A model generated the notes under the pieces. That model made no database searches and was not told where the DNA came from. It saw nothing but the letters and a program-made list of their open reading frames with translations. The translations under genes and the position numbers were made by a program. Shown in pieces: positions 1 to 64,000 of a stretch of 64,000 nucleotides of DNA. Numbering within the stretch: position 1 is the stretch's first letter; every line of letters begins with the position of its first letter. This DNA is from Candidatus Thalassarchaeum sp. (GTDB lineage: Archaea > Thermoplasmatota > Poseidoniia > Poseidoniales > Thalassarchaeaceae), in assembly GCA_016777225.1 (NCBI GenBank), contig JADHRW010000002.1, positions 65,284 through 129,283 of the forward strand, written 5' to 3'.

Positions 1-1197
1 TTTAATTTTAGATATATCTTCATTCTTTAGCAATGCGCGGGAGAAGAAAATTGCTACATCTTTCATTTCATCTGTCCCCATACCAACTCTTGTTAACTCT
101 GGAACACCCAATCGAAGTCCACTTGGCTGCATAGCCTTAGTATCACCTGGAAGCATATTCATATTAGTGATGATTCCTGATTTTTCTAGTAAATCAGCAG
201 CTTTCCTACCTGCACCCGAATCAATTTCTCCATGGCGAGTAAGGACTTGGTGACTAGCAGTATAACCCCTATCTTCTGCAAGAACATCAAAACCTTCTGC
301 CGCTAAAGCAGTAGCAAGAGATTTAGCATTTGCAACTATATTTTTTGCATAATCAGTACCAAATTCTTCAAATTCAGCAAGAGCTACCGCTTTTCCTGCT
401 ACATGATGAAGATGATATGAGGAACAGGTTCCGGGAAAAATCGAATTATTTAATTTTCGATGAAATTTTTCATCAGAAGAATTAGATAGGACTAAACCTC
501 CTTGAGGCCCTGGAAAGGTTTTGTGACTACTCCCTGTCATTACATCTGCACCTTCTCTTAATGGATCTTGAAATTGACCACCTGCAATTAATCCTAAGAC
601 ATGAGCTCCATCATACATCACCTTAGCGCCAACTTCATGAGCGGCATCGGCAAGTTCTTTCAAAGGGGTGGGGAATAAAAATACAGATTGACCAAATAAT
701 GCGAGATTTGGTTTTGTTTCTCTTATCATTTTTATAGAAGCATCAATATCAGGTTCCATTCTATCAATATCCCAAGGATATGTAACTAAATTTAATCCAC
801 GTACGCCTACTGCACCCATTCTGGCATGAGAAATATGTCCACCATCCGCTGTTGAAACAGCGGTAATTGTTTCACCTGGTTTCACTAAAGCCTTCAAAGC
901 AGCAATATTAGATACTGTCCCAGAGGTAGATTGGATATTTGTGAAATTACAATTAAAGACCCTCTTTGCAGACTCGATTCCTAATGATTCAATACTATCA
1001 AAATCATCACATCCTTGATAATATCGTTTACCAGGAAGACCTTCTGCATATCTTCCATGGAGGTCAGAGTTAACTGCTTTTGCAACCAATGGAGAAAGTA
1101 TATTTTCACTAGCAATCATTGGTAAACTATCTCTATAATGTTGTCCTGAAGAATTCACTGAATTGAGGATTGCGGTCACCTGAGCCTTTCTGTCCAT
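1..1197 (-). CDS. glyA: Serine hydroxymethyltransferase, 3' end truncated by window edge
   Basis: Open minus-strand frame from ATG at 1197 to the window edge: MDRKAQVTAILNSVNSSGQHYRDSLPMIASENILSP...LHGRYAEGLPGKRYYQGCDDFDSIE...TGSSHKTFPGPQGG. Typical SHMT motifs. Confidence 0.95.
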   Translation of the reverse strand, partial: MDRKAQVTAILNSVNSSGQHYRDSLPMIASENILSPLVAKAVNSDLHGRYAEGLPGKRYYQGCDDFDSIESLGIESAKRVFNCNFTNIQSTSGTVSNIAALKALVKPGETITAVSTADGGHISHARMGAVGVRGLNLVTYPWDIDRMEPDIDASIKMIRETKPNLALFGQSVFLFPTPLKELADAAHEVGAKVMYDGAHVLGLIAGGQFQDPLREGADVMTGSSHKTFPGPQGGLVLSNSSDEKFHRKLNNSIFPGTCSSYHLHHVAGKAVALAEFEEFGTDYAKNIVANAKSLATALAAEGFDVLAEDRGYTASHQVLTRHGEIDSGAGRKAADLLEKSGIITNMNMLPGDTKAMQPSGLRLGVPELTRVGMGTDEMKDVAIFFSRALLKNEDISKIK

Positions 1198-1316
1198 GGT
1201 GTTTCATTGTGACTAGGTCAAAGAGTTTAGCGGAACAAAGTTCTCTAGATTGTTGAAGAAAAATTTTACTCATGGAAGAGTGAAATACAATAAGTAGTAA
1301 TTCCACGGATAGATGT

Positions 1317-4082
1317 ATGACCTCTAAACAACGTGTATCTATTATTCTAGTACTTTTACTAGTTCTATCTGTTTCTGAAACAACATTTGGATATAGTTCA
1401 GGAAAAGTTGGCTCTTCAACATCTGGTTGTGGCTGTCACGGAGCCAGTGGGGGCTTAACACCCACGCTGTCAGGTCTTCCAAGTTCTGGATATGAAGAGA
1501 TAACTGCATATACATTGAATATTGGAGGCACTGGAGGTTCTTCAGGTACCAAAGGCGGATTTAATTTAGATGCTGATCTAGGTTCATGGTCAAATCCAGG
1601 GACTAGTGCTAAACTACAGAGTGGAGAGGTCACACATTCAAATTCAAATTCGAGAAGTTGGAGTGTGGACTGGACATCACCTGCTAATGGTTCAGGAACT
1701 GTTACTTTTTCACTAGCGGTCAATTTTGCTGATGGTAATGGAGGATCTTCTGGAGATGATTGGGCTACGAGTTCTTGGACACTCAGTCAGGCAACTCCAA
1801 CAAATGCTGATACTGACGGAGATGGTTGGAATGATTCAGATGAATCGGCGTGTGGAACTGATGCATCAGATAATTCATCGATTCCAACAGATACCGATTC
1901 AGATGGTATATGTGACCCTGTAGACACTGACGATGATGGAGATGGTTGGAGCGACTCAGATGAAGTAGCTTGTGGCACAGAAGGTGATAATTCCACATCA
2001 ATACCAATAGATACCGATAATGACGGAGTATGTAATACAGTAGATACTGATGATGATGGAGATGGTTGGTCAGATAGTGACGAAGATGACTGTGGTACAA
2101 ACTCTACTAATTCATCATCAATACCAACAGATAGTGATAACAACGGTATATGTGATGTATTAGATGGTGACGATGATGATGATGGTTGGTCAGATATTGA
2201 AGAAAATGACTGTGGAACAAACTCAACTAATTCTTCTTCAGTACCGACAGATACTGATTTCGACGGCATATGTGATGTATTAGACGACGATGATGATGAT
2301 GATGGTTGGCCAGATATTGAAGAAAATGTCTGTGGAACAAACTCAACTAATTCGACATCAATACCAACAGATACTGATGGTGATCGTATTTGTAATTTGA
2401 TTGATGAGGATGATGATAATGATGGTTGGAATGATCAAGAAGAGATTGATTGTGGTACCAACTCATTAGACTCGAATTCGATACCCGGAGATACTGACAA
2501 TGATGGGTCCTGTGATGCCATTGATGAAGATGACGATAATGACGGTTGGTCAGATATTGAAGAAAATGACTGTGGAACAAATATTACTAACGCATCAGAT
2601 ATTCCATTGGATACTGACATAGATGGACTCTGTGATATAATTGATGATGATGACGATAACGACGGTTATCTGGACGAAAATGACTCATTTCCTCTAGATA
2701 GTACTGAATGGCAAGATAATGATAATGACGGCATGGGTGATAACTTTGATCGAGATGATGATAATGATAATTGGTCGGACATAAATGAAAACTCTTGTAA
2801 TACTGATTCTTTAGATAATACCTCAATACCATTAGATACAGATGATGATAGTATTTGTGACTTACTTGATGATGATGATGACGGAGATAGCGTTACAGAT
2901 GATCTAGATATTTTCCCATTAGACGCTAATGAATCTTCAGATTATGATGTAGATGGAATAGGAGATAACGCAGATTTAGATGATGATAATGATAATTGGT
3001 CCGATGAGAAGGAGATAATTTGTGGTTCGGAAGTGATGAATCAAAGTTCTACACCTGAAGATTTGGACTTAGATATGATCTGTGATATTATGGATTCAGA
3101 TGACGATAATGATAATGTAGAAGATATGGAAGATGCTTTTCCGAGAGATTACAGCGAATGGAATGACTTCGATAATGATGGCACTGGAGATAATGCAGAT
3201 ACTGATGATGATAATGATAACTGGACTGATTTAGATGAAATATCTTGTATGACTGATTCACTAGATTTTAATTCAACTCCAATAGATACGGATTTTGATA
3301 ATCTATGTGACATCATAGATGATGATGATGATGGCGATAGTTTCAATGATTTAGAAGATTTATTTCCACTTGACCCTACTGAAAATGCCGATATGGATGG
3401 AGATGGTATTGGAGATAATAGTGATCAAGATAGAGATGGTGATGATGTTGATAATGAAATAGATTTATTTCCAGATAATCTATCAGAATCAGTCGATTAT
3501 GATGAAGATGGCATCGGAGATAACGCAGACTTAGATGACGATAATGATGGATGGACTGATTTGGAAGAGATTGAATCGGGTTATGACCCTTTGAATTCCC
3601 TAGAATATCCTCTAGATACAGATAATGATGGTATTGAAAATAAAATTGATGATGATGATGATGGAGATGGTTTCTTAGATTCAGTAGAAAATACATGTCA
3701 AACAAATCCACTAAATTCTGAATCTATTCCTTCAGACTTTGATAATGATGGTTTGTGTGATTATGCTGATTTAGATGATGATGGAGACGGAGCAGCAGAT
3801 GAAATAGATGACTTTCCTTTTGATCCAATCGAATATTCAGATCTTGACTCAGATGGGATAGGAAATAATGCGGATGATGATGATGACGGTGATGGCTGGA
3901 CAGACTATCAGGAAAATAATTGTATATCTAATTCTCAAGATGTAAATAGTGTACCTAGCGATACAGATGGAGATGGAGTTTGTGACCAAATGGAATCAGA
4001 AAATAATTCTGGATTACCAGGTTTTGGACTTATTTCAGTGATTAGCATGCTCGCTATCGCAGCTTTCGCAAGGAAGGAATGA
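1317..4082 (+). CDS. Secreted Asp-rich calcium-binding-repeat (thrombospondin type 3-like) surface protein with N-terminal choice-of-anchor-V-like CxCH region and PGF-CTERM-like C-terminus
   Basis: Signal peptide MTSKQRVSIILVLLLVLSVSETTFG; SSGKVGSSTSGCGCHG start; many DxDxDG repeats; C-terminus GLPGFGLISVISMLAIAAFARKE. Confidence 0.85.
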   Translation: MTSKQRVSIILVLLLVLSVSETTFGYSSGKVGSSTSGCGCHGASGGLTPTLSGLPSSGYEEITAYTLNIGGTGGSSGTKGGFNLDADLGSWSNPGTSAKLQSGEVTHSNSNSRSWSVDWTSPANGSGTVTFSLAVNFADGNGGSSGDDWATSSWTLSQATPTNADTDGDGWNDSDESACGTDASDNSSIPTDTDSDGICDPVDTDDDGDGWSDSDEVACGTEGDNSTSIPIDTDNDGVCNTVDTDDDGDGWSDSDEDDCGTNSTNSSSIPTDSDNNGICDVLDGDDDDDGWSDIEENDCGTNSTNSSSVPTDTDFDGICDVLDDDDDDDGWPDIEENVCGTNSTNSTSIPTDTDGDRICNLIDEDDDNDGWNDQEEIDCGTNSLDSNSIPGDTDNDGSCDAIDEDDDNDGWSDIEENDCGTNITNASDIPLDTDIDGLCDIIDDDDDNDGYLDENDSFPLDSTEWQDNDNDGMGDNFDRDDDNDNWSDINENSCNTDSLDNTSIPLDTDDDSICDLLDDDDDGDSVTDDLDIFPLDANESSDYDVDGIGDNADLDDDNDNWSDEKEIICGSEVMNQSSTPEDLDLDMICDIMDSDDDNDNVEDMEDAFPRDYSEWNDFDNDGTGDNADTDDDNDNWTDLDEISCMTDSLDFNSTPIDTDFDNLCDIIDDDDDGDSFNDLEDLFPLDPTENADMDGDGIGDNSDQDRDGDDVDNEIDLFPDNLSESVDYDEDGIGDNADLDDDNDGWTDLEEIESGYDPLNSLEYPLDTDNDGIENKIDDDDDGDGFLDSVENTCQTNPLNSESIPSDFDNDGLCDYADLDDDGDGAADEIDDFPFDPIEYSDLDSDGIGNNADDDDDGDGWTDYQENNCISNSQDVNSVPSDTDGDGVCDQMESENNSGLPGFGLISVISMLAIAAFARKE
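1807..3990 (+). repeat. Degenerate in-frame tandem repeats encoding about 40-aa DxDxDG units
   Basis: Recurring unit CGTNSxxxxSIPxDTDxDGICDxxDxDDDxDGWSDxEExx, interspersed with a DxFPLDxxExxDxDxDGxGDNxDxDDD variant. Confidence 0.85.
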
Positions 4083-4085
4083 TGG

Positions 4086-4158
4086 CGCCGACAGCAGGAC
4101 TCGAACCTGCGACCTGTGGATTAACAGTCCACCGCTCCACCAACTAAGCTATGTCGGC
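4086..4158 (-). tRNA. tRNA-Asn(GTT)
   Basis: Reverse complement GCCGACATAGCTTAGTTGGTGGAGCGGTGGACTGTTAATCCACAGGTCGCAGGTTCGAGTCCTGCTGTCGGCG folds as a cloverleaf: acceptor GCCGACA/TGTCGGC, anticodon GTT, T-loop GGTTCGAGTCC. Confidence 0.95.
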
Positions 4159-4189
4159 CTAACCTGCCGCCTGCTCAATCATTCATCAA

Positions 4190-4486
4190 TTAATCGGAAG
4201 GAAAAACACTCTCTTTGATTAATAATTTCATCTTCTCAGAGGTACCACCATGAGCACTATAGCCGCCCAAACCACCATCAGACCTCACTACTCTATGACA
4301 AGGAATCAATGGAGGATGTGGGTTTTTAGCACAAGCATTTGCTACGGCGCGTGAAGATTTTGGAGAACCTATAGATTCAGCTATCTGCTTATATGTTCTA
4401 ACTTCTCCATATGGGATTTTCTGTAGTTCAGACCAAACTTTAACTTGAAATTCAGTACCTACTAATTTCATCATTCTTACTCCCAT
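4190..4486 (-). CDS. ogt: Methylated-DNA--protein-cysteine methyltransferase, short form (C-terminal domain only)
   Basis: GTEFQVKVWSELQKIPYGEVRTYKQIA...SRAVANACAKNPHPPLIPCHRVVRSDGGLGGYSAHG with the PCHRVV active site. Confidence 0.9.
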   Translation of the reverse strand: MGVRMMKLVGTEFQVKVWSELQKIPYGEVRTYKQIAESIGSPKSSRAVANACAKNPHPPLIPCHRVVRSDGGLGGYSAHGGTSEKMKLLIKESVFPSD

Positions 4487-5424
4487 TCAATAGTCCCTGG
4501 TGGTTTGTGAGTAATGTCATAAACAACACGATTTACTTGACCTTTCAGAGCGTTGGTAATTTCAGTACTGATAGATGCTAGAACTTCGTGAGGAATAGGA
4601 GAATACTTTGCACTCATACCGTCAATACTAGTAACTGCTCTGACAACAATAGTCTCACCATGAACTCTAGTATCACCATGAACACCCACAGAACGTACTG
4701 GTAATAAAGCGGCAAAATATTGCCAAGGCAAATTACATTTACCAGCTAGAGCTGCCTCTTGAATCCTAGTTTCAACAATATGGCAAGCTTCACGGCATGC
4801 TTCTACACGAGATTCATTAAGAACACCAAGGACTCTAACTGCTAAACCGGGCCCTGGAAATGGTTGACGCTCGCTTGATTTGATTTTAAGTTCTCTAGCT
4901 ATTTCTCTAACTTCATCTTTATAGAACTCTCTGAGTGGTTCAACAATATCTAAATCAACATCTTCTGGTAGCCCACCTACATTATGATGAGATTTGATTA
5001 CATCACGTTCCCCGCCTCCAGATTCAATCCAATCTGGAGCAATTGTACCCTGAACTAAAAACTTAGCACCACATATTTTTTGCTCTTCCTCAAATACCCG
5101 AATAAATTGTTCACCTATTATTTTTCTTTTCTCTTCAGGATCAGTTACACCTTGTAAATTTGAGAAGAATCTTTGAGATGCATTAACAACTTTCAGTTCA
5201 ATACCCATCTCTGCAAACATTTCAGTTACTTCATCAGTTTCATTTTTTCTCATAAATCCTGTATCTACATATACACAATGCAGTAAGCTACCAACTGCAC
5301 GGTGGGCTAATACTGCAGCAACGGATGAATCAATACCGCCAGAGCAAGCAATTATTGCAGTATCATTAATTTTTTTCTGTAATTCATCAATTGCTTCATC
5401 AACTAACATTTGAGTCTGCATCAA
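4477..5424 (-). CDS. guaAB: GMP synthase subunit B (PP-loop ATPase subunit)
   Basis: ACSGGIDSSVAAVLAHRA, QPFPGPGLAVRVLG, C-terminus YDITHKPPGTIEWE; lacks a glutaminase domain, as in archaeal split GMP synthase. Confidence 0.93.
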   Translation of the reverse strand: MMQTQMLVDEAIDELQKKINDTAIIACSGGIDSSVAAVLAHRAVGSLLHCVYVDTGFMRKNETDEVTEMFAEMGIELKVVNASQRFFSNLQGVTDPEEKRKIIGEQFIRVFEEEQKICGAKFLVQGTIAPDWIESGGGERDVIKSHHNVGGLPEDVDLDIVEPLREFYKDEVREIARELKIKSSERQPFPGPGLAVRVLGVLNESRVEACREACHIVETRIQEAALAGKCNLPWQYFAALLPVRSVGVHGDTRVHGETIVVRAVTSIDGMSAKYSPIPHEVLASISTEITNALKGQVNRVVYDITHKPPGTIEWE

Positions 5425-5903
5425 ACCGATTCACCTCGGAGAGATTCATCATCTGAAATAACCTTAGCAGTTTTCATCGCTCTCCAAGCATCATATTGCC
5501 GGGCTAAATCTGTGTCTACCAGAGCGAGCATTTGTACAGCTAATGCTCCAGCGTTATCTCCACGATCTACACCTACGGTTGCTACAGGCATCCCGGGAGG
5601 CATTTGTACAATAGAAAGAAGACTGTCTAAAGGAACCTTGCCACCTACGGGCACACCAATTACAGGGAGTGTAGTCATAGATGCTATGACGCCGGGTAAA
5701 GCTGCAGCCATTCCCGCCATTCCAATAAAAATGCGACAACCAGACTCTATTGAAGATTCTACTACAGATTCAAGATACTTCGGCGCACGATGAGCAGAAG
5801 CTACTCTGACTTCATGAGATATAGAAAACTCATTCAGAACTGAAACACATTTTTCGGCAATAGGCAAATCAGATTTAGAACCCAATATTATACAAACGTC
5901 CAT
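5421..5903 (-). CDS. purE: N5-carboxyaminoimidazole ribonucleotide mutase
   Basis: MDVCIILGSKSDLPIAEKC...VRVASAHRAPKYL...AGMAAALPGVIASMTTLPVIGVPV; overlaps guaAB start by 4 nt. Confidence 0.95.
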   Translation of the reverse strand: MDVCIILGSKSDLPIAEKCVSVLNEFSISHEVRVASAHRAPKYLESVVESSIESGCRIFIGMAGMAAALPGVIASMTTLPVIGVPVGGKVPLDSLLSIVQMPPGMPVATVGVDRGDNAGALAVQMLALVDTDLARQYDAWRAMKTAKVISDDESLRGESV

Positions 5904-5961
5904 ACCTCTCGGATATGAAGACGGTTCAAATGCCTGCCGTTCATAAGATTAGGAAAAATAG

Positions 5962-6822
5962 TTACTCATCTTCTGCAATTTGAATAAAATTTAATGGCCA
6001 CGATTCTCCAAGAATTTTCACAGGAGACTGAAATAGAATATCTGTTAATAATTCATTCTCAAGAAAATTTGAATTGAAGGGGTCGTGTATTATTCGATTA
6101 TTATATACTATACTGAAGGCTATAAATTTATGATTACCCCAAGATAATCCCGTTATTTCTCCTGAATAAGGCCCTAATTCTTTCGACCATTTTGCAATTA
6201 ATCCATTTCGGAATTTCTTTGATAATAAAATCCATCCCTGATTAAAGATATCTTCGGAAAAATCAGATTGTAAAATTGGCAGTAACCACCTAGCAGAATT
6301 GACAGAAAGTGATTTACTGATATTTTGAACCGTCTTTAACCAAGCAAATATGAAGAAAAGATAAGATAACCACCCTAATTTAGGGTCTATAGCAATATGC
6401 AATAAGAATAAAAATATACCAAAAATAAATGGAATTATCTGCAAAGGAAATAAATTAAAATCCTCACTATTTCCATTAGAAAACTGCAAAAAAGGCACGA
6501 GTAGTAAAAACCATGAAATTAGAAAAAAAGAAATAGCAAGGTTTTGATCATCTAAAAATACCTTATTTGGAAAAATTAGTGGAATTGCACTAGCAATTAG
6601 AAAAAATAATGACCAAGCGGTTGTAAATAAAATTCGAGGACCAACTGGCTCTAATCTCTGACGCATCCAACCTCTACCCCCAATATCATAAGTAGTAAAA
6701 TCCCATGATTCAGTAGGTATTTCTTCGCCGAATCGGAATAGCTTGTCATTTTCTTCTGAATTAGGCCACCATGTAGGATTACCAGATAACCATTCTTGGT
6801 CATTCCCATCCAGCATGCTCAT
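5962..6822 (-). CDS. Hypothetical multi-pass membrane protein
   Basis: 286-aa ORF with about four hydrophobic segments and soluble N- and C-terminal parts; no family recognised. Confidence 0.6.
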   Translation of the reverse strand: MSMLDGNDQEWLSGNPTWWPNSEENDKLFRFGEEIPTESWDFTTYDIGGRGWMRQRLEPVGPRILFTTAWSLFFLIASAIPLIFPNKVFLDDQNLAISFFLISWFLLLVPFLQFSNGNSEDFNLFPLQIIPFIFGIFLFLLHIAIDPKLGWLSYLFFIFAWLKTVQNISKSLSVNSARWLLPILQSDFSEDIFNQGWILLSKKFRNGLIAKWSKELGPYSGEITGLSWGNHKFIAFSIVYNNRIIHDPFNSNFLENELLTDILFQSPVKILGESWPLNFIQIAEDE

Positions 6823-6852
6823 GCGAGAGAGCCATACCTCTTCTTTTTTCGC

Positions 6853-8373
6853 TTAATCCTGAACATTAGGATTACCTGGATGACGGAGAATTAAATTTCT
6901 AGCCGCCCATACTTCATCGACTCGACCAACATCAGTTGTATGGGGAGCAGTGGTCACAATTTCAGGATCTTCTGTTAAAATCGTAAGGAAATCCTTTGCA
7001 AATTGATCTAAGACTTCTTTGGATTCAGTTTCAGTAGGTTCTATCATCAAACATTCAGGTACAATCATGGGGAAATATAGAGTGGGGGCCATGACTCCAT
7101 AATCTAACAATCTTTTTGCTATATCTTTTCCAGTAACTCCTACTTTATCTTTCATATCGATCATCGATAATGTGAACTCATGCATTACAAAATCAGTCGG
7201 TGCACCATCTAAAGGCATAGCATGAATTTTCGAAGCGACTTCTGGTTCGGGATTCATTATCTTATATCTTAAATAATTAGCATTTAATACCGCATGCTCA
7301 GACATTCTCTCAAGTTCTCTACCGTATCTACGATAAAATGCCCAGCAACGTACAATTGCACCAGCATTACCGTGCCATTGTTGAACCTTACCAATCGTAT
7401 TTTCAGGTGACATCCAGCTATACCAAAAACCATCTCCAACTCCCTTGGGATCAGAATCGTTTGATTTACGCCTTGTTGCTAAAGGTGTTGGAAGATATTT
7501 AGCTAAATGTGATTTTACTCCTATTGGTCCACTTCCAGGACCACCACCACCATGAGGTTGACTGAACGTTTTATGAAGATTATAGTGAACAGCGTCAAAT
7601 CCCATCAAACCGGGATCTGTTTTACCAATTATAGCATTAAAGTTCGCTCCATCATAATACATTTGACCGCCAGCAGAGTGCACTATTTCCGATGCCTTTG
7701 CAATTTCAGGTTCAAAAACACCAAGAGTCGATGGATTAGTAATCATCATAGCTGCTGTGTCATCGCCTAAAACAGATTGAAGAGCATCTAAATCGATTCT
7801 ACCATCCTCTCCACTTGGTATCTCAATTATCTCATATCCACACATTGAAGCAGATGCGGGATTTGTCCCATGTGCAGAATCTGGTACTATGACTTTGTTT
7901 CTATGGCTCTCTCCTCTTTCGCGATGATATTCTTGAATGCATCTCATTGCAGTAAATTCACCCTGTGCACCCGCAACTGGTTGTAGAGTAACTTGATCCA
8001 TACCTGAACAAATAGCAAGCATTTCTTGCATCTCGTAAAAAATTGAAAGTATTCCTTGGATCTGATGTTCAGGTTGTAATGGATGCATACGATCTATACC
8101 AGGTAGGTTAACAATTCTCTCATTAACTCGAGGATTATGTTTCATTGTACAGGAACCTAAAGGATAAAATCCAGTATCAATACCAAAATTTCTTCTTGAC
8201 AACCAAGTATAATGACGTACTAATTCTGGTTCACTAGCTCTAGGCCATGCTGGAGGTTTTAATCTCAACATTGAATCAGGAACTGTATTATTAATTTCAG
8301 AATTAGATAAAATTGGTTTAGGTTGTGACCAGCCAGCGTTAGATGAACCGTTGAAAGCAAAAATATCACTCAT
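6853..8373 (-). CDS. gcvPB: Glycine dehydrogenase (decarboxylating) subunit 2
   Basis: YPLGSCTMKHNPRVNE...HGTNPASASMCGYEI...DAVHYNLHKTFSQPHGGGGPGSGPIGVK (PLP lysine in HKTF). Confidence 0.96.
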   Translation of the reverse strand: MSDIFAFNGSSNAGWSQPKPILSNSEINNTVPDSMLRLKPPAWPRASEPELVRHYTWLSRRNFGIDTGFYPLGSCTMKHNPRVNERIVNLPGIDRMHPLQPEHQIQGILSIFYEMQEMLAICSGMDQVTLQPVAGAQGEFTAMRCIQEYHRERGESHRNKVIVPDSAHGTNPASASMCGYEIIEIPSGEDGRIDLDALQSVLGDDTAAMMITNPSTLGVFEPEIAKASEIVHSAGGQMYYDGANFNAIIGKTDPGLMGFDAVHYNLHKTFSQPHGGGGPGSGPIGVKSHLAKYLPTPLATRRKSNDSDPKGVGDGFWYSWMSPENTIGKVQQWHGNAGAIVRCWAFYRRYGRELERMSEHAVLNANYLRYKIMNPEPEVASKIHAMPLDGAPTDFVMHEFTLSMIDMKDKVGVTGKDIAKRLLDYGVMAPTLYFPMIVPECLMIEPTETESKEVLDQFAKDFLTILTEDPEIVTTAPHTTDVGRVDEVWAARNLILRHPGNPNVQD

Positions 8374-9737
8374 TAATTCACCCCCTTAATCCAATCTTCA
8401 ATCACTGAAACAAGAGAAGAAATATCTGTTTCACTGGTTCTTTCATCACAACCAACCAAGAGACAAGATGACATCTCATCCCACCATTGACCTAATGGTA
8501 ATCCTGCCATCACTCCTTTAGAGTCCATGAATGCAACTGCATCTGCAGAATCACCAGGTAATTTGATTACAATATCTCTAAAATTATATGCATCGGGATG
8601 AAATAACTCTACTCCTTCTATAGAACTTAAAGCTCTTTTAGTTAGTTCTGTAGTTGCTGCAACTCTCTTGGACAAGACTGTTATCCCATCTGGTCCCAAT
8701 AGCGACATGTGCATAGCTCCCATTAATGCAATTAATGTTTCATTAGAACAAATATTGGAAGTTGCTCTGTGCCTTCGGATGTGTTGCTCTCGTGTAGAAA
8801 GAGTGAGGGTGAATGCCATCTTTTCATTCGAGTCATGAGTCTGTCCTACAATTCTCCCTGGCATCTGACGAATATATTTCTCATTACATGCGAATATTCC
8901 ATAAATTGGCCCCCCAAATGTAGGACCGATTCCAAAAGGTTGACCTTCTCCGACTACAATGTCTGCTCCCCATTCACCAGGAGGCGAAACAATTCCTAGA
9001 GATACTGCATCAATACCTACTATAAGAGCAGTATTTTCGCCAATCAAATCTTTCAGTTTTAATAACCCCTCATCCAAGATTCCAAAGGAATTTGGTTGTT
9101 CAACATAAACTGCACAAGACCCATTAGCAATAGATGCTGAATCAATGTCTAGAAGACCATTTTTCTTATGTTTAAGGATTTGAATATTAATTCCCGCACC
9201 CTGTACATAATTTTCTATCACTGACATTCTATGAGGAGGAACTAATTCTGAAACATATATTGTTTCTTTTTGTAATGCTTTTTTGTTGTGTACTCGAACA
9301 GCACAGGTAATTGCCTCAGCAGCAGATGTAGATGCATCATACATACTAACATTTGAAATCGGTAAACTGACAAGTTCGGAAATCATTGTTTGAAATTCCC
9401 ACATAGCTTGTAGCATACCCTGACTTACTTCTGCCTGATAAGGAGTGTAAGATGTCAAGAACTCACCTCTAGTTGCTAACATACCAACCATTGTAGGGAC
9501 AAAATTTCTTACTAGACCTGCAGAAAGGAAAGACGGGCGAGAATCAAGATTAATGTTCGAACCAAGAAGGTGCTGAGCATCTCTCCAGATTTCTTCTTCT
9601 GACTGAGGTAATGGCAAAGGTAATGCAACAGTTCTCTTGACACCTTCGGGTATGTTAGAAAACAGGTCTTCTATAGAATTTAGCCCCATTATTGAGAGCA
9701 TTTCTTGTTCGCGACCTAAGTTTGGTAGTTGGTCCAT
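8373..9737 (-). CDS. gcvPA: Glycine dehydrogenase (decarboxylating) subunit 1
   Basis: SFLSAGLVRNFVPTMVGMLATRGEFLTSYTPYQAEVSQGMLQAMWEFQTMI; stop overlaps the gcvPB start by 1 nt. Confidence 0.95.
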   Translation of the reverse strand: MDQLPNLGREQEMLSIMGLNSIEDLFSNIPEGVKRTVALPLPLPQSEEEIWRDAQHLLGSNINLDSRPSFLSAGLVRNFVPTMVGMLATRGEFLTSYTPYQAEVSQGMLQAMWEFQTMISELVSLPISNVSMYDASTSAAEAITCAVRVHNKKALQKETIYVSELVPPHRMSVIENYVQGAGINIQILKHKKNGLLDIDSASIANGSCAVYVEQPNSFGILDEGLLKLKDLIGENTALIVGIDAVSLGIVSPPGEWGADIVVGEGQPFGIGPTFGGPIYGIFACNEKYIRQMPGRIVGQTHDSNEKMAFTLTLSTREQHIRRHRATSNICSNETLIALMGAMHMSLLGPDGITVLSKRVAATTELTKRALSSIEGVELFHPDAYNFRDIVIKLPGDSADAVAFMDSKGVMAGLPLGQWWDEMSSCLLVGCDERTSETDISSLVSVIEDWIKGVN

Positions 9738-9861
9738 TCATCCATCTCCGCTTCTGTATATACACTAGGAAGTGAAATAATGACTTAATTGTTCGTTGTT
9801 GAAAACTATACATTAGACCGATATGCTCTTAGAGTTTAGGAATTAGTCGACACATGATAGA

Positions 9862-10707
9862 ATGAACATTGCCATCACCGCGTCGGATACTTTTGTAGCA
9901 CCATTTATTGTAGAAATGCTTGGAAAAGCTGCAGTAGTAATACCAGATGAAGTGATTAAAGATCAATTGAAATTAGATGCAATGCTAACTCCTTGTAATG
10001 CGCTGATACATATTAATTCACGACCAGTAGAATCATCTTTCGAAAGGGATGACAGACAAACAAAGTTGGAGATGATGAACGCTGCCAGACCAATCTTAGA
10101 TGCAGTTGATCGTCATGGAAGTTTACACTTAATAATTATTGGAACTTTAAGAGTTCATCCACAATGGGAACCAGGAGAACCATTCTATGGATTAGACTCA
10201 ACATTAGCCCCTAGAGATACAGCAGCAGAAGGCCAATTATGGATGGAAGAGAATGCTCTAGACAGGGCACATTCTGAGAAACCAGTCAGTATAATTAGAG
10301 CCTCTAATGTTCAAGGAGTTCCTCTTTCTGGACCACCTGGAAATGGACTTCTACACCGCTGGGCTAATGAATGTCAAATGGGTTGGATTAATGTCCCAGG
10401 AGACGGTTCTAATCCTAAAGATTTCATCCATGTTGAAGATTTAGTACAAGTAATAGGGGGCATCATTCAGAATCCACCACTTACTAGAGAAGAAATCGCA
10501 GTTGGCTCAGGGAAGGGAATTTCAATGAATGATTTAGCGAATATATTTCAATCAAAAACAGGTTGTGAAATTGAGTTAAATCAACGAGATGAGGATGAAG
10601 TTTTTGGAGTCGTAGATGCTTGGGTACTTGAAGAAAGGTTAGGATTCAGACCACGAATTAGTCTTGAAGAAATGATCGAAGAGGCATTTGAAGCCGCTCA
10701 AGGATGA
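9862..10707 (+). CDS. NAD-dependent epimerase/dehydratase family protein (extended SDR-like)
   Basis: 281 aa; SIIRASNVQGVPLSGP...DFIHVEDLVQVIGGII...VGSGKGISMNDLANIF pattern. N-terminal glycine motif is weak. Confidence 0.7.
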   Translation: MNIAITASDTFVAPFIVEMLGKAAVVIPDEVIKDQLKLDAMLTPCNALIHINSRPVESSFERDDRQTKLEMMNAARPILDAVDRHGSLHLIIIGTLRVHPQWEPGEPFYGLDSTLAPRDTAAEGQLWMEENALDRAHSEKPVSIIRASNVQGVPLSGPPGNGLLHRWANECQMGWINVPGDGSNPKDFIHVEDLVQVIGGIIQNPPLTREEIAVGSGKGISMNDLANIFQSKTGCEIELNQRDEDEVFGVVDAWVLEERLGFRPRISLEEMIEEAFEAAQG

Positions 10708-12224
10708 TTTACAACTAATCTTTTACGTATACCATTCCAATCTGCTACCGAAACATCTGATTTCATCTCAGAACCGGATAAGATATTACTAGTATCTGAT
10801 TCTTTTTTCATCCTGACTTCAATCTCATGATTATTTGAGGTCACTAGTAAGGTATTGCCACCCTTATATTCATCAGATATCCCAATTCCAAATGTCCTAT
10901 CGATAGAACTTACTCTAAAAGATAATTCTAATATTTCTCCTTTAAACTGTGACAATAACTCACGTTGTTCATTCAAAAATCTTGCTTCAATCATTCGATT
11001 AACTATTTCATCCAAAGAAAAAGAACTTGATTGAGATACAGTATTCTCTAATGACGGTGTAGATGACTCGATAACAGATTTCTCTAGAATCGCTTCTTCA
11101 ACTGCTGCTATTTCTTGGATTTCATCTAATGAATCTTGCTTAGAAATTGGTTCATTGACAGTGACACGTTCGGGGATCTCAACTCTGTCAGGAGGATCAA
11201 CATCATGAGAATCGTGCCAAGCCTGTGACGAGGTTTTTGACACTTTCTCGATGGAAGCTTGTTGAACGTCTTCTTTAGAAATACTGGAAACTACCCCTGC
11301 TGCTGCTCCTGCTATCCCCAAACCAGTTACAAGATTAGCATTATTCGTCGATAATTGAGTTTTGGCAATTGTAACTACTGCATCGGACTTAATTTTCCAT
11401 ATCGCTCTAACCGGAGCTTGTGTAATAAGAGGTAATTGAGAAACTTGTGATTCAAATTTATCATTTATTATACTATAATTTTCATCAATGGCTTCGGTAC
11501 TTGATGGGTCTGCAATCAACTTTTCTAATTCATTAGACCACTTTTCTACAAAGTCTGTCATATCAAACTCTTCTTCTACCAATTTAATCTCATCTGGTTT
11601 AGATTTATCTTGGACTGATTCATCAATTCCCATCTGACTTCCAGAGAGCTCAGATATTGTAATTTTTCCTGCACCTACAAATCGGCGAACACCGAGAGGA
11701 ATATTACCGTCTGCAGGGACTCTAGTCCAGCCACCACCATACCAATCATTAGTGCCATTTTGTTGTCTGTCATCTAAGCTCCAAGAAGGGGCACCGCCAT
11801 CGTTAGCATCATAGAAATATAATCTACAGCCATTTGAATTCATATACCAATCTTTACCATTTATTTTAGTTGATTGAATTGAATAATCACCATTATATTT
11901 CTGAGTGACATGCCCAGAAATATTAAGAGAAGAAGAATTAATAGAAGTTTTATTTTCCATACCTAAAAGTGCCATTAATTCGCTTTGTTCTAGAAAACCA
12001 CTACCATTTGTATCTATTGCAGAGAATATTGGCCCAAGATAAGAACGAGGAGCGCTAGAACCTGTTAACTTGGTTAGACCACTATCGAATTCATCGATAT
12101 TTATTTTGCCATCTCCATCAAAATCAAATTTTGATAACATCGAATTCGCAGTAAATCCTTTACTAATTAATAATTTTTCAAGATTTTTCATCGCTGCTGC
12201 AACTAGTTTATCAGAAATGTTCAT
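10698..12224 (-). CDS. EF-hand domain protein with a Gly/Trp/Tyr-rich middle domain (ORF track begins at 12269; ATG at 12224 preferred)
   Basis: Two EF-hand loops, DFDGDGKINIDEF and DTNGSGFLEQSEL; then YNGDYSIQSTKINGKDWYMNSNGCRLYFYDANDGGAPSWSLDDR. Confidence 0.7.
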   Translation of the reverse strand: MNISDKLVAAAMKNLEKLLISKGFTANSMLSKFDFDGDGKINIDEFDSGLTKLTGSSAPRSYLGPIFSAIDTNGSGFLEQSELMALLGMENKTSINSSSLNISGHVTQKYNGDYSIQSTKINGKDWYMNSNGCRLYFYDANDGGAPSWSLDDRQQNGTNDWYGGGWTRVPADGNIPLGVRRFVGAGKITISELSGSQMGIDESVQDKSKPDEIKLVEEEFDMTDFVEKWSNELEKLIADPSSTEAIDENYSIINDKFESQVSQLPLITQAPVRAIWKIKSDAVVTIAKTQLSTNNANLVTGLGIAGAAAGVVSSISKEDVQQASIEKVSKTSSQAWHDSHDVDPPDRVEIPERVTVNEPISKQDSLDEIQEIAAVEEAILEKSVIESSTPSLENTVSQSSSFSLDEIVNRMIEARFLNEQRELLSQFKGEILELSFRVSSIDRTFGIGISDEYKGGNTLLVTSNNHEIEVRMKKESDTSNILSGSEMKSDVSVADWNGIRKRLVVNHP

Positions 12225-12287
12225 GGTATACCGTAAAAGAACATAGACATGATACTTACGCCTACACAATTACTCATTAAATGAGAA

Positions 12288-13427
12288 TTAAACAAATGGT
12301 GTTTTAACTATAATACAACGAATTCGACGCCTAGGACTAGTTTGAATCCATAAATCTTGGCCCAAAACTACGTCATCAAGATATCCTAATGCTATACCAG
12401 TTCTATTGAGACTTGGAGAAGGACCACCGCTAGTCACATAACCTACAATACTCGCATTATCATTTGGGCCATCTAAGACTAAATGTCCCGGTCTCGGAGA
12501 AGGCCCTTTTTCTTGGCATTGAAGACCATGCCATTTAGAACCTGAATTAAGTGATTTAAGGACTGATTCTTTACCGATGAAGTCATGGTCTAGATTTAGC
12601 CCAAAAGGAACATTAGTTTCAGCAGAATTACGTGCTAAGAATCCTTCTGGTAATTCTACATCAGGATCTAAACCCAAACCAGGCCATAAAAAGTCTTGAC
12701 CTGAGAGAAGATATCCTTTCTCTAACCTTAATGTATCTCTTGCCCCCAAACCAACTGGAATAGCTCCTGAATTGACCAAAGCATCCCATAGTTTTGCAGA
12801 TTGTTCATCAGGTATGAAAATTTCAACACCCTTTTCACCAGTGTAGCCAGTTCCTTGAATCCATCCAGTTATACCTAAATCATTAACACATATTTCTTGA
12901 CATCTAAATCTAGATACATTATTCACTTCACCTAAAACATGCTTTAAAATTGAAGATGATTCTGGCCCTTGAAGTGCAATAATACTTGTATTTGCAGACA
13001 AATCTTTGATTTCTATTGAACCATCAGAGGGGAGATTAGAATTAAACCAATCCCACATTATTGATATCATTGAGGCGTTAGGAACACCCAATACTCGAGT
13101 TTGAGTATCTACAGCAAAAATCATATCATCTATGATATTACCTTGTTTATCGAGAAAGTGAGTATAACCACATTGACCATTTGCGAAGTTCATATACTGT
13201 TGAGTGCCTATAGTATTCAACCATGACAATACATCTTTACCACGGAATTCGAAGAAACCCATATGTGACACATCGAATAAACCAGATTTCTCTCGACAAG
13301 ATAAATGCTCATCTTGTATTGAAGTATACCAAATTGGCAACTCAAAGCCATGAAAATCTACTATCTTTGCACCTGCTTCTAAATGCTTCTCATAAAGTGC
13401 CGTACGTACTAGCCCACCTTCACCCAT
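12288..13427 (-). CDS. gcvT: Aminomethyltransferase (glycine cleavage T protein)
   Basis: LYEKHLEAGAKIVDFHGFELPIWYTSIQDEHLSCREKSGLFDVSHMG...GTGYTGEKGVEIFIP...GLGARDTLRLEKGYLLSGQDF. Confidence 0.96.
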   Translation of the reverse strand: MGEGGLVRTALYEKHLEAGAKIVDFHGFELPIWYTSIQDEHLSCREKSGLFDVSHMGFFEFRGKDVLSWLNTIGTQQYMNFANGQCGYTHFLDKQGNIIDDMIFAVDTQTRVLGVPNASMISIMWDWFNSNLPSDGSIEIKDLSANTSIIALQGPESSSILKHVLGEVNNVSRFRCQEICVNDLGITGWIQGTGYTGEKGVEIFIPDEQSAKLWDALVNSGAIPVGLGARDTLRLEKGYLLSGQDFLWPGLGLDPDVELPEGFLARNSAETNVPFGLNLDHDFIGKESVLKSLNSGSKWHGLQCQEKGPSPRPGHLVLDGPNDNASIVGYVTSGGPSPSLNRTGIALGYLDDVVLGQDLWIQTSPRRRIRCIIVKTPFV

Positions 13428-13528
13428 ATACCACTGGGCTTAGGAACAAGTGCAAGAATGTGGCGACTCAGAATACTGGAGAATATAGGCAAAAATATGC
13501 TGAAAATATGACTTCTAATTACGAGAGG

Positions 13529-13538
13529 TTTAAATATA
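13529..13538 (+). promoter_or_regulatory. Putative TATA box for tfb
   Basis: TTTAAATATA about 30 nt upstream of the tfb ATG, after purine-rich CGAGAGG; spacing fits a very short leader. Confidence 0.5.
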
Positions 13539-13568
13539 GTCGACTGTACTATACAACTAGAGGTTGAT

Positions 13569-14585
13569 ATGATGAAGAGAGAAGCACAAGACCAAAAATC
13601 ATCAGTAAATCAGAGTAACAAAGAAGGAAGCCGTAAGAAGGCAATTGTTCCTAATAAGAGACCATCAAGGGCAAGAGGAACAGAAGCTGTTTCAGGAAAA
13701 TGTAGAATTTGTGATTCTAATTCATGGGATACTGATTCAGTTAGGGGAGAAACCATATGTGCTGAATGTGGATATGTTGCGGCTGAAAATATGATAGATC
13801 CAGGAGCAGAGTGGACTAATCATTCAGGAGGTGATGATAGAAGTAGAGTCGGAGCACCGACGACATTGACTCTTTCCGATAAGGGCCTATCAACTCAAAT
13901 AAGTAGATCTGATTTGACCTCAGGTACGGCTGCAAGGCACGGAATGAGTGGGAAGAATCTTCGAGAATGGAGAAGAAGGCAGAGAGTTGATCAGAGAAGT
14001 AAAACTAGAGATAGCAGAAGTAGAAACTTAACGACAGCAATGCAATTCATTCGAGATAAAGGTGACCTTCCTCCACAAATTGAGCAAGAAGCAGCCAACT
14101 TATACCGTCATGCTATGAAAGAAGGTATTGTCACTGGTAGGAGTATTAGAGGAGTTACTGCGGCCTGTGTATACATAGCAGCGAGACAAGCTGAGATTCC
14201 TCGAAGGATTGACGTCATCGCTAAAGCCTTTGACATGGTAACTGAAGTTGAAGAAAAAGAATTGAAAAGAACAATCAGATTGGTAGCGAGAAAAATGAAT
14301 ACACACCACATTACTGGACCTGAAGAATATTTTGAAAAGTTTCATTCAGATTTACAATTACCACCAAATGTCCTTGGAGAAACAAGAGATTTATGGGATA
14401 AAGTAAGTCAAGATATGATTTGGCAAGGAAAGAAACCCTCTGGGATTGCAGGTTGTATACTATACAAAGCATCACAAAACAGTGGTTCATCCCGCACTCA
14501 AAGTGAAGTTTGTAAAGTGTCAGGTATTAGTGAAGTTACTTTGAGAGGTTTGTTGAAAATATTAAACCAAATGTTATCGAAATAA
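13569..14585 (+). CDS. tfb: Transcription initiation factor IIB
   Basis: Zinc ribbon CRICDSNSWDTDSVRGETICAECGYV, B-finger-like region, two cyclin-fold repeats (AACVYIAARQAEIPRRIDVIAKAF; AGCILYKASQNSGSSRTQSEVCKVSGISEVTLR). Confidence 0.95.
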   Translation: MMKREAQDQKSSVNQSNKEGSRKKAIVPNKRPSRARGTEAVSGKCRICDSNSWDTDSVRGETICAECGYVAAENMIDPGAEWTNHSGGDDRSRVGAPTTLTLSDKGLSTQISRSDLTSGTAARHGMSGKNLREWRRRQRVDQRSKTRDSRSRNLTTAMQFIRDKGDLPPQIEQEAANLYRHAMKEGIVTGRSIRGVTAACVYIAARQAEIPRRIDVIAKAFDMVTEVEEKELKRTIRLVARKMNTHHITGPEEYFEKFHSDLQLPPNVLGETRDLWDKVSQDMIWQGKKPSGIAGCILYKASQNSGSSRTQSEVCKVSGISEVTLRGLLKILNQMLSK

Positions 14586-14607
14586 GAGAATTAATTGACT
14601 ATATCAC

Positions 14608-15060
14608 TCATTCGTCGATTTCATATATTGTAGTGGTTATTTTCATTTCCATAGCCATTTCAATAACTATCCTAGTCCATTTACTAGTTTTGGAAGGAAT
14701 TGCTAAAATATCTGTGGCAGCGTTAAGTATTTTTTTAGTCAGAGTATTACCTGCTTCTGGACGGCCACGATCTCTTAATGTCCTATCAGGATCATTCCAT
14801 TCTTCCGTAAATACAGCAATAGGTGTAGAGTTATTATCTGCCCATCTTTCAGCCATATAATCAACACCACTAGCCCCACCGACGATTACCAAATCAGGAT
14901 AGCCATTAACATCAACCCAATCTTCAATTAGATTTTCAAATATCTCATAATCATAAAATCTACTGCTTCCGACTATGGCTAAATTTATCACATTACCATC
15001 CAAATTTAAATCTCTTTTTCCTAGCAAATCAACCACATTTTGTCCAACTCCCGCTGCCAT
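14608..15060 (-). CDS. SLOG/YspA (DUF2493)-like nucleotide-binding protein
   Basis: LAIVGSSRFYDYEIFENLIEDW...LVIVGGASGVDYMAERWADNNSTPIAVFTEEW...GRPEAGNTL resembles the GGARGAD...AxxWA pattern. Confidence 0.65.
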   Translation of the reverse strand: MAAGVGQNVVDLLGKRDLNLDGNVINLAIVGSSRFYDYEIFENLIEDWVDVNGYPDLVIVGGASGVDYMAERWADNNSTPIAVFTEEWNDPDRTLRDRGRPEAGNTLTKKILNAATDILAIPSKTSKWTRIVIEMAMEMKITTTIYEIDE

Positions 15061-15159
15061 CAGTACCCTCTGAGTGGCCTGCAGACATAAAGTTCGGGTT
15101 CAAAGTAAATACATTATTTGATATCTTAACACTATGACGGAGGTATAGAGGAATGTATC

Positions 15160-16386
15160 ATGGCACTAGATATTAAGGCAATTCGTTCAGATTTCCCCAT
15201 ATTAAGTAGAATTCTTCCTAATGGTAAACAATTAGTCTATTTTGATAATGCCGCTACATCTCAAAAACCCCAATGTGTAATAGATGCAATGACAAAATAT
15301 TACGAACAGTACAATTCTAATGCACACAGAGCTAATCATACATTAGCAGATGAAGCCACAACTGCATTAGAAAATGCTAGAGAAAAGATTTCACAGTTCT
15401 TCGGGACAACACCGGAAAACCTAATTTATACCAGTGGAGCAACTGAGGCAATAAATTTGGTGTCTTATGGATGGGCAAGATACAATCTCAAAGAGGGCGA
15501 TGTGATTGTACTTACTGAGATGGAACATCATGCAGATATTGTTCCATGGCAAGAACTTTCTAAGGAGAAAGGAATTGAGGTTCGGTATGTACCTATTAAC
15601 AATGAATCTTTTACATTAGATATGGATGCTTTTGAGATAGCTATAGAAGATGCATCATTAGTCTGTGTAACTCATACAAGCAATGTTTTAGGAATAAGAA
15701 ACCCGATAGAACAGATAATTCAAATGAGTAAGGAAGTAGGTGCACATGTACTTCTAGATTGTGCACAAGGAGCGCCTCATGAAAAAATAAATTTCAATAA
15801 TCTAGGCGCAGATTTCATAGCCATATCAGCACATAAGATGGCTGGACCAACAGGGATTGGCTGTTTATTAGCAACATCTGAACGAATTTCTGAGATGGGG
15901 CCTTTTATGACGGGAGGATCAATGATTAAAACTGTAACAACTGACGGTTCAACTTACCAAAATGGACATTCAATGTTTGAAACTGGGACTCCAAGAATCG
16001 CAGAAGCAATCGGCTGGGGGGCTGCGGTTGAATGGCTGTCACAGTTTGAAATGAAAGATATCCATAATCATGTTCACCAAATAGCATCTTGGACTGGTCG
16101 AGAAATGAATAAAATTCCAGGAATCAAAATCTACGGAGATCCTGATAATAAAAATTCATCAGGTGCAATTTCATTCTTGCATGAAACTATCCAGTCACAA
16201 GATTTGGCATTTCTTCTAGATGAAGGAGGTTTTGCAGTACGGACTGGACATCATTGCGCTCAACCATTAATGGATGCTTTAGGTGTACCATCGACTAATA
16301 GAGCCTCTTTTTGGATATATAATACACAGGAAGAAGCAGAGTCATTTATATCTCATCTAAAATTTGTGTGTGAAAGATTCGTCTAA
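15160..16386 (+). CDS. sufS: Cysteine desulfurase, SufS type
   Basis: IRSDFPILSRILPNGKQLVYFDNAATSQKPQCVIDAM...FIAISAHKMAGPTGIGCL...VRTGHHCAQPLMDALGV. Confidence 0.95.
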   Translation: MALDIKAIRSDFPILSRILPNGKQLVYFDNAATSQKPQCVIDAMTKYYEQYNSNAHRANHTLADEATTALENAREKISQFFGTTPENLIYTSGATEAINLVSYGWARYNLKEGDVIVLTEMEHHADIVPWQELSKEKGIEVRYVPINNESFTLDMDAFEIAIEDASLVCVTHTSNVLGIRNPIEQIIQMSKEVGAHVLLDCAQGAPHEKINFNNLGADFIAISAHKMAGPTGIGCLLATSERISEMGPFMTGGSMIKTVTTDGSTYQNGHSMFETGTPRIAEAIGWGAAVEWLSQFEMKDIHNHVHQIASWTGREMNKIPGIKIYGDPDNKNSSGAISFLHETIQSQDLAFLLDEGGFAVRTGHHCAQPLMDALGVPSTNRASFWIYNTQEEAESFISHLKFVCERFV

Positions 16387-16429
16387 GACAGATAAGCAAT
16401 TTCAATAGAAATAGCCCTTAGGGCATCAT

Positions 16430-16861
16430 ATGGAAGATGCGTCTTGGCCATCACATCTTGATTCAATAGTTGAAGAATTCAGAGATTGTTTTGATTCGAT
16501 GGAAAGATATGAATTACTATTTGAATATGCAAAGAAACACCCTAGCCCACTACCTCTAGATGAATGGAATGAAGAAAATCAAGTTTTAGGTTGCCAATCA
16601 AGAGCCCATGTGAAATGCTCTTTGGATGAAAATGGACTATTCTTGTTGAGAGCTGGTGCCGATGCTCAAATAGTTCAAGGATTGATGGCTATAACTGCAA
16701 TCGCAGTAAATGGTCAGTCCTCTACCGAAGTTTCTAAATTAAGTCCTAAATATGTAGAAGAAATGGGTCTAAAGTCGTCATTAACTCCAAGTCGAGCAAA
16801 TGGCTTCTTGAATATGTTCAAAAGAGTTGTTTCAGAGGCAGAAATACTTTCGGAGGTATAA
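16430..16861 (+). CDS. sufE: SufE-family sulfur acceptor
   Basis: RYELLFEYAKKHPSPLPLDEWNEENQVLGCQSRAHVKCSLDENG: conserved Cys in VxGCQS. Confidence 0.92.
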   Translation: MEDASWPSHLDSIVEEFRDCFDSMERYELLFEYAKKHPSPLPLDEWNEENQVLGCQSRAHVKCSLDENGLFLLRAGADAQIVQGLMAITAIAVNGQSSTEVSKLSPKYVEEMGLKSSLTPSRANGFLNMFKRVVSEAEILSEV

Positions 16862-16863
16862 GC

Positions 16864-17166
16864 ATGGTCAGTGAAGATGAAATCATGCAATCTTTAATCG
16901 AAGTTGAAGACCCAGAAATGAAAATTTCAGTGATTGATCTAGGGTTGATTTACGACGTTAAGATAGAAGAATCACATGCTGAAATTGATATGACATTGAC
17001 TAGCCCTGGTTGTCCAGTAGCGCCTGAATTAATGGCGGCTGTACATAGAGCAGCACTATTGACAGAAGGTCTAGAAAGTGTTCATGTAAATCTTACATTC
17101 TCACCACTATGGAATCCTAAAGTACATCCAACTGAAGATGGAAAATTTGAACTGGGAATATTTTGA
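16864..17166 (+). CDS. DUF59/MIP18-family Fe-S assembly factor (SufT/PaaD-like)
   Basis: SLIEVEDPEMKISVIDLGLIYDVKIEESHAEIDMTLTSPGCPVAPELMAAV. Confidence 0.92.
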   Translation: MVSEDEIMQSLIEVEDPEMKISVIDLGLIYDVKIEESHAEIDMTLTSPGCPVAPELMAAVHRAALLTEGLESVHVNLTFSPLWNPKVHPTEDGKFELGIF

Positions 17167-17217
17167 AAAATATTAATTTGATAAATAAGGCCATGGGATG
17201 AGAACTCGGGTGTCACA

Positions 17218-19809
17218 GTGACAAATATTGAAAATCGTATTTTTTCTTGGCATAGTATACCCCAATCATCTAGAATAATCCTTATCACATCTATGATAGT
17301 TATAATTTTTATAACTCCAAATTTTGCAGAAGGATATTATGAAAGTTCATGGAGTTTAATAGACTCAGATTCTCAGAATAATTACAATGCAGCAATTATA
17401 GATGAAAATGGAGATGCATGGGTCTTTGGAGATGATGGCGAAATTATTTTTGGAGAAAAGATGGGTGAATGGATTCAGTTTGATTCGCCAACAAATGAAG
17501 ATCTTAAAGCAGCATATGCAAATCAGGAGTTAATTGTAGCAGCTGGAAATAATGGTAGCGTAATATACAAGCAATATAGTTCAGAAAATTGGATAGAAAT
17601 AAAAATGGATAATTTAATTGATGCTCATTCAGTTTCTATTAATTCCAATAATGAAATATTTATTGTATCTGATAATGGAGAGATTTGGTGCTTTAAGCAG
17701 CAGAATTGGATTAAAATTGAAAGTTTAGTTTCTGAAGATCTAAATGATATTGTATTTGAGGGCGAAAGAGGATTAATTTCGGGTTCATCGGGATTAATAT
17801 TGGGTTCAGAGGATAATGGAGAAACTTGGGAAATCAGAGAGACCCCAGAAGAGGTATCTGACTCGAATATTATTTCAATCGGTTTTTATGGAATAAATAG
17901 AGGCTATGCAATAACATCAGATGGCCAAATATTGAAATCAACACAAGAAGCATTAACGACAACAGTGGGTTATTATTGGTATCTAAAAGAAATTGAATCA
18001 GAAAATATGAGTACTACCTTGGGTATTAACTTGACATCAATAGAAGTACTTAGCACTACGAAGATATTACTTTCAGGTGAAAATGGTTATATCGCTTTAA
18101 GTAAAGATGGAGGTAATATCGTAGACCCTCAGCTATTACCAATTGAGGGAAATTTTACAATAAATGATATTGCGATGAAAACTGCATTTATAGGAATTAT
18201 TGTAGGTGATAATGGAACTATATTGTATACGGAAAACGGCGGTCAGGATAATGCATTAGGATTCGAAATCATGGATTTAAGTGATTTTAGTGAATTTGTA
18301 GATTTCACTAAAGATAACTTATTAGAAGGATTGAAAGCAACAATGAAAATAGTAATTTTTGGGATATTATTAGGATTCTTCTTAGGGATAGTTCTCGCAA
18401 TGTGCAAGACTGCACCAACGACTTTGAAACAAATGATTGAAGGAGATTTAGAAAGAACATTGATTTTATTCTGGTTAATTATTCCTGTGACAATAATTGG
18501 TTCTAGGATTCATGGAATGGGATTTGGTGTTGTATTATTCTTAGGTATTGGTATTCTAATTTCAATATTAAACTATTACATAAATAAAAATAAAATTGAA
18601 AATGAAGGTTTCTTAGGCATTAGTATATCTAATAATCATAGAACAATGATGATTCGTCTACTTGGTTTAACTTTACTGCTAGGCGTTCCATTTACAGAGG
18701 AATGGGGCATAAAAGGAGGGATTGTTTGTGTATATAGCGCACTTTCGGATTTCTATGCATTCCATCTAGGATCAAATACTTTCAAATTATCTGCACAGGT
18801 AGCATATATCTTTGCGCCAATTGGAAATCCAGATGCATTTTTCAGAATGATATTTGGGATTGGATTGACATATTTGGGAGTATTATTTTTTACATCAAAC
18901 GGTAGTTTTGAAAAGAAAAAAATATCTTATGGAAGACCAATATTAGTTTTATTATTATGGCTAGTGATTTTAACAGAAATTTTAGTTGATTTTGATATAA
19001 CAGGGAAACATTCTTCGACATTTCTTGGAATCTTTGGGTGGAGAGTATTTCTAATTTTTATAGGATTATTATTAACTAAAAGAATTCTTCCAGGGGGGTT
19101 AAGTTCTATAACTAAAGGAACAGATAATAAGATAATAATAGAGCCATGGAAAATTAGACCGTTACAAACAATTGCTACATTATATACTGATTTCTTTAGA
19201 AATACGCCTCTATTAGTTCAATTTATGTTTATCCACTTTGGTCTGCAATTAGGCAAACATATACAAAACATAGGAGTTGATATAACGAGTGATTTATTCA
19301 CTATTTCTTCTTATTTGGGCCCATTAGATAATCTCATTTCACCCATGATTGATTATGTCAAAGAAAGTCTATTTGGTCCTGGAAAAAGATCTTATCTTAG
19401 TGCCATCTTTGCATTGGGATTGAATTCAGCAGCCTATCAATGTGAAACAATTAGAGGAGCGATCGCTGCAATACCTTCTGGACAAATGGAAGCCGGCAGA
19501 AGTATAGGATTAACATATATGGGTACAATGAGACTAATTATCTTACCACAAGCAATTAGGATTTGCATACCTCCGTTAGGGAATGAAATGGTGAATTTAG
19601 TCTTAAACTCTTCTTTAGCAAGTGTAATCGCATATACCGAATTAACACGACAAGGGAAATTAGTAGTCGCAATAACGTTCCAAATTTTCTGGACATGGGG
19701 AATGGTGATGATTGCATATTTCGTTGTAACTTGGTCACTTGCATTATTATTAAGAAGGCTTGAGGAGAAAACAAGGATCCCAGGATTAGGTATTTCAGGA
19801 GGGAATTGA
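17218..19809 (+). CDS. Fusion protein: YCF48/BNR-like beta-propeller + polar amino-acid-type ABC permease with large internal TM insertion
   Basis: Seven G-x-x/N-G-x-I ... W repeats (aa about 70-345); permease start NLLEGLKATMKIVIFGILLGFFLGIVLAMCKTA; permease end LYTDFFRNTPLLVQFMFIHFGLQLG ... GAIAAIPSGQMEAGRSIGLTYMGTMRLIILPQAIRICIPPLGNEMVNLVLNSSLASVI (EAA-type loop). Confidence 0.85.
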   Translation: MTNIENRIFSWHSIPQSSRIILITSMIVIIFITPNFAEGYYESSWSLIDSDSQNNYNAAIIDENGDAWVFGDDGEIIFGEKMGEWIQFDSPTNEDLKAAYANQELIVAAGNNGSVIYKQYSSENWIEIKMDNLIDAHSVSINSNNEIFIVSDNGEIWCFKQQNWIKIESLVSEDLNDIVFEGERGLISGSSGLILGSEDNGETWEIRETPEEVSDSNIISIGFYGINRGYAITSDGQILKSTQEALTTTVGYYWYLKEIESENMSTTLGINLTSIEVLSTTKILLSGENGYIALSKDGGNIVDPQLLPIEGNFTINDIAMKTAFIGIIVGDNGTILYTENGGQDNALGFEIMDLSDFSEFVDFTKDNLLEGLKATMKIVIFGILLGFFLGIVLAMCKTAPTTLKQMIEGDLERTLILFWLIIPVTIIGSRIHGMGFGVVLFLGIGILISILNYYINKNKIENEGFLGISISNNHRTMMIRLLGLTLLLGVPFTEEWGIKGGIVCVYSALSDFYAFHLGSNTFKLSAQVAYIFAPIGNPDAFFRMIFGIGLTYLGVLFFTSNGSFEKKKISYGRPILVLLLWLVILTEILVDFDITGKHSSTFLGIFGWRVFLIFIGLLLTKRILPGGLSSITKGTDNKIIIEPWKIRPLQTIATLYTDFFRNTPLLVQFMFIHFGLQLGKHIQNIGVDITSDLFTISSYLGPLDNLISPMIDYVKESLFGPGKRSYLSAIFALGLNSAAYQCETIRGAIAAIPSGQMEAGRSIGLTYMGTMRLIILPQAIRICIPPLGNEMVNLVLNSSLASVIAYTELTRQGKLVVAITFQIFWTWGMVMIAYFVVTWSLALLLRRLEEKTRIPGLGISGGN

Positions 19810-20559
19810 ATGGATGAAATCGTATTAGATATTGAAAATCTAGAGAAAACTTATCCAGGAGGAGTACATGCAGTTAAGGGAATTTCATTCGATGTTAAGA
19901 AAGGAGAATCTATAGCGATTATTGGGTCCTCAGGAAGTGGAAAGTCAACGGTATTAAGGTGCATTAATAGACTCATAGAACCAACGAAAGGAAATATTAA
20001 ACTAAATAACCAAATCATAAATAATCCATTAGCAGATGTTAATGAAATACGTTCAAAAATTGGCATGGTTTTTCAATCATTTGAACTATTTTCTCACCTA
20101 AAGGTTTTAGATAATATCACTTTAGGATTGAGGCATGTTAGGGGAATGAGTAAAGATGAAGCAGAGGAGAGTGCCCTAGAAGTTCTAGCTAGAGTAGATA
20201 TGTTAGATAGAATTGATGCATTCCCAGGAAACCTTTCAGGGGGGCAGAAACAGAGAGTTGCAATCGCAAGGGCATTAGCAATGCATCCTGAAGTAATATT
20301 ATTTGATGAGCCAACTAGTGCTTTAGATCCTGAGTTAATTGGGTCGGTTTTACAAACAATCAGAAGTTTAGCAGATGAAGGAATGACAATGGTAATTGTG
20401 ACTCATGAAATAAATTTTGCTAGAGATGTAGCTGATAGAATAATATATATGGATAAGGGACTTATTGCGGAACAAGGCCCTTCGAGTATTATAGAAAATC
20501 CTAATTCAGATAGATTGAAGGAGTTTTTATCTTCAATGGATGAAGAAAATGATAATTAA
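19810..20559 (+). CDS. Polar amino acid ABC transporter ATP-binding protein (GlnQ/HisP-like)
   Basis: Walker A GSSGSGKST, Q-loop VFQSFELFSHL, signature LSGGQKQRVAIARALAMHPEVILFDEPTSALDPE. Confidence 0.95.
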   Translation: MDEIVLDIENLEKTYPGGVHAVKGISFDVKKGESIAIIGSSGSGKSTVLRCINRLIEPTKGNIKLNNQIINNPLADVNEIRSKIGMVFQSFELFSHLKVLDNITLGLRHVRGMSKDEAEESALEVLARVDMLDRIDAFPGNLSGGQKQRVAIARALAMHPEVILFDEPTSALDPELIGSVLQTIRSLADEGMTMVIVTHEINFARDVADRIIYMDKGLIAEQGPSSIIENPNSDRLKEFLSSMDEENDN

Positions 20560-21923
20560 ATTAATCCTTGAGCAGTCATCGCTTCAGCGACTTTAAGGAA
20601 ACCAGCAATATTTGCTCCGGCTACGTAGTTACCAGGCATTCCATATTTTTCAGCAGTTTCAGATGCATTCTTATGGATATCAACCATTATCTGATCAAGC
20701 TTGGAATCTACTTCCTCACGAGTCCAATTATATCTAAGTGAATTTTGAGACATTTCTAAACCAGAGGTTGCAACTCCACCTGCATTACTTGCTTTACCAG
20801 GAGCAAACATTACTCCATTACTTTGGAAAACTTCAACAGCCTCGGGAGTACAAGGCATATTAGCGCCTTCTGCAACAGCCATAACTTGGTTACTAACTAG
20901 CATTTTAGCTTCTTCACCATTTATCTCATTCTGTGTTGCGCAAGGAAGTGCTACATCGACATTAATCCCCCAAAGACCATTGGAAGAGGGTTCTGGAGCA
21001 GATTTAGTAAATGTAGCGCTAGAGAATTTCTCAACATATTCTGAAATCCTTCCTCGACGATTATTTTTTAGATCCATTATCCAGGAAAGTTTCTCTCGGT
21101 CAATACCATCTGAATCATGTATAAAACCACTGGAATCAGACATAGTAACAGGTTTACCACCTAGGTCAAGGACTTTTTCACAAGCAAATTGTGCTACATT
21201 TCCTGAACCTGAAATAGACACTGATGCGCCTTCGAAAGATTTGCCTTTTGTAGCAAGCATCTCTCGAGCAAAATAAACTAAGCCATATCCAGTTGCTTCA
21301 GGTCTGATTAAAGAACCCCCATAAGAACGACCTTTTCCTGTAAGAACTCCAGTAAACTCATTTGCTAGTTTCTTATACATACCAAATAAATATCCTATTT
21401 CTCTACCGCCAACACCAATATCTCCTGCTGGAACATCGAGATTTGCGCCAATATGTCGCCATAGTTCCATCATGAATGACTGACAAAAGCGCATTACTTC
21501 AGAATCTGTTTTACCTTTAGGATTAAAGTCAGAACCACCTTTTCCACCACCCATTGGTAAACCAGTTAAACTATTCTTGAAAACTTGCTCAAATGCCAGA
21601 AACTTGAGAATAGATTGATTGACAGATGGATGGAAACGTAGACCACCTTTGTAAGGTCCTATCGCACTATTCATTTGAATTCTAAAACCTCTGTTTACAT
21701 GTAACTTTCCACTATCATCAAACCAAGGAACACGGAACTGAATAATACGCTCTGCCTCAACCATTGATTCTACAACTGGTAAATACTCAGGATGAGCCTG
21801 AATTACTGGCACTAAACTCTCCAACACCTCTTCCACTGCTTGATGGAATTCAGGCTGATTCGGATCTCTTGTAATTACACTTTCATATACTTTTTTCATT
21901 GTATTATCCATGGGATTCACCAA
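20556..21923 (-). CDS. gdhA: Glutamate dehydrogenase (NADP-type, hexameric)
   Basis: GPYKGGLRFHPSVNQSILKFLAFEQVFKNSLTGLPMGGGKGGSDFNPKGKTDSEVMRFCQSFM...DVPAGDIGVGGREIGYLFG. Confidence 0.97.
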   Translation of the reverse strand: MVNPMDNTMKKVYESVITRDPNQPEFHQAVEEVLESLVPVIQAHPEYLPVVESMVEAERIIQFRVPWFDDSGKLHVNRGFRIQMNSAIGPYKGGLRFHPSVNQSILKFLAFEQVFKNSLTGLPMGGGKGGSDFNPKGKTDSEVMRFCQSFMMELWRHIGANLDVPAGDIGVGGREIGYLFGMYKKLANEFTGVLTGKGRSYGGSLIRPEATGYGLVYFAREMLATKGKSFEGASVSISGSGNVAQFACEKVLDLGGKPVTMSDSSGFIHDSDGIDREKLSWIMDLKNNRRGRISEYVEKFSSATFTKSAPEPSSNGLWGINVDVALPCATQNEINGEEAKMLVSNQVMAVAEGANMPCTPEAVEVFQSNGVMFAPGKASNAGGVATSGLEMSQNSLRYNWTREEVDSKLDQIMVDIHKNASETAEKYGMPGNYVAGANIAGFLKVAEAMTAQGLI

Positions 21924-22013
21924 GGTTCCGAGTTTAAAATACTATATCGGGTATGCTTTCGACAGACTAATCCTTTTTCAATAGTACGTATTGGGGAACT
22001 CTATAATATCTAA

Positions 22014-23330
22014 TTATGAGAATATATGTTCTTCTGCAAGACGTGAAACTACATCTTCATACCCTGGAAGAGTCATTACATAAACAGCAGACTGAGATAC
22101 TTGTCTCTTAGTTAATGCTTCAGCAATTGGTGTATGATCTCTAAACCAACGAGTTTTGCCATCATCACCTAAAATACGTATGTCGACTTGAGACATTCTT
22201 GGTTCAGATAATAGTAATTTCACAGATGGAACATCAATTGCAACATAACCTTCAGGAACTCCAGCTCGATTAGCGAGTTCATTTTCAAATTCAATTCTCT
22301 TTTCTGAGTTAGATGTTAAATTTACTAATTTTTCTATGATTTCATCATTTAAATCTTGTTTTCTACGACTTGCAGCTACCTTCAATAATTGACGATATTT
22401 TAGTCTTCTAATCATATCTCTAGAATAATCTCCTGCATTATAAAGTGCTTCCCAAACTTCAGCATCAACTCTTCTCTGTAAATCGACAGAATCGGGTAAT
22501 TTCTCAATACTTCTTTCCACTGCTCTAGAAAGCATTATTTCAGTTATCCTAGTAACTCGATGAAAGTATACCGCACTATACATAAGGCCTCTAGCCATTA
22601 ACATACCCTCTAATGCAGGAAGTCCACCTTCTTCTACTGCTACATCTCCACTATGTCTTTCTAAACATTCTACAAGTCTGTTATGATCAATTATACCATG
22701 TTTTACACCTGTGAAATGAGAATCTCTCAATAGATAATCCATTTGATCACAATCAATAGGTCCATGTATCAAATGAGATAACGTGTTGTCTTGAGATACA
22801 AAATCTTGCTTACCTTCAGTCCATTGTAATAAATTTCTTTCTGTACCTCCTGCATCAGGTCCACGTATTAGCCCTGCTACTTCCTTTGGGGCAATATCAA
22901 ATGATTCTAGTATCTCTGGAATACTTCTACGATTATTGATTGAATTTTGTTCACCCTCACTTAATACATCGTATTCGCCTAATATAATTCCTTCAGTAAT
23001 TGACATATGATCTAGACCACCTCTCTCATGAAGTATGTGCTCAAGAGTATGAGAGTATGGCCCGTGCCCTACATCATGCAGCATACCTGCAACCTGAACA
23101 GTAGATTTTTCATGAGGATCTAATGAAATTGAATCAGACATTAAACCACCTATATGAGAAACCCCTAGAGAGTGCTCAAAACGAGTGTGGTGAGCTCCAG
23201 GGAAGACTAGATGAGCTAGACCTAATTGTTTGATATGACTAAGTTTATTCATCTCGGGTGTTTTTAGTAATTCTTCTCTTACGCCTTCAATACGAAATTG
23301 GCCATGGATTGCATCATTAATGACCTTCAT
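22014..23330 (-). CDS. HD-domain phosphohydrolase (dNTPase-like)
   Basis: HTRFEHSLGVSHI ... VAGMLHDVGHGPYSHTLE ... HLIHGPIDCDQMDYLLRDSHFTGV. Confidence 0.88.
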   Translation of the reverse strand: MKVINDAIHGQFRIEGVREELLKTPEMNKLSHIKQLGLAHLVFPGAHHTRFEHSLGVSHIGGLMSDSISLDPHEKSTVQVAGMLHDVGHGPYSHTLEHILHERGGLDHMSITEGIILGEYDVLSEGEQNSINNRRSIPEILESFDIAPKEVAGLIRGPDAGGTERNLLQWTEGKQDFVSQDNTLSHLIHGPIDCDQMDYLLRDSHFTGVKHGIIDHNRLVECLERHSGDVAVEEGGLPALEGMLMARGLMYSAVYFHRVTRITEIMLSRAVERSIEKLPDSVDLQRRVDAEVWEALYNAGDYSRDMIRRLKYRQLLKVAASRRKQDLNDEIIEKLVNLTSNSEKRIEFENELANRAGVPEGYVAIDVPSVKLLLSEPRMSQVDIRILGDDGKTRWFRDHTPIAEALTKRQVSQSAVYVMTLPGYEDVVSRLAEEHIFS

Positions 23331-23501
23331 ATCAATGTCCCCTGATACTCGGGAAGCATCGGACCTCTTGAATCGCTCTATTATTACTCACAGAATATTG
23401 ATAAATTAAAAAAGAGAAAACCACCATTTTGTATTTCAATTGTATTTCATTTGCATTACCTTTATGTGCTTCACGCTATCTGCTTAGGCTGAGGAACAAC
23501 A

Positions 23502-23873
23502 ATGTCTGGTCACAGCCCAATGGTTTCGTTGAGGATACCTGAGGATCATTTAATGGCACTTGACCAAAGAATTGGATTCGATGGAATGCGGAATCGTTCC
23601 GATGTGATTAGAGATGCAGTACGCCGATTATTGGAGCAACCACTGATAAGTCATGGAGATAAAGTTCAAGTTAATATGGGTCCAGAATTAACGATTCTAA
23701 TGAGAGACTTCTGTAAGATTCATGGAGAAAGTCCTGAAACTATACTAAAATTTGCCGCTCGCGACTATATTCGTCGAGAATCAATAGAAGGAATGACAGT
23801 CACCAGACTTTTACAGAAGCGCATGGATGAATTAAGTGCGCGATTTGATGATGATTCGAACGCTCAGAGGTGA
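23502..23873 (+). CDS. Ribbon-helix-helix (CopG-like) transcriptional regulator
   Basis: MVSLRIPEDHLMALDQRIGFDGMRNRSDVIRDAVRRLLEQ: RHH fold pattern, plus about 75-aa C-terminal region lacking a NikR-like His/Cys set. Confidence 0.82.
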   Translation: MSGHSPMVSLRIPEDHLMALDQRIGFDGMRNRSDVIRDAVRRLLEQPLISHGDKVQVNMGPELTILMRDFCKIHGESPETILKFAARDYIRRESIEGMTVTRLLQKRMDELSARFDDDSNAQR

Positions 23874-23877
23874 GAGA

Positions 23878-24087
23878 ATGAGCGAGGATGGGATGCACAA
23901 AAACGTGGGGGGGCAAGAAAAACGCCCCCTCACCCAAATGCAATCTACTAAATCTAAGATAATAATTGGATTTTCAGGAGTTCGGAATCGAGCTAGGTTA
24001 AGTAATGCCATAGGATATGAAGCGCGCGAAGCACCTAGAGAAAAACGTGGAAAATATCGTATAACAGACAGAGAAAAATTACTCTAA
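23878..24087 (+). CDS. Small basic protein of unknown function (69 aa; track start 23836 probably too long)
   Basis: ATG at 23878 preceded by AGAGGTGAGAGA; MSEDGMHKNVGGQEKRPLTQMQSTKSKIIIGFSGVRNRARLSNAIGYEAREAPREKRGKYRITDREKLL. Confidence 0.5.
   Translation: MSEDGMHKNVGGQEKRPLTQMQSTKSKIIIGFSGVRNRARLSNAIGYEAREAPREKRGKYRITDREKLL
23905..23933 (+). other. GC-rich hairpin GTGGGGGGGC-(AAGAAAAAC)-GCCCCCTCAC
   Basis: 10-bp stem (one G-U wobble as RNA), 9-nt loop, just after the RHH stop codon and inside the start of the 69-aa ORF. Confidence 0.7.
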
Positions 24088-24104
24088 AACTCAATACACA
24101 CACC

Positions 24105-24127
24105 GCTCCGTATGAATCATACGGAGC
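24105..24127. repeat. Perfect inverted repeat GCTCCGTATGA-A-TCATACGGAGC
   Basis: 11-bp perfect arms, 1-nt centre, intergenic, about 50 nt upstream of the XPD-like helicase. Confidence 0.9.
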
Positions 24128-24176
24128 ACCTCCAAAAGACAATCTTCTTGGTCGTTCTATTATCAGGTCTAATTCC

Positions 24177-26198
24177 ATGTCGAGTACTGGCACCTCAGAG
24201 ATTGGTAAATTTATTGCTCATGACACTCTAAGAGATGCCCAGAAAGAGATGGTAATGGATGGAATAAATACTCTCTCTAAGCAGGGCTTCTTATTAGCGG
24301 CTGCCCCAACTGGAATAGGGAAAACTGCTGCTTCGCTGGCTTCATCAATAGAAGTAGCAAGGAATAATCAAAACCAAATATTATTTTTGACTGGGAGGCA
24401 ATCACAACATAAGATAGTTATTGAAACAGTTAGGAGCATCAATTCAAATTTAGATAAAGAAATTTCTGAAGTAAAGGTTGTTGATTTAATTGGTAGAGAG
24501 TCTATGTGCGAAGATGTCGATAAAATGACAGGAAAATGCTCCTGCGAAGATGGAATTATAGAATCATCTAGACAATCGAGAAGAGATGATATGAAAGAAT
24601 ATATTCTAAAAAATCCTAACCATGTAGATGACATAATTAAAAAAAGTAAGAAAAAAAAAATATGCGCATGGGCGACTGCAAGATCAGCAGTCAAAGAATG
24701 TGACATTCTTGTTTGCGACTATAATCATATATTTGTTGAAAATGTCAGTGAAAGTTCCCTATCAGCAATGGGAATAGATTTAGAAAATACCATATTAATT
24801 ATAGATGAAGCGCATAACCTCCCTGATAGAATAAGGAATGGTTTAGAAAGAAGAGCCATACTAAGAGTATTCCGCGACGCTAGAGATGAAATTGATGAGT
24901 TTTTAGGCACGAAAGAAAGAGTGATGAAGAAGCTAGATCTTTCAGAAAATCGCGATAATTTCGACATAAGAGGTATTAATGAAGCTTTACGCCAAATGAA
25001 AAAGATATTCAAACAGATGAATATTTGGTATAAGAAAAAACAGAGCGACTTAATAAAATCAGGTAAAAAGGATATGAAAATACCAACAATTGAATTCATA
25101 GGTGAAATAGATTCAATTTTAAATGAGGACTTGGATGCGAAAATTGACAATAAATACACAATGTTAAGAAAAATGATTAAACAACTGTATAGAGTTAAAG
25201 TAGAACAAGATGAAGAAGAGGATGAGAAAGAAACTGCAAGTACTAGATTAGCAGATATTCTCTCAATATCACTCGAATATTTACATAATCCCGCATTAGT
25301 TTTGATTTTTGATTTATTAGGAGATGAAGGGAGAGTGCGAAGTTTCCTATTAGATCCCGGTTTAGTTAGTGGACCTATACTGGCCAGTACTGGTGGCGCA
25401 ATACTAATGTCAGGGACTTTGTTCCCTCCTGAAATGTATTCTGATTTATTACAAATTCCAGAAAATAAAAGAATTTTAATGAAAGAATATGAATCTCCGT
25501 TCTTAGGTGATAAAAGACCAGTACTAGTTGCTAAAGATGTTACGACAAAGTTCACAGAAAGAAATTTTCACAATACTGAAAAAATTAGAAAACATATACT
25601 ATCAGTAGTTGCAAATACTCCAGGACATGTAGCATTTTTCGCACCAAGTTATGCATTACTACAAGATATTCTAGGAGATGCAAGTTGGTTGCCAGGTTAC
25701 ATTACCATCAAAGAAGAAAGTAATAGAATGTCAAAACGTATGGTAAATGGATATGTAGATGATTTGCATAGAGAAAGAAGGAATAAAAGACAAGTCTTAC
25801 TAGCAGGAGTATTGAGTGGGAAATTAGCTGAAGGAGTAGATTACCCAAATAATATTCTTGATGCAGTGATTTGTCTTGGTCTTCCATTAGCACCTCCAAG
25901 TGCAAGACAAGATGCCTTGAAAGAATATTATGTACAACGTTTTGGGAATAATAAGGCTTGGAGATATACAAGCTTTCAACCGGCAATAAATAGCATAATG
26001 CAAGCATTAGGTAGACCAATCAGGAAATCAGAAGATAGGGCAATTGTGATACTATTGGAAAAAAGAATAATGATGAGACAATTTCGAAATTGTTTGCCTA
26101 AAAGCATAGAACTGATACAATCACCTGATGAAAATAGGACTGGGAGACTAACTAGAAATTTCTTCAGAAGACATCCGGACCCGGCAATCGAGAGATAA
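24177..26198 (+). CDS. XPD/Rad3-like (DEAD_2) superfamily 2 helicase with candidate Fe-S cysteines
   Basis: Walker A AAAPTGIGKTAASLA, DEAH box IIDEAHNLPDRIRN, Cys-rich segments ESMCEDVDKMTGKCSCEDG and KKICAWATARSAVKECDILVCDYNHIF, motif VI QALGRPIRKSEDRA. Confidence 0.9.
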   Translation: MSSTGTSEIGKFIAHDTLRDAQKEMVMDGINTLSKQGFLLAAAPTGIGKTAASLASSIEVARNNQNQILFLTGRQSQHKIVIETVRSINSNLDKEISEVKVVDLIGRESMCEDVDKMTGKCSCEDGIIESSRQSRRDDMKEYILKNPNHVDDIIKKSKKKKICAWATARSAVKECDILVCDYNHIFVENVSESSLSAMGIDLENTILIIDEAHNLPDRIRNGLERRAILRVFRDARDEIDEFLGTKERVMKKLDLSENRDNFDIRGINEALRQMKKIFKQMNIWYKKKQSDLIKSGKKDMKIPTIEFIGEIDSILNEDLDAKIDNKYTMLRKMIKQLYRVKVEQDEEEDEKETASTRLADILSISLEYLHNPALVLIFDLLGDEGRVRSFLLDPGLVSGPILASTGGAILMSGTLFPPEMYSDLLQIPENKRILMKEYESPFLGDKRPVLVAKDVTTKFTERNFHNTEKIRKHILSVVANTPGHVAFFAPSYALLQDILGDASWLPGYITIKEESNRMSKRMVNGYVDDLHRERRNKRQVLLAGVLSGKLAEGVDYPNNILDAVICLGLPLAPPSARQDALKEYYVQRFGNNKAWRYTSFQPAINSIMQALGRPIRKSEDRAIVILLEKRIMMRQFRNCLPKSIELIQSPDENRTGRLTRNFFRRHPDPAIER

Positions 26199-26238
26199 GT
26201 AACGACGGGTTCATCCGAGGGAGTAGTTTCGAAGCACT

Positions 26239-26715
26239 ATGGACAAAGTTTGGCAACGTCATGAGATTCAACTTTCAGATGCTAATAAGGGACTGACAAT
26301 ATCTCTGGAAACTTCAGAAAATAGTCTTAATTCTAATGCTCAAGATATGCATCAAAAATTTCTACTTAATCTACCCCATCTAACAGAAGTACAAGAGAGA
26401 CATGAAAATATAGTAATGAATATCACAACTGATTTAGAAGAAACTAAAATGAAAATTCGCGAAATTAATACTGTTGATGACGTTTTGAGAGAATTCGGAG
26501 GGGAAAAAACAGAATCAGGATTTTCTCTCCCATTCCCTTCAGGAAGTCCTGAAAATTTGATTTTTCAAACGACTTATGAAAATGACATTCAGATTGCAAG
26601 AATAATTTCCTCAGACGTTTTTGGTGGCTTACTTAGAACATTCAAATTACCACCGGGTAAAGAAATAGAAAAAATAAATTGGAATAATGGTATAGTAGAA
26701 CTCTTATTTACATGA
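26239..26715 (+). CDS. Hypothetical protein; C-terminus weakly Hsp20/CS-like
   Basis: 158 aa; C-terminal TFKLPPGKEIEKINWNNGIVELLF resembles the closing motif of alpha-crystallin/Hsp20 domains. Confidence 0.45.
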   Translation: MDKVWQRHEIQLSDANKGLTISLETSENSLNSNAQDMHQKFLLNLPHLTEVQERHENIVMNITTDLEETKMKIREINTVDDVLREFGGEKTESGFSLPFPSGSPENLIFQTTYENDIQIARIISSDVFGGLLRTFKLPPGKEIEKINWNNGIVELLFT

Positions 26716-26719
26716 AAAG

Positions 26720-29700
26720 TTACTCAGAAGCAATATAATCATCTCTAACTGGTATTTCTTGCAATTGATCTATTTCTTGCAGAACTGCATTAAGGGCAAT
26801 TTGGGCATTTTGGCGATGGCCTTCACCCAATACGTGACTAGAGTAACGAGCTTCCTCGAATATTCTATCAAGAGCGATTAAGGATTGTTCGCTAATTGGT
26901 AATGCAGAACGAATGGCTATTTCGAATTCTCTGACAGTTTCGAAGTCACGACGTAAAAATCCTCTTCGCATTAATATTTGGCATAGACTTTCATAACAGT
27001 TGTATATCGCTTCTCTAAATTCATCACCAGCAGCAAGAAGTTCAGCAGTATAACTGAATATTCCGGCTAACTCATCTAATGTAGCACTTCGACGACGTTG
27101 ATAATATAGACCACTTACGGCTAATCCAGCGATTATAATAACAAACATTACGATGAATAATAAAGATTGGATTGATGATTCTACGGTTTCTTCATATTGG
27201 ATATCAATACCGCCATGCTGAGTAGCCAGCCAAGTCCTATTTGATGGATCAATGAATAAAGAATCAGTACTAAATGTAACACTTAATTCACCCCAGAAAT
27301 CTTGATCCCATAATGTAGGTAGGCCTTCTATGGATTTGAATTCATAAGTGAATAAACCATCTGCATCAGTCATTTCAATAACTCTAAAGTGAGTTTGCCC
27401 AGATGATGCATTAATCAAAGATGCAGTCATGGAAATATTTGCAACCGGCTGAAGAGAATCAGTAGCAGTCACATTTACAGCACCTCTAATTATTCTATCG
27501 TCTTTACTTAATTTGATTTTATTTGGTGTGAATTCAAAATTTACAGGAACCATAATAGAAACCGATAAATCTTCATCACCGCCATTTAGGTACCTAGCAG
27601 TATCTGATTCCACTCTTATTTCTAAATTAATAGGCCCGGGAGGCATTGGATAATGGGCGTTAGATTGTAATCTGAAGTGGCCTGTTGCTTCATCCCATTG
27701 TAGATTAGCATTTTCAGCACCATCAGAGACCCAATGTAATGTTACAACCATATCTTGTAAAACATTCCCACCCCCACCAATTTCTAATATCCTTCCTTCT
27801 ATCTTAATCGGATGTTGTACATCACTTCGGATTATAGTTTCTGAAATCCAGAGAACTTCAATATTGATATCAGATTTAGCATAAACAGTCATGTTATAAT
27901 CTATAGGAAGGTAGTATGTTTCACCAGTGAATTCTACCAATACATCATGCCCACCTCTTTTAATAGAGTAACCTAATTCATAACTAAATGAATAGAAGCC
28001 ATTACCGAGAGTAGTTGTTCTACCGATTTCTTGACCATCTAAGTAAATGATAACCTCGCGATTTTCTAAACCAGGTAAACCATCAGAGTCTGCATCATAT
28101 AATCTTCCGGTGAAGTTCCATTGTCCACCTCTTGTAACAATACTAGATTCGACTTGTAGAGAAATACCTGAGTGATATGCAATTGTCAAATTTACTTCGG
28201 CATTACCTTCACGATAATACCCTTGTTGAGGCGCCTTAACTGTGACTAAATGTGTCCCTACATCTAAGAACTCAGAGACTACCCAATTCAATATCCAGTC
28301 ACCATTTTCATCACTTGTAGTAATACCGATTAGTACACCATCAATAAATATCTCAAGAGAATGATTAGCTAAGTCGCCATTAGGTAAATTATCAGTAACA
28401 CTCCCTCTAAGTATGAGATTATCGCCCACTGCAGCGGCATTCGGTTGAGAAATTGAGACTTCAGTAGGAGCATATACGATAAATACGGATGATGAATTAG
28501 ATGAAAGAATAAATTCTTCTCCTTCGAAAACAATTTTCACAATTCGGGGGCCAAGTGGCATATCCGATGGTACTGGAATAAATAGACTAAAGTTTCCATC
28601 TTGATCAACATTAAGACCTGTTAATAGTTGATCATTCATGTATACTGAAAGTGAACGACTTGGAAGAGTTCTACCTGCTCCATCAGTCAACATACCTTCA
28701 ATTGTCAATAACTGATTTCTATCAATCTCACCAGGAGGAGTAGTTAGAACGACTTGAGATGTTTGTGTGGCATTGAAGATAGAAATGGATGAAGAGGGTA
28801 AATAGTATTCGGGATTCAACGAATCGCCTTGGCCCATTGGGTCGACCCAGGTAAAACCACCAAAGAAATCTGCCTGAATCACATGGGCACCATAGTCAGT
28901 ATCTAGAGGTAGATTGTAAGTAATTGACCACTCTCCAGTGGATGAATTACTCAGAGTAGAATAGATTGCTCCGACATCAATTCCATCTATAGTTAGATGA
29001 ATTATACCACCTTTTTCAATACCATCTTCTAGCAAAGGCATTGCATGTTCATCGAGTAATGTACCATGGAATGTTATCGATTCCCCTGCAATAGCAGAAC
29101 CAGTCACTCCCGTCACTTCAATAACACTTGGAGCAAGAACAATTACTCTAGTCATGGATTCATCTCCTACAAGTCCGATACTACCTTCAATTCCAGAAAA
29201 TATTATCTTAATTTCCATAGGTCCAGTTATTCTAAATGAAGAAGTAGAAATTGAAGTATTAGCTAAACCTAATGAATCAGTAGTGACATTTGAATATGCT
29301 GAACCATCAACTAAGATTTCTAAGGATACCGAACTCACAGGTAAAGCAGCATTATCAATTAATGATAAGGATAAATTTAGATTATCTCCTCTGACAATAC
29401 GTCTATCTGGATCTAAATCTAAAGGACTTAGAATTGTCACTAATGAATAGCCACGACTATCAAAGAAACCATCTCCTGTACTAGAATCATAATAATTGAC
29501 ATTTGGAGTAAAAGTTGCAGTTATATTATGTGTACCTCTAGAGAATGTTAAGTCAAGTCGGAGATTCGCAGACCAAGATCCATCAAGTTCGACTGTACTA
29601 CTGATTACAGTAAATGTATCATCACGGTCATCAATTTGGAAAATTAAACTAGGTGCCAATGTATTACCTTGACGATCAATAATTGAACTACCATTGTTTG

Positions 29701-32700
29701 AAGTTAGAGTACCACTTACATTGAATGTTTCACCGGCTGAAGGATTATCAGTTATATTATCTAATGTGATTACTGTAGGAGAACGTACAGTGATAGTAGA
29801 AATTAACGTCAATGTGTCATATAGAGTATTTGAGCCATTGAAGTACATTAAAACATCCACTTGTCCTAATGGATGATCATTAGGTATAAAGAATGTGAAA
29901 TTAACTAATCCTTGAGAATTTGAACTAACTTCAGGCAACCAAGTATCATGGAATTCAGTTGCTACACCCAGTCCATCTAAAGGAATATTATCATTACTAG
30001 ATTCTACTAATCTCGCCCCAAAGGTAACATTTGTTCCTCTATCAACTACAGTATTAAGCAGAGGGGTTTTATCACGGAATGTTGTAACTCCTCTGACAAG
30101 AATAGTGTCGTTACCTGTACCTGTTAGATAGAAAGGACTACTCCCTTCAATCACACTTACTACCACAGTCTTTGTACCGCTACTAATACCATCACCTAGA
30201 GGATCGGTAGGTACAGTTATATTGAAACTACCATTATCTGATGTGACGTAACTTGTGATGAGTTTTTCACTTAAATCGTTCAAGAAGAATACTTCCACTG
30301 CTAACGGACCATCTACTGTCCTGTTAGCATCTACAGCATCTATTACTTGACCGGAAACAGTAAATATCGATCCCGCAGTAACTTCAGGTAATAATGGATC
30401 TAAGTTAATTAAACTAGATACTTGAACGGTTAAATTAGATATACTCTCATTACCAAGCCAACGCCCTGCGTTTTCTGCAGTCAAATTATCAGAGATATCA
30501 TCAGGAACAGAGACTAGAACATTGTAATATCCAGGAGGGGTATTAGCCGGAATTGTTGGACTGAATCGCACTATTCCATCAGACAAAGTAAGATCGGTTT
30601 CAAGTAATTGTTCTAATGGACCCCCTGAATCAAAAATTAAATCAGCAGAAATATCTGGAAGAGGAGAGCCGTCTGCAATATCTGTAATTGTAGCATTAAT
30701 AATAATATTCTGACCTGCAACTACAATTAATGCAGAAGGAGCATTCTCAACAATCATCTCTGTTTGAATACCTAATGATATTGAGCTCGCATCAGATACT
30801 CTGTAATATTCACCGCCAGAAGGAGGATTAATTGTATAATCTAAGAAAACGCGTAGTTCATAAACGCCTGATGCAATATAACCTGGCATAAAGAACGAAA
30901 CATTGTATGCACCGTTAGTAGTATCAATAAATGTCCCTCCTAATCTAATAACAATATCAGGTGAAGGAGACCCGTCTGGTAAGGGTGGTAAATCAGAAGG
31001 GACTAACATTTGAACGATGACTGAGGAATTATTACCAATCACAGGTGTTGCTAAATTTCTATCTTGAGCGAAACCAGAGACCCAATTAGATGTCCCTCTA
31101 GGAGTCCATTCACTACCTATGTTCACTGTAGCAATCGATTGACCTTGAATTCTAATACTTTCAACAATGCTAGCAGGATTAAGCCAGGTAGAGCCTGAAT
31201 AATTCAATACCCAAGAATAGTCACCAGCAGGTGCGGTAGATTCTGGCACCCATACTGGAGTAACTTTAGGGACATCAGGGTCAGTAATATTCCAAACAGA
31301 TGTTCCGTTGAAATCTAGATTATAAGCCCCTATGAAACTACTCAACGACGTATTAGTATGATCTGTTAAGATGACCTCGACAGCAGCCTGATTACCTCGT
31401 GATTGAGGCACTAATTCATAAGAAAAAATAATGTTACTTCTAATTCCATATTCTGTTAGATAAGTAATTTGATCATTGGCAAAAAGACCTTCGGCATCAA
31501 ACTGAAATTTGACTTCAACAGGCCCAGCAGGTATTGGCACATCATTTGCAGAAAATAACCAACTGATATTGAATTGACCCGGTGAAGTAGTCCAATTAGA
31601 ATCATTTAGAGACCATGTTTTGATAGTAATATAAGGCCCATTAGCAGAAGCTCTTCGTATTTGAAGATACAAAGTACCGTTCAGTTCCTCAGGACTATTT
31701 CCTATACTCAAAGCAGTTCCATTAATGAAAATCAGCGAATCAATATCTAAAAATGTATTATTAACATCAATACCCTCTAAAGAAACTGTTAAATTAGGAG
31801 CAGGAGTGATATTGAATAGGAAATTATCAGTATATGGCCTAATATGGTAACTAGGCGTACTCGCGTTATTCAAATCACCTTCATGCCACCCATAGAATGA
31901 AATTGATGCATTGATTAAACCCAGAGGTTCAGCATCAGAAATAGGTATCTGGAAATCATAATATCCTCCAGTACCTAAATTAGTAATCATACTAACAAAG
32001 CCATCAACGCTAGTTGTATAATTAAGAACCACTTGGAGATCATCTATAGAAGATATGTCTTGATAAGCAGTATTTTCGAGATTAAGATAACCAGTAACAC
32101 TAGAATTTACACCGACTCCAAGCATAGGTTGATCAACAGGAGGGGGAGAACTAAATGAGGAATCAACATCATCAGTAATATTCAAACGCCAAGGGAAAGA
32201 AATACCTTGTGAACCAACATAAGCCTTCTCAAAAGTTTGCAAGACTAATGCCCCATAACCAGGATTTACAGATTCAGATGGTTTTCCTAAAAGATTGAAA
32301 CTACCATTAGCATCAGTTGAACCACTAGCAACTAAATGAGATGGCATAGCTGCAGAACCAGGGACAAGATCAGTCTTATTACCTGGTACTAGATACAAAT
32401 TTATTGAAACATTTTCTGCTAAAGTGGAATTATCTACAAATTGTAATGTTCCATTAAGCCAAATATCTCCACTTGTAAGATCTCTATCGAATGTTGAGGG
32501 CCCCCATTGTTCATCAACTACTTCCACAAGTGACTGAGGAGGACAGGCCTCAAATGGAACCCAACCTAATGTAACATTTCCTTGATTTTGATTAGTTTGC
32601 ATCTGTACTTCTACCCAAGTTGTAAAATCATTACCGTATACATCATATGACTTACCATTCCAATCTCCTCCTGAAAACCCAACTACTTTTCTAGATGCAA

Positions 32701-35686
32701 AGCCAGCGTGACGGAGCATAACTGCAAAAACTGTTGCAAATTGATCACATGTGCCTTCAAAAGTGGAATTCAAAATCCTATTAGTTAAGTCGATGTCGTT
32801 AGGAGAACTAAAATTATCTTCAGTAAAAATTGTGGGGTCATTATTTCTTAGAAAAGTAGTTGTATTATTGCCATTGATTAAGAAATCTTGGATTGCTTCA
32901 ACTTTTTCCCAAGCAGAAAATGCTCCTGACTCACTTAATACTGCTTGAGTTATCGAATTAGGTACAGAACTATGACGAAAAATGTAAGCAGCAGGCAAAT
33001 CTTTAGCATAGTTACTTCCAAGGAATATTGTAGTATTTTCTCTTACTTCAGGGCCGAAAAATACATCAGGAGAACTAGTGAATATTATGTCTACAGCAGT
33101 TTGATCAACTAATACATCTCTAGTATAATTTGAAAAATTTAATCCAGCACCAGGGTCACTCCAAGAAGTCCAATTAACAGTATTGTATGGAACAATTAAT
33201 TCATCACCGGGTTGAATAGTAGCATTGTCCATGTATTCTATAATCCAGTCATCAAGTTCGGAATTATTCCAGAATGAAACATGAGATACACCCTGGGTGA
33301 ATCCGTTATCAACAGCTACTGGCCTGTAGCCAACAAGACTAGTATTAACTCCAAAAGAAACGCCTGTATATGAATCATAAGTGTGCCACCTCCAATATTG
33401 AGTAATGCCTAAATCAACACTAGTAGAGTTTGTTACTGTGAACATTAGCATATTTGGATCGATATCATCGGTTGGGTCGAAAGGGTCACTATCTGAACCT
33501 ATACAATCTAATGACCAAAAATCAGGCCCACATTCTTGACCATCTGGAATACCTCCTCCATCAGTATCTGGATTTAACCAATCTAGTCCCAATGCTTGCT
33601 CAATAGTATCGGGTATACCGTCACCATCAGTATCAGTTGGATTGAGATCATCTTCTGAATTATTCTGAGGATTGGTCCCATCTAAATATTCTTGACCATC
33701 TGGAACACCACCATCATCTGTATCAGCATCATTCCATAAAGTGAAGTAAGTATCTGTAGTACCATTTCCTCCAAAACCAAATATTAGGTCGCAACCAGTA
33801 GAATTTTCAAAGTAATTATTCAGACCATCTTCATCAGTGTCGAGAAGATTACTGCAAGGATTACTAGGATCTGTTTCATTTATTATCTCAGTTAAATCAT
33901 CTACTCCGTCGCCATCTGTATCATACAAATCAGGACTAGTAGGTGGACCCCATGTAGCCAGCAATTCTTCCCAGTCTGCTAATCCATCACCATCAGAATC
34001 TAAAAAATCATCGTCGCAATGAGGCAAATTAGCCAATGCTGGTATCGAAGCATCCCAACACCATGAATTATTTGTAAATAGCACTGCAATTGCTGTGGCA
34101 GGCATTACTATATCTACATCAGTTAAAGAATTACCCAACAATGAAGAATAGCGAAAACCAACAGTACTACCATTTGTTAATTCAAAATATGCCAAAGGTA
34201 AAAGTTCGGCATTTGGAGAAAGATCTTCTCTCCAGTCAGATGGATCAGGGTTTAAGTCTGATGTTGAGTTTAGTTCCAAGGATGAAGATGCAGCATTCCA
34301 ATTGATTATTGTTTTGACAATTATAACTTCACTAATACAAGCATCTGTTTGATGCCCTATTGATGATTCATCACCATCGTTAACTCCTCCTCCATCAGTA
34401 TCTGCTAAGTCCCATTTAGTACAGGTCATATTTTCTTCCCAGTTATCTATGCCATCACCATCAAAATCGCCTTGATCTTCTACACGAGTTGGATCGGTTT
34501 CATTCATATCGACAATACCGTTGCCATTCAGATCTTCTTCACCATCATCAAATTGGTCACCATCAGTATTATTGTTACGAGGGTCAGAAGCTTGTGCAGG
34601 ATCGCCATAAGACCCGTTTACTTCCACACCGTCGCTAATACCGTCTGAATCAGTATCAAATGCTGTGGGATCTGTCAGAAGAATTAGTGCTTCATAAGAA
34701 TCATTTAGACCATCGCCATCAGTATCATTATTTTGAGGGTCAGTTTGAGTTATTGAGTCCACTTCGGCTGTAAAAATTGCACAACCTCCTGGACCTAACC
34801 CTAATACAGGATTACATGGAGATTCTGTAGCAGTCATAGCATCAGGACCAGGCCTAAAATATTGAGTAGGAGGTGTTGTGGAACCATTTCTTGTGCCCCA
34901 AGTAGGATTTACATATTCGTACAAATTAATTAAACCGTCTCCATCAGGATCACCGTAAGTACCATCTAAGTTCGAAGCAGAAGTTGGGTCTAGGCCATTA
35001 GCTACTTCCCAACCATCGGGCATCCCATCTCCATCAGTATCCCATCCATCAGGATCTTCATCGATTTGTCCGTCCCCATCATCGTCATCACTGGAACAAT
35101 CAGCATCTCCATCGCCATCGGGATCAAAATTATCCACTAATCCATCTTTATCATCATCAAATGTATTGAAACAAATATTCCCTACTGGATCTTCATCTGC
35201 ACCATCAGTACCAGTACCCTGCAAGAACTGCATAGCACTTTCTTCGTCCCAATTCCTAACAGGAACGGTCCCATTCCACCAAACTCCATTGTCTAAGACA
35301 TTTGAAGTGTTGATATCATCCCATCCAGTTGGCATGGCATATAGATATTCATTTAGATTAGTGAAGGAATCCCCATCAGGGTCACCTACTGATCCATTTA
35401 TTCCAGTTGGAGATAACGGATCTAATCCATATTGCCATTCCCACCCGTCAGGTAGACCATCATTATCGCTATCCCAGTCTTGAGGTTGTGTATTAATAAT
35501 AAATTCTAAACCATATGTTAATCCATCACCATCTTCATCAGTAGAAGCAAGAGCTTCCCAACTTCCAAATTCAATAGCGGAGTATGATGCAAACAACATT
35601 ATTGATGTAAATAAAATTGCTGAGCGACGTTTACGAAGGAGAATTCTATCAGTGAAATTAATAGAAACTACTCGCAAACTACTCAT
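26720..35686 (-). CDS. Giant membrane-anchored surface protein: TSP3-like Ca-binding repeats, transglutaminase-like domain, many Ig-like/carboxypeptidase-regulatory-like repeats, TM, cytoplasmic DUF4129-like domain
   Basis: N-terminal hydrophobic segment; repeated DxDxDGxxDxxE; GTCDQFATVFAVMLRHAGFASRKVVGFSGG...DFTTWVEV...GWVPFEACP; TM SLLFIVMFVIIIAGLAVSGLYY; C-terminal FREAIYNCYESLCQILMRRGFLRRDFETVREFEIAIRSAL...LDRIFEEARYS. Confidence 0.85.
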   Translation of the reverse strand: MSSLRVVSINFTDRILLRKRRSAILFTSIMLFASYSAIEFGSWEALASTDEDGDGLTYGLEFIINTQPQDWDSDNDGLPDGWEWQYGLDPLSPTGINGSVGDPDGDSFTNLNEYLYAMPTGWDDINTSNVLDNGVWWNGTVPVRNWDEESAMQFLQGTGTDGADEDPVGNICFNTFDDDKDGLVDNFDPDGDGDADCSSDDDDGDGQIDEDPDGWDTDGDGMPDGWEVANGLDPTSASNLDGTYGDPDGDGLINLYEYVNPTWGTRNGSTTPPTQYFRPGPDAMTATESPCNPVLGLGPGGCAIFTAEVDSITQTDPQNNDTDGDGLNDSYEALILLTDPTAFDTDSDGISDGVEVNGSYGDPAQASDPRNNNTDGDQFDDGEEDLNGNGIVDMNETDPTRVEDQGDFDGDGIDNWEENMTCTKWDLADTDGGGVNDGDESSIGHQTDACISEVIIVKTIINWNAASSSLELNSTSDLNPDPSDWREDLSPNAELLPLAYFELTNGSTVGFRYSSLLGNSLTDVDIVMPATAIAVLFTNNSWCWDASIPALANLPHCDDDFLDSDGDGLADWEELLATWGPPTSPDLYDTDGDGVDDLTEIINETDPSNPCSNLLDTDEDGLNNYFENSTGCDLIFGFGGNGTTDTYFTLWNDADTDDGGVPDGQEYLDGTNPQNNSEDDLNPTDTDGDGIPDTIEQALGLDWLNPDTDGGGIPDGQECGPDFWSLDCIGSDSDPFDPTDDIDPNMLMFTVTNSTSVDLGITQYWRWHTYDSYTGVSFGVNTSLVGYRPVAVDNGFTQGVSHVSFWNNSELDDWIIEYMDNATIQPGDELIVPYNTVNWTSWSDPGAGLNFSNYTRDVLVDQTAVDIIFTSSPDVFFGPEVRENTTIFLGSNYAKDLPAAYIFRHSSVPNSITQAVLSESGAFSAWEKVEAIQDFLINGNNTTTFLRNNDPTIFTEDNFSSPNDIDLTNRILNSTFEGTCDQFATVFAVMLRHAGFASRKVVGFSGGDWNGKSYDVYGNDFTTWVEVQMQTNQNQGNVTLGWVPFEACPPQSLVEVVDEQWGPSTFDRDLTSGDIWLNGTLQFVDNSTLAENVSINLYLVPGNKTDLVPGSAAMPSHLVASGSTDANGSFNLLGKPSESVNPGYGALVLQTFEKAYVGSQGISFPWRLNITDDVDSSFSSPPPVDQPMLGVGVNSSVTGYLNLENTAYQDISSIDDLQVVLNYTTSVDGFVSMITNLGTGGYYDFQIPISDAEPLGLINASISFYGWHEGDLNNASTPSYHIRPYTDNFLFNITPAPNLTVSLEGIDVNNTFLDIDSLIFINGTALSIGNSPEELNGTLYLQIRRASANGPYITIKTWSLNDSNWTTSPGQFNISWLFSANDVPIPAGPVEVKFQFDAEGLFANDQITYLTEYGIRSNIIFSYELVPQSRGNQAAVEVILTDHTNTSLSSFIGAYNLDFNGTSVWNITDPDVPKVTPVWVPESTAPAGDYSWVLNYSGSTWLNPASIVESIRIQGQSIATVNIGSEWTPRGTSNWVSGFAQDRNLATPVIGNNSSVIVQMLVPSDLPPLPDGSPSPDIVIRLGGTFIDTTNGAYNVSFFMPGYIASGVYELRVFLDYTINPPSGGEYYRVSDASSISLGIQTEMIVENAPSALIVVAGQNIIINATITDIADGSPLPDISADLIFDSGGPLEQLLETDLTLSDGIVRFSPTIPANTPPGYYNVLVSVPDDISDNLTAENAGRWLGNESISNLTVQVSSLINLDPLLPEVTAGSIFTVSGQVIDAVDANRTVDGPLAVEVFFLNDLSEKLITSYVTSDNGSFNITVPTDPLGDGISSGTKTVVVSVIEGSSPFYLTGTGNDTILVRGVTTFRDKTPLLNTVVDRGTNVTFGARLVESSNDNIPLDGLGVATEFHDTWLPEVSSNSQGLVNFTFFIPNDHPLGQVDVLMYFNGSNTLYDTLTLISTITVRSPTVITLDNITDNPSAGETFNVSGTLTSNNGSSIIDRQGNTLAPSLIFQIDDRDDTFTVISSTVELDGSWSANLRLDLTFSRGTHNITATFTPNVNYYDSSTGDGFFDSRGYSLVTILSPLDLDPDRRIVRGDNLNLSLSLIDNAALPVSSVSLEILVDGSAYSNVTTDSLGLANTSISTSSFRITGPMEIKIIFSGIEGSIGLVGDESMTRVIVLAPSVIEVTGVTGSAIAGESITFHGTLLDEHAMPLLEDGIEKGGIIHLTIDGIDVGAIYSTLSNSSTGEWSITYNLPLDTDYGAHVIQADFFGGFTWVDPMGQGDSLNPEYYLPSSSISIFNATQTSQVVLTTPPGEIDRNQLLTIEGMLTDGAGRTLPSRSLSVYMNDQLLTGLNVDQDGNFSLFIPVPSDMPLGPRIVKIVFEGEEFILSSNSSSVFIVYAPTEVSISQPNAAAVGDNLILRGSVTDNLPNGDLANHSLEIFIDGVLIGITTSDENGDWILNWVVSEFLDVGTHLVTVKAPQQGYYREGNAEVNLTIAYHSGISLQVESSIVTRGGQWNFTGRLYDADSDGLPGLENREVIIYLDGQEIGRTTTLGNGFYSFSYELGYSIKRGGHDVLVEFTGETYYLPIDYNMTVYAKSDINIEVLWISETIIRSDVQHPIKIEGRILEIGGGGNVLQDMVVTLHWVSDGAENANLQWDEATGHFRLQSNAHYPMPPGPINLEIRVESDTARYLNGGDEDLSVSIMVPVNFEFTPNKIKLSKDDRIIRGAVNVTATDSLQPVANISMTASLINASSGQTHFRVIEMTDADGLFTYEFKSIEGLPTLWDQDFWGELSVTFSTDSLFIDPSNRTWLATQHGGIDIQYEETVESSIQSLLFIVMFVIIIAGLAVSGLYYQRRRSATLDELAGIFSYTAELLAAGDEFREAIYNCYESLCQILMRRGFLRRDFETVREFEIAIRSALPISEQSLIALDRIFEEARYSSHVLGEGHRQNAQIALNAVLQEIDQLQEIPVRDDYIASE

Positions 35687-35758
35687 CTCCGATATCAGTG
35701 GCGTTTAATGGGGGTCTTAAGAAGAATGGAGCGTCGTTCGGACGAGTAAACAAAAAAA

Positions 35759-38716
35759 TCAGACTAGTTCTATATCATTGTCATCATAACGGGTCGAATC
35801 AGTCGGTAGTTCAATTGATGTGATAGGTTCAGGAATATCAGACTCTTCTATTCCTTGGTCATCATCATCATCATCATCATCATTCTTGTTCATAGAATCT
35901 ATTAATGCCATATGACTTGCCCATCTTCGACGATTCATATTACTTTGAACTCCTGCAATAATCAACAAAACACCCACGACTAATACAATCAATGTAAGAG
36001 GTCTTGGGTGACTTAACTCATTTACAAGTATATCCAATACATTTCCCAGAACAACAGTCATTAGAACTGTCTTCTTAGCAGTATATTCATCAGACCAACT
36101 TTGACTAGTATCCAATGTTCCATCTATGACGTATGCAAGTGGCATCGCAGTAACTAAAACAGGCACTTTATCGCCATTATTGGCCTCTGAGGAAACAGTC
36201 ACTTTCAAGTTAAAACTCACTTCTTCGTAAGCACCTAATTGAATGAAAGTGGAGCCAGATGGACCTTCAATATCTACTGACCAACCAGGCTCATCAACTT
36301 CTGCATCTAACAAAATTGTCATTTCTGTATTACCTTCGTTTTTAACCTTCATTTGGATATAATGTGAATCACCTGGCAATAATTTTCTATCTTGAGTAAC
36401 TTGGACAATTTCTAAATTCGGAAGATCCGAATCTATTTCAAAGGTCATTGGTAAGTCAAAATAACGAGGTTCGGAATCTTCAGTATCTTCTATGATTCGA
36501 AGATATATCGTATGATCACCTTGTTCGACTTGAGTAGTCAAAGTCACCGAAACATAGACTTCAACAAATCCGCCCGGACTTAGAGATACACGAGGGACTG
36601 CCTCATTATTATCATCTTCAATTCTAAATTCCCATTGCCCGTATATTGGGCTCACATCAAGATTCTCCTGTAAAGTGGCAGGATTTTGGATTCTCCACCA
36701 AAGAGCGGTGTCACCTGAGTTTGCACTACTAATTATTCTTGCACGTAATTTGACATCATCGCAAGTATCCACATCAATTTGACCAAGTGGTGAGCCATCA
36801 CAGTCATAAGTTACTTCAGCTCTAATTCCAAATGTCCTCTGTATTGTAAACATCACAGTGCTTCTCAAAGAAGAATTTCCAGAACTAGTCACCTCAATTT
36901 CGATTAATCCGAGGTCATCATCAGCACGGTCATTGGATGGCTTGATATTAAGTAACAAAACTTGAGTAGCGTGACGTTCCAAGTATGAAGAATGGAATGT
37001 TCCATCACCTACATCTTCAAGAATTCTCTCTCCAGTATTATTATCATACACTTGAATGATTGATTTAGAACGCTGTAATATATCTATTCGAAACATATCA
37101 GCATCGAAACCAGTATTGAATATCTCAAGTAAAAATGGTGTGAATTCCCCATATTCAACATATCTTGGGATAGTATTGTCAATATCATCAGGCCTTGAAG
37201 AGTTAGCGATAGGGAGGCCATGATCTTCATCCCAAACGGATACTGCAGGTGGCTGAAAAACATCTATTTTTTCGAGAACAATATTAAGAGTTTCTTGGTG
37301 AACTACTGTCTGGACACCGTCAACTTCTGCTTCCGCGACCGCCCTGATGTCTATACTACTAGGAGTGCCTGTTAAATCATCAGGTGCTTGTAAAGTTAAT
37401 ATCGGATTGAGTATATCTCCACCTGCATCTAGCGAGTACAGACTGGAGTCAGAATCAAATTCCACTAACCAAGAACTTCCTAGATTTGTCATAACTTCTA
37501 GTTCTACTGACATTGACTTAGTTGAATCGCCTCGATGAACTAATTGCAGAGGTATTGGAGTAATCTCGCCTGGTGCAATATATTCAGTCTGTCTATCCAT
37601 GCCATGATTTATAGAGACTCCAAATTGACGCATTTCAATAGGCTCATGATCAATCAAAACTAAATTTCCTTGGATGTCAGTTACTTCTAATTCAACAGAG
37701 TATTCACCCGAAGGAACTCCGCCAGGATAAGTCCATGAATAATGACCAAAAATACCCTCATTTGTATCATCAATATCCGGGTCATCATTACTTATTTCTT
37801 TGTCTATTCTATAATTCCCTTGAGAATCACGGAGTAACAATCTAACATTATCTATGTCATATCTACCAAACGCACTTTTCACATCAAAGGTGAATTGCAT
37901 TGATCTTTGATCTATTATATCATTAGGGTACCATTCCAGTTCAGGTCCTTCAGATATCTCATCTCCATCTCTTTGCAACACTACAACACTATTTGAAATT
38001 GCATTTGTTTCTACTTCTATTTCTGAGTGTCGATTAGACTCGCCGTCTATTTCGTTCCAAGCAACTTCTGCGGTGCAAGTTGAACCAAATGGTCCTCCGC
38101 CACTATCACAACCAGACATTTCTGCGGAAATAGTGATTTCAATGGTTTCATCTTCTAAAATCATAAATGAACTACTACTACCAATGTCAACCTCAAATTC
38201 TTCATGATCGAAATTACAACTATTCCCAATACCTGTGTTGCAAGCATCTGCACTCCATTCAGCTTGGCCTATCGACGAACCACCGGCTCTGACATTGATA
38301 GTCCAATCAACCGAAGAACCACTTGGACCTACCGCTTTCAAAAATAAATCTAGTGGTAGATAATAAGTACCCGAACTAGAACCTTGGTTTGGTCTACCAA
38401 ATATTTCAATTGAAGACAATAATTCTTGACTAATGAATTCAATTGTTTCATCTAAAGCACTAGCAGTTTCTTGCCCTCCTGATTCAGGAATTTTAGTAGA
38501 AATCAACCCATCACCATCTGTAGTAGAATCTGCAGATGCCAAATATAGTGTGTAAAGCTCAATTGGAGCTTCGACACTATTAGGAGAATTTTCTGTATCT
38601 TGAAGTTCAAATCCATAGATTTGGCCAGAGTAAATGGGAGCCATCATTAGAAACGCTAAGAATAGAGCAATTCGCGCCGTTTTTACACTTCCTTGAGCAT
38701 TCCTTGACTCTTGCAC
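35759..38716 (-). CDS. Large membrane-anchored extracellular protein with NEW3/CARDB-like beta domains; start proposed at GTG 38716, not 38920
   Basis: Signal peptide VKTARIALFLAFLMMAPIYSG; repeats such as VKNEGNTEMTILLDAEVDEPGWSVDIEGPSGSTFIQLGAYEEVSFNLKVTV; C-terminal TM LTLIVLVVGVLLIIAGV and an acidic tail. Confidence 0.75.
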   Translation of the reverse strand: MQESRNAQGSVKTARIALFLAFLMMAPIYSGQIYGFELQDTENSPNSVEAPIELYTLYLASADSTTDGDGLISTKIPESGGQETASALDETIEFISQELLSSIEIFGRPNQGSSSGTYYLPLDLFLKAVGPSGSSVDWTINVRAGGSSIGQAEWSADACNTGIGNSCNFDHEEFEVDIGSSSSFMILEDETIEITISAEMSGCDSGGGPFGSTCTAEVAWNEIDGESNRHSEIEVETNAISNSVVVLQRDGDEISEGPELEWYPNDIIDQRSMQFTFDVKSAFGRYDIDNVRLLLRDSQGNYRIDKEISNDDPDIDDTNEGIFGHYSWTYPGGVPSGEYSVELEVTDIQGNLVLIDHEPIEMRQFGVSINHGMDRQTEYIAPGEITPIPLQLVHRGDSTKSMSVELEVMTNLGSSWLVEFDSDSSLYSLDAGGDILNPILTLQAPDDLTGTPSSIDIRAVAEAEVDGVQTVVHQETLNIVLEKIDVFQPPAVSVWDEDHGLPIANSSRPDDIDNTIPRYVEYGEFTPFLLEIFNTGFDADMFRIDILQRSKSIIQVYDNNTGERILEDVGDGTFHSSYLERHATQVLLLNIKPSNDRADDDLGLIEIEVTSSGNSSLRSTVMFTIQRTFGIRAEVTYDCDGSPLGQIDVDTCDDVKLRARIISSANSGDTALWWRIQNPATLQENLDVSPIYGQWEFRIEDDNNEAVPRVSLSPGGFVEVYVSVTLTTQVEQGDHTIYLRIIEDTEDSEPRYFDLPMTFEIDSDLPNLEIVQVTQDRKLLPGDSHYIQMKVKNEGNTEMTILLDAEVDEPGWSVDIEGPSGSTFIQLGAYEEVSFNLKVTVSSEANNGDKVPVLVTAMPLAYVIDGTLDTSQSWSDEYTAKKTVLMTVVLGNVLDILVNELSHPRPLTLIVLVVGVLLIIAGVQSNMNRRRWASHMALIDSMNKNDDDDDDDDQGIEESDIPEPITSIELPTDSTRYDDNDIELV

Positions 38717-38834
38717 GGTTCTCGGCTGTTCGCAGGGTGTTAAAGAGTTCTTATCACAAGTTCCGGCTAAGCATCTGTTTTTTCGACATTTTAGAGCCGC
38801 GCGATTCAAGACCAAGTTCCCACGCCCGAGGGCC

Positions 38835-38919
38835 GCAGGGGTACCCGAGTGGTCAAAGGGGCCGGACTTAAGCTCCGGTGGCAAGGCCTTCGTGGGTTCG
38901 AATCCCACCCCCTGCACCA
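38835..38919 (+). tRNA. tRNA-Leu(TAA), class II, with encoded CCA
   Basis: GCAGGGGTACCCGAGTGGTCAAAGGGGCCGGACTTAAGCTCCGGTGGCAAGGCCTTCGTGGGTTCGAATCCCACCCCCTGCACCA: acceptor GCAGGGG/CCCCTGC, anticodon TAA, long variable arm. Confidence 0.95.
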
Positions 38920-38939
38920 TTCGAAATAATTTCTTGTAA

Positions 38940-39341
38940 TTACTTCGTTCGCGTCATAGAACAACCTAGCCTTCCATCTCCTTCCAAAACGTCAAGTTTT
39001 GTTATGACTACAGTGGCAGATTCTACAGATTCTGGCTGTAAAATTGAGTCTAACAAATTATTAGCAAGAGATTCTAAAAGAGAAAATCTATGTTTTAAAA
39101 GAACTTTCTCTAAAGAATTTAACAAATATTCATAATTCAATACATCCTCAATAATATCATTTTCTGGATCTTCGACTCCAGAAATTAAAACATAAATATC
39201 AAATCTTACACGTTGAGGATTACCAATCTCATAATCATGAACACCTATATCGACACTCCTAACAATATCTTCTAAAAATAGTGTAGTTACACCTTGGTAG
39301 GAAGATAATATATTTGTGATTGCGTCGGTAAGTGAGGTCAT
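38940..39341 (-). CDS. folB: Dihydroneopterin aldolase-family protein (FolB-like)
   Basis: TLFLEDIVRSVDIGVHDYEIGNPQRVRFDIYVLI...LNYEYLLNSLEKVLLKHRFSLLESLANNLLDSIL...VVITKLDVLEGDGRLGCSMTR. ORF extends to 39368; ATG 39341 preferred. Confidence 0.85.
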   Translation of the reverse strand: MTSLTDAITNILSSYQGVTTLFLEDIVRSVDIGVHDYEIGNPQRVRFDIYVLISGVEDPENDIIEDVLNYEYLLNSLEKVLLKHRFSLLESLANNLLDSILQPESVESATVVITKLDVLEGDGRLGCSMTRTK

Positions 39342-39345
39342 AGAA

Positions 39346-40125
39346 TCACTCTGTTTCAAAAACAACATCCCTAGATCTAGAGAGAAACCTTTCTCCTGAA
39401 TCTACATAAATCACTTGACCAGTAACAGCCCTTGCTTTCATAAGATAACAAACTGCCTCAGATATATCGTACGGAGAGGGGCCGAAACCTAGTGGTGAAC
39501 CTGACTGAGCTCTTGAGAATCCTTCCTTTGTTTGCAAATCACTAACAAGAGTATGTCCCGGTGCTACGGCATTAATTCTTACTTTGGGCGCCAATCCCCT
39601 AGATAGAGAGTCGGTCATACCAAGCATGACATATTTAGAGGCTGTATAAGAAAGATAATCTGGATTTGGGTTGGACAGTTTCTGATCTAAGATATTGACT
39701 ACAGAAGCTTTTTCATCGTCCTTTAATGAATCGAGTATTTCACTGATCAATAAAACAGGAACTTTGGCGTTCACATTCATATGATTATCCCATAAATCAG
39801 AAGATATCGAAGATATATCATCATGGATAAAAACAGATGCATTATTGACTAGACCTGATACTTTACCGAAATTCTCAATAGCAGAATCAACTAATTTTTT
39901 TGCACTAGAAACTTCTGAGAGATCAGCCTGACAAATTGTAGCGGAACCGCCATTAGATATTATGAGTCGAACAGTTTCTTCCGCTTCTTCCAAAGAATTT
40001 CTATGGTGAACTAATATCTGAAAGCCAGCACTGGCTAGACCGATACAGATAGCTCTACCAATCCTCTTTGAACCTCCTGTAACAATCACACCGCCGCGAT
40101 TCATAAGCCAGCGAGTATGAATCAT
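39346..40125 (-). CDS. SDR family oxidoreductase, pteridine-reductase/FolM-like
   Basis: GVIVTGGSKRIGRAICIGLASAGFQILVHHRNS ... VNNASVFIHDDISS ... YTASKYVMLGMTDSLSRGLAPKVRINAVAPG. Confidence 0.82.
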   Translation of the reverse strand: MIHTRWLMNRGGVIVTGGSKRIGRAICIGLASAGFQILVHHRNSLEEAEETVRLIISNGGSATICQADLSEVSSAKKLVDSAIENFGKVSGLVNNASVFIHDDISSISSDLWDNHMNVNAKVPVLLISEILDSLKDDEKASVVNILDQKLSNPNPDYLSYTASKYVMLGMTDSLSRGLAPKVRINAVAPGHTLVSDLQTKEGFSRAQSGSPLGFGPSPYDISEAVCYLMKARAVTGQVIYVDSGERFLSRSRDVVFETE

Positions 40126-40204
40126 GATATGACTTCTTGTATAGACGCAATACAGGGATGACGAATCATAATGGTTTTCTTCATTACCCTACTCGTAAGT
40201 AACA

Positions 40205-41248
40205 ATGTCCACTCGGCTCCCTATCGTTGATAGCGATATATTGACGATAAATGAGGGGAGGAGGAAAATGGGAGAAAGTGCCATTAGTAGGAGAAAAGCC
40301 CAGAGAAAGCGTCTACCAGAGTGGTTCAAAACCAGTTTACCAATAGGCTCAGCACAAAAAAATTTCAATAAAACAAAAGCAAATGTTCACCAACATGGTT
40401 TACACACCGTATGTGAAGAAGCTAGATGTCCAAATGTGCATGATTGTTGGGCAAGAGGAACGGCTACATTCATGATCGCAGGAGAAGTTTGTACAAGAGG
40501 TTGTAGATTTTGCGCAGTAGGGACTATTAGAAAACCACCAATGCTAAATCCAAATGAACCTAAAGAGTTAGCTGACGCTATAGAAAATATGGAAATATCG
40601 TATGCAGTAATTACAGTAGTTAATAGGGATGATTTACTAGATGGAGGCGCTGGCCACTATAAGAAATGTCTATTAGAAGTCAATCTAAGAACGCCTGAAG
40701 TAGGATTAGAGTTACTATGTTCAGACTTAGAAGGAAATCTGAATGCGTTAGCTGATTTATTAGCTGATTTACCGATTAAAGTATTTGCACACAACGTAGA
40801 ATGTGTGCCGCGCCTTGATAATATTGTAAGAGACCCAAGAGCATCATTCGAACAATCGATCAATATTTTGAAAGAAGCGAAAAAATTGAGACCAGATTTA
40901 AGAATTAAATCTAGTATAATGGTAGGGCTGGGAGAAACTGATGAAGAAGTGGTAGAAGCAATGGAATTACTCAGATCAGTCGGTGTAGATATGATAACTC
41001 TAGGACAATATCTTCAACCCAGTGATAGACACCTTCCTATCGATAGATTCCCTGAACCAAAACAGTTTGCGGATTGGGACAAACAAGCTAGAGAAATTGG
41101 TTTCAAAGCAGTAGCTAGTGGACCACTTGTACGTTCATCATATCGAGCGGGTTTACTATATGAGGAGGCCGAAGGAGCAGAACCTGTAGTAACTAGAGAA
41201 TCAACTGGCTCTGCTGTTAGTCACCTAAACATAATGGGAAAATTGTGA
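40205..41248 (+). CDS. lipA: Lipoyl synthase (radical SAM)
   Basis: HTVCEEARCPNVHDCWARGTATFMIAGEVCTRGCRFCAVGTIRKP: auxiliary and radical-SAM CxxxCxxC cluster motifs. Confidence 0.97.
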   Translation: MSTRLPIVDSDILTINEGRRKMGESAISRRKAQRKRLPEWFKTSLPIGSAQKNFNKTKANVHQHGLHTVCEEARCPNVHDCWARGTATFMIAGEVCTRGCRFCAVGTIRKPPMLNPNEPKELADAIENMEISYAVITVVNRDDLLDGGAGHYKKCLLEVNLRTPEVGLELLCSDLEGNLNALADLLADLPIKVFAHNVECVPRLDNIVRDPRASFEQSINILKEAKKLRPDLRIKSSIMVGLGETDEEVVEAMELLRSVGVDMITLGQYLQPSDRHLPIDRFPEPKQFADWDKQAREIGFKAVASGPLVRSSYRAGLLYEEAEGAEPVVTRESTGSAVSHLNIMGKL

Positions 41249-41293
41249 TTTGTGAAAGCCAACAAATATGAGTGAGGAGTAGGTGTTGGGTAC

Positions 41294-42532
41294 ATGGTGA
41301 AGAAGAAGACGGAGACCCTCCATATCCCTGACGCACCTCATCGACCGGGAGATAGTCCTGATTTTGAAAAATGGACATGGACTCCTGAAGACCTAAAACG
41401 ACTGAAAATAGACTGTTCTGTAGATGATACTAGAGAACATGCAAATGGTCTAGTTAGAGTATTAAATGACGAGCATGAAGCTAAAGGTGAATGGAACCCA
41501 AATCTAAAATCAGAAGAACTAAAAATTGGCCTAGAACATATGCTTAGGCTACGAATATTTGATGATAGAATGATGAAAATGCAGCGTACAGGAAAACTAT
41601 CATTCTACATGAGATCATATGGAGAAGAGGCGATAGCTATTGCACAAACTATGGCACTGGAAAATCAAGACTGGTTGCTCCCTACATATAGACAACCGGG
41701 AGCACAATTCGTCAGAGGCAGAGATATGGTTAGCATGATTTGCCATTGTATTGGTAATGAAGAAGACAATGTCAAGGGAAGGCAGATGCCAGTTCACTAT
41801 ACTTATCGAGAAGGGAGATATATTTCTGTTTCAAGTCCTGTAGGCACACAATTTAGCCAAGCAATAGGTGTGGCTCTAGCATCGAAATATAAAGAATTAG
41901 ATGAAGTCACTATAACTTGGATAGGAGATGGAGCAAGTGCTGAGGGCGATTACCATTATGCCCTAAATTTCGCCAGTATATTCAAAGCACCAGTTATTCT
42001 AAATGTCGTTAACAATCAATGGGCTATTTCAACGCATTCTAATTTCGCTAGCGGAATCCAAAATTTCGCAATAAGAGGTTTACCTTATGGAATCCCGAGT
42101 ATTAGAGTTGACGGAAATGACTTTCTGGCACTATACTCCGTCACTAAATGGGCTAGACAAAGAGCAGCTAATAAATTAGGACCCACTCACATAGAAGTCT
42201 TGACATATCGAGCGGGTGCTCATAGTAGTAGCGATGACCCATCAAGATATCGTCCAAAAGATTCTGGTGATTTTTGGCCAGGAGGAGATCCAATCGAACG
42301 TTTGAAAATGCATATGATAAATATTGACGAATGGTCAGAGGAAGAACATCTTGAATTAGAAGAAAGACTAGATTCAGAGGTAATGGGCGCATATAAAGAG
42401 GCTGTGAAATTTGGAGATTTAGCTAATGGACCCTATCCTTCATCGGATGCAATATTTACTGAAGTATACGAGACTCCTCCTTGGCATCTACAAGAGCAAT
42501 GGGATGAAATGAAGCGCTGGAGGGATGAATGA
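41294..42532 (+). CDS. 2-oxoacid dehydrogenase E1 alpha (branched-chain type)
   Basis: KLSFYMRSYGEEAIAIAQTMALENQDWLLPTYRQPGAQFVRG...WIGDGASAEGDYHYALNFASIFKAPVILNVVNNQWAIST (ThDP motif). Confidence 0.95.
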   Translation: MVKKKTETLHIPDAPHRPGDSPDFEKWTWTPEDLKRLKIDCSVDDTREHANGLVRVLNDEHEAKGEWNPNLKSEELKIGLEHMLRLRIFDDRMMKMQRTGKLSFYMRSYGEEAIAIAQTMALENQDWLLPTYRQPGAQFVRGRDMVSMICHCIGNEEDNVKGRQMPVHYTYREGRYISVSSPVGTQFSQAIGVALASKYKELDEVTITWIGDGASAEGDYHYALNFASIFKAPVILNVVNNQWAISTHSNFASGIQNFAIRGLPYGIPSIRVDGNDFLALYSVTKWARQRAANKLGPTHIEVLTYRAGAHSSSDDPSRYRPKDSGDFWPGGDPIERLKMHMINIDEWSEEEHLELEERLDSEVMGAYKEAVKFGDLANGPYPSSDAIFTEVYETPPWHLQEQWDEMKRWRDE

Positions 42533-43542
42533 TGGTAAATATGAATATGGTCCAATCAGTAAACAGTGCATTAGACAATATGTTAGAAAGAGATAATGAC
42601 GTCATTATCTTTGGAGAAGATATAGGATATTTCGGTGGAGTTTTCAGAACTTGTGATGGACTACAAGAAAAATATGGTAAACATCGTGTTTTCGACTCTC
42701 CTCTATCAGAAGGAGGAATTGCAGCTACGGCTTTTGGTATGGGAATTAACGGATTAAGACCCGTAGTAGAAGTGCAATTTGCAGATTATATTTTTCCAGC
42801 ATACGACCAGATAGTCAATGAAATGGCAAAAGTAAGACATCGCTCAGGAGGAGAATTTTGGTGTCCAGCGACTATTAGAACACCCGCAGGAGGAGGAATC
42901 AGAGGAGGACACCACCACTCACAATCGCCAGAAGCACAATTTACCCATACACCTGGCTTGAAAGTAGTATACTGTTCAACACCATTTAATTCAAAGGGAT
43001 TATTGATAAGTGCTATCGAAGATAATGACCCAGTTATATTCTTCGAACCAAAAAGATGTTACCGAGGACCATTTTATGGAGACCCACATAATGTCCCTAC
43101 TTGGAAGGGGCATCCCGAAGCAGAAGTTCCTGAGTCATATTATAAGGTACCATTAGGAGAAGCAAGATTAGCAATGGAAGGAGATGATTGCACAGTAATT
43201 GCTTGGGGTACAATGGTACATGTTGCAGAACAGGCTATAAAAAATTCTGGAATTAGTTGTGATCTTATTGATTTACAAACATTAGTACCATGGGATAAGG
43301 ATGCAATAATTAAATCTATAGAAAAAACAGGGAGATGTGTCATAGTACATGAAGCTCCAAAAACAAGCGGATTCGGAGCAGAGATGGTTGCTTCAATACA
43401 AGAACGCTGCTTCTACCATCTAGAAAGTCGTATCGAAAGAGTCACAGGCTGGGATACACCATTCCCTCATACAACGGAATGGGATTACATGCCGAGTCCA
43501 TCACGAATTAGTGAAGCGATACGCAAAACTCAGGAGGAATGA
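42529..43542 (+). CDS. 2-oxoacid dehydrogenase E1 beta
   Basis: DVIIFGEDIGYFGGVFRTCDGLQEKYGKHRVFDSPLSEGGIAATAFGMGINGLRPVVEVQFADYIFPAYDQI. Confidence 0.96.
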   Translation: MMVNMNMVQSVNSALDNMLERDNDVIIFGEDIGYFGGVFRTCDGLQEKYGKHRVFDSPLSEGGIAATAFGMGINGLRPVVEVQFADYIFPAYDQIVNEMAKVRHRSGGEFWCPATIRTPAGGGIRGGHHHSQSPEAQFTHTPGLKVVYCSTPFNSKGLLISAIEDNDPVIFFEPKRCYRGPFYGDPHNVPTWKGHPEAEVPESYYKVPLGEARLAMEGDDCTVIAWGTMVHVAEQAIKNSGISCDLIDLQTLVPWDKDAIIKSIEKTGRCVIVHEAPKTSGFGAEMVASIQERCFYHLESRIERVTGWDTPFPHTTEWDYMPSPSRISEAIRKTQEE

Positions 43543-44840
43543 TTATGGGAGATTATATTTTCAAATTGCCAGATATAGGAGAAGGAGTTGTAGAAGGAGA
43601 AATTGTCTTATGGCACGTTAAAGTTGGAGATTCTGTAGCTGAAGACGATGATATTGTCGATATTATGACTGACAAGGCAACTGTTACAATCCCTTCACCA
43701 ACAAGTGGTATCGTTACTGAATTCAGCGGAGAAGTTGGAGACATGGTAGCAGTAGGTTCGACATTAGTGACATTTTCAACAGATGAAAATACGAGTAATC
43801 AAGTAGAAAAAGAACCTGTCCCGGAAGAAATTATTAAGCCAGTAGTAGAAGAAAAAATAATTCTTGAACCCGTAAAAGAAGAAAAGACTAAACAAATACC
43901 TAAACAAATACCTAAACCAATACCTGCAGTTACGCAGAGTAAGCAAATAACATCGTCTAATGGAAATTCAAGAGTATTAGCTAGCCCTGCAGTTAGAAGG
44001 AGGGCCAGAGAGGCAGAACTAGACTTATCAATAATCTCAGGTTCTGGTCCAGCAGGAAGAATTCGTCATGCAGATTTAGATGCTTATATTGCCGCAGGTG
44101 GTACGGTTACGGGAGCACCTCCTACATCCTATTCTACGAAAAGAACTGGGACAAATGAAATAAAAGTAGTAGGATTAAGAAGAAAAATCGCAGAACAAAT
44201 GGTTAAGTCTAAATTCTCAATACCTCATTTCTCATATTTTGAAGAAATTGATGTAACTGAATTAGAAGAATTGAGACAGATGCTCAATGCCTCAAGAGAT
44301 GACAATCAACCTAAGTTAACTTACTTGCCATTCATTATGATGGCACTAGCAAAAATAATGCCAAATCATGAAGAATGTAATGCACTTTATGATGATGAAA
44401 ATAATATTGTCACTCAACATTCTGCAATTCATCTTGGAATCGCTACTCAAACAGATAGAGGATTATTTGTCCCAGTAGTTAAGCATGTTGAAGCAATGGA
44501 TATTTGGCAATCAGCAGCAGAAATGCAAAGAGTCTCAGGTGCAGCAAGAAATGGTACTGCTAGCCTTGATGATTTATCTGGCTCAACTTTTACAATAACA
44601 AGTTTGGGAAGAGATGGTGGATTAGGAGCTACACCAATAATCAATCATCCAGAAGTTAGCATATTAGGAATACATAAGGCACGTGAAATGCCAGTTGTTA
44701 AAGATGGAAAAGTAGTAATTAGAAGGATCATGAATGTTTCAAGTTCATTTGATCATAGAATTGTTGATGGTGCGAATGGTGCGGCTTTAATACAGGCGCT
44801 AAAGAGAATGTTAGAGTACCCAGCTCTAATCTTTATGTAA
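43539..44840 (+). CDS. 2-oxoacid dehydrogenase E2 (dihydrolipoyl acyltransferase)
   Basis: Lipoyl domain KLPDIGEGVVEGEIVLWHVKVGDSVAEDDDIVDIMTDKATVTIPSP; PSBD RVLASPAVRRRAREAELDLSIISGSGPAGRI; catalytic SFDHRIVDGANGA. Confidence 0.96.
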   Translation: MIMGDYIFKLPDIGEGVVEGEIVLWHVKVGDSVAEDDDIVDIMTDKATVTIPSPTSGIVTEFSGEVGDMVAVGSTLVTFSTDENTSNQVEKEPVPEEIIKPVVEEKIILEPVKEEKTKQIPKQIPKPIPAVTQSKQITSSNGNSRVLASPAVRRRAREAELDLSIISGSGPAGRIRHADLDAYIAAGGTVTGAPPTSYSTKRTGTNEIKVVGLRRKIAEQMVKSKFSIPHFSYFEEIDVTELEELRQMLNASRDDNQPKLTYLPFIMMALAKIMPNHEECNALYDDENNIVTQHSAIHLGIATQTDRGLFVPVVKHVEAMDIWQSAAEMQRVSGAARNGTASLDDLSGSTFTITSLGRDGGLGATPIINHPEVSILGIHKAREMPVVKDGKVVIRRIMNVSSSFDHRIVDGANGAALIQALKRMLEYPALIFM

Positions 44841-44849
44841 GGTGATAAT

Positions 44850-46286
44850 ATGAGTGAAAATCGTAAATGTCAAGTCTTGATTGTAGGCGCAGGACCAGGG
44901 GGTTATGTAGCTGCAATAAGATCAGCACAGCTCGGCTTAGAAACTATAATTGTTGAAGGAGATAAGCCAGGAGGTGTTTGTTTAAACATTGGATGTATAC
45001 CGAGTAAAGCAATTATTCATGCTGCTGAACGCTATGAATCATTAACAAAACATTCAGCCGATAATGGCCACATGGGAATTACAATAAATGATAATCCTAA
45101 TCTCGACATGAAGGGAATTGTAGAATGGAAAGATACTATAGTTCAGAGACTTACTAAAGGTGTTGAAGCACTTGTGAAAGGTTCTGGTGCTGAATTGATA
45201 AATGGTTGGGCAACATTTTCTAGCTCAAAGCAATGTACAGTAAAAACTAATCAAGGAGATATAATTATTGATGCAGAGAATGTAATTATTGCTACTGGAT
45301 CAACTCATATAGATTTGCCATTTATGCCATGTGATGAAGAATTTATTCTATCGTCAACAGGTGCATTGAGTCTACAAAAACTCCCTAAGAAGGTCGCTAT
45401 AGTTGGAGGGGGATATATAGGACTAGAGTTAGGTTGTGCACTTTCAAAATTAGGTTCGGAAGTTACTGTCATTGAAGGAATGGATAGTATACTTGGAATT
45501 ATGGATAAAGAGATACGAAGGCCATTAGAAATATGGCTGAAGAAAAATAAAGTCACCGTCCATACAAACGCTCTAGCAAGAGGTTCAAAAATCAAAGGAA
45601 AGGGAGCTTCTAGTAAAGTAGAATTAACTTTTGAAAAAGATTCAGAAGAGCATAAAATTACTGTAGACAAAGTGTTAGTTACTGTAGGAAGAAGCCCTAA
45701 TTCCAAAGGTTGGGGTCTGGAAAATATGGGTATCCGTATGGATACATCCGGGAGATTCATTCGAATTGACAGACAATGCAGAACTTCAGCACCAGGAGTT
45801 TATGCTATTGGCGATGTAGCAGGAGAACCTATGTTAGCGCACAAGGCAAGTGCACAAGGAGAAATGGTTGCAGAAATAATTTCAGGAGAAAAAAGAGAAT
45901 TTGATAAGGTAGCAATACCAGCAATAGTGTTCACAGAACCCGAGATTGTTTCTGTAGGACTTACCCCCGATGAAGCTAAAGAACGTGGTGAAGAAATTAT
46001 TACAGGAAAATTCCCCTTAGCAGCAAATGGTCGAGCTTTGACCCTAGAAGCAGAGAAAACTGGAGGATTTATTCGGGTAACTGCTAGAGAATCCGATCAT
46101 GTTATCCTAGGTATTCAAGCTGTAGGAAGTCATGTCGCAGAATTACATGGAGAATTTGTCTTAGCCCTAGAAATGGGTGCATTATTGGAAGATATCGCAG
46201 ACACTGTCCATGCACATCCAACAATGACTGAGGCATTTCATGAGAGTGTATTGAAATCTCTTGGTCATGCAATACATTCCGCCTGA
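44850..46286 (+). CDS. lpdA: Dihydrolipoyl dehydrogenase (E3)
   Basis: VLIVGAGPGGYVAAIRSAQLGLETIIVEGDKPGGVCLNIGCIPSKAI (redox CxxxxC), C-terminal HAHPTMTEAFHE. Confidence 0.97.
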   Translation: MSENRKCQVLIVGAGPGGYVAAIRSAQLGLETIIVEGDKPGGVCLNIGCIPSKAIIHAAERYESLTKHSADNGHMGITINDNPNLDMKGIVEWKDTIVQRLTKGVEALVKGSGAELINGWATFSSSKQCTVKTNQGDIIIDAENVIIATGSTHIDLPFMPCDEEFILSSTGALSLQKLPKKVAIVGGGYIGLELGCALSKLGSEVTVIEGMDSILGIMDKEIRRPLEIWLKKNKVTVHTNALARGSKIKGKGASSKVELTFEKDSEEHKITVDKVLVTVGRSPNSKGWGLENMGIRMDTSGRFIRIDRQCRTSAPGVYAIGDVAGEPMLAHKASAQGEMVAEIISGEKREFDKVAIPAIVFTEPEIVSVGLTPDEAKERGEEIITGKFPLAANGRALTLEAEKTGGFIRVTARESDHVILGIQAVGSHVAELHGEFVLALEMGALLEDIADTVHAHPTMTEAFHESVLKSLGHAIHSA

Positions 46287-46295
46287 GGTGATTAT

Positions 46296-46967
46296 CTGAG
46301 AGGAGTACGAGTCCTTAGGGCTGGTGTTGTAGAACATGGTATTGTTTCAGAAGCTATGCGAATCATGCAAAAAAAAAGAATTAGAGATGAGATTCCAGAT
46401 ACTATAATTCTAGTTGAGCACCCTGAAATTGTTACAATTGGCCCTAAGGCAGTAAGAGATGGAGTCACGGTAACTGATGACTATTCTCAATCGATTGTTG
46501 ATAGAGGTGGAGGCATTACGTGGCATGGACCAGGGCAACTAGTATTGTATCCAATAATCAAATGGAATTCAAATGAACAGAGTATCAAAGGAATAATTAG
46601 TAAAATGGAACAACTAGTCATAAAAACTCTCGAGGACCTAAACATAATTGGTTACAGGGATCCTGCAATGATGGGAGTATGGGTAGATGACAAAAAAGTA
46701 TGTTCAATTGGCTTGGCGTTTCTTCATTGGGTAAGTAGACATGGCCTAGCACTTAATTATGCTACACCAGGGGTTCGAATAGAAAATCTTCCTTGCTGTG
46801 GAATGGACATAGGAAAAACAACTTCACTAGATAAATTAGGATATAATAAGAATCTTAATGGTGAGAAAATAACAAGAGAATTACTGGAAAAAACAATATT
46901 ATCTAATATTGAATTAATTCTAGATAGGGTGCCTGATGCTCCTTTAGAATGGAATTTAGAGGAATGA
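46296..46967 (+). CDS. lipB: Octanoyltransferase; start proposed at CTG 46296 (first in-frame ATG is 46356)
   Basis: VRVLRAGVVEHGIVSEAMRIMQKKR...ILVEHPEIVTIGPKA...VDRGGGITWHGPGQLVLYPII...GVWVDDKKVCSIGLAF...ALNYATP. Confidence 0.9.
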   Translation: MRGVRVLRAGVVEHGIVSEAMRIMQKKRIRDEIPDTIILVEHPEIVTIGPKAVRDGVTVTDDYSQSIVDRGGGITWHGPGQLVLYPIIKWNSNEQSIKGIISKMEQLVIKTLEDLNIIGYRDPAMMGVWVDDKKVCSIGLAFLHWVSRHGLALNYATPGVRIENLPCCGMDIGKTTSLDKLGYNKNLNGEKITRELLEKTILSNIELILDRVPDAPLEWNLEE

Positions 46968-48160
46968 AAATGATTCAACCTAAAAAAAGTGAAATGTCGA
47001 AACATTGGAGACTCAATGAAAAAATCGTTTTTTTAAATCATGGTTCATATGGTGCAACGCCAACAATAGTTCTGAATGAACAAAAACGTTGGCAACTACT
47101 TCTAGAAAAAGATCCAGTCAAATTTTTTGAAGATATTGCTCCTAAAGCATTAATTGAATCTCGCAAAGCAATAGCAAATCTTGTGAATTGTGATTATGAG
47201 GATTTAGCACTTATAGAAAATGCAACTTCTGGAGTAAATATAATCTTGAGATCGCTGAAATTTGATGAGGGAGATGAGATAATAGTTCCAAATCATGCAT
47301 ATCAGGCTTGTAGAAATACTATAGATTATGTTGCTGAAAAATCAGGAGCAGTCGTAGTCACTTGTGATATCCCATTTCCCATACAAGGAAATCAAATAAT
47401 TATTGATAATATTATGAAATGTGTAACTGAAAATACTAAATTAGCCATGATAGATACAGTAACCAGTCCGACAGGTCTTCTGATGCCCTTTGAAGAACTG
47501 GTAGGATTGTTAGAATCTAAAGGAGTAAATGTTCTATTAGATGCCGCTCATGGAATAGGAATGATTCCTTTAGATATTGAAAAGATTGGCGCATCTTACA
47601 CTACCAGTAATTGCCATAAATGGTTGTGTGCACCAAAAGGCTCGGCTTTTTTACATGTCAGGAAAGACTTGCAAAGTTTGATTCATCCATTAACTATCAG
47701 TCATGGAATGACCGCTCCGTTAGGAGATTCTACTAGATTCAGACATGAGTTTGATTGGACTGGAACTAGAGATGTCTCAGCATGGTGCGCATTACCGTTT
47801 GTAATAGATGAATTCAGTAAACTAGTTGGTATGAATTGGAATGAGATAATGACACATAATAGAAAACTGGTGATAAAAGGAAGGAATATCATTTGTGAGA
47901 AATTGAGTATTATACCTCCATGCCCTGAGAATATGATTTCTAGTATCGCTACAATAAAAATATCTTCAAAACAAGTCAGTATTACTGATTTATATGAAAT
48001 AGATCCACTTCATGAGAAACTACTAGAAGATTACAACATACAAGTACCTGTTTGGTCATGGCCAAATCCACAAGGAAGATATATTAGAATTTCAGCCCAG
48101 ATTTATAATAATGAGGACGAATATAAATATCTGGCGAATATTCTAGAAAAATGTCTATAG
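46964..48160 (+). CDS. Class V aminotransferase (isopenicillin-N-epimerase-like)
   Basis: VFLNHGSYGATPTIVLNEQKRWQLLLEKDPVKFFEDIAPKALIESRKAIANLVNCDYEDLALIENATSGVN...LLDAAHGIGMIPLDIEKIGASYTTSNCHKWLCAPKGSAFLHV. ORF opens at 46949; ATG 46964 overlaps the lipB stop. Confidence 0.9.
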   Translation: MKMIQPKKSEMSKHWRLNEKIVFLNHGSYGATPTIVLNEQKRWQLLLEKDPVKFFEDIAPKALIESRKAIANLVNCDYEDLALIENATSGVNIILRSLKFDEGDEIIVPNHAYQACRNTIDYVAEKSGAVVVTCDIPFPIQGNQIIIDNIMKCVTENTKLAMIDTVTSPTGLLMPFEELVGLLESKGVNVLLDAAHGIGMIPLDIEKIGASYTTSNCHKWLCAPKGSAFLHVRKDLQSLIHPLTISHGMTAPLGDSTRFRHEFDWTGTRDVSAWCALPFVIDEFSKLVGMNWNEIMTHNRKLVIKGRNIICEKLSIIPPCPENMISSIATIKISSKQVSITDLYEIDPLHEKLLEDYNIQVPVWSWPNPQGRYIRISAQIYNNEDEYKYLANILEKCL

Positions 48161-48203
48161 AAATTAAGCAATACTTCAAGATGTCTAGTTCGTACGGTAA
48201 ATC

Positions 48204-48776
48204 ATGCCTTCCGCAGTTGTAGCCTTGACTGGTGCGTCTGGTGCTCAGTATGCAGTGAGACTTGTAGAAGCACTTTCAGAGGCATCTTGGGAAGTTGATT
48301 TAATAGTAACTAATGCAGGAGCAATCAACTTACATCTAGAATGTGAAATGACGCCTGAGGACTTATCTAAAATTAAGGGAGTTACTTTACAAGATAATAA
48401 AAATCTAGCCGCAAGACCTGCTTCAGGATCCGCTAAATTTGATGCATATATCATTTGTCCTACAAGTGGTACAACTATTGGTAAAATAGCAGCAGGGATT
48501 TCAGATAATCTTGCAACTAGAAGCGCTTTAGTTGCCTTGAAAGAGAGAAGAAAACTAATTTTAGTCCCTAGAGAAACACCTTTTGCAACTGCACATCTAG
48601 AAGCTATGACAAAAATGTCAACATGGGGGGTAGTAATTTTGCCTGCGAGTCCAGGTTTTTATCATAGTCCAAAGACAATAGATGAGTTAATTGATTTTGT
48701 TGTTGCTAGGATATTAGATCAATTAGATATTGAACATAATTTAGGGAAAAGATGGTCTGGCGAAGAAGTTAACTAA
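48204..48776 (+). CDS. ubiX: Flavin prenyltransferase UbiX
   Basis: VVALTGASGAQYAVRLVEAL...LKERRKLILVPRETPFATAHLEAMTKMSTWGVVILPASPGFYHSPKTIDELIDFVVARILDQL. Confidence 0.95.
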   Translation: MPSAVVALTGASGAQYAVRLVEALSEASWEVDLIVTNAGAINLHLECEMTPEDLSKIKGVTLQDNKNLAARPASGSAKFDAYIICPTSGTTIGKIAAGISDNLATRSALVALKERRKLILVPRETPFATAHLEAMTKMSTWGVVILPASPGFYHSPKTIDELIDFVVARILDQLDIEHNLGKRWSGEEVN

Positions 48777-48816
48777 ATCTAATTCTTAAGACACCCCAAT
48801 TTGTTATAATCTGAAA

Positions 48817-49281
48817 TTATTTATTACAATAATCGATAATTTCTTGGTAATTAGGTTCAATACCTGGATTTTCTGCTACCCATGAATAACCAACTCGGCC
48901 ATCTTCATCAATTACAAATACTGATCTCTGTGAAGCAATATATCCTGGCATAACAAAACTAATTCCTACACCATAAGAATTTGTAGCCTCTCTATGAGTA
49001 TCCGAAAGTAATGGAAATCCAATAGAATTTTTATTTGCGAATTCATTATTAGAAAATATTGAATCAACACTAATACCAAAAACTTCTACTTCCATCCCCT
49101 CAAATTTAGCCATTGAATCCGTTAAACTACACATTTCAGTAGTACAAACACCGGTAAATGCCGCAGGATAAAATGCGAGTACTACCTTATTACCAATCGA
49201 GTCACTCAAAGTAACCATATTCCTATCATTCGCCATCAAAGTAAAATTTGGTGCTGTGTCGCCTACTGAAACCATATACAT
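48817..49281 (-). CDS. Peroxiredoxin (AhpC/TSA family)
   Basis: VSVGDTAPNFTLMANDRNMVTLSDSIGNKVVLAFYPAAFTGVCTTEMCSLTDSM: peroxidatic Cys in FTGVCTTE. Confidence 0.95.
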   Translation of the reverse strand: MYMVSVGDTAPNFTLMANDRNMVTLSDSIGNKVVLAFYPAAFTGVCTTEMCSLTDSMAKFEGMEVEVFGISVDSIFSNNEFANKNSIGFPLLSDTHREATNSYGVGISFVMPGYIASQRSVFVIDEDGRVGYSWVAENPGIEPNYQEIIDYCNK

Positions 49282-49331
49282 GCGGAACGATAGAGCCATT
49301 CAAAGATAACCGTCTCTTGGGTTGTATCATA

Positions 49332-49676
49332 ATGAAAGAGGTTGTAACTATAGATGACTGGGAAAATACACTTTCTGAGTCAAAAATAATACTATTAATT
49401 ACTAAGAAAACGTGCAAAGATTGTATAATAGTCGAAAGATACTTGGAATTAAATAATTATTTCATAAATAAAATTCCAGTAAGAAAAATTTCTTTAGATA
49501 ATCCTAATTCTGAAATAATAAGAAATCAGATAGAATGGATTAACATAGAGGTAGATATAATTCCTTTTTGGGTTTTAATGAATCGAGGAAAACGTTTATT
49601 CAGCATTAGAGGCGACATAAAACAAGCTATGAAAATATCTACATTCTCTCAGGTGAATCAATCCCAAGAAGATTAA
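49332..49676 (+). CDS. Thioredoxin-fold protein with CKDC motif (track start 49248 probably too long)
   Basis: MKEVVTIDDWENTLSESKIILLITKKTCKDCIIVERYLELNNYFINKIPVRKISLDN...VDIIPFWVLMNRGKRLFSIRG. Confidence 0.75.
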   Translation: MKEVVTIDDWENTLSESKIILLITKKTCKDCIIVERYLELNNYFINKIPVRKISLDNPNSEIIRNQIEWINIEVDIIPFWVLMNRGKRLFSIRGDIKQAMKISTFSQVNQSQED

Positions 49677-51366
49677 GCCCGGTACTAAGAGTTCTAGCAG
49701 TAAGGCTACACAAAGCTAACCGATTATTCATTGTAGATTCTGAATCATATACTAAAACAGGGCAATTCTCATAGAATGATGCAAATTCTTGTGCTAATTT
49801 ATGTAAATAAACTGCTAGGCGATGTGGCGCATAATTATTTATTGCGTCATCTATAGACTCAGAGAATCGTATTAAAACTCTGCAAAGTGATGCTTCATTT
49901 ACATTTGTAATCTGTATTTCAGTATTTTCAAAAGAATCCTTATAGATAGATGCTTTTCTAAAAATACTACAGATTCTGGCATGAGCGTATTGAAGATAAG
50001 GAGCAGTATTACCATCAAAAGAAAGCATTTTATCCCAATCAAATACATAATTTTTATTTCTATCAACTGAAAGATCTGCATATTTAACTGAACCTATACC
50101 AATCATTTTTGAGATTTCTTTTCTTTCGGATTCTTTCATCCCAGGATTTTTCTCTAAGATAGATTTATCTGCTCTAATAATAGACTCTTCAAGTAAATCT
50201 TTCAAACTGATTGCTTCACCATCTCTACTTGCAAGTTTTTTTCCATCAGTACCAACTACTAAACCAAATGGAATATGTACAGATTTAATCGAATTGTCCA
50301 TAAAATTTGCTTGGCGGGCTACTTGAAAGACCATATCAAAGTGTTGAGATTGCTCAGCTCCAACCACATATAGAAATTCTGTACCTCCGATTTTTTCTAC
50401 ACGATTAATAATACAAGCAAGATCACTTGTAGCATAATTGTAGCCGCCATCTCCTTTGCGAATTATTAGAGGTAGTGGTTCATTCTCACGGTTTACCCAA
50501 CCTTCGGGAAATACTACCATGGCGCCATTACTCTCTACAATCAGGCCCTGATCGTCTAACCTTTGAACAACTTCTGGAAGTAACTCATCATATATTGACT
50601 CACCTGCTAAATTATCATCATTAAGTAAAACATTCAACATACGGTATACTTCGTTAAAGTGCAATAGAGAAATATCTACTAATTCCTTCCATAATTCTAT
50701 TGTTTCTGATTCTTTAGACTGAAGTTTAACAACCCGTTCACGTGATCGATTAGCAAAATCTTCAGAATTATCAAATTTATACCTAGCGTCTTTGTAGAAA
50801 TCTGTTAAATCTATATCACCTACATCTATATGATCACATTCAAGAAAATGTTCGATCAGCATGCCAAAAGGAGTCCCCCAATCGCCAATATGATTTTCAC
50901 CAATAACTTGATGTCCTTTGTATGTTAGAATCCTAGCTAATGCATCGCCTATTACTGTAGAACGTAAATGACCAACATGCATTCTTTTAGCCACATTTGG
51001 AGAAGAATAATCTATTATTATGGTTTTCTTATCTTCAATTTCAACACCTAGTTTAAAATCTGAATTTATAATCGATACTCTATCTGATAACCAAGAATTG
51101 GTAGCCTTGAAGTTAACAAAACCATTAATCGAAGAAGTAGTTGCAATATCTAATAATCTCAGATTTAGATCAGATGAGATATCATCTGCAATTTCATTAG
51201 GGGATTTTCTTAATATTTTAGATAATGAATGACATGGTAAGGCTATATCTCCATGAGATAAATCAGTAGCATTACCAATCAGATCTAACCAATCAGGTTC
51301 ACCTATTTCTAATCTCAACATAGTTTCAGAGAGTATAGGAATTATTTCATTACGAAGACTTCTCAT
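49639..51366 (-). CDS. argS: Arginyl-tRNA synthetase
   Basis: DYSSPNVAKRMHVGHLRSTVIGDALARILTYKGHQVIGENHIGDWGTPFGMLI; C-terminal DALR domain; convergent 38-nt overlap with the thioredoxin-fold gene. Confidence 0.96.
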   Translation of the reverse strand: MRSLRNEIIPILSETMLRLEIGEPDWLDLIGNATDLSHGDIALPCHSLSKILRKSPNEIADDISSDLNLRLLDIATTSSINGFVNFKATNSWLSDRVSIINSDFKLGVEIEDKKTIIIDYSSPNVAKRMHVGHLRSTVIGDALARILTYKGHQVIGENHIGDWGTPFGMLIEHFLECDHIDVGDIDLTDFYKDARYKFDNSEDFANRSRERVVKLQSKESETIELWKELVDISLLHFNEVYRMLNVLLNDDNLAGESIYDELLPEVVQRLDDQGLIVESNGAMVVFPEGWVNRENEPLPLIIRKGDGGYNYATSDLACIINRVEKIGGTEFLYVVGAEQSQHFDMVFQVARQANFMDNSIKSVHIPFGLVVGTDGKKLASRDGEAISLKDLLEESIIRADKSILEKNPGMKESERKEISKMIGIGSVKYADLSVDRNKNYVFDWDKMLSFDGNTAPYLQYAHARICSIFRKASIYKDSFENTEIQITNVNEASLCRVLIRFSESIDDAINNYAPHRLAVYLHKLAQEFASFYENCPVLVYDSESTMNNRLALCSLTARTLSTGLNLLGIDSPERM

Positions 51367-51375
51367 TCCATCACC

Positions 51376-52623
51376 TCAGGACCAAGCATACCTCAGCATT
51401 GCAGCTATACCACCAAATGAATTATGTAATGTAGCACCTTCTTCTGTATCAAGAGAAACTAAAGTCACCTTAGCTGAAGTATGAGTAGCCAATTCAGTTA
51501 ATTCATCGATAAGATCCATTGTTTTATCAGGATCTTCAACTAAATTATCGGAATTACATTTAGGACAATTTGGTATATCTGTCAGACTATTGTGAGTCTG
51601 ACTCCACTCATTAGAACATGATTTACATATCCATCCAACTCGTCTTTTACGTAAACCTTCGGATATTAATACAGTTGCAACAGCCCCTTGATCTAGAGCA
51701 TCTCTAACCATCATTTCTCCATATGTAGCCTTGGGATGTGCTTGCATCACCTCTCTAAGAAAATTATCAACTAACTTTCTTTCCACATCAAGTTCGATTT
51801 GATCCATTAATCCGCCAGCACGTTGAATTAATTCTCTTAAGCCGGAATCATTAGAATATCCAACATCAAAGTGAGGTTCTCGAATTAATTTCTTAATTTC
51901 ATGATGGAAATAATCGTTTCTTACAAGAAAATCTTTCGTGGCTCCCGGTCCACCGATGATTATCCCCTTCAAATCATCGAGCATTGGAAGCCAATAAGCA
52001 CAGGCCCTTTCGGCTGATTTCTTGAAAAAATTATGTGCGGCTTCTTCAATCAATCTTTCGAAACGTTGAGCGGATTGACCTCCTCTTCCGTGTTTAGATG
52101 GAACTTGGGAAGTAATGTGTTCTTGACAATGGTGTCTCTTACCAGATGCTAAACCATAAGCTGATTCTGATCTATCAATAACAAATAATCCATATGCAGT
52201 CTTATCAATTAACATATGTTCAAGTTGAGATGCCTCAAAAGAAGAATCACACCTATATCTGAATGAGGGGAATGCCTCAGGAGGATCGTCGACAACTACC
52301 GATATTAATCTGGTTTTGTTATTCCCAGTAATTACATGCCCGACGAATAGAGCAATCCCTCTCTCTCCAGGTGTTTTGTATCTTCCTAATGTAGAAACTG
52401 CAGATTCGATAGCGTCAGTCACGTGTTTACGAGTTGATTTAGACTTGATATTAGCTGCCTGGCCACCTTCCTGAATTAGATGATTTCTGACATCATGCAA
52501 CATCTTTTCAGGAGGTATTATCACGGTTACTAACTCTGTACCCATACCTCGCATTTTCGAAACTTCTTCTAGTGTCTTACGGGCACGAAGTTTACGTTTT
52601 TGCATCTCTAAGTCTTCGGACAC
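51376..52623 (-). CDS. prf1: Peptide chain release factor aRF1
   Basis: NIKS motif AANIKSKSTRKHV, GGQ motif GRGGQSAQRFERL, GPGATKDFLVRNDYFHHEI, C-terminal Cys pairs. Confidence 0.97.
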   Translation of the reverse strand: MSEDLEMQKRKLRARKTLEEVSKMRGMGTELVTVIIPPEKMLHDVRNHLIQEGGQAANIKSKSTRKHVTDAIESAVSTLGRYKTPGERGIALFVGHVITGNNKTRLISVVVDDPPEAFPSFRYRCDSSFEASQLEHMLIDKTAYGLFVIDRSESAYGLASGKRHHCQEHITSQVPSKHGRGGQSAQRFERLIEEAAHNFFKKSAERACAYWLPMLDDLKGIIIGGPGATKDFLVRNDYFHHEIKKLIREPHFDVGYSNDSGLRELIQRAGGLMDQIELDVERKLVDNFLREVMQAHPKATYGEMMVRDALDQGAVATVLISEGLRKRRVGWICKSCSNEWSQTHNSLTDIPNCPKCNSDNLVEDPDKTMDLIDELTELATHTSAKVTLVSLDTEEGATLHNSFGGIAAMLRYAWS

Positions 52624-52721
52624 AGGCTACCCTCGTCTACCGCCAAAGAGGTGGGCATTTCAACCCTTCATCCTCAGCATAGCCTAGACATTGATAGAGA
52701 AGCAGTGCAGCCGAATGCCTG

Positions 52722-53429
52722 ATGACGAGTATTGTGGCGGCTCTTGGAGGAAGTTTGCTACGTCCAGAAATAGAGAATAAACATCTATGGTTAGATGATT
52801 TAATATCAATAATTAGAGATAGAGTGGTAATGGGCGATAGATTGGGTCTGGTTATTGGAGGTGGTGCTCCTGCTAGAGAAGGAATTGATTTAGCAAGGCC
52901 TTTGATAAATGATGATTATCACTTAGATAAAATCGGTATTGCTGCAACTAGGTTAAATGCCACAATAATTAGGGAAGCGATTTCTGAAGCAGGGATTTCA
53001 GTTTCAGGGATTATCCCCTCCAGTGTAAATGAAGCTGTACAATTACTCGAAGAAAAACCAGTTGTAGTTATGGGAGGCACTATCCCAGGACATACTACAG
53101 ATGCAGTCGCGATAAGATTTGCAATTGCTGCTTCAGCAAAAAAATGTATTATTGCAACAAATGTAGATAGAGTATATGATGAAGACCCTCGATTAAATCC
53201 AGATACTAAAGCCCATGACTACCTAAATCATGAAGAGTTACAAAAAATTGTAGGTCCACCAGAGCATAAAAAAGCGGGCCAATCTAGTGTTGTTGATCCA
53301 ATAGGGGTTTTTGAAGCTTCAAAGGCAAAACTAGAATTAAATATATTAGACGGAAGAATAAGTAATACACTAAGGAGAGCAATGGAAGGCTCAGAATTTG
53401 ATGGTACAGTGATTTCTTCGGAGAGATAA
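52722..53429 (+). CDS. pyrH: Uridylate (UMP) kinase, archaeal type
   Basis: VAALGGSLLRPE...LVIGGGAPAREGIDLARPL...VVMGGTIPGHTTDAVAIRFAIAASAKKCIIATNVDRVYDEDPRLNPDTKAHDYL. Confidence 0.92.
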   Translation: MTSIVAALGGSLLRPEIENKHLWLDDLISIIRDRVVMGDRLGLVIGGGAPAREGIDLARPLINDDYHLDKIGIAATRLNATIIREAISEAGISVSGIIPSSVNEAVQLLEEKPVVVMGGTIPGHTTDAVAIRFAIAASAKKCIIATNVDRVYDEDPRLNPDTKAHDYLNHEELQKIVGPPEHKKAGQSSVVDPIGVFEASKAKLELNILDGRISNTLRRAMEGSEFDGTVISSER

Positions 53430-53431
53430 AT

Positions 53432-53740
53432 ATGAGTAGAGCCGATAAAATTGCTAAAATGGCCACAAGAACTGCCGTTCAGGCTAAAGAAGCATCTAAT
53501 GTTTCTAAAAAACGAAGTCGGGCGAAGAGTGGAGTAACATTTGAATTACACAAACATTGTGTAATCTGCTCAGTGCCTATATCAATAAATAATGAACCAC
53601 CATTATGCCATAGTGAAGAATGTCATATCAATAGAAGTAGAAAGGAATCCTCAAGAAAAAGGCTTTCTGTTTTATTATATGTAGGAGTAGCAGTTTTCTT
53701 AGTCCCAATAATAATACAAATTGCTGGGGCGTTAAGTTAA
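53432..53740 (+). CDS. DUF2116-like zinc-ribbon membrane protein
   Basis: HKHCVICSVPISINNEPPLCHSEECHINRSRKESSRKRLSVLLYVGVAVFLVPIIIQIAG: Zn ribbon followed by TM. Confidence 0.75.
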   Translation: MSRADKIAKMATRTAVQAKEASNVSKKRSRAKSGVTFELHKHCVICSVPISINNEPPLCHSEECHINRSRKESSRKRLSVLLYVGVAVFLVPIIIQIAGALS

Positions 53741-53759
53741 ATTGAGATACTAAGCTAAA

Positions 53760-54362
53760 GTGATTTATATGATGGTTAGAATTCTTTCGATACTCCCTGT
53801 AATTACAGGAACAATATGTGTAATATTGTTATTAGGAAGTATAATTGGTATAAATCTGGGAGATGATAGTAGTACAATAGATATGGTTCCTTGTGAGATT
53901 GATGATTCAGGAACCTGCTTCGTTGCAATGACGCCTGAGATAGATCCACCGACAATATTCGGTATACTCGATATTAATTTAGAAATAAGTTGGACAGAAA
54001 ATATAGATTCATGGTTTGCAGTAGTTGAAAGTAAAGCAGCGATTAATTGCCCACCAAGTGATAGTACATGGTTAACAGACTGTACTGCAGAAGACATAGA
54101 TGAGTACATTATAATAGGTGGAGATGATGAAGAAGATGGGATAATTAATTGGAATGTTCAAACTGATGAATATCGTATCGTCACAGGAGGGAGAGAAGGT
54201 GCAGATATTGGAGATAAACAAGTTTTGACAACAAATACAGAAATTAGTTTCGATTGGAAAGTTGAATGGATTTTATTTACCATATCAGTAACTCTCTTTA
54301 TTGGTGCTGGTGAAATGGCGTTTCCAATAAGGAAATTATTTCGAAGAATTAGAGAAAATTGA
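53760..54362 (+). CDS. Hypothetical membrane protein, two TM segments flanking a Cys-containing extracytoplasmic domain
   Basis: TM ILPVITGTICVILLLGSIIGI; Cys in MVPCEIDDSGTCF and AAINCPPSDSTWLTDCT; TM WILFTISVTLFIGAGEMAF. Confidence 0.6.
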   Translation: MIYMMVRILSILPVITGTICVILLLGSIIGINLGDDSSTIDMVPCEIDDSGTCFVAMTPEIDPPTIFGILDINLEISWTENIDSWFAVVESKAAINCPPSDSTWLTDCTAEDIDEYIIIGGDDEEDGIINWNVQTDEYRIVTGGREGADIGDKQVLTTNTEISFDWKVEWILFTISVTLFIGAGEMAFPIRKLFRRIREN

Positions 54363-54411
54363 GTGATTTAGACATCGTGTGTTTGAATAACCAGTATGTG
54401 GTGGAAGTAGC

Positions 54412-54528
54412 ATGGGTGAAGTCTGTAATAACTGTGGGACCTCAATTGACATTAGTGGTCTAGAGAAATCCTATGGAGGATATGACCTATATTGTAAAAC
54501 ATGTGGAAACCAATGGCATGTAAACTGA
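54412..54528 (+). CDS. 38-aa zinc-ribbon microprotein, not in ORF track
   Basis: MGEVCNNCGTSIDISGLEKSYGGYDLYCKTCGNQWHVN*: CxxC-x19-CxxC; abuts the convergent Nog1-like gene. Confidence 0.65.
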   Translation: MGEVCNNCGTSIDISGLEKSYGGYDLYCKTCGNQWHVN

Positions 54529-55617
54529 TTAACTGTCCATTTCTTTTCGTTGTTCGATTTCATACTTAGTACCTAATGGTTCGAGAGTCATTTCTTCTAC
54601 ATGCCAGTTTTCAGGTAAAGAAAGAGGGTTATCAATCACATCAGCACCAATCGTATCTATCAAAGTAGTACGAAATTCTTCTATTCCATCTCCACTTATT
54701 GCACAGAGTAAATGTTCAGCATCATCGGGTATTTCCTTGAGCAAGTCAGATTTAGAATGAGCTATAATTATCGGTCTTTCAGTTACTAAACTTCGGACTT
54801 CTCTTAGAAGGTTGAGTTGCTCATCTAGAGAGGTCCCTCCGGTTTCACTTGCATCAATGAGAAAAACTAAAACATCACCCACATTTTCTAATGCTGCAAT
54901 TGCTTGCATTTCGATTAAGTTCCTTTCATCCATTGGTCTGTCTAGTAAACCAGGGGTATCGACCATCTGATATGGCCGTCTCCTATGGATAAAATGCCCT
55001 AAGTGCAGTTGCTTAGTAGTAAATGGATAAGCAGCAACTTCAGGTTCTCCAGATGATAAAGCCCCAATTAATGCAGATTTACCTACATTTGGCGAACCTG
55101 CAACTACAATTACAGGCTCCGCTGAATCAACAGAAGGTAACTTCCTTAGAATATCTCTTGCCTCACCAAGCCATATTATCTGAGGAGAAATTTGATGAAC
55201 TATTGAAGAAATTCGTCCATATGCATGCCTTCTAGCAGCATGGAAACCTTCTATATCTCTCAAACGAAGAATTTTTGATTCTGATTCACTCGATATCTTG
55301 CGAACTCTTTCAGCAGCCCATTGAATTGCTCCAAGACTTTTACGATAGTCATCGTTACCTACTGCAGCATCAATTAAAGCTCTATCAAATTCTGAAAGTG
55401 CGTTCAGACTAGGCCACTTGTCAACCCATGTCCGTAGAGTGCTATCAATTGTATCTGCTGCTGATTGCGTCATCCTTACCATTTGTTTCCTTACGCGATG
55501 ATACTTATCTGGATCTTCAACTAAATCTGCCTGTTTAGATGCCTTGCGAAATGCCTTATCAAGAATTTCTTGAGGGAAAAGAACTGTTGGAATACTTCTC
55601 CACTGTGGTGATGCCAT
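54529..55617 (-). CDS. Nog1/OBG-type GTPase (archaeal NOG-like); ATG at 55617 preferred over 55653
   Basis: VIVVAGSPNVGKSALIGALSSGEPEVAAYPFTTKQLHLGHFIHRRRPYQMVDTPGLLDRPMDERNLIEMQAIAAL...IIIAHSKSDL. Confidence 0.93.
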   Translation of the reverse strand: MASPQWRSIPTVLFPQEILDKAFRKASKQADLVEDPDKYHRVRKQMVRMTQSAADTIDSTLRTWVDKWPSLNALSEFDRALIDAAVGNDDYRKSLGAIQWAAERVRKISSESESKILRLRDIEGFHAARRHAYGRISSIVHQISPQIIWLGEARDILRKLPSVDSAEPVIVVAGSPNVGKSALIGALSSGEPEVAAYPFTTKQLHLGHFIHRRRPYQMVDTPGLLDRPMDERNLIEMQAIAALENVGDVLVFLIDASETGGTSLDEQLNLLREVRSLVTERPIIIAHSKSDLLKEIPDDAEHLLCAISGDGIEEFRTTLIDTIGADVIDNPLSLPENWHVEEMTLEPLGTKYEIEQRKEMDS

Positions 55618-55734
55618 GGTCTCTCCCCTTATCTGCCGCCTATACCATCCCACTTCAAGGCAGCAGTCATTTCGGGTTTCTTACTTACATCTTTGAACCC
55701 GTTGGCTTTTCTATGACATAGTTAACCGAAGGCT

Positions 55735-56205
55735 ATGAGTACAGAGAGGCGTGGTAGAGAAGTAACGGATTTACCAGAATGGGCTAAACGAATACATCAA
55801 GAATATGGCTCACCTGAACTAGGTGATTTACAAGATATTTTCCTAGGACCACTAATTAAGAGAAGGTCTGGTTTAAGGAAAGACGATTTGATAGAAATTT
55901 TACTAGATAATAGAGCGTTACCGAAGGAATCAAGTTCAGGTACACAAACAGATCCATACATCAGAGGAATGTTAGTTGGGACCTCAAGAAATGTAGTAGA
56001 AATATGGGATGAGAATGGAGATTTTCGTTCTATTGCAAGAGATATAATCGTCGAGCTTCGTTTAATCACTCATCTAAGAAAGCCATATATTGAAGATAGA
56101 GAACTATTAACTTTCGAGAAAGAAGACATGCGAAGACGTTCGAATTTACTTGAAGAAGCAGAACGTCAAGCAGATGGAAGAGAAGATAATCATGTGTGGG
56201 ATTAA
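55735..56205 (+). CDS. Hypothetical protein
   Basis: 156-aa ORF MSTERRGREVTDLPEWAKRIHQEYGSPELGDLQDIFLGPLIKRRSG; no family recognised. Confidence 0.6.
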   Translation: MSTERRGREVTDLPEWAKRIHQEYGSPELGDLQDIFLGPLIKRRSGLRKDDLIEILLDNRALPKESSSGTQTDPYIRGMLVGTSRNVVEIWDENGDFRSIARDIIVELRLITHLRKPYIEDRELLTFEKEDMRRRSNLLEEAERQADGREDNHVWD

Positions 56206-56206
56206 A

Positions 56207-56542
56207 ATGAAGGAAAATAATGATTTGTCATCTAAAGTATGTATCCCCTGTCAAGGAGGAGTCCCCCCCCTAACAGATGAAGAAATGAATAAGTTAGTTA
56301 TAGCCCTAGATGACAGCTGGAAAATTGTTGAAAGTCACCATCTAGAAAGAGTTTGGAAATTTGATAATTTTGAGCAAGCATTAGAATTTATAAATAGTGC
56401 AGGAGGAATTTGTGAAGAGCAAAATCATCATGCAGATTTTGAACTCGGATGGGGCAGAGTTTTGGCAAAAATATACACACATAAGATCGATGGTTTAGTA
56501 GAATCTGATTTTATACTTGCAGCTAAATTTGATAAAATATGA
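56207..56542 (+). CDS. Pterin-4a-carbinolamine dehydratase-like protein (track start 56150 probably too long)
   Basis: CIPCQGGVPPLTDEEMNKLVIALDDSWKIVESHHLERVWKFDNFEQALEFINSAGGICEEQNHHADFELGWGRVLAKIYTHKIDGLVESDFILAAKFDKI. Confidence 0.92.
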   Translation: MKENNDLSSKVCIPCQGGVPPLTDEEMNKLVIALDDSWKIVESHHLERVWKFDNFEQALEFINSAGGICEEQNHHADFELGWGRVLAKIYTHKIDGLVESDFILAAKFDKI

Positions 56543-56550
56543 GGTTTATA

Positions 56551-56862
56551 ATGTCTAAAATTCATAAACATGTTTTTGTTTGTGTGAATGAAAGAGATTT
56601 AGACAATCCTAAAGGATGTTGCTTCACAAAAGATTCCCTTGAAATAATGACTAAACTTAAGAGAATTACAAAAAAATCTGGAAGAGAAGAGATTAGAGTA
56701 AATAAATCGGGTTGCCTAGGTAGTTGTGAGAAAGGAGTTGCTTGTGTTATTTATCCAGAGGGTACATGGTATACCATTCCTAATAACGATAAAGCAATAA
56801 ATGAAATCGCAAATCATATTCTTGGTGGAGAAAAAGCTTCGAATTACTCGATGAGAGAATAA
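56551..56862 (+). CDS. Thioredoxin-like [2Fe-2S] ferredoxin-domain protein
   Basis: KHVFVCVNERDLDNPKGCCFTKDSLEIMTKLKRITKKSGREEIRVNKSGCLGSCEKGVACVIYPEGTWY with four conserved-type Cys positions. Confidence 0.88.
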   Translation: MSKIHKHVFVCVNERDLDNPKGCCFTKDSLEIMTKLKRITKKSGREEIRVNKSGCLGSCEKGVACVIYPEGTWYTIPNNDKAINEIANHILGGEKASNYSMRE

Positions 56863-56881
56863 AAGAAAGAGGTCGAAACAT

Positions 56882-57910
56882 ATGAAAAAAGTGATTTATC
56901 CAAAGGTTGGCGGACCAGAGTCAATACAAATAGTTGAACATACATTAGACGATTTAGCAAGTAATCAAGTTAAAGTTAGAGTGCATAGAGCTGGTATTAA
57001 CTTTGCAGATTTGATGATGAGACAGGGCTTATATGGTTCAAATCCGAATTTTCCTTTCACACCAGGATATGAAGTATCAGGAGAAGTCATGGAATATGGA
57101 GAGCATGTTAATTGGATTAAAAAAGGTCAAAGAGTCATTGCAATGACTGGTTTCGGAGGATATTCAGAAGAAGTAATAGTAGATGCAAAAAGAATCGTTC
57201 CAATACCAGATAGTATCAGTTACGATCAAGCAGCGGCTATGCCAGTAACATACGGAACAGCATATCATATGTTAATACATTTAGGAGGATTGAAGCCAGG
57301 AGATAGTGTACTAATTCACCATGCAGCAGGAGGTGTCGGAACTGCTGCTGCTCAGATATGTCAAGCATTTGGTGCAGGATTAATTATTGGAACCGCATCA
57401 AAACCAAAAAAGGAATTTGTAGAATCTTTAGGTATGTATTTTGTCGATAAAGATCAAGATGATTTTGTAGAGGTATGTAAGAATCTAACGGAAGGTAAGG
57501 GAGTTCATCAAGCGATAGACCCGGTTGCAGGGAAGCACCTAATGAGGTCATATAATGCACTTAGAAATGGAGGGAAATTACATTGCTTTGGGGCATCCTC
57601 TGCTGTGCCTAATGAAAGAAGGTCGATGATTGCTGCATTTAACATGTGGAGAAACACACCAAAATTCAATCCAATGGATATGATGACTTCGAATAAATCA
57701 GTTTTTGGAGTGCATATGGGAAGAATGGATGATGAAGCTATTTTTGAAAATCATCTTTCAGATTTAGGGAAATTAATGGAACAGGGGAAGATAAAACCGA
57801 TTATTGACTCCGTTTGGAGATTTGACGAAGTGGCAGAAGCACAAAGATATATTCATAATAGAAAAAATAAAGGAAAAGTGCTTCTAGATTTTTCACCAAA
57901 TAAAGATTAA
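56882..57910 (+). CDS. Quinone oxidoreductase-like MDR family dehydrogenase
   Basis: VHRAGINFADLMMRQGLYGSNPNFPFTPGYEVSGEVMEYGEHV...GDSVLIHHAAGGVGTAAAQICQAFGA. Confidence 0.9.
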   Translation: MKKVIYPKVGGPESIQIVEHTLDDLASNQVKVRVHRAGINFADLMMRQGLYGSNPNFPFTPGYEVSGEVMEYGEHVNWIKKGQRVIAMTGFGGYSEEVIVDAKRIVPIPDSISYDQAAAMPVTYGTAYHMLIHLGGLKPGDSVLIHHAAGGVGTAAAQICQAFGAGLIIGTASKPKKEFVESLGMYFVDKDQDDFVEVCKNLTEGKGVHQAIDPVAGKHLMRSYNALRNGGKLHCFGASSAVPNERRSMIAAFNMWRNTPKFNPMDMMTSNKSVFGVHMGRMDDEAIFENHLSDLGKLMEQGKIKPIIDSVWRFDEVAEAQRYIHNRKNKGKVLLDFSPNKD

Positions 57911-58260
57911 GAATCAGCTAAAATTGAACCATTAAAAGTCATTTCATGATTAGGTATCATTTGGTCTCCCCAAGCTGCCTGTACTTTAACGCCAACTTCT
58001 TGGTAAGCCTCAGAATTCACTAATGTATCTAGAGTTTCTTGATTTGGCCAATATGAAACTGCAATTATTCTTTTTGCATCTTCTGCTAGTGTTGTTCTTT
58101 CACAACCATTTGCCATAGCTAAATCTAGGAAATTTCTCCAACCATTAATTTGTTTTTCTGTTAAGTCTGCGTTTTCTTCTTTCAATACGCTCCAAACCCT
58201 CATAATCATAATAGTGAGTAATAGGTCAAGGTCATGAAAATTCCCTGCAAACACTCTCAT
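57907..58260 (-). CDS. Hypothetical protein, possibly ABM (dimeric alpha/beta barrel)-like; start uncertain
   Basis: MIMRVWSVLKEENADLTEKQINGWRNFLDLAMAN...AVSYWPNQETLDTLVNSEAYQEVGVKVQAAWG; ATG overlaps aIF2-beta stop. Confidence 0.55.
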   Translation of the reverse strand: MRVFAGNFHDLDLLLTIMIMRVWSVLKEENADLTEKQINGWRNFLDLAMANGCERTTLAEDAKRIIAVSYWPNQETLDTLVNSEAYQEVGVKVQAAWGDQMIPNHEMTFNGSILADS

Positions 58261-58667
58261 AATTTAACTGGACGAGTTCCACCACATGCCTGACATTTTA
58301 GAAGAGTAGTTCGGTCTTCTTTGATAAAACGTGTATCAGGAGCTTTGCATTGTCCACACAAAATATATGATTTAACATAAGAGACTATTTTTTCTTTGAT
58401 TCTTTTAGGAGGTACACGTCCTTTGAACAGTACTCGCACTTGTTCTCTAGTGCCGGATGTACCTAATTCATTGATTAAGAATTGGTAAACATGATTCGCA
58501 TCTCTATCCATTGCATCCACAATAGCAGCAAAATTACGTAAAATTGTTTGATTACCTTCAATTAAAATCTCAGGTTCAGGCATTGTCCATCGAGATCTTT
58601 CACTAATATTCTTAGGGATACGTTCACGAGCACGTTCCAGTAAAGATTCATATTCAAAGTCAACCAT
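58257..58667 (-). CDS. Translation initiation factor aIF2 subunit beta (track start 58832 too long)
   Basis: MVDFEYESLLERARERIPKN...IEGNQTILRNFAAIVDAMDRDANHVYQFLINELGTSG...YVLCGQCKAPD-like zinc ribbon (YILCGQCKAPDTRF...LLKCQACGGTRPV). Confidence 0.95.
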   Translation of the reverse strand: MVDFEYESLLERARERIPKNISERSRWTMPEPEILIEGNQTILRNFAAIVDAMDRDANHVYQFLINELGTSGTREQVRVLFKGRVPPKRIKEKIVSYVKSYILCGQCKAPDTRFIKEDRTTLLKCQACGGTRPVKL

Positions 58668-58733
58668 TACTCCTCCGAGAAGTATCTCCTTTTTCACCCC
58701 ACCGACTGAAAAACTATGAAAGAGAAGCGTAAA

Positions 58734-59207
58734 ATGCCGACTTACGTAGCGATTACTATGGATGAGGCTGTGGAAGTTAAGGTAGCAAGAACTCATGACG
58801 ATGCTTTGCTCCCAACAAAAGGAAGTATTCATGCAGCAGGTTGGGATCTATACTCGCTTGAAAATACAGTAGTTAGTCGTAGAAGTAGTACCATGGTTAG
58901 AACTGGTCTGCATGTTGCAATACCTGAAGGCTATGAGGGACAAGTCAGAGCACGCTCTTCATTGGGAAAGAAAGGATTAATCCTTCCACATAGTATAGGA
59001 ACAATTGATGCAGATTATAGAGGTGAATTATTTGTATTAATGACATGGATTGGAGAAGGAGATTCATATCTAATACAGAAAAATGAAAGAATAGCACAAC
59101 TATTAATTACGCCCATTCCTAAATCAAAATTCATAGAAGTAGATATAGAAAATCTCGGCGTAACAGAAAGAGGAGATGGCGGTTTTGGTTCCACTGGAAG
59201 ATTTTAA
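58734..59207 (+). CDS. dut: dUTP diphosphatase (trimeric dUTPase)
   Basis: IHAAGWDLYSLENTVV...GYEGQVRARSSLGKKGLILPHSIGTIDADYRGELFVLM...NERIAQLLITPI...RGDGGFGSTGRF: motifs 1-5. Confidence 0.93.
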   Translation: MPTYVAITMDEAVEVKVARTHDDALLPTKGSIHAAGWDLYSLENTVVSRRSSTMVRTGLHVAIPEGYEGQVRARSSLGKKGLILPHSIGTIDADYRGELFVLMTWIGEGDSYLIQKNERIAQLLITPIPKSKFIEVDIENLGVTERGDGGFGSTGRF

Positions 59208-59292
59208 ATTGCAACTTTGAAGGAAAAAAAACCAATATAATAGATAGTTTGTTTCCGATGGCTTGATACAGGGCGGATTCTAGGACAAAACG

Positions 59293-59886
59293 ATGCCACT
59301 AAGCGTAGACGATCTTCGTGCCAAAGTACAACAATACCGTAGTAACGGTTTAAACACACAACAGATAGCAGATGAATTATCTCTTTCCCAGACAACAATT
59401 CAGTGGTTATCTACTGAAAAATATTCTAATAATGTAATTTCAGAAGATAGACCTACTGATGTCCAAGTAGGATGGAGATCTGTAGCAGTAAAGGCCAGTA
59501 GAATAGAAGCGATATCATATATTTTTGCAGATATTATTGAAGAAGAAATAGGTGATGAAGTAGATACCATTGTAGGTATCAGTATAAACGGTATACCTTT
59601 TGCACAGGCTATTGCAGGACAATTAGATTTAGATTTAGCAGTTAGTCGTTCAATTAGTGAAGAGGAGGGAGCACATATTTCAGAAATATTTGCTAATGTT
59701 TCAGGAAAAATGGTGGTTATTGTTGATGATGTAGTGTCATCAGGAACCACACTTAAGAAAACAATAAATAATCTAAGAAATGCAGGTGCAGATGTTAGAC
59801 TTTGTCTAGTTCTAGCGAATAAATCAGAAGTAAATGCTCTCGAAGGAGTGCCTCTGCGAGGATTAGTCAGAGTAGTGACTGTTTGA
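59293..59886 (+). CDS. HTH + PRTase protein (GfcR/orotate phosphoribosyltransferase-like regulator)
   Basis: N-terminal HTH LNTQQIADELSLSQTTIQWLS; PRTase VVIVDDVVSSGTTLKKTINNLRNAGADVRLCLVLANK. Confidence 0.85.
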   Translation: MPLSVDDLRAKVQQYRSNGLNTQQIADELSLSQTTIQWLSTEKYSNNVISEDRPTDVQVGWRSVAVKASRIEAISYIFADIIEEEIGDEVDTIVGISINGIPFAQAIAGQLDLDLAVSRSISEEEGAHISEIFANVSGKMVVIVDDVVSSGTTLKKTINNLRNAGADVRLCLVLANKSEVNALEGVPLRGLVRVVTV

Positions 59887-59895
59887 GGCAGAAAA

Positions 59896-61470
59896 ATGCA
59901 CTGGGCTGATCATACCGCAATGCGGCTAACAGAACAATATGGACCTCAAGTTATTGCTTCAGGAATCACACCATCAGGTGAATTTCACATTGGACATCTA
60001 CGTGAAATTTTAACGGCAGAAATGATACATAGAGCATGTCTAGATGCAAAAATTGATTCCGAATATATTTTCATAGTTGATTCAATGGATCCTCTAAGGA
60101 GGGTCTATAGTTTTCTCTCAGATGAATATGAAAAATACATAGGTTATCCACTTGTAAATATCCCTGCACCCAATCCTGATGGATCACCTAGTAATGAAGG
60201 AAAAAATTATGCAAATCATTTTCTAGGACCATTCTTAGAATCATTAAAAGAAATTGGAGTATATCCTAGAGTAGTGATGAATCATAAAACTTATGAAGAC
60301 GGAGAATTTGCAGAGAAAATAGATTTAGCAATAAATAATAAAGAAAAAATTCATGAAATTATTGAAAATATTTCTGGAAGAGAATTACCAGAAGATTGGT
60401 TTCCATATAATCCAATTGGTAGTGATGGAAGCATGGATGGAGTTAGGGTAACTGGTTATGAAAGGCCGTATGTATTCTGGACAGATAAACATGGAATTGA
60501 TGGTCGTTCAGATATTAGAAAAGCAGATGGGAAAATGCCTTGGAGAGTAGATTGGGCTGCGAGATGGGGCATTCATGGAATTACATGTGAACCTGCTGGT
60601 AAGGACCATGGTGCATCTGGAGGAAGTTTTGATACAGGCATACCGATTTGCAAGTTATTAGGAAGCGAACCTCCTGGAAAAATGGTGTATGAATGGATAC
60701 AATTGAAAGGCAGTGGTCCTATGTCAAGTTCTAGTGGGAATACTATTGGCCCGATAGAAGCCTTAGATCTAGTTCCACCAGAAATCTTGAGATACATAAT
60801 TGCCAGAACTAAAGTCAAAAAGCATATTGATTTTGACACGGGACCTTCCCTATTTGAGACAGCAGATGAATATGAAAGATTAGTATCAAATCCTCCGTCA
60901 GGGGAGGGTTTGAGTAAAAAGAAAAAAGTAGCTAAAGATACTATACTAGGGTCTCTAAGATTAAGTCAAGTCAATAGAGGAGAAGACCCATCAAAATCAA
61001 TAGCAGGTGTATCATTTCGTCATTTAGCAATGCTAGCTCAAATTAAGTCAAGAGATCAAGACATATGGGATTCACTGAATAATAGTAAACACATAGATGG
61101 GGAGCCAAATGAATCATTGGTTGGGCGTCTATCTCGAATGAGAAATTGGATTGAAGGAGTGCACTTCCCTGATGACGCAAGAATAAGAATACAAGGACAA
61201 ATTAGTGAAGAAAATAAACAAAAACTAACAGAACAACAAAAGTTATTTCTATCTGAATTATCATCAGAATTTGAAAGTTGTGAGTGGACTGAAAACAGAG
61301 TTAATGAATTGATTAGAGAAATTACAATGAAAATAGGAATTGGACGTAGAGAAGGCTATGTCGCACTATATTTATTGATATTAGGAACTGATTATGGACC
61401 TAGAATCGCATCGATTATAACGGAATTGAGTAGAAAACAAATAATGCAGATATTTTCAAAATCGCTCTAA
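59896..61470 (+). CDS. lysS: Lysyl-tRNA synthetase, class I
   Basis: ITPSGEFHIGHLREILTAEMIHRAC, FIVDSMDPLRRVYSFL, KMSKS-like PMSSSSGNTIGP; convergent 15-nt overlap with downstream gene. Confidence 0.95.
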   Translation: MHWADHTAMRLTEQYGPQVIASGITPSGEFHIGHLREILTAEMIHRACLDAKIDSEYIFIVDSMDPLRRVYSFLSDEYEKYIGYPLVNIPAPNPDGSPSNEGKNYANHFLGPFLESLKEIGVYPRVVMNHKTYEDGEFAEKIDLAINNKEKIHEIIENISGRELPEDWFPYNPIGSDGSMDGVRVTGYERPYVFWTDKHGIDGRSDIRKADGKMPWRVDWAARWGIHGITCEPAGKDHGASGGSFDTGIPICKLLGSEPPGKMVYEWIQLKGSGPMSSSSGNTIGPIEALDLVPPEILRYIIARTKVKKHIDFDTGPSLFETADEYERLVSNPPSGEGLSKKKKVAKDTILGSLRLSQVNRGEDPSKSIAGVSFRHLAMLAQIKSRDQDIWDSLNNSKHIDGEPNESLVGRLSRMRNWIEGVHFPDDARIRIQGQISEENKQKLTEQQKLFLSELSSEFESCEWTENRVNELIREITMKIGIGRREGYVALYLLILGTDYGPRIASIITELSRKQIMQIFSKSL

Positions 61471-63474
61471 AAGATCTGAGAAAATTTCAGAAGTATGTCC
61501 AGTAGATCTTGCTGCTAATCTTCTAACTATTAATTCAGGAGTTGATTTGGCAATATGATTTCTTTTTGGTGTTCTATCAACAATTAGGTCCATATTTTCA
61601 TCTAGTCCTTGGGCTTCAATACCATCAATTCTCACATCTCCACCCATTACTTTAGAGATTGCAGTACCTATATGAGTAACCAATAATACATTGGTATCTT
61701 CATTTTCACATGAGGCAGACAAAAGCCCTCCTAATATTACAGAGGCCGAGCCGGGTTCAGTAATTGCTTCAAGTTCATCTGCAAGTATAACTTTTCGATT
61801 ATTTGAAACTAGTACTTCTGCAAGTTTTTTTAGGGTTCTTTCTAAAGCACCTGCAGACTGAGTACCTGACACTTTAGCAAGTATATGTAATTCATCTAAA
61901 AGCCCTACTGAAGCATGAGATGCTGGAACAGGTAATCCAGAATGAGCTAGTAAAATCATTGACCCTAGAGTTTCAAGGAGAGTTGTTTTTCCTCCTGAAT
62001 TTGCACCTGAAAGTAATGCTATCCTCTCCCTTTCTCCTTGAGGTGCTACTTCACCTATGCCGTAAGTAACGGGATCAGGTTCACAATCTAACAGAATATG
62101 ACGACCATCTTTCATCCAAACTCCAGGATATAATCTTGAAAATTCGGGCATTGTACATCTATTGCTTACTGCCCATTGACCGATTCCTAACCACATATCA
62201 ATTTCAATGAACTTTGATATTGCTTGCCTTGCAGGTTTCATAATCTTCACTGTTGAGTTAGCGATTGCAATTTCACCCTCGGTTCTCTCTGATAAAATTG
62301 CTGAGTCTAGCTCAGTTTCTATTTGTTCTATTGATTCTCGGTTAATTACACATGGATATTCACTAGAATAGAATTCACTAGGTATTGAGATATTAGTATT
62401 TTCTAAATATTTTTCTAATCTTCTAATCCCATCTTGAAGTGAAAAATCAATTGTGTCTGCAACTGTACTTTTCAACCTACGTTCTAAACTACTAATATCT
62501 GAATAGTATGAAAGGACTTCATCGCCATCAAATGAAATTGTTGCATCTGAAGTTCCAGATACAATCGCATCATTAACCCCTGCTTCAATTGACTTTACTT
62601 CACCCCATAGACCATCACGAGATTTTTCTAAATTTAGAAGACTGACTGAATCATTATCTAAAGATTGTAATAATAGAGGTAGATTTTCTAGTTGTTCTAA
62701 AGGTTCAGATATTTTTTCTCCGATAATACTTATTGGCCATACTTCATCTAATAAACTAGAAATAATTGATAAATTTACAGAATTTAATTTTAACCATTGA
62801 AGTGGAATTTCAGGCACTAGTTTGTATAATAAATCATCAGATTTGCCGACTACCCATCCTGAAGGAATCTCCTCTGGAGCCCCGGTTCCAATCCAAGTAA
62901 CTCGAGGAATTCCTAGATAATCTTGCCATTTTTCATCATCTGAACGAACTAATATCCTACATCTATTATTAATATGGCTTAATTCTTCTATTACATCTGT
63001 ATTTGGTACGACAATGACTCTTTCGATACGTGTAGCAGGTTCTTTTGTATAACTAAGCCCAGATATATGGCTTATCCAAGATTCAAATGAAGATTTATTA
63101 TCCGTTACAAATCGAATCGCATTTTTAGACCAAATTGCTCTAGATTGTATCTCCGAAAAATTAGATTTTGTAAGTGGGTTTAGTATTGTTAGTCGATCTT
63201 TAGCAGCCTTTGTTTTAATGTGGAATGAAATATTCTCAATTAAATCGCGATGCAGTTTACGTCCCTCATCAGTAGTAGTTACTTCTCCGACTTGACCATT
63301 AGCCGAATTAATTAATTTCACTGCTCTTTGAGGAGAAATTCCTTCAATTCCTGATAGTGTACTAACATCACCATCTTCAAGAGCACGTTCTACATCTTCT
63401 AAAGATCCTATTTCCAAAACTAGTTTTTGTGCAAGAGTTTCACCTATACCAGGTATTTCTGTCAGGGACATCAT
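61456..63474 (-). CDS. Archaeal MutS-related ATPase with N-terminal helix-hairpin-helix
   Basis: HhH LTEIPGIGETLAQKLVLEIGSLE; MutS-type Walker A ALLSGANSGGKTTLLETLG, ILADELEAITEPGSASVILGGLL, LLVTHIGTAISK. Confidence 0.9.
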   Translation of the reverse strand: MMSLTEIPGIGETLAQKLVLEIGSLEDVERALEDGDVSTLSGIEGISPQRAVKLINSANGQVGEVTTTDEGRKLHRDLIENISFHIKTKAAKDRLTILNPLTKSNFSEIQSRAIWSKNAIRFVTDNKSSFESWISHISGLSYTKEPATRIERVIVVPNTDVIEELSHINNRCRILVRSDDEKWQDYLGIPRVTWIGTGAPEEIPSGWVVGKSDDLLYKLVPEIPLQWLKLNSVNLSIISSLLDEVWPISIIGEKISEPLEQLENLPLLLQSLDNDSVSLLNLEKSRDGLWGEVKSIEAGVNDAIVSGTSDATISFDGDEVLSYYSDISSLERRLKSTVADTIDFSLQDGIRRLEKYLENTNISIPSEFYSSEYPCVINRESIEQIETELDSAILSERTEGEIAIANSTVKIMKPARQAISKFIEIDMWLGIGQWAVSNRCTMPEFSRLYPGVWMKDGRHILLDCEPDPVTYGIGEVAPQGERERIALLSGANSGGKTTLLETLGSMILLAHSGLPVPASHASVGLLDELHILAKVSGTQSAGALERTLKKLAEVLVSNNRKVILADELEAITEPGSASVILGGLLSASCENEDTNVLLVTHIGTAISKVMGGDVRIDGIEAQGLDENMDLIVDRTPKRNHIAKSTPELIVRRLAARSTGHTSEIFSDLLERF

Positions 63475-63553
63475 AATTGGTTTTAGAATTTCGAGGTAAT
63501 TAAGGAAATCGCAAAAAAAGTTCTTTATTGATTATCTTATGATGCTAATAACT

Positions 63554-64000
63554 CTAAAGCGAGCCTATCTCTAATAGTCTTGGCTCAGGGATTCCATCCA
63601 TAGCTTCAGCTATAGCAAGAACTTCCATTCTAGCACCAGCCATAGTAGTCACAAATGGAATATTAAGTTCGACTGCTAGTCTTCTCATCATATTACCATC
63701 GAGAACTGCACCGCCAGTATTTCTAGGAGTATTAATAATCAGATGAATTTTACCTTGACGCATTAAATCTAAAGCATCAGGAGTCATTCCTTCTGTGATT
63801 CTATAACATGTTTCCACTTCTAATCCGCCTTTATCGCGTAATACATTAGCGGTTCCTTTAGTTGCATAAATTTTGAAACCTAAATCGATTAAAGATTTAG
63901 CTTGATTGATAATATTATCTTTATCACTATCCTTTACCGTAATGTATACACCACCTTCAGTTGGAACCGGTGATTCTGTTGCTAATCTCGCTTTCAGATA
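63554..64000 (-). CDS. carB: Carbamoyl-phosphate synthase large subunit, C-terminal (MGS-like) part; truncated by window edge
   Basis: YLKARLATESPVPTEGGVYITVKDSDKDNIINQAKSLIDLGFKIYATKGTANVLRDKGGLEVETCYRITEG...LIINTPRNTGGAVLDGNMMRRLAVELNIPFVTTMAGA. Confidence 0.93.
   Translation of the reverse strand, partial: YLKARLATESPVPTEGGVYITVKDSDKDNIINQAKSLIDLGFKIYATKGTANVLRDKGGLEVETCYRITEGMTPDALDLMRQGKIHLIINTPRNTGGAVLDGNMMRRLAVELNIPFVTTMAGARMEVLAIAEAMDGIPEPRLLEIGSL

Follow-up and report, generated by a model that had tools for sequence, protein, structure and literature searches.

A YCF48-like beta-propeller fused to a GlnP-type ABC permease in Marine Group IIb archaea, and a putative circularly permuted receptor acting in trans

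The window analysed here is a stretch of 64,000 nucleotides from Candidatus Thalassarchaeum sp. It contains a gene in which a beta-propeller is joined to an ABC permease, with the gene for the ATPase directly behind it. The features of this locus, numbered from the first letter of the window, are as follows.

17218-19809, plus strand: propeller-permease fusion gene, GTG start, an uninterrupted ORF of 863 aa
17263-17331, plus strand: N-terminal signal anchor of one TM helix, about aa 16-38 (hydropathy peak at aa 20-38; AF2 helix at aa 16-31)
17344-18252, plus strand: seven-bladed YCF48-like beta-propeller, aa 43-345 (Pfam PSII_BNR, AF2, Foldseek)
18280-18417, plus strand: elbow and TM1 of the GlnP-type permease, aa 355-400 (aligned with ArtQ residues 4-45, weak alone and backed by collinearity)
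18418-19137, plus strand: variable insertion between TM1 and TM2, aa 401-640, with several extra TM helices (alignment to ArtQ)
19138-19806, plus strand: permease core with the EAA loop (GQMEAGRSIGLTYMGTMRLIILPQ), aa 641-863 (BPD_transp_1; ArtQ alignment)
19810-20559, plus strand: GlnQ-type ATPase, 249 aa (Walker A GSSGSGKST; signature LSGGQKQRVA)
20556-21923, minus strand: convergent glutamate dehydrogenase, a context gene only (gene cluster in 23 of the loci)

The ATPase frame starts at 19810, the base right after the end of the fusion frame at 19809, and the earlier note was thus correct in reading propeller and permease as one frame followed immediately by the ATPase. Upstream of the fusion lie sufS/sufE/MIP18-like genes, and downstream the convergent glutamate dehydrogenase. 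No substrate-binding protein (SBP) was seen among the flanking genes, and the claim that the importer lacks an adjacent one is borne out for the source genome.

The sequence is derived from a MAG that is 87% complete, which could favor an assembly or frameshift artefact, the possibility that the earlier note had named as fatal to its reading. That explanation was rejected, and we give it practically no weight: in-frame, unbroken relatives occur in many independent genomes, including named assemblies, and those at 33 other loci exclude an assembly join or frameshift. Within the class Poseidoniia (Marine Group II/III archaea) the search covered 340 genomes and detected the fusion in 91, of which 86 belong to the family of the source genome (6 of its 11 genera) and 5 to a second family, here called MGIII on the basis of the label of L140 (identical with locus L203, from genome G168). 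Fusion and ATPase occur together in all 34 loci examined, each from a different genome, and a split form was never seen among them. The conservation in related genomes for which the earlier note had called is thus present, as is the unusual architecture that it proposed, with the propeller covalently attached to the permease. It had also foreseen that homologs might turn out to be split, with a separate SBP beside the permease; some relatives do have an SBP next door, but no split fusion was seen.

All named matches with a propeller are from Marine Group II or III, for example Ca. Thalassarchaeaceae and Ca. Thalassarchaeum. Outside Poseidoniia no fusion was found in what was searched, the best matches in the sample from the rest of the phylum covering the permease core only. 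Three of these (L204, L207 and L208) sit in canonical Thermoplasmatota operons, the nearest relatives in the phylum sample, where an SBP3 accompanies a permease of the same class and, in L204 and L207, a GlnQ-type ATPase. They differ from the fusion in having an SBP of ordinary domain order next door and a permease of 221-263 aa, with neither propeller nor insertion. An apparent TGA inside the gene in g6 genomes was considered as recoding and set aside, as it is most likely the result of an alignment overrunning an earlier natural C-terminal stop; the L061 protein of this genus ends in ...IPGLGIL.

The identity of the N-terminal domain is clear. Residues 1-355 match Pfam PSII_BNR (YCF48) with E=6e-14 (52.4 bits against a cut-off of 27), profile searches detect the YCF48 family with E-values down to 3e-22, and seven G-x-x-G-type motifs are present. 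AlphaFold, run on 21 sequences, predicts seven four-stranded blades (strands within aa 56-340, the ring being closed by the N-terminal aa 44-48) with pLDDT of about 65-91 for aa 41-340. In a Foldseek comparison of this model with the PDB, YCF48 structures take the first 12 places, with TM-scores of 0.69-0.75 of the target. The seven-bladed propeller that the earlier note had recognized from its motifs, behind a signal/TM segment, is therefore also what structure prediction gives. Within the fusion there is no Pfam match to SBP_bac_3, and the structure comparison likewise shows a propeller.

The closest well-studied relative, sharing both fold and sequence family, is the photosystem II assembly factor Ycf48/HCF136 (PDB 2XBG, 5OJ3-5OJR, 8AM5); it is extracytoplasmic, as the propeller presumably is too. 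To our knowledge there is no photosystem in these archaea. Ycf48 docks on the lumenal (outer) face of a membrane protein, and a conserved patch of six Arg binds D1 (PMC10403576). This patch is absent from aa 43-345 of the fusion, which hold only three Arg (R190, R207 and R228) and are strongly acidic (49 D+E vs. 14 K+R), so that the domain is a YCF48 homologue and not a Ycf48. Ycf48/HCF136 is moreover a free-standing lumenal factor, whereas the propeller is joined to an ABC permease in 34 of 34 loci.

This kinship raises the possibility that the propeller is an intramolecular module for assembly or stability, as in Ycf48, with no role in substrate delivery and with the receptor supplied in trans. 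Besides the unambiguous fold and the docking of Ycf48 on the outside of a membrane protein, the rate of change fits: mean conservation is 0.55 for the propeller vs. 0.77 for the permease core, as would be expected of a scaffold. Within the genus, purifying selection acts on the propeller (dN/dS of 0.08-0.19), but it is weaker there than on the core. Against such a role stand the missing Arg patch and the permanent linkage: a chaperone has no need of a covalent bond to its client, and still no split fusion was seen. We consider the assembly module unlikely, though it deserves to be kept in mind.

The permease belongs to a familiar class but has been enlarged. BPD_transp_1 matches aa 647-848 (Pfam, E=3.2e-15), and the NCBIfam models for GlnP and cystine permeases give 1e-33 to 1e-34, yet stay under their equivalog cut-offs. 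The core aligns with residues 47-215 of ArtQ (4yms_D, E=1.5e-29); it is the most conserved part of the fusion, being 91-95% identical within the genus with dN/dS of about 0.02. At ArtQ residues 45/47, between TM1 and TM2, some 240 extra amino acids with several TM helices are inserted. The same place holds a short loop in the MGIII relatives and several TM helices in the source genus; the insertion has a dN/dS of 0.17-0.25, and its conservation is roughly as low as that of the N-terminal anchor. For the TM region AF2 gives a poor model, with most pLDDT values under 60, on which the inserted helices cannot be placed. The HisM/GlnP-type permease with an EAA loop described in the earlier note thus holds as to class, but it is not a plain GlnP.

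The ATPase is nearest to the GlnQ model (E=3.7e-87). It could be imagined that a degenerate transporter has here become the base of a sensor or of a device for surface attachment; the insertion of additional TM helices is unusual, and propellers bind many kinds of ligand. However, the EAA loop, Walker A and signature motifs are all intact, the permease core is the best conserved part, and the ATPase is always present, which makes a non-transporting role very improbable.

An EAA permease with a neighbouring GlnQ-type ATPase is what defines, in part, the PAAT importers (type I, TC 3.A.1.3), and both are present. The SBP3 receptor that should lie beside the permease or be fused to it is missing in the source genome and present in the MGIII relatives. 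The substrate would presumably be an amino acid. Anything finer than "L-amino acid" was dropped, the equivalents of GlnBP Lys115 and His156 not being kept in the alignment.

Two known transporters invite comparison. GlnPQ of Lactococcus lactis has a homologous GlnP-type permease and GlnQ-type ATPase and likewise carries its extracytoplasmic part at the permease N-terminus, being a PAAT importer with two substrate-binding domains (SBDs) joined N-terminally to the permease (PMC8025302). In our case, by contrast, the fused domain is a beta-propeller rather than an SBD, the permease contains the additional TM helices, and the putative SBP is a separate protein of permuted domain order, carried here by the receptor of another transporter. 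Art(QN)2 (PDB 4YMS-4YMW) aligns well over the core and weakly over TM1 (ArtQ 4-45); it has neither a fused extracytoplasmic domain nor the TM insertion. A single permease gene with one ATPase gene implies a homodimer, as in Art(QN)2.

The MGIII loci are informative as to the receptor. In 5 of 5 fusion loci of this group a divergent SBP3-family gene, whose product has a C-terminal hydrophobic segment, lies beside the fusion. By sequence alignment this protein is circularly permuted, residues 29-141 corresponding to AncQR 116-232 and residues 175-287 to AncQR 9-115; an AlphaFold model (5 rows) reached a pLDDT of only 45.7 and was not used, so the permutation rests on the AncQR alignment. The motifs YPPF, T-K-T-x-x-R and GDLP are kept (the L200 receptor has TKTEQR); the aromatic residue of the first, the Arg of the second and the Asp of the third are presumably the ligand-holding positions, going by HisJ/LAOBP.

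In MGIIb, 17 genomes have a full-length copy of the adjacent SBP, always abutting the fusion, and all three binding motifs are lost in the eight copies examined (8/8). No full-length adjacent copy was found in the source genome or in the remaining MGIIb fusion genomes. The motif-less proteins may perhaps serve as a structural partner of the propeller. Two Cys are invariant in the MGIIb adjacent SBP-like proteins (L062:5689-6666 and relatives). The MGIII genome G165 (L209:6644-11341) has the flanking genes known from L140, but between them it lacks the fusion, the ATPase and the 5' portion of the permuted SBP gene, as if these had been deleted together. The distribution suggests that the adjacent receptor went from intact to degenerate to lost, the direction of change being read from that distribution.

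A receptor elsewhere in the genome had been suggested as something to look for, and profile searches of the source genome yielded two SBP3 proteins. The first, of 440 aa, is the SBP of an Aap-like operon (L114, G000:C10), which is complete with two permeases and an ATPase. These permeases (L114:7872-11698), of 505 and 770 aa, are bigger than typical bacterial ones. The second is part of a LIV-receptor lipoprotein (L113:9250-12375, G000:C15), encoded on another contig than the fusion and consisting of a lipobox, an SBP3 domain and two LIVBP domains, in that order. Such SBP3-LIVBP multi-receptor fusions occur across most genera with the propeller permease. The LIV permease next to it (L113:12480-16343) has 1287 aa and three BPD_transp_2 stretches, so that a single polypeptide combines LivH-like and LivM-like parts.

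The LIV-tethered SBP3 domain is also permuted, at another point than the MGIII receptor (profile order 38-131, then 1-39), and keeps all three motifs. It is 50% identical to the MGIII receptor vs. 27-28% to other SBP3s of Thermoplasmatota. The presence of this intact permuted SBP3 on another contig argues for a PAAT-like working with the receptor apparently supplied in trans.

Among the 340 genomes, 73 have both the fusion and an intact permuted SBP3, 18 only the fusion and 8 only the SBP3; most of the 18 are incomplete MAGs. By genus, intact permuted SBP3 is found in 8 of 8 with the fusion vs. 2 of 17 without it (Fisher 4e-5, a value inflated by shared ancestry). LIV receptors without the SBP3 domain occur in three MGIII genomes (near-full match), in fusion-less g3 genomes and in G127, G135 and G145 of g11, which likewise lack the fusion. 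In G029 and G104 (genera g4 and g9) the SBP3-LIV receptor is present but no fusion was detected; in both it lies on a contig below 8.5 kb, so that a binning error is possible, though unproven. The association is consistent with the LIV-tethered SBP3 serving the fusion permease, with shared ancestry as a confounding factor.

The first SBP3 protein offers another candidate: the permease may use the SBP of the Aap-like system, the LIV-tethered domain being unrelated. The operon is complete in the source genome, and SBPs common to several permeases are known for PAAT systems. However, of 11 g3 genomes with neither fusion nor SBP3 domain, 10 do have Aap permeases, so that occurrence of the domain is not just a matter of having Aap; in MGIII the fusion comes with an SBP of its own; and G168, an incomplete MAG with fusion and SBP3, shows no clear Aap permease. 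We think it improbable that the Aap SBP is the receptor.

Among possible roles of the propeller the earlier note had listed first that of a covalently attached receptor, and SBP-independent import can be considered at least where no adjacent SBP is found. The propeller holds the position of the fused SBDs of GlnPQ and is kept by selection, and in MGIIb the adjacent SBP loses its motifs and is mostly absent. But in MGIII the propeller coexists with an intact adjacent SBP, an intact homologue of that SBP is retained elsewhere in the source genome and co-distributed with the fusion, and the conserved propeller residues are mainly the Gly, Trp and Asp of the fold, with few candidates for ligand binding (R207, R228, E260 and K282). 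The claim is thus disfavored and, in our estimate, rather improbable; nearly the same can be said of its stronger form, in which the propeller took over capture in those MGIIb without an adjacent SBP, giving an importer without any receptor of periplasmic-binding fold. A docking platform, also considered in the earlier note, or some other extracellular module appears to fit better.

The reading that we prefer, with about even confidence, is a type I ABC importer for polar amino acids, of the GlnPQ/ArtQN class, in a Marine Group IIb archaeon (Ca. Thalassarchaeaceae), with the propeller on the permease as a docking or stabilizing platform and a permuted SBP3 receptor in trans. The transporter, if assembled like Art(QN)2, would consist of two fusion chains and two ATPases. 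The extracytoplasmic propeller would sit at the permease N-terminus, where GlnPQ bears its binding domains. The permease class has N-out topology; with one anchor helix before the propeller, this would put the propeller outside, directly on the permease elbow. Outside placement, taken with the way in which Ycf48 docks on a membrane protein from its outer side, favors a platform, and most likely the propeller caps the outer permease face for a trans-acting receptor. Substrate would be captured by the circularly permuted SBP3-family protein, probably encoded ancestrally in divergent orientation beside the fusion and, in the source lineage, carried on the LIV-receptor lipoprotein. The P2 domain of MalF in the maltose importer, an extracytoplasmic permease domain touching the binding protein, may work in a similar way; it is of another fold and family and placed in a loop rather than at the N-terminus, and is offered as a functional analogy only.

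A type I ABC importer is usually taken to consist of two permease subunits, two ATPase subunits and a receptor of periplasmic-binding fold. Many genera of one archaeal class here bear a different extracytoplasmic module on the permease, with apparent receptor stages ranging from adjacent and intact, through adjacent with motifs lost, to present only on the receptor of another transporter. They offer a natural experiment on the role of a permease-attached domain and on possible sharing of a receptor between two transporter classes. Judging by a partial literature search, a beta-propeller on such an importer has not been seen before; that search found no report of propeller-ABC fusions or of permuted periplasmic binding proteins, and novelty is not proven. 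The MGII metabolism papers discuss amino-acid SBPs and report high transcription of livK and aapJ, and a word search of them gave no mention of a propeller (PMC6336850, PMC9723583). If the Thalassarchaeaceae livK (PMC9723583) is the SBP3-carrying lipoprotein, annotation as "branched-chain" only may misread amino-acid uptake in abundant ocean archaea.

Two neighbours of the fusion in the window may be mentioned. The minus strand at 10698-12269 encodes a protein with EF-hand-like DxDGDG motifs that is conserved near the fusion in the source genus, and the convergent glutamate dehydrogenase is a possible hint of a glutamate/glutamine link.
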